Assembly (NCBI RefSeq): GCF_024721305.1
Contig: NZ_JAMXOD010000022.1
Location: 1-40,509, forward strand
Length of the DNA stretch: 40,509 nt
Source: Aequitasia blattaphilus
Lineage (GTDB): Bacteria > Bacillota > Clostridia > Lachnospirales > Lachnospiraceae
Direction of reading: 5' to 3'
In this document: positions 1-40,509 of the stretch, piece after piece
Numbering within the stretch: the stretch's first letter is position 1
Layout of the letters: each line of letters starts with the position of its first letter
Position numbers and translations under genes: made by a program
Notes under the pieces: model-generated
Seen by the model: the letters and a program-made list of their open reading frames with translations, nothing else
What the model was told of the DNA's origin: nothing
Database searches by the model: none

Positions 1-1
1 T

Positions 2-91
2 GTAGCAGACTATGGAATTGTAGGAGACTACAGTAAGATTGTTCCAATGCTGACAGAACGAATAAAAGCAAAGGCAGTAATGGAGGCGTAA
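2..91 (+). CDS. etfA: Electron transfer flavoprotein alpha subunit, C-terminal end (partial)
   Basis: Only the last 29 codons are present and the gene enters from the left edge. The translated tail reads [20 protein letters not shown] and continues to MEA, which matches the usual C-terminal end of EtfA, where the FAD-binding domain closes with an ADYGIVGDL-type motif. EtfA pairs with EtfB to carry electrons to or from butyryl-CoA dehydrogenase. The stop lies two bases before the thiolase start, so the genes are cotranscribed. This implies that bcd and etfB lie upstream, outside the window. The identification rests on a short tail but fits its neighbours well. Confidence 0.75.
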
Positions 92-93
92 GT

Positions 94-1284
94 ATGGAAA
101 AGAAGATTGTAATTGCAGGAGCGGTAAGAACGGCGATTGGCAGCATGAGTGGAAGCTTAAGTACTGTTCCGGCGGCAGAGTTAGCAGGAATTGTCATCAA
201 AGAGGCAATCAAGCGGACAGGAATCAAGGAAACAGACGTGGATCATGTCTACATGGGAAATGTAATCCAGGCGGGACAAGGACAAAACGTGGCAAGACAA
301 GGGGCAATGAAAGCAGGAATACCAGTAGAAACACCAGCAGTTACAATTAACGTAGTGTGTGGTTCAGGTTTGAACTGTGTGAATATGGCAGCCCAGATGA
401 TAAAAGCAGGAGAAGCCGATGTAGTGGTAGCAGGAGGAACGGAGAACATGTCTCTTGCTCCTTACTATCTGGAAAAGGCAAGGACAGGATATCGTCTGGG
501 AGATGGAGCAATAAAAGACTCCTTAGTAAACGATGCACTATGGGATGCGTTTAATGATTACCATATGGGAATTACTGCAGAGAATGTAGCAGAGAAGTGG
601 AATATCACGAGAGAGATGCAGGATGAGTTTGCTTACAAAAGTCAATTGAAAGCATCTAGATCCCTTGCAGAAAATGTATTTAAAGATGAGATTGTACCAG
701 TTGAGGTAAAAAGAAGAAAAGATACAGTGGTATTTGACAGAGATGAAGGTCCAAGAGTCGATGCGACATTAGATAAAATGGCAAAGCTCCGGCCTGCATT
801 TAAAAAGGACGGAACTGTTACAGCTGGAAATGCCTCCACCATTAATGATGGGGCGGCAGCTCTTATTGTAATGAGTGAGGAGAAAGCAAAAGAATTAGGG
901 GTTACTCCAATGGCTACCTATCTTTCTGGTGACCTGGCGGGAGTGGATCCTTCTATCATGGGAATTGGACCAGTTGCTTCTACAAAGAAGACCTTAAATA
1001 AGTTGAATTTGACTATAGAAGATATGGATTTGATTGAAGCAAATGAAGCCTTTGCCGCACAGGCATTAGCAGTAAAGGAAGAGCTTCAGATATCGGAAGA
1101 TAAGTTAAATGTAAACGGTGGAGCTATTGCACTGGGACATCCGGTAGGTGCATCAGGAGCCAGAATCTTAGTATCTCTGCTTCATGAAATGAGACGGAGA
1201 AAAAGTAAAAAAGGACTGGCAACCCTGTGTATCGGCGGTGGCATGGGATGCAGTGTGATTGTGGAGGAATACAAAGAGGGTTAA
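94..1284 (+). CDS. thl: Acetyl-CoA acetyltransferase (thiolase)
   Basis: This 396-residue thiolase condenses two acetyl-CoA to acetoacetyl-CoA, the first step towards butyrate. The nucleophilic cysteine is Cys89 in [10 protein letters not shown]. The catalytic His349 sits in [11 protein letters not shown], and the second cysteine, Cys379, in CIGGGMG. The length is normal for the biosynthetic thiolase family. It begins two bases after the etfA stop and is followed after three bases by the crotonase. The start is fixed by the family N-terminus ([11 protein letters not shown]). Nothing looks damaged. The butyrate assignment, as opposed to ketone degradation, comes from the crt and hbd neighbours. 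Confidence 0.96.
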
Positions 1285-1287
1285 AAT

Positions 1288-2043
1288 ATGAAGTATATCA
1301 AAATACAGAAATTTCCAGAGGAAAAGACAACGTTGCTAACTATTTCAAGAGAATCCGCTCTAAATGCTTTGAATATGGAGGTTTTAAAAGAACTGGATTT
1401 GGCTTTGAATGAGGTTGATACGAATACGTGCCGTTCCATCATTATTACTGGAAAGGGAGAAAAATCCTTTGTAGCTGGTGCAGATATTGGTTATATGCAG
1501 AACTTCTCGAAAGAGCAGGCCCAGGATTTTACGATTTTTGGCTCTGGTTTGTTTAAAAGAATTGAAAGATTTACCATTCCCGTGATAGCAGCGGTGAATG
1601 GATATGCTCTAGGCGGCGGTCTTGAACTGGCTCTTGCCTGTGACTTCCGGATTGCCTCAGAAAATGCAATTTTCGGACTTCCGGAGCTGGGACTGGGAAT
1701 CATACCAGGGTTTGGGGGGACGCAAAGACTGATGCGTACCATACCAACAGGAAAAGCCAAGGAAATGATTTACACAGGAGCAAAAATCGATTCTACTATG
1801 GCAAAACAGCTAGGGCTGGTAAATGGGGTTTATCCCATAGATGAGCTGATGGAGCATGTTAAAATGCTGGCAAAACGTATTGCAAAAAATGACGCGGAAG
1901 CAGTTAAGATTGCAAAGAAAGCCATGAATGAAGGGATTGATCAAACGATTTCCACAGGACTTGAAATTGAATCCATTATGTTTTCTCAGTGCTTTGAGCG
2001 AGAAGAGCAGCAAAATCGAATGAAACGCTTTTTAGAAAAATAA
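1288..2043 (+). CDS. crt: Enoyl-CoA hydratase / 3-hydroxybutyryl-CoA dehydratase (crotonase)
   Basis: A 251-residue crotonase-fold protein that would dehydrate 3-hydroxybutyryl-CoA to crotonyl-CoA. The oxyanion-hole segment [10 protein letters not shown], the glycine-rich [17 protein letters not shown] segment and [16 protein letters not shown] are all present. The last two carry the two glutamates expected of an active hydratase. It lies three bases downstream of the thiolase, with the ribosome site inside the end of that gene (agaggg before AAAATATG), which suggests coupled translation. Length and motifs are ordinary for clostridial Crt. The exact acyl-CoA preference is inferred from context. 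Confidence 0.94.
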
Positions 2044-2059
2044 GGAAGTAGGTGTGCAT

Positions 2060-2893
2060 ATGAAGATAGGCGTAATCGGAGCAGGGACAATGGGGCAAGG
2101 CATTGCACAAGCTTTTGCTCTGAATCAAGAATATCAGGTTGTACTTTGTGATATTTCGGAGGAGTTTGCTAAAAAAGGGAAAACCTTGATTGAAAAACAA
2201 TTAAGAAAGCAAGAAATGAAGGGACGATATACAAAGACCGAAGTAGATGGTATTGTAGGGCGTATACAATATGGATTAGTAAAAAAGGTATCGGATTGTG
2301 ATTTGGTCATTGAAGCTGCAGCAGAAAATATGGAAATTAAGAAAAACGTATTTGTGGAATTGGATGAGCTGTGTAAAGAAGAAACCATGTTTGCTACCAA
2401 TACCTCATCTCTTTCTATCACAGAGATATCCAATCAAGTAACGAGACCAATCATAGGAATGCATTTCTTTAATCCCGTACCGGTAATGAAGCTCGTGGAA
2501 GTGGTACGAGGTGTGGATACACCGGACTCTATGGTAGAAGAAATCACTAGGATTGCAGCGAGTATTGGAAAAGTGCCGGTAGAGGTATCGGAGCAGCCAG
2601 GATTCGTCGTGAATCGTATCCTGATTCCGATGATTAATGAGGCAATCGGCGTCTATGCTATGGGAGCCGCATCGATTGAAGATATTGATATTTCTATGAA
2701 GCTTGGAGCCAACCATCCGATTGGGCCTCTTGCCCTGGGAGATCTGGTGGGATTGGATGTATGTCTTGCGATTATGGAGACTTTGATGGAAGAAACGGGA
2801 GATCCTAAGTACCGACCAGACCCACTTTTGAAAAAGATGGTTCGGGGAGGATTACTGGGAAAGAAAAGCGGAAAAGGATTCTATACCTATTAG
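2060..2893 (+). CDS. hbd: 3-hydroxybutyryl-CoA dehydrogenase
   Basis: A 277-residue NAD(P)-dependent dehydrogenase that reduces acetoacetyl-CoA to 3-hydroxybutyryl-CoA. The N-terminus carries the Rossmann motif [14 protein letters not shown]. The catalytic region [15 protein letters not shown] and the C-terminal helical domain ending [14 protein letters not shown] are typical of the clostridial enzyme. I chose the ATG at 2060, seven bases after an AGG and beginning MKIGVIGAG as in the family. A GTG at 2054 would add only two residues. It lies 16 bases after crt and 11 bases before the rpiB-type gene, in one operon. Confidence 0.95.
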
Positions 2894-2904
2894 GAGGGTG
2901 AAAA

Positions 2905-3336
2905 ATGATAGCAGTTGGAAGTGACCATGGAGGTCTTGAATTAAAGAAATTCATCATGAAATATTTAGATGAAGCTAAGATTGAATACAAGGATTTGGGC
3001 ACATATACTTCGGGTTCTGTCGATTATCCAGTGTATGGAAAAAGAGTTGTAGATGCAATCTTAAGCAAAGAGTGTGACAAAGGAATTCTCATATGCGGAA
3101 CAGGAATCGGGATTTCCATAATGGCAAATCGTTATAAAGGAATCCGGGCAGCTCTTTGTTCCGATTGCTTCAGTGCAGAAGCAACAAGACTGCATAATGA
3201 TGCCAATGTTTTAGCCCTTGGAGGGAGAGTATTGGGAGAAGAATTAGCCCTTAAAATTGTAAAGACTTTTTTGGAAACTCCCTTTTCAGAAGATGAAAGA
3301 CACAAACGAAGAGTAGAAATGCTGGAAAACTTTTAA
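2905..3336 (+). CDS. rpiB: RpiB/LacAB-family sugar-phosphate isomerase
   Basis: A 143-residue isomerase of the RpiB fold. The N-terminal GSDHGG phosphate/substrate motif is intact, Cys64 lies in CGTGIGIS and His97 in RLHNDANVLALGGR, as expected for proton transfer and ring opening. The default role is interconversion of ribose 5-phosphate and ribulose 5-phosphate. The same family includes tetrulose-4-phosphate isomerases of tetritol catabolism and LacAB of tagatose catabolism. It sits 11 bases after hbd and 15 before the phosphofructokinase start. Given the kinase and dehydrogenase locus at 5684-16022, a non-ribose substrate is possible, but the sequence alone does not decide this. Confidence 0.9.
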   Translation: MIAVGSDHGGLELKKFIMKYLDEAKIEYKDLGTYTSGSVDYPVYGKRVVDAILSKECDKGILICGTGIGISIMANRYKGIRAALCSDCFSAEATRLHNDANVLALGGRVLGEELALKIVKTFLETPFSEDERHKRRVEMLENF

Positions 3337-3351
3337 AGGATGGATAAAGAG

Positions 3352-4575
3352 ATGAAAAATATATTAGTAGCGCAATCAGGTGGTCCAACAGCAGCAATCA
3401 ATGCCACCGTTGCAGGAGTGGTAACTGTAGCCCTCTCCAGCAAGAATGTTGGGAAAATCTATGGAGCAAAGAATGGGATTCAGGGAGTTTTGGATGAAAC
3501 CTTTATTGATTTGCGGGAAAAGATTAAGAACAATGAAGATTTGGTACTTTTAAGTCATACTCCAGCGGCAGCTTTAGGCTCTTGCCGTTTGAAACTAAAA
3601 GATTTAAATAAGGATAAAGCCCAGTTTGAGAAGATTGTAGAGGTACTTCGTAAGCACGAGATTAACTGCTTCGTATACATCGGAGGAAATGACTCCATGG
3701 ATACGGTGGATAAGCTTTCTCAGTACTGTAAAAATCACAATATTACAGACATCACAGTAGTGGGTGCTCCTAAAACAGTGGACAATGACTTAGTAGGAAC
3801 GGATCACTGCCCGGGCTTTGGCTCAGCAGCAAAGTACATTGGTGTTACCTTTGCAGAGCTGGAAAGAGACTGTAATGTCTATAAGACAAAGGCCGTTACC
3901 ATCGTAGAGGTAATGGGAAGAAATGCAGGCTGGTTAACAGCAGCAGCATCCCTTGCCCGGGTGAATGGTGGAAAGGGTCCGGATTACATTTACTTATGCG
4001 AACCGGCATTCTCAACGGAGAAATTCATTGAAGATGTAAAAGCAAAGCTGGACAGTCAGGATTCCGTATTAATTGCCATCAGTGAAGGAATCAAAAACGA
4101 AAAAGGACAGTACGTATCGGAGCAGGTGCAAAGCGGAGCAGTGGATGCATTTGGACACGCCTATATTGCAGGGTCGGCAAAGGTATTGGAAGATCTTGTA
4201 AGGGAAAAAATCGGATGCAAGGTACGTTCCATTGAACTGAACCTCATGCAAAGATGTGCCGGACACATCGCCAGTGCAACAGATATAGAGGAGTCTAAGA
4301 TGCTTGGGATGAAGGCATGCCAGTGTGCACTGGAAGGTGAGAATGGTGTAATGGCATCCATCAAAAGAATCAGTGATGCCCCATATGTTGTGGAATATGA
4401 GGCAGTGCCAGTGAGTCAAGTGTCAAATGAAGAAAAGACGGTTCCGAAGGACTTTATGAACAAAGAAGGAAATGATGTAACAGAGAAGATGATGGATTAT
4501 CTAAAACCTCTGATTCAAGGAGAAGTAAGCCAGAATTATAAGAATGGTATCCCAAAACAAATGATATTATATTAA
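3352..4575 (+). CDS. pfp: 6-phosphofructokinase, probably pyrophosphate-dependent
   Basis: A 407-residue PFK-family protein starting MKNILVAQSGGPTAAIN. Two residues that separate PPi-using from ATP-using enzymes point to PPi. An aspartate (Asp114, in GGNDSMDT) stands where ATP enzymes have glycine, and Lys141 (PKTVDND) stands where they have glycine in PGTIDND. PPi-PFK is reversible and in many anaerobes also phosphorylates sedoheptulose 7-phosphate. An ATG at 3340 is in frame, but AAAGG abuts it with no spacing. The ATG at 3352 lies eight bases after AGGATGG and gives the family N-terminus, so I used it. The aldolase follows after 16 bases. Confidence 0.93.
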   Translation: MKNILVAQSGGPTAAINATVAGVVTVALSSKNVGKIYGAKNGIQGVLDETFIDLREKIKNNEDLVLLSHTPAAALGSCRLKLKDLNKDKAQFEKIVEVLRKHEINCFVYIGGNDSMDTVDKLSQYCKNHNITDITVVGAPKTVDNDLVGTDHCPGFGSAAKYIGVTFAELERDCNVYKTKAVTIVEVMGRNAGWLTAAASLARVNGGKGPDYIYLCEPAFSTEKFIEDVKAKLDSQDSVLIAISEGIKNEKGQYVSEQVQSGAVDAFGHAYIAGSAKVLEDLVREKIGCKVRSIELNLMQRCAGHIASATDIEESKMLGMKACQCALEGENGVMASIKRISDAPYVVEYEAVPVSQVSNEEKTVPKDFMNKEGNDVTEKMMDYLKPLIQGEVSQNYKNGIPKQMILY

Positions 4576-4591
4576 AAAAGGAGATGAGAAA

Positions 4592-5527
4592 ATGGCATTA
4601 GTAACAACAACAGAAATGTTTAAGAAAGCCTACGAAGGCGGCTATGCAATTGGAGCCTTTAACGTCAACAACATGGAAATCATCCAGGGAATCACAGAAG
4701 CGGCAGGAGAGCTGAAATCTCCAGTAATTCTTCAAGTATCCAAAGGAGCAAGAGCCTATGCAAACCATACTTATCTGGTGAAGCTTGTGGAAGCCGCATT
4801 AGAGGTCAATGACATCCCAATGGCACTGCACTTGGATCATGGTCCGGATTTTGAAACGTGTAAATCTTGTATCGACGGCGGATTTTCTTCCGTTATGATA
4901 GATGGCTCCCATCATGATTTCAAGACCAATATAGAGCTCACCAAAAAGGTAGTAGATTATGCCCATTCAAAAGGTGTGGTCGTAGAAGGAGAGCTGGGAC
5001 AGCTGGCAGGAGTGGAAGATGATGTGAATGTATCGGCAGAGGATGCATCTTACACAAACCCGGATCAAGTAGAGGAGTTTGTAGATAAGACAGGAGTAGA
5101 CTCTCTTGCAATCGCAATCGGAACCAGCCACGGAGCGTTTAAGTTTAAGCCAGGTCAAAAGCCACAGCTTCGCTTTGATATCTTAGAAGAAATCGAAAAG
5201 AGACTTCCTCAGTATCCAATCGTACTTCATGGAGCATCCAGTGTATCTCAGGAATACGTAAGAATCATTAAAGAGAACGGTGGAAAGATGGAAGATGCAA
5301 TCGGAATCCCGGAAGATATGTTAAGACAGGCGGCAAAGTCCTCTGTGTGTAAGATTAACATTGACTCCGATTTAAGACTGGCATTTACAGCCGGGGTAAG
5401 ACAAGCACTGGTAGCAGACCCTACTGCGTTTGACCCAAGAGCATACTTAAAGGTGGCAAGAACAAACATCAAAGAGTTAGTTGCCCATAAGATTACCAAT
5501 GTATTAGGTAGTAATAACGTATTATAG
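4592..5527 (+). CDS. fba: Class II fructose-bisphosphate aldolase
   Basis: A 311-residue zinc-dependent TIM-barrel aldolase that cleaves fructose 1,6-bisphosphate to DHAP and glyceraldehyde 3-phosphate. The motif HLDHGPDFETC (His80, Asp82, His83) carries the catalytic aspartate and a zinc histidine. IDGSHHDF, GELGQLAGVEDD, GTSHGAFKF and VLHGASSV follow in the usual order. It is the last gene of the etfA-thl-crt-hbd-rpiB-pfp-fba unit and is followed six bases later by a strong terminator. Class II aldolases can also make sedoheptulose 1,7-bisphosphate from erythrose 4-phosphate and DHAP, which matters for the hypothesis on this operon. Confidence 0.95.
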   Translation: MALVTTTEMFKKAYEGGYAIGAFNVNNMEIIQGITEAAGELKSPVILQVSKGARAYANHTYLVKLVEAALEVNDIPMALHLDHGPDFETCKSCIDGGFSSVMIDGSHHDFKTNIELTKKVVDYAHSKGVVVEGELGQLAGVEDDVNVSAEDASYTNPDQVEEFVDKTGVDSLAIAIGTSHGAFKFKPGQKPQLRFDILEEIEKRLPQYPIVLHGASSVSQEYVRIIKENGGKMEDAIGIPEDMLRQAAKSSVCKINIDSDLRLAFTAGVRQALVADPTAFDPRAYLKVARTNIKELVAHKITNVLGSNNVL

Positions 5528-5532
5528 AATTC

Positions 5533-5597
5533 AAAAGCACTTATACCATAGATGATTAAAAGTCATGGTGTAAGTGCTTTTCTTTTGTCTTTTTTGA
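5533..5597 (+). terminator. Intrinsic terminator after fba
   Basis: A 17-base arm at 5533-5549 pairs with 5565-5581 with only one G-T wobble. The stem carries AAAAGCACTTA and TAAGTGCTTTT at its base, and the loop is about 15 bases. A T-rich tract (TCTTTTGTCTTTTTT) follows. It closes the butyrate-glycolysis operon and separates it from the transporter operon. Confidence 0.93.
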
Positions 5598-5610
5598 ACT
5601 TAATTCCAAA

Positions 5611-5625
5611 TAATCAAACCTTTTT
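5611..5625 (+). promoter_or_regulatory. Candidate operator (TAATCAAACCTTTTT) upstream of transporter operon
   Basis: The 15-mer TAATCAAACCTTTTT lies about 60 bases upstream of the ABC ATPase start. A copy with one mismatch lies, inverted, at 10018-10032 before the sensor kinase. The core AAACCTTTTT recurs at 14296-14305 before dhaK. It occupies the place where a -35 box would be, with a weak -10 (TAAGAT, 5642-5647) downstream, as expected for an activator-dependent promoter. The YesN-type regulator at 11807 is the natural candidate to bind it. This is inference from repetition in three related intergenic regions. Confidence 0.5.
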
Positions 5626-5683
5626 CCAAAGGAAAGAACAGTAAGATAAATAAAACAAGGAAAGAGGAAGGAAGTGAGACGGG

Positions 5684-7165
5684 TTGCAATTACTGGAAAT
5701 GCAAGGAATAGAAAAAAGTTTTAACTCTGTGCAGGTGTTACAAGGAATAAATTTCTGCTTGGAACAAGGAAGTGTTCATGCTTTGATGGGGGAAAATGGT
5801 GCCGGAAAATCCACATTAATGAAGATACTTGCAGGGATTTATAAAAAAGACAAAGGAACAATCAAAATAAAAGAATCAAATGTAGATATTAATACACCGA
5901 AACAGTCACAAGAATTAGGAGTAGCTATGATTCATCAAGAGCTTTCTCCAATACCAGAGATGACAGTTGCAGAAAATATTTATCTGGGAAGAGAGCCAGG
6001 AAAAGGACTGTTCTTAGACTATAAGGAAATGTACCAGCAAACAGAAGAACTTTTAAAAAGCTTAAAGATTCAAGTCAGTCCAAGAGCAGTAATGAGAAAC
6101 TTAAAAGTAGCAGATCAACAACTGGTGGAAATTGCGAAGGCCATATCTTTAAATGCGGAGATAATCGTTATGGATGAACCGACATCTGCTATCACTGACA
6201 AAGAGGTAAGTAACCTTTTTGAAATCATTGAAGATTTAAAGAAGCATGGAAAAGGAATTATTTACATTTCCCACAAGATGGATGAGATTTTCCAAATAGC
6301 AGATGATATAACAGTACTTCGGGATGGCGTCTATGTGAATACATGGAAAGCAAAAGACATTAATCAAAACACATTAATCAAAAGCATGGTGGGTAGAGAA
6401 CTAACAGAAATCTATCCCAAAGAAATTGTTCCAATAACAGAGGATATGCTGGAATTACAGAATTTTACGAAAAAAGGGAAGTTCGAGGGAATTAATTTCA
6501 AAGTAAAAAAAGGTGAGATATACGGTATTGCAGGTCTTGTTGGAGCAGGAAGAACAGAGCTGATGCACGGACTGTTCGGACTGGATAAGTTGGATACAGG
6601 AAAGGTGATTTTAGAAGGGAAAGAGGTAGAAATCAAGAGTCCTAAGGATGCAATTGCAAATCGAATTGCCTATGTAACGGAGGATCGAAAGCTGGAAGGG
6701 TTAGTCTTAGAGATGAGCGTGGGACAAAATATCACCCTTCCCTCCATGAAGAAGTTAAGCAAAGGCCTTTTTGTCCAAGAGAAAGAAGAAAGAACGATTA
6801 TAAAGGAACAACGGGAGGCACTGCGAATCAAGTGCAGCAGTGAAAGGCAGCTGGTTAAGCTTCTGTCTGGTGGAAACCAGCAAAAGGTAGTGTTGGCTAA
6901 ATGGCTGATTAAGAGTCCCAAAATTCTAATCTTAGATGAACCTACAAGGGGAATTGACGTAGGAGCAAAGGCAGAGATTTATAAACTGATGTGTGAGTTT
7001 GTTGGTAAGGGGAATTCCATTATCATGATTTCTTCTGAAATGCCAGAAGTAATGGGAATGGCAGATCGGATTTTAGTTCTCAGCAATGGAAAAGCAAGTG
7101 GCGAACTGAGTCGGGAAGAATTTACCCAGGAGCATATTATGAAGATGTCAGTGGAGCATATATAG
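5684..7165 (+). CDS. Sugar ABC transporter, double ATPase subunit (RbsA/MglA type)
   Basis: A 493-residue protein with two ATP-binding domains in tandem, as in RbsA, MglA and XylG. The first domain has an intact Walker A (GENGAGKSTLM), Walker B (IIVMDEPTSAI) and H-loop region (YISHKMDE). The second has the degenerate P-loop GLVGAGRTELM usual for this family, signature LSGGNQQKVVLAKW and ILILDEPTRGIDVG. I accept a TTG start at 5684 after AGGAAGGAAG because it yields the LLEMQGI N-terminus seen in relatives. An in-frame ATG at 5699 would remove five residues. It is the first gene of a transporter-dehydrogenase operon, with the permease nine bases downstream. Confidence 0.94.
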   Translation: MQLLEMQGIEKSFNSVQVLQGINFCLEQGSVHALMGENGAGKSTLMKILAGIYKKDKGTIKIKESNVDINTPKQSQELGVAMIHQELSPIPEMTVAENIYLGREPGKGLFLDYKEMYQQTEELLKSLKIQVSPRAVMRNLKVADQQLVEIAKAISLNAEIIVMDEPTSAITDKEVSNLFEIIEDLKKHGKGIIYISHKMDEIFQIADDITVLRDGVYVNTWKAKDINQNTLIKSMVGRELTEIYPKEIVPITEDMLELQNFTKKGKFEGINFKVKKGEIYGIAGLVGAGRTELMHGLFGLDKLDTGKVILEGKEVEIKSPKDAIANRIAYVTEDRKLEGLVLEMSVGQNITLPSMKKLSKGLFVQEKEERTIIKEQREALRIKCSSERQLVKLLSGGNQQKVVLAKWLIKSPKILILDEPTRGIDVGAKAEIYKLMCEFVGKGNSIIMISSEMPEVMGMADRILVLSNGKASGELSREEFTQEHIMKMSVEHI

Positions 7166-7174
7166 GAGGATGAG

Positions 7175-8137
7175 ATGGAAAAAGACAAGGAACAAAAAAT
7201 AGGTGTAAAAACCTTTATTGCAAAATATGGAGTAATTGTTGGGTTAGTAATTATCATGGTTTTCTTCACTGTAATGAAGGCAAAGTTTTTAACGGTAGAA
7301 AACATGCTAAATATGTTAAGGCAGACATCCATTAACGGATTGTTGGCAATTGGTATGACCTTTGTCGTGTTAACGGGAGGAATTGATTTATCTGTAGGAT
7401 CAATAGTGGGTGCTTCCGGCATGTTTGCAGCGTTGGTTGCAAGAACAGAGGTGGGGATGCCTTGGTATCTGGCACTTTTGGTGGGCTTGTTGGTAGGCTT
7501 GCTGTTAGGGGCGGTGAATGGAGTTATTATTTCTTATTTGAGAGTGCCGGCATTTATTGCAACCTTAGGAATGCTGAGCATAGCGAGAGGAATCACTTTT
7601 ATGGCCAGTGACGCAAAGCCTGTACCTGGATTGAGCAAGGGCTTCTTAAGTATTGGTGGAGGAAGTGTAGGATTTTTTCCGATACCCATATTGATTTTAA
7701 TTTTTGTACTTATTATTTGCTACATTACTCTTTACAAGACCAGATATGGAAGGTACGTTTTTGCAACCGGAGGAAATCCAACCTCGGCAAGAGTGTCTGG
7801 TATTAATGTGAAACTAATCACTTGCTCTGTGTATATGATTTCAGGATTATTATCTGGCTTGGCAGGAGTCATCCTGACATCCCGTGTGACCTCAGGGCTT
7901 GCACAAAGTGGGAACGGATATGAGGTTGATGCCATTGCGGCAGCAGTTATTGGTGGAAATAGCTTAAGTGGTGGAAGAGGAAGACTCTGGGGAACCATCA
8001 TAGGGTTTTTGATTATGGGTGTTATGAACAATGGACTGGATATGATGGCGGTATCTTCGTACTGGCAGTTGGTTATAAAAGGAATCATAATTATCGGAGC
8101 AGTAATGTTGGATTCTCTAAACGAGATTAAGGAATAG
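7175..8137 (+). CDS. Sugar ABC transporter permease (RbsC/MglC type)
   Basis: A 320-residue polytopic membrane protein with hydrophobic segments throughout, beginning with VGLVIIMVFFTVMKAKFLTV. It carries the family features LRQTSINGLLAIGMTFVVLTGGIDLSVGS near residues 45-75 and AAAVIGGNSLSGGRGRLWGT near 250-270, the cytoplasmic loop that couples to the ATPase. It starts nine bases after the ATPase gene behind TAGGAGGATGAG. A single permease gene means a homodimeric channel, as for RbsC. The substrate cannot be read from this subunit. Confidence 0.93.
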   Translation: MEKDKEQKIGVKTFIAKYGVIVGLVIIMVFFTVMKAKFLTVENMLNMLRQTSINGLLAIGMTFVVLTGGIDLSVGSIVGASGMFAALVARTEVGMPWYLALLVGLLVGLLLGAVNGVIISYLRVPAFIATLGMLSIARGITFMASDAKPVPGLSKGFLSIGGGSVGFFPIPILILIFVLIICYITLYKTRYGRYVFATGGNPTSARVSGINVKLITCSVYMISGLLSGLAGVILTSRVTSGLAQSGNGYEVDAIAAAVIGGNSLSGGRGRLWGTIIGFLIMGVMNNGLDMMAVSSYWQLVIKGIIIIGAVMLDSLNEIKE

Positions 8138-8185
8138 GAAATAAAAATATGTAAATATTTTTATAAATAAAAGGAGGATTAAAAA

Positions 8186-9157
8186 ATGAAAAAAAGACTA
8201 ATTGGGGCACTATTGGTAGTATCTATGGCAGCGACTATGCTTATCGGATGTGGAGCAGCAGACAAGGACGCAAAAAAAGAGAGCAATACCGAAGATACAC
8301 AAACAGAGGGTAAGGTCAAAATCGGAATGACACTTTACAGTCTGAAGAATGAGTTTACAGTACGTTTGGCAAATGCAGCAGAGGCAAAGGCGGAAGAATT
8401 GGGAATTGAACTGGTTGTATATGATGGGAATTATGATCCAAGCACACAAATCAGCCAAGTAGAAACTATGATTTCAGATGGCTGTGACGGAATTATTTTA
8501 AATCCCCAGGACGCAGAAGCTTGTGCACCTTGTGTTGATAAGGCGGCAGACGCAGGCATTCCTGTTGTCGGTGTAAATACCCGGGTGAAAAGCGATAAGC
8601 TCACCAGCTATGTTGGTTCTATAGACGTAACTGCAGGTGAAATGGAAATGCAGAAAATTGTTGATCTATTAGACGGAAAAGGAAATATTGTTATTATTGA
8701 AGGTCCAATGGGACAGTCAGCTCAGATTGAAAGAAGAGAAGGAATCCAAAACATCTTAGACAAATATCCGGATATCAAGGTTCTTGCAGAAAAAACAGCA
8801 AACTGGTCAAGATCAGAAGGTATGACAGTAATGGAAAACTGGCTTCAGGCATTTGACAATATTGATGCAGTAGTTGGTGAGAATGATGAGATGGCATTAG
8901 GAGCAAGAGAAGCAATTAAGGCAGCAGGAAAAGATATTCCGGCAATTGGTGTGGATGGAATCACTGATGCACTGAATGCAGTAGAAGAAGACAATCTTGT
9001 AGCTTCAATTTTCCAGGATGGTGCAGGACAAGGAAGCAAGGCCGTGGAGGTATTGCTGGATGCAATTAATGGAGAAACAGTAGAAGAGAATTACTGGATT
9101 GACTTTGAAGAAGTAAACAAAGATAACGTAGAGGAATTCAAACAAAGAGCACAGTAG
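8186..9157 (+). CDS. Substrate-binding lipoprotein of the ABC transporter (RbsB type)
   Basis: A 323-residue lipoprotein. The signal peptide has a lipobox ending LIGC (Cys22), followed by a charged linker. The mature part is a periplasmic-binding-protein fold of the Peripla_BP_4 class, with SLKNEFTVRLANAAE, YDGNYDPSTQISQVE, VNTRVKSDKLTSYVGS, GPMGQSAQIERREG, ANWSRSEG and ENDEMALGA. It sits 48 bases after the permease, where an AT-only inverted repeat (AAAAATAT and ATATTTTT, about 8145-8164) may set mRNA stability, and behind AAAGGAGG. The lipoprotein at 13342 shares most presumed ligand-contact segments, so both probably bind the same small polyol or sugar. Confidence 0.94.
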   Translation: MKKRLIGALLVVSMAATMLIGCGAADKDAKKESNTEDTQTEGKVKIGMTLYSLKNEFTVRLANAAEAKAEELGIELVVYDGNYDPSTQISQVETMISDGCDGIILNPQDAEACAPCVDKAADAGIPVVGVNTRVKSDKLTSYVGSIDVTAGEMEMQKIVDLLDGKGNIVIIEGPMGQSAQIERREGIQNILDKYPDIKVLAEKTANWSRSEGMTVMENWLQAFDNIDAVVGENDEMALGAREAIKAAGKDIPAIGVDGITDALNAVEEDNLVASIFQDGAGQGSKAVEVLLDAINGETVEENYWIDFEEVNKDNVEEFKQRAQ

Positions 9158-9172
9158 AAAAAGGAGGAGCTT

Positions 9173-9940
9173 ATGTTAGAGTATTATGGCGCTGACCCGG
9201 AGTATTCCTTAGAAGGAAAGACAGCACTCATAACCGGTGGAGCAGCAGGCATTGGTCTTGCTACAGCAGAGTTTTTTGCAAAAAAGGGTGCAAATCTAGT
9301 TCTTGCAGACTTAAATCCAAATGTGAATGAGGTGGCAAAGAGGATATCCAAAAACGCAATTGGTGTGGCGGGAAATATCACTAAGCAAGAGGATCGGGAA
9401 GCAGTTCTTGAAGAAGGAATAAAAGCTTTTGGAAAAATTGATATATTGGTCAACAGTGCAGGTATTGTTGCTCTTGAGAGTGCAGAAAAGATTGAGGAGT
9501 CGGATTGGGATAAAACCATAGAAATCAATCTGAAAGCTACTTTTATGCAGTCTCAGCTGATGGGTAAATATTTTATTGAAAACAAAATCCCAGGTACAAT
9601 TGTAAACATGGCATCCCAAGCAGGAGTAATTGCTCTTGATAAACATGTGGCATATTGTGCATCAAAGGGCGGCGTAATTGCAATGACAAAGGTTCTTGCC
9701 TATGAATGGGGTAAATATGGAATACGTGTGAATGCAGTATCACCTACAGTAGTTTTGACTGAGCTTGGGCATAAAGCCTGGGATGGTCCGGTGGGAGATG
9801 CCTTTAAGGAAGAAATGCCATCGAAACGCTTTGCAGAGCCAGATGAGATTGCAGGTGTAATCGCATTCCTCTGCAGTGGAGCAGCGGCAATGATTACAGG
9901 CCACAACTTATTAGTTGATGGTGGATTTACAATAAAATAA
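9173..9940 (+). CDS. SDR-family polyol dehydrogenase (GolD/DthD-like)
   Basis: A 255-residue classical short-chain dehydrogenase. The cofactor motif TGGAAGIGLATA with an aspartate after the second strand (LVLADLN) indicates NAD preference. The catalytic motif is YCASKGG, preceded by NMASQAG. The segment VSPTVVLTELGHKAW and the C-terminal NLLVDGGFTIK resemble proteins I know as GolD/DthD dehydrogenases, which act on polyols such as D-threitol and glycerol-like substrates. It is the last gene of the transporter operon, behind AAAGGAGG and ahead of a hairpin. The likely role is oxidation of the imported polyol to a ketose that DhaK and DhaL then phosphorylate. The precise substrate is inference. 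Confidence 0.85.
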   Translation: MLEYYGADPEYSLEGKTALITGGAAGIGLATAEFFAKKGANLVLADLNPNVNEVAKRISKNAIGVAGNITKQEDREAVLEEGIKAFGKIDILVNSAGIVALESAEKIEESDWDKTIEINLKATFMQSQLMGKYFIENKIPGTIVNMASQAGVIALDKHVAYCASKGGVIAMTKVLAYEWGKYGIRVNAVSPTVVLTELGHKAWDGPVGDAFKEEMPSKRFAEPDEIAGVIAFLCSGAAAMITGHNLLVDGGFTIK

Positions 9941-9948
9941 AATTCGAA

Positions 9949-9995
9949 TTAGCAGCTGCTCTCCCCCATATAAGCAGCTGCTAAATTCTATTTAA
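9949..9995 (+). terminator. Hairpin after the dehydrogenase gene
   Basis: A perfect 12-base stem, TTAGCAGCTGCT (9949-9960) with AGCAGCTGCTAA (9973-9984), and a loop of 12 bases, followed by ATTCTATTTAATTT. The tail is only moderately T-rich, so termination may be partial and allow some read-through into the sensor genes. Confidence 0.7.
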
Positions 9996-10017
9996 TTTGC
10001 TATACTTAAGGAAGAGA

Positions 10018-10032
10018 AAAAAGGTTTGAATA
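10018..10032 (-). promoter_or_regulatory. Candidate operator, inverted copy, upstream of sensor kinase
   Basis: Read on the minus strand this is TATTCAAACCTTTTT, one mismatch from the copy at 5611-5625. It lies between an extended -10-like TGCTATACT (9998-10006) and the AGGAGG of the kinase gene. A regulator bound here would more likely repress or autoregulate the sensor operon than activate it. Confidence 0.4.
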
Positions 10033-10041
10033 GGAGGGGCT

Positions 10042-11805
10042 ATGTTTTCACGATTAATGAGAAAAGGACTGGTAGGGAGAATTACACTGACAATGTCTTG
10101 TGTCTTAATGATACCTACATTTTTAGTTTGTGTTTTTTATTACAAATCCTATACGAATTCCCTAAATGAGAATGCGGACACCTCTCTGCGTCAAAGCAAT
10201 ACGCGTATGGAAAATACGATGAGTACAAACTTAAAGTTAGCTGGAGATGTATTGGATCAGTTAGGGTATAGCCAGGAATTTCTTTATTTTTTGGATGGCA
10301 ATAATATTTTAAGTGAAAGAGAGCAAAGACATTTTTTAAAGGAGCTTCAAGAGGAATGGATTAACATTAGCTATATGTATCCAAGCTTTTTTGAGGAGAT
10401 GAATATTTATGCCTCTAATAAGCAGCTCCAGTCCAACGCAAGTCTTAAATTCAATATGCACAGCCTTGAAGAATTTCCCCATATGGACCAAATCGAGAAG
10501 AATGGAGCTATTTGGTTTGGTGATGTTCAACAGCTGAATGGAAATGCAAGTAACAGGCAGTTTCAGGTGGTTAATGATAACAAATATGTTGTTCCGGTCT
10601 GTTTGTTTATTCGAAGTGTCAATACAGAGGAAATAATTGGTGTTGTGGAATTAGATGTTTTGTTTGAAAAGATTATTGATTCCAGAGGATTAATAGATAC
10701 GAGAGAGATGGAGGATTACATTTTCTTGAATGAAGCAGGAGAGGTGGCATTTCAAACGGGAAACTTTACAGCGAAAGAGATAAAGAATTTAAAAGATCCA
10801 GATACTCCAAGTGAATACCGTATCATCAAAAGCAAAAGTCAGAAGGCCAATATTAACAGCTTTGTTCTTATGAAGAACGAAACCATTATAAAAGCAGCGA
10901 ATAATATGATTTGGCGCGTGGGACTTATCGCTATTTTAAGTGCATTTATCATGGTGTTTTTATCTTATATGGTTGTAAAAGCTTTGCTGAAGCGCTTGGT
11001 TGTTATGGATGAGGCGATGAAGCAAATTGAGTTGGGACATTTTGATGTGTTTATTGAAGAGGACAAACAAAATGATGAGATATCAAGGCTTAAGGAGCGC
11101 TTTAATCTTATGGCACATAAGTTGAATGAGACGATTCATGAGGTTGTTGAAAAGGAGAATGCGCAAAAAAATGCAGAGCTAAGAGCGCTTCAGGCACAAA
11201 TCAACCCTCACTTTCTGTTTAATACACTGGAAACAATGCGTATGCAATGTGAGGTGGATCGATACTTTAAGATTAGTTATGCACTTACAGCGTTAGGAGA
11301 TATTTTCAGATATACCATAAAATGGGATGGAAACACAGTACCTTTTCAACTGGAATGGGCAAACTTGGAAAACTATATTTCTCTAATGACACTTCGACTG
11401 GATGATGATTTTTCTTATGAAATGGAGATGGATGAAAGAGCGGAGAATATAACGGTACCCAAGATGTTTTTACAACCCATTGTGGAAAATAGCTTCGGAC
11501 ATGGTTTTAAACAGGTACCTGCACCTTGGCACCTAAAGGTGGAAGCAAGGGTAGAGCATGGAAGACTGCGGATAATTATTACAGATAACGGTGGAGGAAT
11601 TGAAGAAGGTAAGTTAAAAGAGCTCCAAGACCGTATAAGACACAGAAAGTCCTTTGGTCTGGATACAGAAAATAATCAGTCTATTGGAATCATTAATGTA
11701 TTAAAGAGAATGGATATGATTTGTTTGGAAGGCAGCAATATTTTCATCCGAAATAATAAGGAACAAGGGGTAAGGATTGAGATATTGATTGTAACGGAGG
11801 AATGA
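10042..11805 (+). CDS. Sensor histidine kinase, YesM/LytS class
   Basis: A 587-residue membrane kinase. One transmembrane segment near residues 13-33 (ITLTMSCVLMIPTFLVCVF) and another near 290-315 flank an extracellular sensing domain of about 260 residues. A HAMP-like linker follows. The phosphoacceptor is His390 in the QINPHFLFNTLE motif of the internal-region kinase family (PF06580). The ATPase N-box region FLQPIVENSFGHG and DNGGGI complete the catalytic part. The regulator starts two bases after its stop. Because a substrate-binding lipoprotein is cotranscribed downstream, the kinase probably reads sugar through that partner, as described for XylFII-LytS in clostridia. Confidence 0.93.
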   Translation: MFSRLMRKGLVGRITLTMSCVLMIPTFLVCVFYYKSYTNSLNENADTSLRQSNTRMENTMSTNLKLAGDVLDQLGYSQEFLYFLDGNNILSEREQRHFLKELQEEWINISYMYPSFFEEMNIYASNKQLQSNASLKFNMHSLEEFPHMDQIEKNGAIWFGDVQQLNGNASNRQFQVVNDNKYVVPVCLFIRSVNTEEIIGVVELDVLFEKIIDSRGLIDTREMEDYIFLNEAGEVAFQTGNFTAKEIKNLKDPDTPSEYRIIKSKSQKANINSFVLMKNETIIKAANNMIWRVGLIAILSAFIMVFLSYMVVKALLKRLVVMDEAMKQIELGHFDVFIEEDKQNDEISRLKERFNLMAHKLNETIHEVVEKENAQKNAELRALQAQINPHFLFNTLETMRMQCEVDRYFKISYALTALGDIFRYTIKWDGNTVPFQLEWANLENYISLMTLRLDDDFSYEMEMDERAENITVPKMFLQPIVENSFGHGFKQVPAPWHLKVEARVEHGRLRIIITDNGGGIEEGKLKELQDRIRHRKSFGLDTENNQSIGIINVLKRMDMICLEGSNIFIRNNKEQGVRIEILIVTEE

Positions 11806-11806
11806 G

Positions 11807-13345
11807 ATGTTTCGGATATTAGTAGCAGATGATGAAAAGGTGACGCGAAAAGGAATTGTTACTATTTTAAAAAGAGGAATCAAGGAAGAGATTGAAGTTC
11901 TTGAGGCGGCGAATGGGAATGAAGCTTTAGACATTGTTTCGAATCAAATGGTGCATTTAATTGTGACAGATATTTGTATGCCTCTTTGTACAGGCTTAGA
12001 GTTTGTCTCTAAGCTTCGGAATAATGATGAGGAGATGAAGGTTATTATTGTTTCGGGATATGAAAATTTTGATTATGCAAAGCAAGCATTAAAGCTAGGC
12101 GTAGAAGATTATATTACAAAGCCAATTCAAAAGGAAGAGTTCTTGGGACTTGTAGAAAAATGTCTGGTATCAGTAAAAAATAAGCAGCAACAGGCTAAGC
12201 ATACTTATATGGAAAAGAGAGCCAGTGAGAAAGTATTGGTGGAAGTGAAAAACGATGCACTTCGAAATATTCTGTTGGGTGAAAAAATGGAGTCATCTCT
12301 CAATCGACTGGATACCCTTCGGTTGTCTTTGGAATCAAATTTTTATGGAATTGGGGTTGTGGAGTATGAAAGAAGTGAAGAGCTAGAAGAATTAGAGGAC
12401 TTTATAGTAAAGAATATTGTGGATGAAGAATTGGAAAAGAGAAATTTAGCAGCATTTATTAGCATTACTATGGATCATGGGAAGCTTGCACTTATTTTTC
12501 TCCTCCATTCAATTAAGGAAAAGGCAGAGCTTGAAAGTCAATTGCGCAGATGTACCGAGTTGGTGGAAAAGTATGCACGGATAAAGACCGTTGTTGGCCT
12601 TGGAAGTGTGGTATATAGTGTGCAGGAACTAAGCAAAGCTTTTCGCGAGAGCCAGTTGGCAGGGGATTTCAAAATTTATAATAGAGGAGAGAAGATTATT
12701 GATTTTGAAAATTTGAAAAATGGAAAGATACCAGACAAACAGCCATTAGATTTTCGGAAAATAGAGAAAGAAAATGAAAAATTTATTCAAGATTATTTTC
12801 ACAACCTGTTACAAGAGAAGGCGTCAATACAGAGTCTTCAGTATATTAGAGGAGAGTATTCCAATTTATGTAAAAGTATATCTAAAAAGACAGGTTATGC
12901 ATGTAAGGACTTCTCAGAGTTATGGAGTGAGTTTAATCTTCGGAAAGAAATTAAAGACATGATTCAATATACTTCTAATATTGAAGTCGTCACCAAAGAA
13001 AGTGAAAACTCTCAGATTGTAGAGGATATTATTGATTTTACTCTTCAACATGTTACGGAGGATATTGATTTAAACTTTATTGCAGATCAGTTTGGCCGGA
13101 CCCCTGGATACATTGGAACACTTTTCCGGAAAAGCAAAGAGCAAGGGTTTAATGAATTTGTTACAGAAGAGAGAGTTCAGTTAGCTAAAAATATGCTCAA
13201 GGATCACCGACTTTCTGTGCAGGAGGTTGGAGAAAGATGTGGATACCACAATCCAAAGTATTTTTCAGTGGTATTTAAAAAAGTTACTGGAATAAGTCCA
13301 AAAACGTTTCAGAAGCAACAAGGTTTCAGTGGGGAAGATGTATGA
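11807..13345 (+). CDS. Response regulator with AraC DNA-binding domain, YesN class
   Basis: A 512-residue regulator. The receiver domain (residues 1-125) has the acidic pocket Asp8-Asp9, phosphoacceptor Asp55 in IVTDICMP and the conserved lysine in YITKPI. A long central region of about 280 residues without a motif I can name joins it to the C-terminal AraC-type domain, where DLNFIADQFGRTPGYIGTLFRK and VQEVGERCGYHNPKYFSVVFKK form the two helix-turn-helix units. It starts behind GGAGG inside the end of the kinase gene, and its stop overlaps the start of the next lipoprotein (ATGA). Its targets are probably the two flanking operons through the repeated AAACCTTTTT motif. Confidence 0.93.
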   Translation: MFRILVADDEKVTRKGIVTILKRGIKEEIEVLEAANGNEALDIVSNQMVHLIVTDICMPLCTGLEFVSKLRNNDEEMKVIIVSGYENFDYAKQALKLGVEDYITKPIQKEEFLGLVEKCLVSVKNKQQQAKHTYMEKRASEKVLVEVKNDALRNILLGEKMESSLNRLDTLRLSLESNFYGIGVVEYERSEELEELEDFIVKNIVDEELEKRNLAAFISITMDHGKLALIFLLHSIKEKAELESQLRRCTELVEKYARIKTVVGLGSVVYSVQELSKAFRESQLAGDFKIYNRGEKIIDFENLKNGKIPDKQPLDFRKIEKENEKFIQDYFHNLLQEKASIQSLQYIRGEYSNLCKSISKKTGYACKDFSELWSEFNLRKEIKDMIQYTSNIEVVTKESENSQIVEDIIDFTLQHVTEDIDLNFIADQFGRTPGYIGTLFRKSKEQGFNEFVTEERVQLAKNMLKDHRLSVQEVGERCGYHNPKYFSVVFKKVTGISPKTFQKQQGFSGEDV

Positions 13346-14280
13346 AAAAGAAGAGACGTCTAATTTTTCTTTTTGTATTTTTGATGCTTATATGCATAGG
13401 ATGTGTACAGAAGGAACGAAAGGTAGAAGAAGAGGAATCTTCTGCTAAAATTTGTTTGGGTATGAGCCTATATAGTCTGAGAGATGAATATACAAAGCGA
13501 TTTGCAAATGTGGTAATTCAATACGCAAAAGCAGAAAATATTGAGTTGAAAATATACGACGGAAACTACGATGCGGCACGTCAAATCACTCAAGTTGAAG
13601 AGATGATAAAGGCAGATTTAGACGGAATTATTTTGATTCCTCAAAATGCCAATGAATGTATCCCTTGTGTGGATAAGGCTGTGGCGGCGGGAAAGCCGAT
13701 TATCTCAGTAAACACAAGAGTGAATAGTGACGAAATCACGAGCTACGTTGGTTCTGATGATGTTCAGGCGGGTGAGTATCTTATGGAATATGTGGCTCAA
13801 ACCTTAGAAGGGAAGGGTAATATTGTGATTCTTGAGGGGCCTATGGGACAATCAGCCCAAATTGAAAGGATGGAAGGAATCAAAAATATATTAACGCAAT
13901 ATCCGGAAATTAAGGTGATTGGCAGTAAGACGGCTAATTGGTCCAGGCTGGAGGCAGATGTAGTAATGCAAAGCTGGATGGAGACTTTTGATCAGATTGA
14001 TGCTGTAGTTGCAGAAAATGATGATATGGCATTAGGAGCAATTGATGCTTTGGGAAGAAATGGGCAAGAGGTAGTTGTAGTTGGAATTGATGGAGCAGAG
14101 AAAGCATTGAGAGCAATTGAGGAGAAGAAACTCTTGGCAACGGTTTTCCAAAATGCAGAGAAGCAAGGAGAAAAGTCAATCGAAATTATGCTGGATTATC
14201 TTGAGGGAAAAGAGATTGATAAGAACTATCAGATACCTTTGGAAATTGTAGATGAGAGAAATATTGCGGATTATTTGTAA
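13342..14280 (+). CDS. Second RbsB-like substrate-binding lipoprotein, likely sensor partner
   Basis: A 312-residue lipoprotein with lipobox LICIGC (Cys21), closely related over its whole length to the transporter lipoprotein at 8186. Shared segments include YDGNYD, NTRV.SD, GPMGQSAQIER, TANWSR and the END.MALGA motif, which form the ligand cleft in this fold. It has no adjacent permease of its own and overlaps the response regulator by four bases (ATGA), so its translation is tied to the signalling pair. I infer that it presents the ligand to the kinase at 10042. Supplying a spare binding protein to the transporter is the alternative. Confidence 0.9.
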   Translation: MKKKRRLIFLFVFLMLICIGCVQKERKVEEEESSAKICLGMSLYSLRDEYTKRFANVVIQYAKAENIELKIYDGNYDAARQITQVEEMIKADLDGIILIPQNANECIPCVDKAVAAGKPIISVNTRVNSDEITSYVGSDDVQAGEYLMEYVAQTLEGKGNIVILEGPMGQSAQIERMEGIKNILTQYPEIKVIGSKTANWSRLEADVVMQSWMETFDQIDAVVAENDDMALGAIDALGRNGQEVVVVGIDGAEKALRAIEEKKLLATVFQNAEKQGEKSIEIMLDYLEGKEIDKNYQIPLEIVDERNIADYL

Positions 14281-14295
14281 GGATTCGTATTTTTT

Positions 14296-14305
14296 AAACC
14301 TTTTT
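14296..14305 (+). promoter_or_regulatory. Candidate operator core (AAACCTTTTT) upstream of dhaK
   Basis: The ten bases AAACCTTTTT match the core of the motifs at 5611-5625 and 10018-10032. It lies 80 bases before the dhaK start, in a 104-base gap that also holds TATAAA and TATAGT -10-like boxes at about 14334-14347. This suggests that dhaK-dhaL has its own activated promoter in addition to read-through. Confidence 0.4.
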
Positions 14306-14384
14306 AAATATTATTGAACCTAAAAGGGTGGTGTATAAAGCTATAGTAGAGACAAGAACTTTTCAAAAAAAGGAGGAAGAATGA

Positions 14385-15380
14385 ATGCAGCGTATACTAA
14401 ATGATCCAGATAATATTGTGGATGAAATGTTAGAGGGTTTCTTAAAAGCACATGGAGATATTGTTGAAAAAACTGGAAATAAAAGAGTGGTTAAGGCGAA
14501 AAAGATAAAGGCAGACAAGGTGGGGGTTGCCACAGGTGGCGGTTCCGGACATAAACCGGCCTTTATCGGCTATGTGGGTGAAAACATGTGTGATACAGCA
14601 GCTGTGGGGGAAATATGCTCTTCGCCAACGGCAGCAGCATTTTTAGATTCTTTTCGGGAAGCAGATCAAGGCAAAGGGGTAGCATGCCTATACGGAAATT
14701 ACTCTGGAGACAATATGAACGTAAAGATGGCAGTGAAAATGGCAAAGCGAGAAGGTATTACGGTAAAGACTGTAGTAGCGAATGATGATGTGGCATCAGC
14801 ACCAAAGGATCAGCCAGAAAAGAGGCGGGGAGTAGCGGGTGAGATTTTCATGTGGAAGGCAGGCGGTGCAAAAGCGGCGCTTGGAGGAACTTTAGATGAA
14901 GTGATTGCAGCAGCTCAAAAAGCAATCGACCAGACCAGAAGTGTGGGAATAGGATTGACACCTTGTACGCTTCCAGCAGTCGGTCATCCAAACTTTGAGA
15001 TTAAAGAAGGTACTATGGAGGTGGGAATTGGTCATCATGGTGAACCGGGAATTGAAGTGTGTCCTTTAGAAAGCGCTGATCAAATGGCGAAACGTATGGT
15101 GGACATTGTGATTGGAGATGTGCCTTTTGAAAAGGGAGATGAGGTTGCTGTGTTGGTATCTGGTCTTGGAGCTACACCGGTGATGGAGCTTTACGTACTT
15201 TATAATGAAATTGAAAAATTAATCGGAGGCAGAGGAATTAAGATTCACAGAAGCTATGTGGGAAATTACTTTACTTCATTGGAAATGATGGGAGCTACAT
15301 TAACGGTGATGAAGCTGGATGATGAATTAAAGGAATTAGTAGATCTTCCAATTGAAACTATGGGATTGACACAAATTTAG
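14385..15380 (+). CDS. dhaK: Dihydroxyacetone-kinase family, substrate-binding subunit DhaK
   Basis: A 331-residue DhaK-type protein. The residues that hold the substrate are present: His in GGGSGH, Asp in NYSGDNMN, and the histidine that forms a covalent hemiaminal with the ketose in GIGHHGEPGIE. The usual GGGSGHEP is GGGSGHKP here, and a following histidine found in E. coli DhaK is phenylalanine (KPAFIGYVG), so the pocket differs from a classical dihydroxyacetone kinase. The start at 14385 lies eight bases after AGGAGG. DhaL follows after 12 bases. With the polyol dehydrogenase upstream, a ketotetrose such as erythrulose is as plausible a substrate as dihydroxyacetone. Confidence 0.92.
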   Translation: MQRILNDPDNIVDEMLEGFLKAHGDIVEKTGNKRVVKAKKIKADKVGVATGGGSGHKPAFIGYVGENMCDTAAVGEICSSPTAAAFLDSFREADQGKGVACLYGNYSGDNMNVKMAVKMAKREGITVKTVVANDDVASAPKDQPEKRRGVAGEIFMWKAGGAKAALGGTLDEVIAAAQKAIDQTRSVGIGLTPCTLPAVGHPNFEIKEGTMEVGIGHHGEPGIEVCPLESADQMAKRMVDIVIGDVPFEKGDEVAVLVSGLGATPVMELYVLYNEIEKLIGGRGIKIHRSYVGNYFTSLEMMGATLTVMKLDDELKELVDLPIETMGLTQI

Positions 15381-15392
15381 AGGAGAAGAGGA

Positions 15393-16022
15393 ATGGGCAC
15401 ATTTTATAATAAAGATGGAAAAAGTGTATTACAAACAGTGGTTAAGGGAATACAGGAGAATAAGGCATACTTAGGTGAGGTGGACGGTCTGATTGGTGAT
15501 GGTGACCACGGAATGAATATGAACAAGGGATTTTCCCTGTTTGAAACGCGATTTAAAGAGGAAGAGTTTACTTTTGCAGAAGGTCTTTATGAGCTTGGAA
15601 ATATCTTGTTTTCTGAGATTGGTGGTTCCATGGGTCCCATTTATGGAACGATTTTAATGGATGCAGGAGAAGCAGGAGAGGATTTTGATGCTATTGGAAC
15701 CAAGGAATTGGCTCAGATGCTTGAAACCGGATTAGAGGGTCTTTATGATATTGTAGAAGCAAAAGTAGGAGATAAAACCTTGGTGGATACTTTGGCTCCC
15801 GCAGTCGAGGCCTTAAAAGCCTCAGATGGAGATTTTAAATCTGCTCTTCAAGATATGAAGGCTGCAGCGGAAAAGGGACGGGATGCCACGAAAGATATGG
15901 TGGCAAAATTTGGACGTTCCAGTCGTCTTGGAGAACGTTCCAGAGGTGTACTGGATGCAGGAGCTACATCTTGCTGCATTATCCTGACAGCTATGGCAGA
16001 TGGAATATTGGAATATTTGTAA
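15393..16022 (+). CDS. dhaL: Dihydroxyacetone-kinase family, nucleotide-binding subunit DhaL
   Basis: A 209-residue DhaL protein. The magnesium and nucleotide site is visible as DGLIGDGDHGMNMNKGF (aspartates spaced as in the family) with GGSMGPIYGT and RSSRLGERSRGVLDAG later. It transfers phosphate to the ketose held by DhaK. PTS-dependent systems rephosphorylate a bound ADP through DhaM. No DhaM-like gene is in the window, so it is either encoded elsewhere or this pair uses free ATP, as in two-part versions of ATP-dependent kinases. It is the last gene before a hairpin terminator. Confidence 0.92.
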   Translation: MGTFYNKDGKSVLQTVVKGIQENKAYLGEVDGLIGDGDHGMNMNKGFSLFETRFKEEEFTFAEGLYELGNILFSEIGGSMGPIYGTILMDAGEAGEDFDAIGTKELAQMLETGLEGLYDIVEAKVGDKTLVDTLAPAVEALKASDGDFKSALQDMKAAAEKGRDATKDMVAKFGRSSRLGERSRGVLDAGATSCCIILTAMADGILEYL

Positions 16023-16031
16023 GTAGTGTAT

Positions 16032-16076
16032 AAACCTCTAAGCACTGTAAGGAAATTACAGAGTTTAGAGGTTTTA
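16032..16076 (+). terminator. Terminator after dhaL
   Basis: The stem AAACCTCTAA (16032-16041) pairs with TTAGAGGTTT (16065-16074), with an inner stem CTGTAA/TTACAG around a GGAAA loop. Three to four T residues and TATAAA follow. It closes the polyol locus just before the defence cassette. Confidence 0.8.
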
Positions 16077-16128
16077 TAAAGGGATAATTGAAAATAGAAA
16101 TATAAAATTACGAAAATCACACAAAAAC

Positions 16129-16157
16129 TTGACTGAAAAAGCTGAAAATGCTATATT
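16129..16157 (+). promoter_or_regulatory. Promoter of the rloA-rloB cassette
   Basis: TTGACT (16129-16134), 17 bases, then TATATT (16152-16157): a good vegetative promoter 25 bases before the cassette's first start codon, with AAGGAGG at 16166-16172. It makes the cassette an independent transcription unit. Confidence 0.75.
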
Positions 16158-16181
16158 TACAACATAAGGAGGTGCTATGGT

Positions 16182-17381
16182 ATGCTTGTACAATTTATGT
16201 TGAAAAATGTTTTGTCTTTTAGGGAAGAAACAAGATTGGATATGAGTGCTATTCATGCATATAAAGAGCATGAGAGTAATTTGATTGATTTCGGAGGGAA
16301 GGAAAAGATTCTCCGAGTTGCAGCAATTTATGGTGCAAACGCAAGCGGAAAATCAAATTTATATTTAGCGATGTCTTATTTCCAAAAAATAGTCAAGGAG
16401 TCTCTAAACAATGTAGAGGATGGGTTTGACTCGGCAATCAAAAAATATTATAACCCCTTCTTTTTTGAACGTGGAGAGGGAGAGGAATCTGAATTTCAAA
16501 TCATAGAGATTATTGATAATTCAGAGTATAGGTATGGATTTCAGTATGATTCAGAGCGAATCATAACAGAATGGCTCTACCAAAAGAGTTTAAAAACAAA
16601 TCGAACTAAAATTATTTATGAACGAATGAATGATAGGGTAGAGTTTGGACAATCGGTAAGAAAAGAATGTGAAGTATATAAGGAACAATTACCAAAAGAA
16701 ACATTGGTATTATCCTTCTTTAATAAACTGAAGTTGAAAACGAGTATATTTAATAATGTATATTCGGGAATCATGGATACTTTTGTTGTTCCACCGGATT
16801 TTTGTGAAGATATTGGAATCATGGAAAGATATCTGCCGCTGGTTATAGATCAAGGAAAAAATGATTTAGTAGAGTTTCTCAAGGCTATTGATGTTGGAAT
16901 TGAAGATATTGAATATGAAGACAATGACGAGAGTGGAATTGAATTTTTTACATTGCATAGAGGGAAAAATGATGATGAGTATTTGCTAAATTTGTTCAAT
17001 GAATCAGAGGGAACATTGAAAAGTATTATCCTATTTATTTATGCACGAATTGCTATTCTTAACAATCAATCTTTATTTGTTGACGAATTAAATATCAAGC
17101 TTCACCCACTACTTTTAAAATTTGTTGTTGATTTATTTTATAATGATGAATCGACAGCGCAATTGATTTACACAACTCATGACACAACGTTAATGGATAA
17201 GAGATTTTTCAGACGAGATCAAATTTGGTTTGTTCAAAAGGATGAATTCGGATATTCTGAATTGGTTGCTCTATCTGATTTTAAAGTGAGATCGGATGCA
17301 TCTTTTGAGAAGGATTATTTATCAGGGGTTTATGGGGGCATTCCCCTTCTTCAAGATTTTAATATGAAAGAAGGGGTGTAG
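16182..17381 (+). CDS. rloA: AAA/OLD-like ATPase, RloA/AbiLi type (defence)
   Basis: A 399-residue ABC/SMC-like ATPase. It starts with the family N-terminus FMLKNVLSFREE, Walker A is GANASGKSN (Lys57), and Walker B is LFVDELNIKLHPLL (Asp301-Glu302), followed by TTHDTTLMD with the switch histidine. These proteins pair with RloB in loci linked to restriction systems and in the lactococcal AbiL abortive-infection system. It starts nine bases after AAGGAGG and abuts rloB with no gap. Base composition looks more AT-rich than the flanking metabolic genes, which fits acquisition as a cassette. The trigger and mechanism are not visible. Confidence 0.86.
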   Translation: MLVQFMLKNVLSFREETRLDMSAIHAYKEHESNLIDFGGKEKILRVAAIYGANASGKSNLYLAMSYFQKIVKESLNNVEDGFDSAIKKYYNPFFFERGEGEESEFQIIEIIDNSEYRYGFQYDSERIITEWLYQKSLKTNRTKIIYERMNDRVEFGQSVRKECEVYKEQLPKETLVLSFFNKLKLKTSIFNNVYSGIMDTFVVPPDFCEDIGIMERYLPLVIDQGKNDLVEFLKAIDVGIEDIEYEDNDESGIEFFTLHRGKNDDEYLLNLFNESEGTLKSIILFIYARIAILNNQSLFVDELNIKLHPLLLKFVVDLFYNDESTAQLIYTTHDTTLMDKRFFRRDQIWFVQKDEFGYSELVALSDFKVRSDASFEKDYLSGVYGGIPLLQDFNMKEGV

Positions 17382-18065
17382 GTGGGAAAAGACGATTTTT
17401 TTAAAAAGAAACGATTATCTCAGGAAAAGAGAAAACATGACTATAAAAGACCTAGAGCCAATTCTTTTCTAATTGTAACGGAAGGTAAGCGAACAGAACC
17501 ACTATATTTCAATGGAATAAAGAAGATTATTCAAGAAAAAAGTGGTGGTGTGATAGATGTGTATGAAAGTCCTGTAATTGAAATTTGTGGACAAGGGTGT
17601 TCAACAGGAAAGCTAATTGAAGTAACAGAGAGAATTGTTAAAAATGCAAAGGTGAATTATCAAAATGTATGGGTAGTATTTGATAAGGATGATTTTGAGG
17701 ATTTTGATCAAGCAATAAAAGAAGGTGAGAAGAAAGGGTATAAGATGGCGTGGAGTAATCAATCCTTTGAGTATTGGCTTTATTTGCACTTTAATTACAG
17801 TGATGCGGCACTACACCGGAGTGAATGGAATAAAAAACTCGACGAAATATTCAAACGATACAATCTAGGAACAGGAAAGTATCAAAAAAATTATGATGAT
17901 ATTTATCAAATAGTCAATAGAAATGCCGGCGTTAATGCTGCAATCAGGAAGGCAAAACGCAGAATGGAAAGTATTGAATTAGGGAGATATAAGCCATCTG
18001 AAGTCAACCCAGGAACAACAGTATACAAGCTTTTGGAAGAATTAAAGAGATTTATAGATAAGTGA
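17382..18065 (+). CDS. rloB: RloB-family Toprim-like protein (AbiLii type, defence effector)
   Basis: A 227-residue RloB protein. After a basic N-terminus rich in lysine and arginine it shows FLIVTEGKRTEPLYF (Glu34), then VVFDKDDFEDF with Asp101 and Asp103. This is the glutamate-plus-DxD arrangement of a Toprim-like metal site. WSNQSFEYWLYLHF follows, also typical of the family. It starts at a GTG directly after the rloA stop, so translation is coupled. Relatives act with their ATPase in abortive infection. Nuclease or other chemistry is inferred from the fold. A bidirectional terminator follows. Confidence 0.85.
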   Translation: MGKDDFFKKKRLSQEKRKHDYKRPRANSFLIVTEGKRTEPLYFNGIKKIIQEKSGGVIDVYESPVIEICGQGCSTGKLIEVTERIVKNAKVNYQNVWVVFDKDDFEDFDQAIKEGEKKGYKMAWSNQSFEYWLYLHFNYSDAALHRSEWNKKLDEIFKRYNLGTGKYQKNYDDIYQIVNRNAGVNAAIRKAKRRMESIELGRYKPSEVNPGTTVYKLLEELKRFIDK

Positions 18066-18100
18066 TATGAAGTCTCTGGCATATTAAGGTGGAGAATTGT

Positions 18101-18141
18101 AAAAAGCACTAGACAAAAGTGTGTTTTTGCCTAGTGCTTTA
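18101..18141. terminator. Bidirectional terminator between rloB and thiE
   Basis: AAAGCACTAGACAAAA (18103-18118) pairs with TTTTGCCTAGTGCTTT (18125-18140), one mismatch, four-to-six-base loop. A-runs on the left and T-runs on the right let it work in both directions, serving rloB (+) and thiE (-). Confidence 0.88.
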
Positions 18142-18144
18142 GAA

Positions 18145-18792
18145 TTAGAAGCGGATGCTGTCTCGTGGGTCTCTTATTAGCTGTTTCAATTCTTTCGCCG
18201 CAGCGGTCACATCTTTCTTTGCAACAATGGCAGAGACGACAGCCGCCCCATTTATTCCTGTTCCAAAAAAGGTCTGAATAGTATGTTCATTAATTCCACC
18301 AATGACGACAATTGGAAGAGGAATTTCTTGGCGAATTAATGCAAGCTCGTCTAAGGTGGTGACGTCGGCATCCGTTTTTGTATTTGTTGCATACATTGCA
18401 CCGACACCTAAGTAATCGGCACCATCTTCTAAGGCCTTTCTGGCATCTGTTAAATTCCCGGCTGATACGCCAATAATCATATCAGGCCCTACAATCTTAC
18501 GTATGATATCTGCGGGTAAATCTTCTTGTCCCACGTGAATACCATCAGCTTTCACCGCCAATGCAATGTCAAGGCGGTCATTTATGATGAGAGGAATGTG
18601 ATATTTATCTGTGATTTTCCGAACCCGAAGAGCCATTTCATAAAAAGTACGGGAATCACTATTTTTCTCACGTAACTGTACTAAGGTGACGCCACCTTTT
18701 ATTGCCAGTTCTACCGATTCTTCCACGGTATCCGTACTCATTAATTCGGAATCGGTCACAAGATAAAGAGAGTAGTCAATTTTCGTTTTCAT
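18145..18792 (-). CDS. thiE: Thiamine-phosphate synthase
   Basis: A 215-residue TIM-barrel enzyme that joins HMP pyrophosphate and thiazole phosphate to thiamine monophosphate. Visible motifs are [64 protein letters not shown] and [10 protein letters not shown], which bind pyrophosphate and the phosphate of the thiazole. It is the third gene of the salvage operon and overlaps the end of thiM by 17 bases, indicating coupled translation. Length and motifs are standard. Confidence 0.95.
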
Positions 18793-19600
18793 ATATTTTT
18801 GCCCTTTCTAAAAGAATGCTGGGTGTGAGAGTACTGATGGCATCATGAAGTGCCATATGGAAGCTTCCATTGCCAAGTTGCCCCGCTTTTTCAAATGCTA
18901 TTTCTCCGGCAATTCCCATGGAGAGCAGAGCGGCAACAGTGGCAGCAAAAGGTTGCTCTTTATGAGCACCACAATAGGAACCAATTAGAGAGGAGCACAT
19001 GCAGCCAGTTCCAGTTAAAGCAGAAAGCATTGCCACGCCGTTTGCGACAGAAACTGTCGTTTTTCCATCTGAAATCACATCGGTTTCTCCAGTAATCGCG
19101 ATAACGCAATTGAGCTTTTGGGCACATTGCTGCGCTAATTGAATGTTGTTGGAAAGATTCATTTGATCTTCCAGAGAAGCATCCACACCCTTTGTATTTG
19201 CCTGCAACCCAGAGATATATCGTATCTCGGAAATGTTTCCTCGTATAACGGCAAAGGAGATATTAGAAATAAGTTGGGATACTGTGTCGTTCCGAAGTTT
19301 TGATGCACCGGCACCAACAGGATCCAGGACGACAGGGATATCTGCTGTGTTAGCAGCTTTTCCGGCTGAAAGCATGGAGGGGATTGTGCGTTCGTTTAAG
19401 GTACCAATATTAAGAACCAGTGCAGAAGCAATGGATGCAATTTCCCCGGCTTCATTACAATCATCTGCCATGATTGGAGATGCCCCAATACCAAGGGTGA
19501 TATTAGCACAGTCATTCACTGTTACATAATTAGTAATATGATGAATTAAAGGTTTGGTCTGGCGTACCTTCTCAATTTGTGTAAAATAATCTCTAGCCAT
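18776..19600 (-). CDS. thiM: Hydroxyethylthiazole kinase
   Basis: A 274-residue kinase of the ribokinase-like fold that phosphorylates salvaged hydroxyethylthiazole. It shows [16 protein letters not shown] at the N-terminus, [20 protein letters not shown], and the anion-hole and catalytic-cysteine segment [17 protein letters not shown]. The start abuts the end of thiD. Together with ThiD and ThiE and no thiC, thiG or thiH in view, the operon makes thiamine phosphate from salvaged precursors. Confidence 0.95.
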
Positions 19601-20416
19601 CTATATACCCTCCTTAAAGTCTGTCAATCCATTTTTGTACAGATTATAGAAGTGGTGGGTTGGTCCATGGCCTTTCCCAATAGCAAGAGAATGACGAATG
19701 GCAGTTGTGACATAAGCCTTTCCATTTTCAACCGCTTTATTTACAGGATGACCTAAAGCCAGGTTAGAAGCAATAGCGGATGAATAGGTACATCCGGTAC
19801 CATGGGTATTTTTGGTTTGAATGCGGGGCGAGGTGTAGGAGTAAAAATCTTTTCCGTCAAAGAGAACATCCGTTGCATCGCCAACACTATGACCGCCTTT
19901 TATCAGAACAGAGGTGCATCCCATTTCATGGATAATCTTTGCTCCTCGTTTCATGTCCTCAATGCTATGGATTTCAATTTCGGCTATCTTCTCTGCCTCT
20001 GGGATATTCGGTGTCAGCATGTAGGCAAAGGGTATAATTCTTGAAATGAGTGTATCGATAGAATCAGGAGCCATAAGTGGACAGCCATTCTTTGCATACA
20101 TTACGGGATCTATTACAATGTTTGTCATATCCCATTCATGAATTTTTTTTGCAACTGCGAGCATGGTATCCACTTGTGAAAGCATTCCTATTTTTACTGC
20201 ATCTGGAGGAATATCCTCAAATACGGCATCGATTTGCTTTTCAATTATATCAGGAGTGATATCTTGGATGTCGATGACACGGCTGGTGTTTTCAGCAACG
20301 ACGGATGTGATAACGCTCATACCAAATACGCCGTGAGCCGAAAATGTTTTTAAGTCTGCTTGAATACCGGCGCCACCGCTACAGTCAGAGCCGGCAATAC
20401 TTAGTGCTTTTTTCAT
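19601..20416 (-). CDS. thiD: Hydroxymethylpyrimidine (phosphate) kinase
   Basis: A 271-residue ribokinase-fold enzyme that phosphorylates HMP and HMP phosphate. The motifs ALSIAGSDCSGGAGIQADLKTF, VIDPVMYAKNG, VLIKGGHS and NTHGTGCTYSSAIASNLA (catalytic Cys and anion hole) are present. An open frame extends upstream to 20467 but runs through the riboswitch terminator hairpin. The ATG at 20416 behind GGAGGAA is the real start. First gene of the riboswitch-controlled operon. Confidence 0.95.
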   Translation of the reverse strand: MKKALSIAGSDCSGGAGIQADLKTFSAHGVFGMSVITSVVAENTSRVIDIQDITPDIIEKQIDAVFEDIPPDAVKIGMLSQVDTMLAVAKKIHEWDMTNIVIDPVMYAKNGCPLMAPDSIDTLISRIIPFAYMLTPNIPEAEKIAEIEIHSIEDMKRGAKIIHEMGCTSVLIKGGHSVGDATDVLFDGKDFYSYTSPRIQTKNTHGTGCTYSSAIASNLALGHPVNKAVENGKAYVTTAIRHSLAIGKGHGPTHHFYNLYKNGLTDFKEGI

Positions 20417-20431
20417 TTCATTTCCTCCATA

Positions 20432-20472
20432 TAAAAAACAGGTATTTCTCCACACATAGAGAAACACCTGTA
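20432..20472 (-). terminator. Riboswitch expression platform: intrinsic terminator before thiD
   Basis: On the minus strand ACAGGTGTTTCTC pairs with GAGAAATACCTGT (one wobble) around an eight-base loop, followed directly by TTTTTT. It sits between the TPP aptamer and the thiD ribosome site, so TPP binding should end transcription here. Confidence 0.9.
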
Positions 20473-20483
20473 AGTTTAGTGTT

Positions 20484-20572
20484 TTGATGCCTCCCTACGC
20501 TGGTTTTAACCAACAGGTTCAAAGGGTCAGGTTTTACCTTCTCAACTCTAAGTGAGTCCCCCTGCATATAAC
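20484..20572 (-). promoter_or_regulatory. TPP riboswitch (THI element)
   Basis: Read on the minus strand the conserved THI-box blocks appear in order: GGGGGACT, TTGAGA (usual form CTGAGA), ACCCTTTGAACCTG, and GCGTAGGGAGGC. The first and last parts can form the closing stem. A variable P3-like arm, GGTTAAAACC, lies before the last block. It is followed by a terminator hairpin and the thiD-thiM-thiE genes, so it senses thiamine pyrophosphate and shuts off salvage when TPP is plentiful. Confidence 0.95.
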
Positions 20573-20578
20573 TTCTTA

Positions 20579-20607
20579 AGTATAGTTTGTTTTATTATAA
20601 AGTTCAA
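20579..20607 (-). promoter_or_regulatory. Promoter of the thiDME operon
   Basis: On the minus strand TTGAAC (20607-20602), 17 bases, TATACT (20584-20579). Transcription would start a few bases before the TPP aptamer. Confidence 0.75.
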
Positions 20608-20658
20608 GAGCGAATCAAAATATTAAGGGAGTAGAACTGGGAATTTTTATTTTTGGCT

Positions 20659-21270
20659 TTAGTTTTGAGATGATAATTTGTCTAAAAGAATAGCAGATGA
20701 ACCTGAATTAATATGAATGCGCTCCTTTTTTAATAAAACACGCGGACGTTGATTTGATTCATAATTGCGTTCACCTTGCTTGAAAGTTGAACAACATAAA
20801 TAATTACACTGTGCAGAGTCATCTACATAAGATTGAACTATGAAGACCAAGCTTACAATATCTGAGTGGTGAGAAATGAGATAATCAGCTTTTATCTGTG
20901 TGTGAAAGGGGTACTTATCAGGCATATATGAAAAAAGATTAAAATCATTATCAAGAGCGTCTTTTATTTGAACGAGTACTTCTAGTCTGGGGAGTACCAT
21001 TTTTTCGTATTGAGTAGCTTTTTGGATTTGTTTCAGATTTAATGTTCCGTTAAGAATTCGAGAAAGTATTTTACTGCGGTTATACTTTGGAAGAGCGAGA
21101 TCTTTGAGATATTGAAATCCTGCAAGATGAGGAAAGTCGTTAGGTGAAAAGGTGAGGTTTATTTCATAGAGTTTGTTTTTATAGCCATAGGTGAGGCTGT
21201 ATTTGTATTCTGATAATTTGTTCCATACGGAAGCAGCTTGATACAAGATATCATTTGTCACATCAATCAC
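20659..21270 (-). CDS. Probable PBECR4-type nuclease-fold protein, standalone
   Basis: A 203-residue soluble protein with no signal peptide. The segment YEINLTFSPNDFPHLAGFQYLKDL and a C-terminal half with short strands (DIVSLVFIVQ, QCNYLCCSTF) and basic stretches resemble PBECR4, a phage-linked domain predicted to have the barnase-EndoU-colicin-RelE fold. I assign this from memory of the pattern, not from a search. The start is a GTG seven bases after TGGAGG; an ATG four bases upstream is followed at once by a stop. A structured RNA with its own promoter and terminator lies immediately upstream. The gene looks AT-rich. It could be a toxin or a phage-conflict enzyme. Confidence 0.62.
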   Translation of the reverse strand: MIDVTNDILYQAASVWNKLSEYKYSLTYGYKNKLYEINLTFSPNDFPHLAGFQYLKDLALPKYNRSKILSRILNGTLNLKQIQKATQYEKMVLPRLEVLVQIKDALDNDFNLFSYMPDKYPFHTQIKADYLISHHSDIVSLVFIVQSYVDDSAQCNYLCCSTFKQGERNYESNQRPRVLLKKERIHINSGSSAILLDKLSSQN

Positions 21271-21286
21271 ATATTATCCTCCATTC

Positions 21287-21321
21287 AAAAATAATATAGG
21301 ACCTTGCACGTGCAAGATCCT
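21287..21321 (-). terminator. Terminator hairpin between structured RNA and PBECR4-like gene
   Basis: On the minus strand AGGATCTTGCACGTGCAAGGTCCT is self-complementary except for one mismatch pair flanking the core (21298-21321). It is followed by ATATTATTTTTG. It stands directly before the GGAGG of the downstream gene, so most transcripts would stop here and only read-through would express the protein. Confidence 0.8.
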
Positions 21322-21465
21322 AATAAAGCGTTTTCATTCGATTCTTAAGAATCTATTCGGTTTGTGGTTGCCGCATAACCCACGATTCAGCTCCACAGCT
21401 GGCTGCATACCGACACAGTCAACTGCTTCAACGCTACGATAGCTGATCATCGCCGCTATCCTCTA
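21287..21465 (-). ncRNA. Structured RNA of unknown class upstream of PBECR4-like gene
   Basis: This fills the 348-base gap between the PBECR4-like gene and ade. The inferred transcript is about 175 bases. Minus-strand pairings visible by eye, as plus-strand coordinates: 21438-21443 with 21455-21460 (GATAGC stem); a closing stem 21327-21332 with 21430-21435; a nested stem 21357-21361 with 21409-21413. Inside the nested stem are two hairpins, 21388-21392/21397-21401 (GTGG loop) and 21364-21369/21377-21383. A further hairpin lies at 21340-21353 (GATTC, TTAA loop, GAATC). The RNA is more GC-rich than its surroundings. No long open frame explains it, and I do not recognise a known RNA family or riboswitch consensus. 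Confidence 0.65.
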
Positions 21466-21470
21466 CAAGT

Positions 21471-21498
21471 ATTATAGCATAAATAAGCTTTAGGTCAA
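21471..21498 (-). promoter_or_regulatory. Strong promoter of the structured RNA
   Basis: On the minus strand TTGACC (21498-21493), 16 bases, TGC then TATAAT (21476-21471): a perfect -10 with an extended TGN element. Transcription should begin near 21465, at the 5' edge of the structured RNA. Confidence 0.8.
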
Positions 21499-21543
21499 GA
21501 TGTCAAAAATATTAATGGCAATTAATAAGACTACATTTTATCC

Positions 21544-21582
21544 TTTTTTCATATAAGATAAATAGTAATCGGTATGAAAAAA
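21544..21582. promoter_or_regulatory. Inverted repeat upstream of ade, possible operator
   Basis: TTTTTTCATA (21544-21553) and TATGAAAAAA (21573-21582) are perfect complements 19 bases apart, about 36 bases before the ade start and upstream of a TAGAAT -10-like box. It could be an operator or, with T-rich sequence on both sides, a weak terminator. The sequence does not decide. Confidence 0.35.
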
Positions 21583-21618
21583 TGATAGAATAGAGATAAT
21601 TTTTGAAAGAGGTATGTT

Positions 21619-23307
21619 ATGAAGAAATATAATGAAATGTCTTTGGGAATAAAAAAGGCAGAAACAGTGATAAAGGGCGGAAGCATCGTAAATGTTTTCA
21701 CCAAAGAAATATACAAAGCAGACGTTGCACTTGCCGGTGGGATGATTATAGGTGTAGGCAATTATCAAGGCGAAAAAGAGATTGATGCAACAGGAAAGGT
21801 GATATGTCCAGGGTTTATTGACAGCCATCTTCACTTGGAGTCCACCTTAGTATCTCCAGTGCAGTTAATCGAAGAGGCCTCAAAATGGGGGACAACCACC
21901 TTTGTAGTAGATCCCCACGAAGCCGCAAATGTAGCAGGGCTGGAGGGAATCAATTATATGCTGGATGCAACAAAGGACGCAGCGGCTAATGTCTACGTGA
22001 TGATGCCATCCTGTGTACCGGCAATTGAGACAGAAGATAATGGAGCGGTGATACTGGCAAAGGATATGCTTTCCTATAAAGACAATGAAAGAATTCTTGG
22101 TCTTGGTGAGGTCATGGATATACAAAGCGTCTTGGATGGAAAAGACGAAATGCTTGAAAAGATTGAGGTATTTAAAGATAAAACGATTGATGGCCATGCA
22201 GGTTTTTTGTCTGAAAAGGAAATTATGTGTTATCGATTGGCAGGGATTGAAACGGATCATGAGTGTATTGACTTTGAAACTGCGCGGATGGAAGCAAGGG
22301 CGGGAATTTCCGTGTTGATACGTGAAGGAACTGCCGCGAAAAATTTGGATGCAATCGTAAAGGGAATTTTAAAGGAAGGAATATCAACTTCCGACTTTGC
22401 CTTCTGTACGGATGATAAGCATATTGATGATATTAATAAAGAAGGACATATCAGCTATAATATTAAAAGAGCAATAGAGTTGGGAATGAAGCCGGTTGAT
22501 GCGATAACAATGGCTACATATCACGGAGCAAAAATCTATGGACTCAAACACTTAGGTGCAATTGCGCCAGGATATCAGGCTGATTTGGTAATACTTTCGG
22601 ATTTAGAAAGGGTAGAAATTGAAGCGGTTTTCCATAAGGGCGAGCCTATTTCCAGAGAAAATCATGGTAAAATAGAAGAACCATCCAAACAGCTTCTTAA
22701 TACGGTACATATTGAAAAGTTTCGAAAGAAAGATCTTAAGCTGAAATTGACCAAAACAAAGGCACCGATTATTAATTTGATTGAGAATCAAATACAAACA
22801 GCACTTAGTTTGGAAGAAGTGCCAAGGAATGGAGATGTATTTACTGAAAATGCGATTTATAACAAGGTTGCAGTTGTAGAGCGTCACCATAATACAGGGA
22901 AAATCGGAGTAGGAATCTGTAAGGGATACGGTATAAAAGGTGGTGCAGTTGCAACAACCTTTAGCCACGATTCCCATAATCTTGTGATGATAGGTGATAA
23001 TGATAATGATATGTATCTGGCGGCTAAAGAATTGGAGAAAAGCGGAGGAGGATATGTAATTGTAAGTGGGGGAAAAGTAGTACATCGATTAGATCTTCCT
23101 ATTATGGGATTAATGAGCAACAGAAATCATGAGGAGGTTTCAAAGAATCTTTCTCTGATGATAGATGCGTTAAGGAATATGGGGGTTCCAAAGGGTGTGG
23201 ATCCATTTATTACCTTGTCATTTCTGGCACTTCCAGTCATTCCGGAAGTACGAATTACAACGAGAGGTGTGTATCAAGTGGGCAGGAGCAAACAACTAGA
23301 ATTTTAA
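21619..23307 (+). CDS. ade: Adenine deaminase
   Basis: A 562-residue amidohydrolase that turns adenine into hypoxanthine and ammonia. The metal-binding HxH-type motif is in DSHLHLESTLVSP, followed by TTTFVVDPHEAANVAG, DGHAGFLS, LIREGTAAKNL and CTDDKHIDDI, in the order of the Ade family. The C-terminal domain ends with a typical VTTRG-like segment (VRITTRGVYQVG). Length is normal. It starts behind GAAAGAGG. It is followed after 18 bases by an AIM24 protein and then a permease, which suggests a nucleobase or amine salvage unit. Confidence 0.95.
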   Translation: MKKYNEMSLGIKKAETVIKGGSIVNVFTKEIYKADVALAGGMIIGVGNYQGEKEIDATGKVICPGFIDSHLHLESTLVSPVQLIEEASKWGTTTFVVDPHEAANVAGLEGINYMLDATKDAAANVYVMMPSCVPAIETEDNGAVILAKDMLSYKDNERILGLGEVMDIQSVLDGKDEMLEKIEVFKDKTIDGHAGFLSEKEIMCYRLAGIETDHECIDFETARMEARAGISVLIREGTAAKNLDAIVKGILKEGISTSDFAFCTDDKHIDDINKEGHISYNIKRAIELGMKPVDAITMATYHGAKIYGLKHLGAIAPGYQADLVILSDLERVEIEAVFHKGEPISRENHGKIEEPSKQLLNTVHIEKFRKKDLKLKLTKTKAPIINLIENQIQTALSLEEVPRNGDVFTENAIYNKVAVVERHHNTGKIGVGICKGYGIKGGAVATTFSHDSHNLVMIGDNDNDMYLAAKELEKSGGGYVIVSGGKVVHRLDLPIMGLMSNRNHEEVSKNLSLMIDALRNMGVPKGVDPFITLSFLALPVIPEVRITTRGVYQVGRSKQLEF

Positions 23308-23325
23308 GAGAAAAGGAGACTTAGT

Positions 23326-24024
23326 ATGAAGTACAAATTGACAGACAGCACAGCATTTCAACTGGCAGAGATAGCACTTTCAAGAGGTGAAGAAATTCGG
23401 ATCGAGCGTGGGGCTATGGTTTACCACAACGGTGGAATCTCTTTAGAAGGGAAGATGAACAGCAATGGCTCTGGTGGATTAGGTGGTTTAGTCAAAGCAA
23501 TCGGCCGCTCAGCAGTAAGTGGAGAAAGCATGTTCATTACTTCGGTTACAGGGATGACAGATGATGGAATTATTGGGATTGCACCGGGAGCACCGGGAGT
23601 AATCAGAGAACTTCCAATCGGTGAAAAACAATGGAGAATTAACGATTCTTCATTCCTTGCAGGAGATGCGTCTGTTACTTACGAGATGAAAAGACAGAGC
23701 TTTGGAAAGGCCATGTTTGGGGGAACGGGCGGATTCTTTATTATGGAAACAAAAGGAAGTGGAACGATGCTGGTAACAGCTTATGGGGATATTATGGAGT
23801 TTGATTTAGATGGCAGCAGACCATTTATTGCAGACAACACACATGTTGTTGCCTGGAGCAGAGAATTAGATTATGAAATTAAGGTGGCCTCAGGAGCTTT
23901 TGGATTTACCAGTGGGGAAGGTCTTGTAAATGAGTTCAGAGGAGTAGGAAAGGTATTGCTGCAGACAAGAAATGTACAATCTCTTGCAGAGGTACTATCG
24001 CCATTTATGCCTTCGGGTAAATAA
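23326..24024 (+). CDS. AIM24-family (TIGR00266) protein
   Basis: A 232-residue glycine-rich beta-structured protein. IERGAMVYHNGGISLEGKMN near residues 25-45, GESMFITSVTG and the repeated FIADNTHVVAWSRELDYEI segment are characteristic of the AIM24 domain (PF01987). No signal peptide or membrane segment. The biochemical role of the family in bacteria is not established. It is 18 bases downstream of ade behind AAAGGAGA, so cotranscribed with it, but a functional link to purine salvage is only contextual. Confidence 0.88.
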   Translation: MKYKLTDSTAFQLAEIALSRGEEIRIERGAMVYHNGGISLEGKMNSNGSGGLGGLVKAIGRSAVSGESMFITSVTGMTDDGIIGIAPGAPGVIRELPIGEKQWRINDSSFLAGDASVTYEMKRQSFGKAMFGGTGGFFIMETKGSGTMLVTAYGDIMEFDLDGSRPFIADNTHVVAWSRELDYEIKVASGAFGFTSGEGLVNEFRGVGKVLLQTRNVQSLAEVLSPFMPSGK

Positions 24025-24053
24025 GGGGAAATGGACAGAAAGGGTGTCATTGA

Positions 24054-25406
24054 GTGAAAAAGAAATATGGATTACTGACCGCCATTACATTGGTGATTGG
24101 TATTGTAATTGGCAGTGGAGTCTTTTTTAAGGCCGAACTGATTCTAAATGCCACAGGGGGAGATTTACCCTTGGGCATTTTAGCTTGGGTTATCGGGGGA
24201 CTTATTATGATAATCTGTGCGAATGTTTTTGCGTCTATGGCTTCAAAATATGAGTTTGTCAATGGAGTGGTAGACTATGCAGAGGTAACGGTGGGCAAAA
24301 AATATGCTTATTATGTAGGTTGGTTTCTGAGTTTCATTTATTATCCGGCTATCACGTCGGTTCTTGCATGGGTATCGGCCAGGTATACTTGCACTTTTTT
24401 GGGAATTCCTATTTCAGGAGGAGAGTGCATGACAATTGCAGGTGTATACTTGATTGCTGTCTGTGCAATGAATCTCTTGTCTCCAATTCTAGCTGGAAAA
24501 TTTCAGGTTTCTACTACATTTATTAAGTTGGTACCACTGCTGGGAATGGCACTTATCGGGACAATAATAGGACTGAAAAACGGAGTGATGATTGAGAATT
24601 TTACTACTGTTGTTTCGGCAGATGTAGAAGGGAATCCGCTGTTTACTGCAGTTGTTTCTACCGCGTTTGCCTATGAAGGATGGATTGTAGCAACTAGTAT
24701 TAATGCAGAATTGAAAGATGCCAAAAAGAATCTTTCAATTGCGTTGACGTTGGGAACGCTTATTATCATAGCGGTTTATATTCTGTATTATGTGGGCCTG
24801 GCAGGAGCATTGCCAAATCAGCTGATGATGGAAATGGGAGAAGAAGGAGTACTGATGGCTTTCAAAAATATCTTTGGTCCTTTCGGAAACCTGTTGTTTC
24901 TCTTTGTCATAATTTCCTGTCTTGGGACATTAAATGGCCTTATGATGGGAACAACCAGAGGGACCTATGCTTTGGCAGCAAGGGGGATGGGATTGAAACC
25001 GAATACGTTTCAGCAGATTGATCCAACCACAGATATGCCAGCTAATTCTGGAATAATGGGATTGTTTTTAACATCCTTATGGTTGTTTTTCTTCTATGGA
25101 TCAAACTTGACAGATCAGCTTTTTGGAGACTTTGGATTTGATTCTTCGGAGCTTCCAATCGTAGCTTTATACGTATTTTACATACCGATGTTTATTCAAT
25201 TTATGAGAAAAGAGAAGGAGTTTTCAATTCTAAAGAGATTTGTAATGCCTTCATTGGGAGTATTATCCTGTTTGTTTATGATATATGCAACTTATTTTGC
25301 CCATGGAAAAGATATTATCGATTTTATGATTGTGTTTGTATTGGTGATGGGTTTTGGAGCAGTACTTGATTTCAGGTTTAGGAAAAGGAAGAAAAATGAA
25401 GATTGA
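24054..25406 (+). CDS. APC-superfamily amino acid/amine permease
   Basis: A 450-residue membrane protein with about twelve hydrophobic segments. The first helix has the APC signature TLVIGIVIGSGVFFK with the unwound GSG, and AFAYEGWIVATSINAELKDAKKNL lies near residues 205-230. I use a GTG start about eight bases after AAAGGGTG, since no ATG lies near the first helix. The WYL regulator overlaps its end by 11 bases, suggesting coregulation. Substrate unknown: an amino acid or possibly a polyamine. Confidence 0.9.
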   Translation: MKKKYGLLTAITLVIGIVIGSGVFFKAELILNATGGDLPLGILAWVIGGLIMIICANVFASMASKYEFVNGVVDYAEVTVGKKYAYYVGWFLSFIYYPAITSVLAWVSARYTCTFLGIPISGGECMTIAGVYLIAVCAMNLLSPILAGKFQVSTTFIKLVPLLGMALIGTIIGLKNGVMIENFTTVVSADVEGNPLFTAVVSTAFAYEGWIVATSINAELKDAKKNLSIALTLGTLIIIAVYILYYVGLAGALPNQLMMEMGEEGVLMAFKNIFGPFGNLLFLFVIISCLGTLNGLMMGTTRGTYALAARGMGLKPNTFQQIDPTTDMPANSGIMGLFLTSLWLFFFYGSNLTDQLFGDFGFDSSELPIVALYVFYIPMFIQFMRKEKEFSILKRFVMPSLGVLSCLFMIYATYFAHGKDIIDFMIVFVLVMGFGAVLDFRFRKRKKNED

Positions 25407-26304
25407 CCGTCTGATAGGAATTTTATCCATTTTATTGCAAAATGAGAAGGTGACAGCACCAAGTCTTGCGGAAAAATTCGAGGTTTCCAGAAGAACAATT
25501 AATAGAGATGTTATAGATCTTTGTATGGCTGGAATACCGATTGTTACAACCCAGGGACAAAATGGAGGTATCTCCATAATGGAGGGATATAAGATTGACA
25601 GAACATTGCTGACCTCCTTTGACATGCAAGCTATTTTGGCAGGATTAAAAAGTTTGGACAGTGTATCAGGAACGAACCGGTACCAACAGCTTATGGAAAA
25701 GTTGAAAGTGGGAACTTCCTCTGTTCTGACATCAAACAATCATATCTCCATTGATTTGTCTTCGTGGTATAAACAAAGTCTGGCACCAAAGATTGAAAGT
25801 ATTCAAAGCTGTATTGAGAAGAAGCACATACTCTCATTTACCTATCATGGGCCAACAGGTGAGAGCTTCCGTAGGATTGAGCCTTATATACTGGTATTTA
25901 AATGGTCTTCATGGTATGTGAAAGGTTTCTGTCTTGGGAAAGGCGACTTTCGTTTGTTTAAGCTCAACAGAATGACAGGAGTAAAGGTTGAGGAAGACAG
26001 CTTTGTTCCAAGGAGAATGACAGAAGAAGCGTATAGGAACGATTATGTGTATGGAAGAAATATCCATCTTACGGCACTATTTTCACCAGCAGTCAAATGG
26101 CGTCTAATTGATGAATATGGAGTAGAAACTTTCCAAGAACTGGAAAATGGGAAATTATTATTTGAGTATACCTTTGCTGAAAAAGAGGGAATGTTCTCAT
26201 GGCTGTTAACCTTCCGAAATGAAGTGGAGATTCTGGAGCCGGAGGAAATACGGAATGAATTTAAAGATATTATTAATCAAATAATAGAAATTTATCAAAG
26301 ATGA
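25396..26304 (+). CDS. YafY-type transcriptional regulator, HTH_11 plus WYL domain
   Basis: A 302-residue regulator. The N-terminal winged helix (residues 1-60) contains KVTAPSLAEKFEVSRRTINRDVIDL. The WYL domain (about 135-215) contains ILSFTYHGPTGESFRRIEPYILVFKWSSWYVKGF and RLFKLNRMTGV, and a C-terminal extension (WCX) follows. The frame is open further upstream, but the ATG at 25396 after AAGGAAG gives the family N-terminus MKIDRLIGILSILL. It overlaps the permease gene by 11 bases. WYL domains bind ligands, often nucleic acids or nucleotides; the target is likely this operon and the following effector-binding gene. Confidence 0.92.
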   Translation: MKIDRLIGILSILLQNEKVTAPSLAEKFEVSRRTINRDVIDLCMAGIPIVTTQGQNGGISIMEGYKIDRTLLTSFDMQAILAGLKSLDSVSGTNRYQQLMEKLKVGTSSVLTSNNHISIDLSSWYKQSLAPKIESIQSCIEKKHILSFTYHGPTGESFRRIEPYILVFKWSSWYVKGFCLGKGDFRLFKLNRMTGVKVEEDSFVPRRMTEEAYRNDYVYGRNIHLTALFSPAVKWRLIDEYGVETFQELENGKLLFEYTFAEKEGMFSWLLTFRNEVEILEPEEIRNEFKDIINQIIEIYQR

Positions 26305-26364
26305 CATACAGATGTCGTGATTCCCATGGTAATCTTATCTCAAAAAGAAAAGAGGTAAGAAGAT

Positions 26365-26817
26365 ATGGAATATGAAGTGATAAAACTGAAAGAAAAAATA
26401 GTGGCAGGAGTGGAAAGCAGAACGAATAATGCTTCTCCAGATATGAACATGGTCATAGGCGGACTTTGGCGAGATTTCTACGAAAAAGGGATCCATGAAT
26501 CCATTCCCAATAAGTCAAACAAAAAAGCACTCGGAATCTATACAGATTACGCAAGGGATGAGTCTGGAGATTATACGATTGTAGTTGCCTGTGAGGTAGA
26601 GAAGGAAGAGTCAAATGAAAATGTGGTATTTCGTAGAATACCGGCTGGATCTTATGCAAAGTTTGTTGTTCAGGGAGATATGGTTCAGGCGGTAGCGGAT
26701 TTTTGGCAGAAGCTTTGGAAAATGGATTTACCAAGGGCTTATACTTGTGACTTTGAAGAGTACCAGGATGAATCTATGGATAATGCTACTATTCATATGT
26801 ATATTGCATTAAAATAA
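26365..26817 (+). CDS. GyrI-like / Cass2-type effector-binding protein
   Basis: A 150-residue protein of the GyrI-like small-molecule-binding fold, the ligand domain found at the C-terminus of some AraC regulators but standing alone here. Features: a start EYEVIKLKEKIVAGVE, GLWRDFYEKGI, LGIYTDYARDESGDYTIVVACEV, IPAGSYAKFVVQG and a terminal YIALK strand. It lies 60 bases after the WYL regulator behind AAGAAAAGAGG and ends at a strong terminator. It probably binds or sequesters a hydrophobic or cationic ligand. Confidence 0.82.
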   Translation: MEYEVIKLKEKIVAGVESRTNNASPDMNMVIGGLWRDFYEKGIHESIPNKSNKKALGIYTDYARDESGDYTIVVACEVEKEESNENVVFRRIPAGSYAKFVVQGDMVQAVADFWQKLWKMDLPRAYTCDFEEYQDESMDNATIHMYIALK

Positions 26818-26824
26818 TAAAATT

Positions 26825-26868
26825 AAAACCCCGATAACCTATCCTAAGAATAAGGTTTCGGGGTTTTT
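26825..26868. terminator. Bidirectional terminator between effector-binding gene and pirin gene
   Basis: AAAACCCCGATAACCT (26825-26840) pairs with AAGGTTTCGGGGTTTT, with a single internal mismatch. T-run on the right and A-run on the left allow use by both convergent genes. Confidence 0.9.
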
Positions 26869-26870
26869 GA

Positions 26871-27587
26871 CTAGTCTCTGGTTGAGTCCTTCTTCATTTC
26901 TATAATAAGAAAATGGGCATTTTCTTCTGCTTCTATAGTGATGCTTTCTTCAGTGATTTCAAGAGCATCCCGCATTTTCATGTTAATGTCTCCTACTTTT
27001 GCCGCCCCTTCTATAAGAACCAGGTAAGCTTGTCTGCCTTCATTTACGATAAAGGACTGGGACTTACCGGCATCGATTTCAGTAGCATACATATGAATGT
27101 CCTGATGTATCTGTATCGGGAAATTCACATCACCATCACCGGAAGCAATAGGGAGCCACGCATTTTTTCTTGCTTCCCAGTTGAAACGAAAGTCTCCGTA
27201 GTTTGGTGCATGGTTGGCTTGATCTGGTAAAATCCAAATTTGCAGGAAGCGAAGGATATCCGTATCATGATGGTTATACTCGCTATGATACACACCTGTT
27301 CCAGCACTCATATACTGTACCTGGCCTCTGGAAAGAGAATGCTCATTTCCCATACTGTCTTTATGTGTCAACTCTCCATCTACAACATAGGAGATAATCT
27401 CCATATCTTTGTGAGGATGTGTATCAAATCCTGTTCCAGGTTGTACTAAATCATCATTCATTACTCTTAAGGCACCAAATCTTATATTATCAGGATTGTA
27501 GTATCCAGCAAAAGAGAAGTGGAATCGACTGTTTAGCCAGCCTAAATTACTTCTGCCATAGTTAGAACTATCTAAATATCTAATCAT
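26871..27587 (-). CDS. Pirin-family protein (YhhW-like bicupin)
   Basis: A 238-residue pirin with two cupin domains. The metal-binding motif of the first cupin is visible: GFDTHPHKDMEIISYVVDGELTH, then SAGTGVYHSEYN, giving the His-His-Glu-His type ligands. Relatives such as YhhW and YxaG-like proteins act as quercetinases or redox-responsive proteins. I use the ATG at 27587, nine bases after AAGGAG; a TTG at 27596 would overlap the site. It is divergent from the HxlR-type gene and its promoter contains an operator-like palindrome, so oxidative or electrophile control is likely. Confidence 0.92.
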   Translation of the reverse strand: MIRYLDSSNYGRSNLGWLNSRFHFSFAGYYNPDNIRFGALRVMNDDLVQPGTGFDTHPHKDMEIISYVVDGELTHKDSMGNEHSLSRGQVQYMSAGTGVYHSEYNHHDTDILRFLQIWILPDQANHAPNYGDFRFNWEARKNAWLPIASGDGDVNFPIQIHQDIHMYATEIDAGKSQSFIVNEGRQAYLVLIEGAAKVGDINMKMRDALEITEESITIEAEENAHFLIIEMKKDSTRD

Positions 27588-27628
27588 AATTAACAACTCC
27601 TTTTTTATTGATTATTTTGTATATCTGT

Positions 27629-27657
27629 AATATACTACCATTAGTAACTAAATGCAA
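27629..27657 (-). promoter_or_regulatory. Pirin promoter with HxlR-type operator in the spacer
   Basis: Minus-strand TTGCAT (27657-27652), 17 bases, TATATT (27634-27629). The spacer contains TACT-N6-AGTA (27633-27646), close to the TACT-N7-AGTA sites known for YodB/HxlR regulators. A second dyad GGTTACC-like pair (GTAACCCAGGTACC and GGTAACC) lies at about 27673-27697, before the HxlR gene. The arrangement fits repression of the pirin gene by its divergent neighbour. Confidence 0.6.
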
Positions 27658-27716
27658 GTAGGCACTTTTTTGTAACCCAGGTACCTTTTGGTAACCTGTA
27701 AGAAGGAGATGGAAAT

Positions 27717-28031
27717 ATGGAGCAAACGCAGATGGACTGTCCGATAGAGTTAACCGTACAGCTGATAGGTAATAAATGGAAGCCGATTATCATACATCAT
27801 TTGTTAGAAGGAAAAAAGAGATTCAATGAATTAAAAAGATTGCTTCCTAATATCAGCCAGAAAATATTAACGGATAATCTAAGAGCACTGGAAGAAGATG
27901 GGATTATAACAAGGACAGTATACCCCGAAGTTCCGGTGCGTGTAGAATATGAATTGACGGACATAGGGAGAAGATTGTATAAGGTGATTGATGAAATGAG
28001 AGATTGGGGAGAAGAGTATCGGAAAGATTGA
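27717..28031 (+). CDS. HxlR-family transcriptional regulator
   Basis: A 104-residue winged-helix protein. It begins with the family signature MDCPIELTVQLIGNKWKPIIIHHLL, with one cysteine (Cys8) at the place used for thiol sensing in YodB and HypR-type regulators. The recognition helix region is LLPNISQKILTDNLRALEEDGI, and the wing is RTVYPEVPVRVEYELTD. It starts behind AAGGAG. The divergent pirin gene is the obvious target. It ends at a terminator shared with the surface-protein gene. Confidence 0.93.
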   Translation: MEQTQMDCPIELTVQLIGNKWKPIIIHHLLEGKKRFNELKRLLPNISQKILTDNLRALEEDGIITRTVYPEVPVRVEYELTDIGRRLYKVIDEMRDWGEEYRKD

Positions 28032-28044
28032 TTCCAGTACGTAT

Positions 28045-28086
28045 AAAAGCGACTCAACGCCAGCATTTGGTGTCGAGCCGCTTTTT
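28045..28086. terminator. Bidirectional terminator between hxlR and surface-protein gene
   Basis: AAAAGCGACTCAACGCC (28045-28061) pairs with GGTGTCGAGCCGCTTTT (28069-28085) with three mismatches. A T-run follows on the plus strand and AAAA on the other side. Confidence 0.82.
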
Positions 28087-28091
28087 ATAAA

Positions 28092-29480
28092 TTATTTGAA
28101 TTTTCTTTTAAGAATAAAAATAATAAATCCGCCGGACAGAGCGAGCAGAGATATCATGTCCACAGGCCTTGCAGAATCTCCAGTTTGTACTGCTTTCTGT
28201 TTCACCGATGCAGGCTTAGGGGTAGCTGCAACGGGTGTTTGTGGTGTTGAGCTTACACTTGATTCCTCGGTTGTTGTTTCAACACTGTGTGGCTTGACAA
28301 CTAAGGTATCCCGATACTCAGTTGACTGGATACCGTTGGCATTAATCACAATCAAAGAAGTCTCATAAGTTCCTGCTGCCAGATGGTAATCGGAATAAGG
28401 AGAATCACCCGTATAAACTTCGGCTCCATCCTTATAAACGGTCCATACTCTCGTTGTAATTGGTGAGTTCTCACAGGTTGATAAATCAGGTGTTGTTACA
28501 GGAGATGCCACATATGTTTCTGCCACCTTTTCACCTTTGGCATTATGATATTCGAATTTAGGATTCAATACATCTTTGCTGGAGGTCGTAAAGGATAGAC
28601 CCATAAAGTGTGCATCCGGATTACTCGTTGCAAATGGACCGAAGCTGCCGGCTTTAACGGCCGCTGTAACGGTGGTCAGCAAGGTGTCATCCAAATAAAT
28701 GTTCACACTGGATTCCTTCACAGCAATCTTTACACGGTGCTGCGTATATGCGCTGCCAATGTTTGCTGGCATATCACCACACTTAAGAACTGTTCCCGTT
28801 GCAAAGCCTACCTTTCCGGTTCCGCCATTATGATCACTGTATTGGCCGTCACGGGCATCAATTGTACCGTGATACAACGGACCTTGATGAGAGCGAATCG
28901 AATCGGCCGGTCGCCAATCATTAATATAGGCAACGGACCACTTTCCATGGCCGCATTCTTCAAAAGCATAAAAAGAGTAAGTGGGGTTCGTTGCGGTTCC
29001 TCCAGTCTGCATTCCCCAGGCAAATCCTAAGGGATCAAAATTGCGGGTTTGCATTTCAAATTCAAATACGCCAGTGGTAAAATCTGTAATGGCAGGATTG
29101 TAAAAACCGGTCCAACCTACATTTGCATCCGTATTTAATCCGGCGGCAGCATCGTAAGACCATTTTGCATCATAAGCATAGCCGAGGGCACTGCCTGGAT
29201 AATTGATCCAGCTGGAAAAAATCTCATTCATATCAATTGAACCTGCCACACTTTGAGGGTGAAGCGGCACATCAGCTTCTATACTCATCTGCTGCTGGAG
29301 ATCTTGTTCATCCTCTACTTCAGAGGAAACGTCACTTAAAGCAGATGTATCCGACGCATCTTCCGTTACAGTGACTTCTTCATTTGCCAATGCAACATTG
29401 ATATCACTCGCAACGACAGGCATTAATCCGACTATGAGTGCCGAACAAATCGCTGCAATTCTTTTTGTCATCATTCTCAT
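28092..29480 (-). CDS. Secreted surface protein with ConA-like domain and sortase-type anchor
   Basis: A 462-residue exported protein. Residues 1-32 form a signal peptide (TKRIAAICSALIVGLMP). An acidic, serine-rich linker follows to about residue 75. Residues about 85-310 look like a concanavalin-type beta sandwich (GVFEFEMQTRNFDPLGFAWGMQTGG, HRVKIAVKESSVNIYLDD), and about 325-395 like an Ig-type domain. A Thr/Pro/Ser-rich spacer leads to VQTGD, a hydrophobic helix and KRKFK, the layout of a sortase substrate with a non-LPXTG motif. Glycan or host-surface binding is plausible but not shown. Direct repeats lie upstream of its promoter. Confidence 0.82.
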   Translation of the reverse strand: MRMMTKRIAAICSALIVGLMPVVASDINVALANEEVTVTEDASDTSALSDVSSEVEDEQDLQQQMSIEADVPLHPQSVAGSIDMNEIFSSWINYPGSALGYAYDAKWSYDAAAGLNTDANVGWTGFYNPAITDFTTGVFEFEMQTRNFDPLGFAWGMQTGGTATNPTYSFYAFEECGHGKWSVAYINDWRPADSIRSHQGPLYHGTIDARDGQYSDHNGGTGKVGFATGTVLKCGDMPANIGSAYTQHRVKIAVKESSVNIYLDDTLLTTVTAAVKAGSFGPFATSNPDAHFMGLSFTTSSKDVLNPKFEYHNAKGEKVAETYVASPVTTPDLSTCENSPITTRVWTVYKDGAEVYTGDSPYSDYHLAAGTYETSLIVINANGIQSTEYRDTLVVKPHSVETTTEESSVSSTPQTPVAATPKPASVKQKAVQTGDSARPVDMISLLALSGGFIIFILKRKFK

Positions 29481-29511
29481 TTTTCCTTTCTTTATTCATT
29501 TTTACGAGAAT

Positions 29512-29609
29512 ATTATATCATAATGTACGAATAAATTTTCATGAAGTTTAAGAGTTTTTTATGAGAATTGAGTTTTTTACGAACGATGTTAATAAGAGTT
29601 TTCATGAAA
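29512..29609 (-). promoter_or_regulatory. Promoter region of surface-protein gene with upstream direct repeats
   Basis: Minus-strand TATAAT (29517-29512) lies 31 bases before the surface-protein start, with no good -35. Upstream are imperfect repeats, read on the plus strand: TTTTCATGAA (about 29537-29546), GAGTTTTTTATGA (29552-29564), GAGTTTTTTACGA (29570-29582) and GAGTTTTCATGA (29596-29607). A weak -35 plus repeated upstream sites suggests an activator such as a LytTR-type regulator. Confidence 0.4.
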
Positions 29610-29698
29610 AGCGAAATAGTATATACTCAAAAAGATAGACGAATATATCTTGGGTGTTCTATATCATAATCTTATAATTTTAGACTAGGGAGTATTTT

Positions 29699-30901
29699 AT
29701 GAAATACAATTGGAAACGAAACACGATTATCTTTTTGGCAAGCCAATCCATCAGCCTTTTTGGCTCATCGGTTGTGCAGTTTGCCATAACTTCTTATATT
29801 ACAGTAACAACGAAATCCGGCTTATATGCCACCCTATCAATTATTTGCGCAATCCTTCCCATGTTTTTCTTGTCACCAGTGGGAGGAGTGTGGGCAGATA
29901 AATATAATCGAAAGATGTTGATTGTCCTTTCGGATGCGGGAATAGCGCTTTGTACCCTGGGAGTTGCTATTGCATTTTTAATGGGAAAGGAATCCATCGC
30001 ATATCTTTTCATTGCACTGATTATTCGAGCGGTTGGAGGAGCCATACAAACACCTTGTGTGGGGGCAATGCTTCCGGATATTGTGCCTCCGGAGCATCTG
30101 GCGCGAATCAATGGGATTAACGGAACCCTACAGTCCGTTTTTACTCTGGCATCTCCCATGCTTGGAGCGGCACTTTTGCCGATTGCACCTCTTGGGGTAA
30201 TCTTTTTTGTAGACATTATAACGGCAATGATAGGGGTTACTATTATGGTAACTGCATTTGTTCTTCCTCAAAAAGAGCGAATAGATAAGAAGGCAAGTGA
30301 TTTTTTTCAGGATATAAAGCTTGGGGTTCGCTATATTAGAAACACAAGATTTTTAATGGAGTTTTTCTTGTTTTGCTTGATATTTTTTATCATGATGGCT
30401 CCAGCAGCCTTTTTAACTCCAATTCAAGTGGTGCGTAATTACGGAGATGGGTATTGGAGACTTTCTGCAATCGAAGTAGCATTTTCTGTGGGAATGATTG
30501 TTGGTGGAATCCTTATCACGATATGGAGTGGATTTAAAAATAAAGTCACCACGATGATAGCAGCTGCATTGATTATGGGCATGTGTACGATTGGACTTGG
30601 GATTCCTATGCCATTCTTTCCTTATACCATTATCATGGGAGCTTTTGGTCTGGCGATGCCGATTTTAAACACTCCGGCCATGACGCTTTTACAAGAAAAG
30701 GTAGACCCGGATTATATGGGGAGGGTATTTGGCGTAATGACGATGATTAACACCGCCATGATGCCACTGGGAATGGTGATTTTCGGGCCATTGGCCGATG
30801 TGGTTTCAGTAGAAATCTTATTGATTGGAACCGGTGTGATTACGGTTGCGGCTGCAGTGATGATGAGAGCAGCGAAGGCTCTCATCAAAGAAGGGGTTTA
30901 A
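29699..30901 (+). CDS. MFS exporter, DHA3 (Mef-like) family
   Basis: A 400-residue major-facilitator protein with about twelve hydrophobic segments. The cytoplasmic motif GGVWADKYNRKML between helices 2 and 3 and the start FLASQSISLFGSSVVQFAITSYI match the DHA3 drug-efflux group that includes MefA. The segment PDYMGRVFGVMTMINTAMMPLG lies near residues 340-360. It starts behind AGGGAG and converges with ecfA, overlapping it by four bases. A palindrome AGTATATACT (about 29618-29627) upstream could be an operator. Substrate unknown. Confidence 0.88.
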   Translation: MKYNWKRNTIIFLASQSISLFGSSVVQFAITSYITVTTKSGLYATLSIICAILPMFFLSPVGGVWADKYNRKMLIVLSDAGIALCTLGVAIAFLMGKESIAYLFIALIIRAVGGAIQTPCVGAMLPDIVPPEHLARINGINGTLQSVFTLASPMLGAALLPIAPLGVIFFVDIITAMIGVTIMVTAFVLPQKERIDKKASDFFQDIKLGVRYIRNTRFLMEFFLFCLIFFIMMAPAAFLTPIQVVRNYGDGYWRLSAIEVAFSVGMIVGGILITIWSGFKNKVTTMIAAALIMGMCTIGLGIPMPFFPYTIIMGAFGLAMPILNTPAMTLLQEKVDPDYMGRVFGVMTMINTAMMPLGMVIFGPLADVVSVEILLIGTGVITVAAAVMMRAAKALIKEGV

Positions 30902-32262
30902 GATAAGAGTCCCGAAAGCACTTTGTCATGGGTAATAATGGCAACCATGCGGCCTTCAGATAATAATTCCTGAATAAATGTCGCTACTCGCTTTACATTA
31001 TGATAATCCAGGCCACTGGTAGGCTCATCTAACACAATTATTTTTGCATCAGTACAGTAAGCACAAGCAAGAGTCAGCCTCTGTTTTTCTCCACCAGAGA
31101 GAGCAGCAGGGTGTTTTTCTTTTAGATGTGTTAACTGAAAGAGGTCTAGAGCTTTATATGCTCTTGCCTTTATCGCATCAGTAGCTTTCCTTCCTAAAAG
31201 TAGTTCATTTCCAACACTATCGGTATAAAGCTGATAGTCTGCATCCTGCATAACAAAATAGCTAAGGGAGCGTCTCTTTTTCCGGGAGAGCCTCTGGTTT
31301 TTATAGGTAACCTGCCCGCTTTTCTCTTTTAGAAGTCCACATAGAATTTTAGCAAGGGTGGTCTTTCCAACACCGTTTTCACCAGTAATAAAGCATACTT
31401 TGCCGGATTCCAGTCCAAGACAAGTGTTCACATGAACGGGCAAAGCTTTTTTGTAATAAAATCCAATATTTTCCAGGGATAATTCATTCCGCTCCGAGGA
31501 ATTTGGGAAATCCTGCTCCATTTCTTTGTGGCGCAAACCATAACGTCTGGCAGCATCCAAAGATAAAGAGGAAAACTCATCCGCAAGCCATTCCTTTTTC
31601 AGCAAACCATCTTCTATAAAAAGATAGCGGTCAGCAACCGGGAGAAAAGGGTGTAGTCGGTGATCACTGATGATGATGGTAATACCATCTTTTTTTAAAT
31701 CAATTAATAAATGAACCAGCTCCTTTACAGAGGCAGCATCCAGATTTGCGGTAGGTTCATCCAATAATAAAATAGAAGGAGATAGAAGCATGGCAGATGC
31801 AATGGCAACACGCTGTTTCTCACCACTGGAGAGATGATTAATATCCTGGGAGAGCAGGTGGGTGATGTTTAATTGTGCACTCAAGGTTTGAATTCGATTC
31901 AGGATTACTTCCTTGTGGATTCCTAAATTCTCTCCGGCAAAGGAGAGTTCACACAGAACGTTATTCATGAAGAACTGACTGCGTGGATCTTGAAGCACCA
32001 TACCAAAGGTAGAGGCAGTCATATTAGAGGTATAGGATTCAATAGGAATACCTTGTACCAGAACACTGCCGGTCTTTGTTCCATCATAGACGGAAGGAAT
32101 CAATCCGCTAATCAGTCTTAGCACAGTGCTTTTTCCACAGCCGGAGGGACCACAGAAAACGATGCATTCACCTTCCTTAATATAGAAATCCATATTTTGA
32201 ATGGAGTCTTGGTTACGTTGCTTCTCCTCATAAGAAAAGGAGACATTTTTTAATTCAATCAT
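30898..32262 (-). CDS. ECF transporter double ATPase (EcfA-EcfA')
   Basis: A 454-residue protein with two complete ATP-binding domains fused in one chain. Domain 1 has GPSGCGKSTVL, LSSGEKQRVAIASAM and ILLLDEPTANLD. Domain 2 has GENGVGKTTLA, LSGGEKQRLTLACAY and IIVLDEPTSGLD. Both sites look active. In group I/II ECF transporters the ATPases drive EcfT, which topples an S component that binds a vitamin or metal. It overlaps ecfT by four bases. No S-component gene lies nearby, so the substrate cannot be named. Confidence 0.93.
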   Translation of the reverse strand: MIELKNVSFSYEEKQRNQDSIQNMDFYIKEGECIVFCGPSGCGKSTVLRLISGLIPSVYDGTKTGSVLVQGIPIESYTSNMTASTFGMVLQDPRSQFFMNNVLCELSFAGENLGIHKEVILNRIQTLSAQLNITHLLSQDINHLSSGEKQRVAIASAMLLSPSILLLDEPTANLDAASVKELVHLLIDLKKDGITIIISDHRLHPFLPVADRYLFIEDGLLKKEWLADEFSSLSLDAARRYGLRHKEMEQDFPNSSERNELSLENIGFYYKKALPVHVNTCLGLESGKVCFITGENGVGKTTLAKILCGLLKEKSGQVTYKNQRLSRKKRRSLSYFVMQDADYQLYTDSVGNELLLGRKATDAIKARAYKALDLFQLTHLKEKHPAALSGGEKQRLTLACAYCTDAKIIVLDEPTSGLDYHNVKRVATFIQELLSEGRMVAIITHDKVLSGLLS

Positions 32263-32879
32263 AATATTACTCCCATTTGAAAGATGGCGACTTCGATTCC
32301 TGCAAAAAGGAAGAAGGCAACCTGATCTTTTCGAATTGTCTTTCGTTCATAAATGCAGATTCTCTTTCCTTCTGCTTCCATTCCCCGAAAGCGCGCAGCG
32401 CATGTTAATTCTTCAGAGAGACGGAGACTTCGCACGATGAGAGGAAGGACGATACCTTCGTAGGTGAAGGGAAAAATTCCTCTGGAGCGCATTCCTAAAA
32501 TAATGTCTTTTATTTCCAACCGGATAAGAGAAAGAAACCGGAATAAGATGCATATCATCCAGAGAATCTTCTTGGGTAAATGATATTTTTCCCCTTCCAT
32601 CATAATTAAATTGACAGGAGTAGAAGCGAAAAGAGAAGCAATTGAAAACATGGGGTACATACGAAGAAACAAGAGGAACATATATTTTCCTGTGCCCGCT
32701 TTTTCTGGAAGTATGTATAAGAGCCCCAATAAAATCAGATACAGTAAAAGGTATTTTAAGGCTTTTCGATACTCCTTGTAATAGAGAAAAATAAGGATGG
32801 TTTCCGTCATCAGCAAGTGAACGGTTCTCATATCCTTTGCAAGAAGAACACCAAGAGCAATGATTAGCATCAGTCCCAA
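32259..32879 (-). CDS. ECF transporter transmembrane subunit (EcfT)
   Basis: A 206-residue membrane protein with about five hydrophobic segments. It has the two coupling-helix motifs of EcfT, MRSRGIFPF near residue 135 and ARFRGME near 170, which dock to the ATPases. It is slightly short: the usual DPRTK-like N-terminus before the first helix is missing. The start is uncertain, TTG at 32879 or ATG at 32870, and neither has a strong ribosome site. Only 14 bases separate it from the divergent AraC-type gene, so its promoter must lie inside that gene. Confidence 0.88.
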   Translation of the reverse strand: MGLMLIIALGVLLAKDMRTVHLLMTETILIFLYYKEYRKALKYLLLYLILLGLLYILPEKAGTGKYMFLLFLRMYPMFSIASLFASTPVNLIMMEGEKYHLPKKILWMICILFRFLSLIRLEIKDIILGMRSRGIFPFTYEGIVLPLIVRSLRLSEELTCAARFRGMEAEGKRICIYERKTIRKDQVAFFLFAGIEVAIFQMGVIL

Positions 32880-32893
32880 AATGATGAAGGGAG

Positions 32894-33697
32894 ATGAATT
32901 ATTGGCTGTATACGGAGAAAGATTTATTTACAATAACAATCAGTGATATTGAACTGAAAGCAGACATGGTTAAGAGCTTCCCGATTTATGATTTTGTAGG
33001 AATCTATTATTATGATTCCATTCATACAAAAGATTTTATAGAAGGGAAAACCGGAGCCTTTATAGGGGGAGCAGGAACTTATACAGCGAAATACAAAAGT
33101 GACAAACCGATTTCAGGAGTGGCAATTAATATTATGCCAGAGTATTATGACATGTATTTGGCAGATATTCTGCCAGGTGGCTTCGAGGCACTAAAGGAGG
33201 CTTTTTTGTATGTAAATGAATCTCCCAATATACCAGAACTCCTTTTGGTATTACGTCAAATTGAACGATGTAGAATTGAAGGGGCAGGGACACCACTCTA
33301 TTTTCAAGGAAAGGTCAATGAGGCGGTAGCGATTGTGCTTGCAAATGCAAAAGAAAAGAAAGGAGTGTCTCAAAAACCTAATCGGGAAGAGCTGATGGTG
33401 CTGGAAAAGTATTTAAGAGAAAACTATCAAAAGGATCTGTCTCTTGAAACTTTATCAAAGATCAGTTGTATGAGTGTGAGTAAATTGAAATATTCCTTTA
33501 AGGAAACCTATGGTGTAAATATTTCGGAATACATCCGGAGTATACGTATTGAGAAGGCAAAAGAATTGCTTATAACAGGAAGATATCCAATCAGTAACAT
33601 TGCTTCTATGGTAGGGTACAAAACCCAGGGAGCACTGTCAAAGGTGTTCAAGGAAAACACTGGGTTTTGCCCGAAGGATTTTAAAAAAAGTCTTTGA
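32894..33697 (+). CDS. AraC-family transcriptional regulator
   Basis: A 267-residue regulator with an N-terminal ligand domain lacking a motif I can name and a C-terminal AraC domain (about 165-265): DLSLETLSKISCMSVSKLKYSFKETYG and ISNIASMVGYKTQGALSKVFKENTGFCPKDFKKSL. The start ATG has AAGGGAG touching it with no spacing, and an in-frame stop lies nine bases upstream, so no longer form exists. It stands before two half-ABC transporters in the same direction and is divergent from ecfT-ecfA, so it probably controls both. Similar regulators govern siderophore or haem loci. Confidence 0.9.
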   Translation: MNYWLYTEKDLFTITISDIELKADMVKSFPIYDFVGIYYYDSIHTKDFIEGKTGAFIGGAGTYTAKYKSDKPISGVAINIMPEYYDMYLADILPGGFEALKEAFLYVNESPNIPELLLVLRQIERCRIEGAGTPLYFQGKVNEAVAIVLANAKEKKGVSQKPNREELMVLEKYLRENYQKDLSLETLSKISCMSVSKLKYSFKETYGVNISEYIRSIRIEKAKELLITGRYPISNIASMVGYKTQGALSKVFKENTGFCPKDFKKSL

Positions 33698-33806
33698 TTA
33701 GTTCCATTTTTTGTTTGAAAAGCCAACAACTCATCCAATCTATTGTTTTTCATAAAAAAAGGATTTATCCTTGGTGAAAAATAGTAGAAAGGATGAGTTT
33801 TTAATT

Positions 33807-35576
33807 ATGAATATTTTTAAAAAGGTGTATTCCTTTGCAGAAAAAGGAACAGCTCTTATGGGAAGGGCAGTGATTCTTCTAACGATTAGCACTTTATTCA
33901 GCATCATACCTTATTATGTGATTTATCAATTTATACATCTAATCATTGAAGGAAAATTAGGAGTGGAACAGATTTTAACCTTAGGAGGAATTGCATTAAT
34001 TAGCTTGCTCCTTAAGAACATAACGAATGAGTTCGGACTTCGGTATTCTCATGAACTTGCGTATACGACATTGATGGGAATGAGAAAGAAGGCAGCCGAA
34101 AAGCTTATGAAGCTTTCCATGGGGAAGATAAATGTTTATGGAAGCGGAGAATTAAAGAAGATATTTGTAGAGAATATTGAGGATATGGAATTGATTCTCG
34201 CTCATGCAATCCCGGAAGGAGTCTCCAATATTATTGGAATGATTACGGGAATTATTTTGCTGTTTTGGGCAGATGTTCGTCTGGCATTACTGTCTTTACT
34301 GGTGCTGCCAATCGGTATTATTTTAGTTGGAATGATGAGCAGAGCAGGTATAAGCAAGCTTTCTAAATATTACCAGAGCTCCAAGGAAATGAATAATCAG
34401 ATTGTTCAGTATATCAGAGGAATGGAAGTCATCAAGATTTTTACAAGAGGAGACACTTCTTTTTCAAAGTACAGAATATCTATTGAAAACTACAAGAATT
34501 TCACTTTAGACTGGTATCGGTCAAGCTGGAAGTATATGGCTATGTATGGTGTAGTATTGCCGGCATCCATTGCATTTGTGCTTCCATTTGGTGTGTTGTT
34601 TTATCTGGGAGGAAGTATTTTACTTCCAAAGCTGGTCTTAAGCTTCATGCTTTGTCTGGCTCTTGGTCCATTCTTTAACCGTGTTGTTATGTTTATCCCG
34701 GCATTTCCAAATCTTACCCAGAAATTTAAGCGTATTGAGGGGCTTTATGAAGAGGAGGAGCTGGTAGAAGGAAAGCAAAATACAGCGGTAAAAAGCGCAG
34801 ATATTGCATTCGAGCATGTTACGTTTGCATATCAATCGGCAGATGTGCTAAGAGATGTTTCTTTCCAGACAAGAAGTGGGAGCTTGATTGCCTTTGTAGG
34901 AGAATCAGGAGCAGGTAAGTCAACGATTGCGAAACTAATCACCCGGTTTTGGGATGTGGATAAGGGAAGAATCACACTGGGAGGAAGAGACATTAGAGAA
35001 TTCAGCATGGAGGCTTTAATGGAACAAATTAGCTACGTTTCCCAAGACAATTTTCTGTTTAATACGACGATTATGGAAAATATTCGTATTGGAAATCCCA
35101 AAGCCACAGATGATGAGGTAATTGAAATGGCAAAAAGAGCTAAGTGCCACGACTTTATTATGGGACTTCCCAAGGGATATGAGACAGAAGTAGGGGACAG
35201 TGGTGATCGTCTAAGTGGAGGACAAAGGCAAAGAATCACTATTGCAAGAGGAATCTTAAAGAATTCTCCAATCGTAATCCTTGATGAAGCAACGTCTTGC
35301 ACTGACGCAGAAAATGAAGACTTAATTCAAGAGGCATTAAATCAGCTATTGATTGGAAAAACGGTGCTTGTCATTGCCCACAGACTATCTACGATTACAA
35401 AGGCAGATGAAATTTTCGTATTAGACAAAGGCGAGATTACAGAGCATGGAACCCATGAAGAGCTGATTAAAAAATCAGGCAGTTATAAGAAAATGTGGAA
35501 TACGTATCAAAATGCCAGCGGCTTTGAATATACCAGTAAAGAAGGGGAGGAAAAGGATGTTAAGATTTGTGGTTAG
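33807..35576 (+). CDS. Half-ABC transporter 1 (TMD-NBD fusion, IrtA/YbtP-like)
   Basis: A 589-residue fusion with a six-helix exporter-type membrane domain (1-320) and an ATPase domain: Walker A GESGAGKSTIAKL, Q-loop YVSQDNFLFNTT, signature LSGGQRQRITIARG, Walker B IVILDEATSCTDAEN. It forms a heterodimer with the next gene. The frame is open to a TTG at 33771, with GTG at 33774, but the AAAGGA serving those starts is part of a small AAGGA-TTTA-TCCTT hairpin. I prefer ATG 33807 (MNIFKKVYSF), 14 bases after a second AAAGGA. Pairs of this kind next to AraC and ECF genes may import iron chelates. Confidence 0.88.
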   Translation: MNIFKKVYSFAEKGTALMGRAVILLTISTLFSIIPYYVIYQFIHLIIEGKLGVEQILTLGGIALISLLLKNITNEFGLRYSHELAYTTLMGMRKKAAEKLMKLSMGKINVYGSGELKKIFVENIEDMELILAHAIPEGVSNIIGMITGIILLFWADVRLALLSLLVLPIGIILVGMMSRAGISKLSKYYQSSKEMNNQIVQYIRGMEVIKIFTRGDTSFSKYRISIENYKNFTLDWYRSSWKYMAMYGVVLPASIAFVLPFGVLFYLGGSILLPKLVLSFMLCLALGPFFNRVVMFIPAFPNLTQKFKRIEGLYEEEELVEGKQNTAVKSADIAFEHVTFAYQSADVLRDVSFQTRSGSLIAFVGESGAGKSTIAKLITRFWDVDKGRITLGGRDIREFSMEALMEQISYVSQDNFLFNTTIMENIRIGNPKATDDEVIEMAKRAKCHDFIMGLPKGYETEVGDSGDRLSGGQRQRITIARGILKNSPIVILDEATSCTDAENEDLIQEALNQLLIGKTVLVIAHRLSTITKADEIFVLDKGEITEHGTHEELIKKSGSYKKMWNTYQNASGFEYTSKEGEEKDVKICG

Positions 35577-37260
35577 AATGGTAAAATTTTCGGGGAAATA
35601 TAAAAGGATGCTGCTCCTTTCTTTCCTTCTTAGTTTCTTGGAGGGTATCTTGCAAAGTGTACCAATCCTTTGCATCTGGCAGGCGATTGATGGCGTTTTG
35701 AATCAGACGATGAATCCGGATAAAGTCAAGATGATAAGTTTTGTTCTCGTGGGCTCGTTGTTGGTCCGAATGGTGCTAAGATACTGGTTTAATGCACTGG
35801 AAAGTGGTGCTGGCTTTGAGATTTGTGAAAGAGAAAGACTCTCTCTGGGAGAAAAGCTGAGACATTTTCCTATGGGATTTTTTACCGAAGGGAATCTTGG
35901 GAATGTGACATCTGCCCTATCGATAGACTTACCCTTCATTGAAGAACATGGAATGGATGCCCTTGATAAAGTAATTAATGGATACGTTACTTCTTTTATC
36001 GGAACCTGTATGCTATTTTATGTGGATGTACGAATAGGGCTCGTAACGCTTTGCACTTTTCTAGTGGCAATATTCTTACTCAGATGGATTGACAAGATTT
36101 CGAAGGAACAGTCAAAGACCCGTCAATACCAACAATCAAAGCTTGTGGGAGCGGTACTGGAGTATGTGCAGGGAATCGGTGTGATTAAAGCCTTTCACAT
36201 GGGCGAAGAAAAGGCTCAGAATGTAACAGAGGCTATTGAAAGCACGAAAGAGCATTCCATTGGATATGAAGAGGCACTAACCATTCCTTACTTTATTTAC
36301 AAAGGCTGGTTTAGTGTTGGGATTGCACTGACAATTACTTTGTCTGCGTATCTGATTTCAACAGGTCAGTTAAATACCTCGATGGGAATCGCAGTTTTCA
36401 TCTTTATTTTCAGTCTTTATACTCCAGGGATTGCTTTTGCATCACTGAGTGCACAGGTGCGTGTAATGGAGGCGGGGCTGAACCGCTATGAGAATGTAAG
36501 TAAGGTTGAGGAAATGCAGGAAGGACGTGTAAAAGAAGTCCGGAATAAAAGAGAAATAGAATTCAAAGATGTAAACTTCTTGATTGAGGAAGGAAGTACG
36601 ACAGCTTTGGTCGGTTCCTCAGGAGGTGGAAAGACCACAATTGCGAATCTGATTGTCCGCTTCTGGGACGTTCAGAAGGGTGAGGTAAAGTTTGGTGGAA
36701 CCAATATTAAGGATTTGAAAACAGATACATTGTTATCTCAATTTAGTATGGTGTTTCAAAATGTTTATCTTTTTTCGGACACCATAGAAAATAATATTAA
36801 GTTTGGAAACCCAAAGGCATCGAAGGTTCAGATAAGAGAGGCTGCAAAAAAAGCGAGATGCCACGAGTTTATTATGGAACTAGAGAATGGATATGATACA
36901 GTAGTCGGGGAAGGTGGTTCTACACTTTCGGGAGGAGAAAAGCAAAGGATATCGATTGCAAGAGCGATGCTAAAGGATGCTCCGATTATTATTTTAGATG
37001 AGGCAACCGCCAGTGTGGATCCGGACAATGAATATGATATTCAGATGGCATTGGATGAACTAATCAAAAACAAAACCCTCATAATGATTGCTCATCGTTT
37101 ATCCACCATCAAAAATGCAGATCAAATTCTTGTAGTGGAAGAGAAGCGTATTATTGAGAGAGGAACGCATGAGGAATTATTGAAGCGTGAGGGCAGATAC
37201 AAGGTACTGTGGGACAAGAGAATGAAAGCTTCCAGCTGGGAAATTGCACAACAAGTGTAA
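35557..37260 (+). CDS. Half-ABC transporter 2 (TMD-NBD fusion, IrtB/YbtQ-like)
   Basis: A 567-residue partner of the preceding gene. The membrane domain covers residues 1-320. The ATPase has Walker A GSSGGGKTTIANL, Q-loop MVFQNVYLFSDTI, signature LSGGEKQRISIARAM, Walker B IIILDEATASVDPDNE and the switch histidine in IAHRLSTI. All sites look active in both half-transporters. The ATG at 35557 is six bases after GGGGAGG and lies inside the end of the first gene (20-base overlap), showing coupled translation. A promoter for the next small gene starts inside its last codons. Confidence 0.92.
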   Translation: MLRFVVRMVKFSGKYKRMLLLSFLLSFLEGILQSVPILCIWQAIDGVLNQTMNPDKVKMISFVLVGSLLVRMVLRYWFNALESGAGFEICERERLSLGEKLRHFPMGFFTEGNLGNVTSALSIDLPFIEEHGMDALDKVINGYVTSFIGTCMLFYVDVRIGLVTLCTFLVAIFLLRWIDKISKEQSKTRQYQQSKLVGAVLEYVQGIGVIKAFHMGEEKAQNVTEAIESTKEHSIGYEEALTIPYFIYKGWFSVGIALTITLSAYLISTGQLNTSMGIAVFIFIFSLYTPGIAFASLSAQVRVMEAGLNRYENVSKVEEMQEGRVKEVRNKREIEFKDVNFLIEEGSTTALVGSSGGGKTTIANLIVRFWDVQKGEVKFGGTNIKDLKTDTLLSQFSMVFQNVYLFSDTIENNIKFGNPKASKVQIREAAKKARCHEFIMELENGYDTVVGEGGSTLSGGEKQRISIARAMLKDAPIIILDEATASVDPDNEYDIQMALDELIKNKTLIMIAHRLSTIKNADQILVVEEKRIIERGTHEELLKREGRYKVLWDKRMKASSWEIAQQV

Positions 37261-37284
37261 AATGTGCTATAATGATATCATTAT
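37244..37284 (+). promoter_or_regulatory. Promoter with overlapping 16-base palindrome
   Basis: TTGCAC (37244-37249), 18 bases, TATAAT (37268-37273). The -10 runs into the perfect palindrome ATAATGATATCATTAT (37269-37284), so a bound repressor would cover the start site. The sequence resembles a Fur box lacking its central base. The DtxR-type regulator encoded downstream is another candidate ligand-bound repressor. Confidence 0.65.
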
Positions 37285-37304
37285 GGCGCAAGGAGGCTTA
37301 GCAC

Positions 37305-37436
37305 ATGAAAGAAAGAAAATCAAAATCCGTCAGCATTGTTGGGATTGTCAGTATTATGTCTATGGTTTGTGTTGCTGTTGTATGGATTGGTTTAATGGTT
37401 GCACCGCCGTGGGAATCAAAAGCATGTGAAAAATAA
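37305..37436 (+). CDS. 43-residue single-span membrane peptide
   Basis: A small frame starting eight bases after AAGGAGG and ending before a GC-rich hairpin. The product has a basic start (MKERKSKS), a hydrophobic stretch of about 25 residues (SIVGIVSIMSMVCVAVVWIGLMV) and a short polar tail (APPWESKACEK). It has its own promoter and operator-like palindrome. It lies upstream of a DtxR-type gene and an NSS transporter. Some NSS transporters have small membrane subunits (MetS type), but the sequence does not clearly match that family. Function unknown. Confidence 0.65.
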   Translation: MKERKSKSVSIVGIVSIMSMVCVAVVWIGLMVAPPWESKACEK

Positions 37437-37448
37437 GTAGGAATAAGT

Positions 37449-37491
37449 AACGCTCCGCAACCGCCAAAGGCGCGAGAATTTGCGGAGCGTA
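37449..37491 (+). terminator. Long GC-rich hairpin after the small membrane gene
   Basis: ACGCTCCGCAA (37450-37460) pairs perfectly with TTGCGGAGCGT (37480-37490), and CGCC/GGCG adds an inner stem. The following sequence AAATCTATTT is only partly T-rich, so it is either a leaky terminator or an mRNA-stabilising hairpin before the DtxR-type gene. Confidence 0.6.
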
Positions 37492-37531
37492 AATCTATTT
37501 CTGAATACATTATTTGCAAGGAGGTAAAAAT

Positions 37532-37891
37532 TTGAAACTATATACATCAAAAGAAGATTATTTGGAAGCCATTTTTCTTTTAACCAAGAATAACCAGGAA
37601 GTGCGCTCCATTGATCTGGCAAGACATATGGGCTTTTCAAAACCGAGTATTAGTAACGCAGTTGCAGGTTTGAAAGAGGATGGATTTCTGACAGTAAATG
37701 AAGAGGGACATTTGAAACTGACAGTGGAAGGTGAGAAAAAAGGCCGGGAAGTATATGAGAAGCATATCTATTTTAAGGAAATGCTTGTAGGGGCTGGTGT
37801 AGATCCTGAGCTGGCGGAAAAGGAAGCATGTGGCATTGAGCACGTTGTAAGCTATGATACCTTTCAAAAAATTAAGAAAAAATTAGATTAG
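37532..37891 (+). CDS. DtxR/MntR-family metal-dependent regulator
   Basis: A 119-residue regulator. The winged helix is EDYLEAIFLLTKNNQEVRSIDLARHMGFSKPSISNAVAGLKEDGFL. The dimerisation and metal region follows with HLKLTVEGEKKGREVYEKHIYFKEML and EKEACGIEHVVS, which holds the Cys, Glu and His ligands expected of the family. It lacks the SH3-like third domain, like MntR. I use the TTG at 37532, seven bases after AAGGAGG, which gives MKLYTSKEDY; the frame is open 18 bases further upstream across the ribosome site. It precedes the NSS transporter by 12 bases. Confidence 0.9.
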   Translation: MKLYTSKEDYLEAIFLLTKNNQEVRSIDLARHMGFSKPSISNAVAGLKEDGFLTVNEEGHLKLTVEGEKKGREVYEKHIYFKEMLVGAGVDPELAEKEACGIEHVVSYDTFQKIKKKLD

Positions 37892-37903
37892 AAACAGAGG
37901 AAA

Positions 37904-39283
37904 ATGAGAGTGGAAAAGAGAGAAAAATTTTCATCGAGATTAGGATTTGTCCTAATCTCAGCGGGGTGCGCAATAGGACTGGGAAACGTATGGCGATTTC
38001 CTTTTATCGCAGGAAAGTACGGCGGCGGAGCCTTTGTGCTTTTGTATTTGATTTTTTTAGTTATGATGGGACTGCCAATTGTAGCAATGGAATTTTCAGT
38101 CGGAAGGGCCAGCCAAAAGAGTGTGGCAAAATCTTTTGACGAGTTAGAGCCGAAGGGAAGTAAGTGGCATATTTACCGCTATTTTGCTATGGCAGGGAAT
38201 TACTTACTTATGATGTTTTATACGACCATCGGTGGTTGGATGATGGCTTATTTCTTTAAAATGCTGCAAGGTAAATTTGTTGGTGCTACACCAGAAGGGA
38301 TTGAAGCAGTATTTGGAGAGCTGACGTCGAATCGTAATGAGATGCTATTTTGGATGATTTTAATTTCTGTAATTGCACTTATTATCTGTTCAGGAGGGCT
38401 GCAAAAAGGGGTAGAGAAAATCACAACAGCTATGATGGTAAGTCTTCTGGTAATTATGATTATATTGGTGATTCGTGCAGTTACACTAAAGGATGCTGCA
38501 GAAGGATTGAAATTTTATCTGCTGCCGGACTTTGGAAAAATGATGGAAGCGGGAATTAATAATGCTATCTTTGATGCGATGGGACAAGCATTTTTCACTT
38601 TAAGTGTGGGTATTGGCTCCTTGGCAATTTTTGGAAGCTATTTAGGTAAAGAAAGAAGTCTGACAGGAGAAGCAATCAGTGTTACGATTTTAGATACCTT
38701 TGTGGCAATTACAGCAGGGCTTATTATATTTCCAGCGTGTTTTGCTTTTGGTGTGAACCCAGGGCAAGGTCCCGGACTTGTCTTTGTAACACTTCCAAAT
38801 GTTTTCGGTGAGATGCCGGGAGGACGTATTTGGGGGGCATTGTTCTTCCTGTTTATGACCTTTGCAGCACTTTCAACCATTATTGCAGTGTTCCAAAACA
38901 TCATTCAATTTGCCAGAGACTTATGGGGATGGACATTGAAGAAATCAGTATTAGTGAATGGAGTTCTTTTGATTGGATTAAGTATTCCATGCATACTAGG
39001 TATGACAGACTGGGCTGGATTCAGTCTGTTTGGAAAAAGCATTATGGATATTGAGGATTTTATCGTAAGTAACAATTTATTACCCTTGGGATCGCTGGTG
39101 TATCTTATGTTTTGTGTGACTCGATATGGATGGGGCTGGGATTCTTTTACTAAAGAAGTAAATACAGGGAGTGGTATTAAATTCCCGAACAATAAAGGCG
39201 TTCGCATTTATTTAACCTTTATATTGCCACTCATTGTATTGGCGATTTTTGTACAAGGATACTTGGGTATGATTCGGGGATAA
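37904..39283 (+). CDS. Sodium-dependent amino acid transporter, NSS (SNF) family
   Basis: A 459-residue membrane protein with about eleven to twelve hydrophobic segments. The first helix contains AGCAIGLGNVWRFPFIAGKYGGGAF, the sodium- and substrate-binding signature of LeuT-like transporters, and GQAFFTLSVGIGSLAIFGSYL forms the helix 6 region. It starts behind GAGGAAA, 12 bases after the metal regulator, and a small unknown gene follows. Typical substrates are amino acids such as tryptophan, alanine or methionine; this sequence does not decide which. Confidence 0.94.
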   Translation: MRVEKREKFSSRLGFVLISAGCAIGLGNVWRFPFIAGKYGGGAFVLLYLIFLVMMGLPIVAMEFSVGRASQKSVAKSFDELEPKGSKWHIYRYFAMAGNYLLMMFYTTIGGWMMAYFFKMLQGKFVGATPEGIEAVFGELTSNRNEMLFWMILISVIALIICSGGLQKGVEKITTAMMVSLLVIMIILVIRAVTLKDAAEGLKFYLLPDFGKMMEAGINNAIFDAMGQAFFTLSVGIGSLAIFGSYLGKERSLTGEAISVTILDTFVAITAGLIIFPACFAFGVNPGQGPGLVFVTLPNVFGEMPGGRIWGALFFLFMTFAALSTIIAVFQNIIQFARDLWGWTLKKSVLVNGVLLIGLSIPCILGMTDWAGFSLFGKSIMDIEDFIVSNNLLPLGSLVYLMFCVTRYGWGWDSFTKEVNTGSGIKFPNNKGVRIYLTFILPLIVLAIFVQGYLGMIRG

Positions 39284-39308
39284 CTTTTTAAAAGGAGGTT
39301 TTTATAAA

Positions 39309-39602
39309 ATGAAAGTGTATGATACAGTAAAGAAAGAAGAAGTAGAGGTTGGGGAAAAAGATTTAATTGAGCTTATGGCATCAGGAGGAAGGCAGGTTGA
39401 TTTACATTTAATCGGGAAAAAGTCTGATGAAGATGGGTATCTAACATGGGATGTGGAGCATTGGTCCAGCATCGACGGGAAGAGATTTATTCGCACCTTC
39501 ACTCTGGAGGGAAGAGAGCTTGGAGAATCAACAGGACACAATATTTATGATCTCTATAATGAGTTTAAACCATTAGAAGCAAAGAAAGTTGAATTAAGCT
39601 AA
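39309..39602 (+). CDS. Small conserved-looking protein of unknown function
   Basis: A 97-residue soluble, acidic protein without signal peptide or membrane segment (MKVYDTVKKEEVEVGEKDL at the start, HNIYDLYNEFKPLEAKKVEL at the end, with a tryptophan-containing centre LTWDVEHWSSIDG). I do not recognise the family. It has a very good ribosome site (AAAGGAGG, ten bases before the ATG) and lies 25 bases after the NSS transporter gene, so it is real and cotranscribed. It could be an accessory protein of the transporter or an independent housekeeping gene. Confidence 0.75.
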   Translation: MKVYDTVKKEEVEVGEKDLIELMASGGRQVDLHLIGKKSDEDGYLTWDVEHWSSIDGKRFIRTFTLEGRELGESTGHNIYDLYNEFKPLEAKKVELS

Positions 39603-39613
39603 AAAAAATCTTC

Positions 39614-39643
39614 TTACATTTAGAATTGAAAAAGATGTATAAT
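39614..39643 (+). promoter_or_regulatory. Probable promoter of the carD-type gene
   Basis: TTACAT (39614-39619), 18 bases, TATAAT (39638-39643), 43 bases before the start codon. The -35 is weak and the -10 perfect. Confidence 0.5.
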
Positions 39644-39685
39644 TGATTTATGAGCTAGTGGATTGAGTAGAATGTAGGAGGAAAG

Positions 39686-40195
39686 ATGTATAACATAGGT
39701 GAATACATTGTTAGTGGTAACAGTGGAGTTGGTCAAATAGTAGACATAGTAGACAGCACAAAGATTGGTGGGACGGATAAGAAGAAATTGTATTATATCG
39801 TACAGCCTTTAAATGATGGAAAAGGGCTAAACTATGTATTGGTTAACAGTAAACGTATCCCGGTACGAAAAGTAATATCCAAAGACGAGGCAGAGACATT
39901 GGTCAAGGAGATTCCGGGAATTGAAAAGCTTGCCCTTGGAAGTCAGCGCAGCAATGAAGCAAAGTACAAAGAGATATTAAGAAGCGATGACTTTTATCAA
40001 TGGATTCAACTGATTAAAGGACTGAATTTGAAGAATGAAGAGCGTGTAAGTGATGGAAAAAAAGTTGGATCATTAGACGAACGTTACATGAAAATGGCGA
40101 AAACAAAGCTATACAGCGAATTAGCTGTAGCTCTTGAAATTGAGACAGATGAAGTTGAGGACTACATTCGCAGTGTGAATAATATTACGGATTAG
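39686..40195 (+). CDS. CarD/CdnL-family RNA polymerase-binding regulator
   Basis: A 169-residue protein. The N-terminal RNA-polymerase interaction domain (about 1-65) starts YNIGEYIVSGNSGVGQIVDI and continues KLYYIVQPLNDGKGLNYVLVN, the Tudor-like fold shared with TRCF. The C-terminal part is helical (YMKMAKTKLYSELAVALEIETDEVEDYI), matching CdnL proteins. These bind the polymerase beta subunit and adjust promoter melting. It starts behind TAGGAGG and is monocistronic in the window. Confidence 0.9.
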   Translation: MYNIGEYIVSGNSGVGQIVDIVDSTKIGGTDKKKLYYIVQPLNDGKGLNYVLVNSKRIPVRKVISKDEAETLVKEIPGIEKLALGSQRSNEAKYKEILRSDDFYQWIQLIKGLNLKNEERVSDGKKVGSLDERYMKMAKTKLYSELAVALEIETDEVEDYIRSVNNITD

Positions 40196-40395
40196 GTTCG
40201 ATCAAGAAGCAGGATACACAATAGAATAATAATGGCGCCTGCAATGGAAGCAAGTCCCATCCTTTCATTTAATAAAAACATCAAGAATTCTCCTTCCTCT
40301 ATAGGGAGTGAGATGAATTGATTTACTTGCCTGTCGGCAATGAAAAGGTTTTTGACTGAAATCTGATTTTGGAAATATCTTGGCGTAGCTACCAT
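40192..40395 (-). pseudogene. Remnant of an EamA/DMT-family transporter (C-terminal end)
   Basis: The last 35 residues of a 67-codon minus-strand frame read FLMFLLNERMGLASIAGAII and then ILLCILLL. This is the typical end of an EamA-type drug/metabolite transporter, with the FLNER motif before the final helix. The preceding 30 residues are not hydrophobic and do not fit the family, and no upstream helices are present. I read it as a decayed fragment whose other end overlaps the carD stop by four bases. A chance match is possible. Confidence 0.5.
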
Positions 40396-40419
40396 AAACT
40401 ATTACAAAAAATAATATAC

Positions 40420-40453
40420 AAACGACACCAGAACACTTGTTCTGGTGTCGTTT
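40420..40453. terminator. Perfect 15-base stem hairpin
   Basis: AAACGACACCAGAAC (40420-40434) and GTTCTGGTGTCGTTT (40439-40453) are perfect complements around an ACTT loop. On the minus strand a T-rich tract (ATTATTTTTTG) follows after nine bases. It may terminate rightward transcription from carD. Its right arm overlaps the -35 of the next promoter. Confidence 0.7.
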
Positions 40454-40465
40454 GTGTGATATAAT
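40437..40465 (+). promoter_or_regulatory. Promoter at the right edge
   Basis: TTGTTC (40437-40442), 17 bases, TATAAT (40460-40465). The -35 lies inside the right arm of the hairpin at 40420-40453. It would drive a gene that begins at the window edge. Confidence 0.6.
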
Positions 40466-40481
40466 AAACTCAGTAGAAAAG

Positions 40482-40509
40482 ATGAAGGAGTTGGATAATA
40501 ATTCACATT
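40482..40509 (+). CDS. Start of an unidentified gene (partial)
   Basis: An open frame from ATG 40482 gives MKELDNNSH and runs off the right edge. A GAAGGAG at 40485-40491 overlaps its first codons, and a TTG at 40491 is in the same frame, so the true start may be this ATG, this TTG or a codon just beyond the window. Too short to identify. Confidence 0.3.

Follow-up and report, generated by a model that had tools for sequence, protein, structure and literature searches.

A structured RNA of the drum class and the PBECR4 gene behind it as a probable type III-like toxin-antitoxin module

Type III toxin-antitoxin systems are defined, in the part of the account available (PMC5086642), by one promoter, a pseudoknotted RNA, a terminator and a gene for an RNase-like protein. 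The ToxIN, CptIN and TenpIN systems, which the present locus resembles in layout, have a promoter, a pseudoknotted RNA, an intrinsic terminator and a small RNase-like gene (PMC5086642, same part). The nearest worked precedent is the abortive-infection gene AbiF of C. difficile, for which the accessible portion of the report (PMC12373285) describes an upstream RNA, RCd22 (carrying the abiF motif, RF03085), with a terminator between RNA and gene; this RNA neutralises the toxin and also cuts expression of its gene through termination. The excerpted text of PMC5512222 predicts that PBECR proteins are RNases that need no metal, marked by a histidine within an N-terminal helix and by a serine or threonine in a late strand; it places them within polyvalent proteins of phages and plasmids, or as stand-alone domains of phages and mobile elements, and mentions no RNA partner. 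The RNA class drum is typed by Rfam as an sRNA gene with no stated function, and it appears in general RNA literature (e.g. PMC7657543, in the excerpt available).

The window analysed here is the whole stretch of 40,509 nucleotides from Aequitasia blattaphilus. It carries an RNA gene followed by a protein gene, with the following features.

21471..21498, minus strand: promoter, TTGACC-16 nt-TATAAT with TG ahead of the -10 element, read from the sequence
21438..21460, minus strand: 5' hairpin P0 (GATAGC / GCTATC), outside the Rfam model
21323..21436, minus strand: drum RNA core (RF02958) with P1, P2, P4, P5, the pseudoknot PK1 and P3, from the covariance model and covariation
21297..21322, minus strand: intrinsic terminator hairpin at the junction of RNA and gene, 11 pairs, with a T-rich tail to about 21287
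21278..21282, minus strand: ribosome-binding site GGAGG, 7 nt ahead of the GTG
20659..21270, minus strand: PBECR4 gene, 203 codons (203 amino acids), GTG start at 21270, PF18813 match; predicted metal-independent endoRNase and proposed toxin

As far as the sequence can tell, the order of these elements (single promoter, RNA, Rho-independent terminator, toxin-like gene) is that of type III systems. An earlier note on this DNA had described a promoter with a perfect TATAAT and a TG element, about 175 bases of structured RNA ending in a terminator, and a ribosome site, GTG start and probable PBECR4 gene directly after it. Each of these lies where it was placed: the promoter, on the minus strand, has 11 of the 12 consensus bases, and the RNA, which would start at about 21464 on the minus strand, comprises the drum fold and the terminator hairpin. 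Promoter-like sites as such are not above chance in this stretch (4, versus 4.6 in shuffled sequence). The drum promoter is the best of them and is kept in relatives, with TATAAT (at most one mismatch) in 67 and TTGACA upstream (at most one mismatch) in 64 of 76 distinct drum-relative RNAs. Three terminator-like sites occur between 20500 and 21620, versus 0.5 in shuffles, two of the three being on the opposite strand. The genome holds one match to drum and one to PBECR4.

Two other features of the window were recorded. A TPP riboswitch is found at 20474-20573, ahead of neighbouring thiamin-type genes. About 2.6 kb from the drum-PBECR4 unit, adjoining plus-strand genes at 16182-18065 match AbiLi (AAA_21; PADLOC E 2.5e-85) and AbiLii (RloB; PADLOC E 7.2e-30) and form a candidate abortive-infection pair.

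The RNA, whose class the earlier note had missed, is a member of Rfam drum (21436-21323; 104.9 bits against a gathering score of 43, model positions 1-112 of 112). Identity with 6S RNA or a known riboswitch was rejected, drum being the only Rfam match at this stretch. The same note had counted a match to a known class against its own idea; the match exists, yet it does not refute the idea, since Rfam states no function for this class and in the samples searched it is found chiefly with PBECR4, so that the match points to a likely role for it.

A covariance model of drum together with the 5' hairpin, R1, was built from 19 RNAs: 17 drum matches of the class-sample search, the window RNA and the RNA of a viral locus (L146). 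Over 76 distinct sequences, 84.9% of cells are paired in the whole structure, versus 33-43% once the partners are slid; covariation scores 0.547, compared with 0.241 in shuffles. In PK1, which is absent from the model's structure, the P2 loop pairs with a downstream ACCGA strand; all five pairs show changes in both partners, and pairing is kept in 91.6% of cells. P3, already present in the model and in the Rfam structure line, joins the GCG in the loop of the P4 hairpin to a 3' CGC across an A-rich linker and is paired in 96-100% of cells. P4 is weaker than the pseudoknots (77.6% paired, two of four pairs varying on both sides); in P0 five of six pairs vary on both sides, with 64.1% of cells paired, the lowest among the long helices. 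P0, PK1 and P4 are missing from the Rfam line and extend its structure. Drum is therefore a conserved, covarying double pseudoknot, and PK1 and P3 supply the pseudoknots characteristic of type III RNAs. By our own comparison, this kind of pairing, from a loop to a downstream strand with an A-rich linker in between, is like that of the H-type pseudoknots in ToxI and CptI (PMC5086642, in the part cited above). Drum differs from type III RNAs in being one large double pseudoknot and no tandem array; the window RNA is a single unit, in keeping with the earlier remark that it is devoid of tandem repeats like those of ToxI. The RNA of AbiF carries two short hairpin motifs and no drum fold, and its toxin belongs to another family, in the same portion of PMC12373285.

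The window protein matches PBECR4 (PF18813) with E 3.7e-35 and 122.4 bits against a cut-off of 27, over profile positions 1-187 of 188, and Pfam gave it this family only; no PADLOC model matched. In an AlphaFold2 model (mean pLDDT 90.5), H48 lies in a predicted helix (43-49) and S161 in a predicted strand (157-164). H48 is kept in 52 of 52 sequences and in 28 of 28 diverse members, a serine or threonine at 161 in 52 of 52 and in 27 of 28, and an arginine or lysine at 95 in all 28 diverse members. We propose from this conservation that H48, R95 and S161 would be active-site residues. By our own assignment, H48 and S161 are the histidine and Ser/Thr that mark PBECR and BECR endoRNases, a named domain group with the same active-site pattern in the available text on phage and plasmid polyvalent proteins (PMC5512222). 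The model had no significant match among PDB structures, so that the BECR fold and the active-site geometry stay predicted; PDB sequence relatives were chance-level matches only, and two viral proteins, nameless in the tables, resemble the model by fold.

Kinship with ToxN was rejected: comparison of 52 PBECR4 proteins with 13 of PF13958, the one type III toxin family compared, gave an hhalign probability of 1.1%, and PBECR4 proteins of a sister clade with a tandem-repeat RNA (see below) gave 0.4%. The earlier statement that the protein does not look like ToxN is thus borne out, and the locus differs from ToxIN in this respect. ToxN-like folds did not appear in the structure-match lists, which excludes nothing. 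Profile comparison joined the PBECR4 proteins of the drum clade and the tandem-repeat clade (95%).

Linkage was assessed from the protein side with A1, an alignment of 12 PBECR4 proteins from the drum-linked clade (one member excepted) that used no RNA; the scan therefore samples that clade. The best 80 of 88 relatives in genomes, with one viral locus, gave 81 loci, of which two begin at a contig edge and 79 are testable. With R1, drum lies upstream on the same strand in 76 of these 79 (best 80 of 88 plus the viral locus); seven of the 76 had also contributed RNAs to R1. At Rfam's own threshold, drum is present in 70 of 76 testable loci (78 of the 81 loci were scanned), or in 73 of 79 when L102, L113 and L135, which to judge by their lengths are contigs matched in the class-sample search, are added. 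It is detected by R1 only in L131 and L144 (Lactobacillus) and in L141 (Mitsuokella, weakly, at 29.3 bits). The end of drum falls within 400 nt of the start of the domain in 74 of 76 loci (median 62); the gaps of 826 nt in L084 and 1533 nt in L090, where the gene is intact, look like insertions; the distance at L090 counts against the toxin-antitoxin reading. Two or three drums occur near one PBECR4 gene in L093, L108, L128 and L138, in L093 and L138 also downstream, and other Rfam sRNA motifs, skipping-rope and DUF3800-XI, flank drum-PBECR4 loci (L118:4572-4668 and L070:1872-1919).

Under a loose rule, a terminator-like element separates drum from PBECR4 in all 74 loci with a gap below 400 nt. 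A strict rule is passed by 59 of 64 intact loci, versus 102 of 378 control reading frames, and, in the genome samples, by 42 of the 50 PBECR4 loci that could be tested (two more lie at contig edges), where at least one pass, L044, was scored on a hairpin internal to the RNA. The eight misses include L036, which has neither N-terminus nor RNA, and L165, the second piece of the L169 gene; several others show long-looped hairpins or weak T-tracts by eye.

Among the 76 drum-bearing loci, 64 genes pass an intactness rule, 10 are broken and two are cut by the contig. Drum is thus present at 64 of 64 genes that pass, and the three loci devoid of drum all fail: two are clearly broken, and L139 is short of its N-terminus only (profile positions 15-186 of 186). 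The association (Fisher p 0.004) becomes 64 of 65 and p 0.06 with L139 counted as intact, and the contrast is only suggestive because L139 fails the rule just by its N-terminus. In L085 and L139 the RNA and the N-terminus may have been lost in a single deletion, and the three RNA-less genes are weak evidence. That many linked PBECR4 genes are broken fits any dispensable gene and counts against a toxin-antitoxin reading.

A tblastn search of phage records with the window protein (E 0.01) gave no match, and a single-protein viral scan with it no confirmed relative; the alignment-based viral scan found one viral contig, carrying both drum and PBECR4. PBECR4 was present in 4 of 398 genomes of a phylum-wide draw, two of the four in the window's family. 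Matches were obtained in 21 plasmid records; the three loci read (two Enterococcus, one Streptococcus suis) all carry the pair, with drum above the Rfam threshold. On the Enterococcus faecalis plasmid pEFM9-2 (L148) an AbiH-family gene lies downstream of the pair in the same orientation.

Starting from the RNA, drum was found in 19 and PBECR4 in 29 of 391 genomes of the class, and both in 15 (Fisher p 6e-16). In the class sample, 14 of 24 drum loci have a PBECR4 sequence 56-77 nt downstream on the same strand; among 225 genomes of the window's family, a PBECR4 sequence follows 20 of 23 testable drums, several of these with broken frames and one (L197) reduced to a C-terminal piece. The covariance-model and co-occurrence check suggested earlier thus favours a link from both sides. 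Drum stands without PBECR4 at 10 of the 24 loci in the class sample, among them one at the edge of a contig and five near-copies from genus g31, and at three of the 23 family loci; in L010 it precedes an unrelated reading frame. These loci count against the toxin-antitoxin reading. In the PBECR4-less loci read, the terminator is mostly kept (L007, L010, L011, L013, L018, L020-L023); none was seen at L024, where the contig stops. The drums of L018 and L020-L023 (genomes G016 and G239, genus g31) are multi-copy and near-identical, with strong terminators and no PBECR4, and three of the five sit no more than 300 nt from the end of a contig, as though a repeat element carried them.

Such stand-alone and multi-copy drums would be expected if drum were an independent trans-acting sRNA sharing a mobile spot with PBECR4 by chance. 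We give that explanation very little credence, since order and strand are the same in 76 of 79 loci while the neighbourhoods vary, the commonest shared neighbour family occurring in 12 of 81.

The sequence ahead of further PBECR4 genes was inspected by eye. Where a gene scores above the cut-off and enough sequence precedes it, the order promoter, structured RNA, terminator, gene recurs in nearly all cases; no such layout was seen at L036, the gene lacking its N-terminus, nor a comparable RNA at L160, which is below the cut-off. Some of these loci carry drum-like variant RNAs. In the sister clade (L027, L033, L035, L038, L039, L040, L052, L151, L152, L153, L156, L162 and L164) the RNA has a 5' hairpin and two repeats of about 50-60 nt. 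Each repeat contains a GUUG-loop-CAAC hairpin, replaced by GUCG-loop-CGAC at L039 and L040. At L156 there is only one repeat, and the gene is broken. Three pairings, in registers picked by eye, join the first repeat loop to a segment past its A-rich linker, the second repeat loop to the 5' segment of the RNA, and the loop of the 5' hairpin to the 3' end. Across 10 loci they give 40/40, 40/40 and 57/60 pairs, versus 29.2, 37.6 and 51.3 with swapped partners. The 12 of these 13 loci that were scanned (all but L156) gave no Rfam match to this RNA, which is a candidate new class. A further conserved structured RNA with a terminator, unlike both drum and the tandem-repeat RNA, precedes the genes of a distant PBECR4 clade (L157, L158).

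On a tree of 28 PBECR4 proteins, four RNA classes are distributed with three changes, the minimum, versus 13.8 in shuffles; the drum-like group is not one clade, and the RNAs of L034, L049, L051, L159 and L166 and the types of L048/L155 and L065 lie outside the tree. RNA class thus follows the protein tree. Such a match, and the tight pairing of RNA and gene, would equally be expected if drum served the PBECR4 nuclease as a cofactor that switches it on or as a guide that directs it, the two acting as an RNA-protein effector. We consider this distinctly improbable: an activator would permit loss of either partner, whereas broken genes often still have their RNA and genes lacking an RNA are few, and the likeness of the linker-spanning pairing to ToxI and CptI pseudoknots (PMC5086642, as above) also points away from it.

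The order of RNA, terminator and gene also fits a purely cis-acting attenuator or riboswitch, in which a ligand or stress would refold drum and allow read-through into PBECR4 with no binding of the protein; the AbiF RNA likewise lowers its own gene by termination (PMC12373285, in the accessible portion). Antisense or antiterminator pairing by drum found no support across 63 loci: with its ends trimmed, drum is no more complementary to the terminator arms and start region of its own locus than to those elsewhere. Members of a riboswitch class usually stand ahead of several kinds of gene, whereas drum precedes one gene family almost exclusively in the samples, and PBECR4-less drums mostly retain the terminator in the loci read. 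The lack of excess own pairing, together with the different RNAs that other PBECR4 clades have in the place of drum, makes a purely cis-acting switch the less likely reading, and we regard it as unlikely.

The type III-like reading is backed by conserved linkage, order and terminator, by a covarying pseudoknotted RNA, by kept predicted catalytic residues and by the match between RNA class and protein clade. Because the layout matches that of RNA-restrained toxin systems, drum and PBECR4 probably represent a new family of toxin and RNA antidote, in which the two parts make up a toxin-antitoxin module on a type III-like plan. The single promoter would give drum RNA in abundance, ending at the terminator, and a minor read-through transcript would encode PBECR4, which is predicted to be a BECR-class RNase. 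The pseudoknotted drum would bind PBECR4 and block its RNase, the terminator keeping the RNA in excess. Since binding is proposed to block the enzyme, the RNase would be freed only upon loss of drum, for example on phage takeover or plasmid loss. The type III-like layout put forward in the earlier note is real and conserved, which supports that interpretation in part; its functional side, namely toxicity, neutralisation, RNase activity, direct binding, read-through expression and a phage trigger, we infer.

A wider proposal seems to us evenly balanced: that PBECR4 is the founder of a large family of toxins with no kinship to ToxN, that its RNA antitoxin switched class three times or more along the protein tree (the classes being drum, variants like drum, the two-repeat RNA closed by pairing from a loop to the next repeat, and a further class), and that stand-alone drums, such as the multi-copy ones of g31, are immunity RNAs against incoming PBECR4 elements.

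Both families had already been named; that they form one unit looks new, no mention of the link or of an antitoxin role having been found in the open-licence literature searched, which does not include the original description of drum. Drum stands directly ahead of PBECR4 in many gut bacteria and on a few plasmids, a pairing that opens direct and cheap tests. If the toxin-antitoxin reading is true, an orphan class of structured RNA would gain a function and the RNA-antitoxin systems a new toxin family, in which one toxin fold is matched with several different RNA partners, and this would amount to a natural experiment on how RNA evolves to inhibit an RNase.
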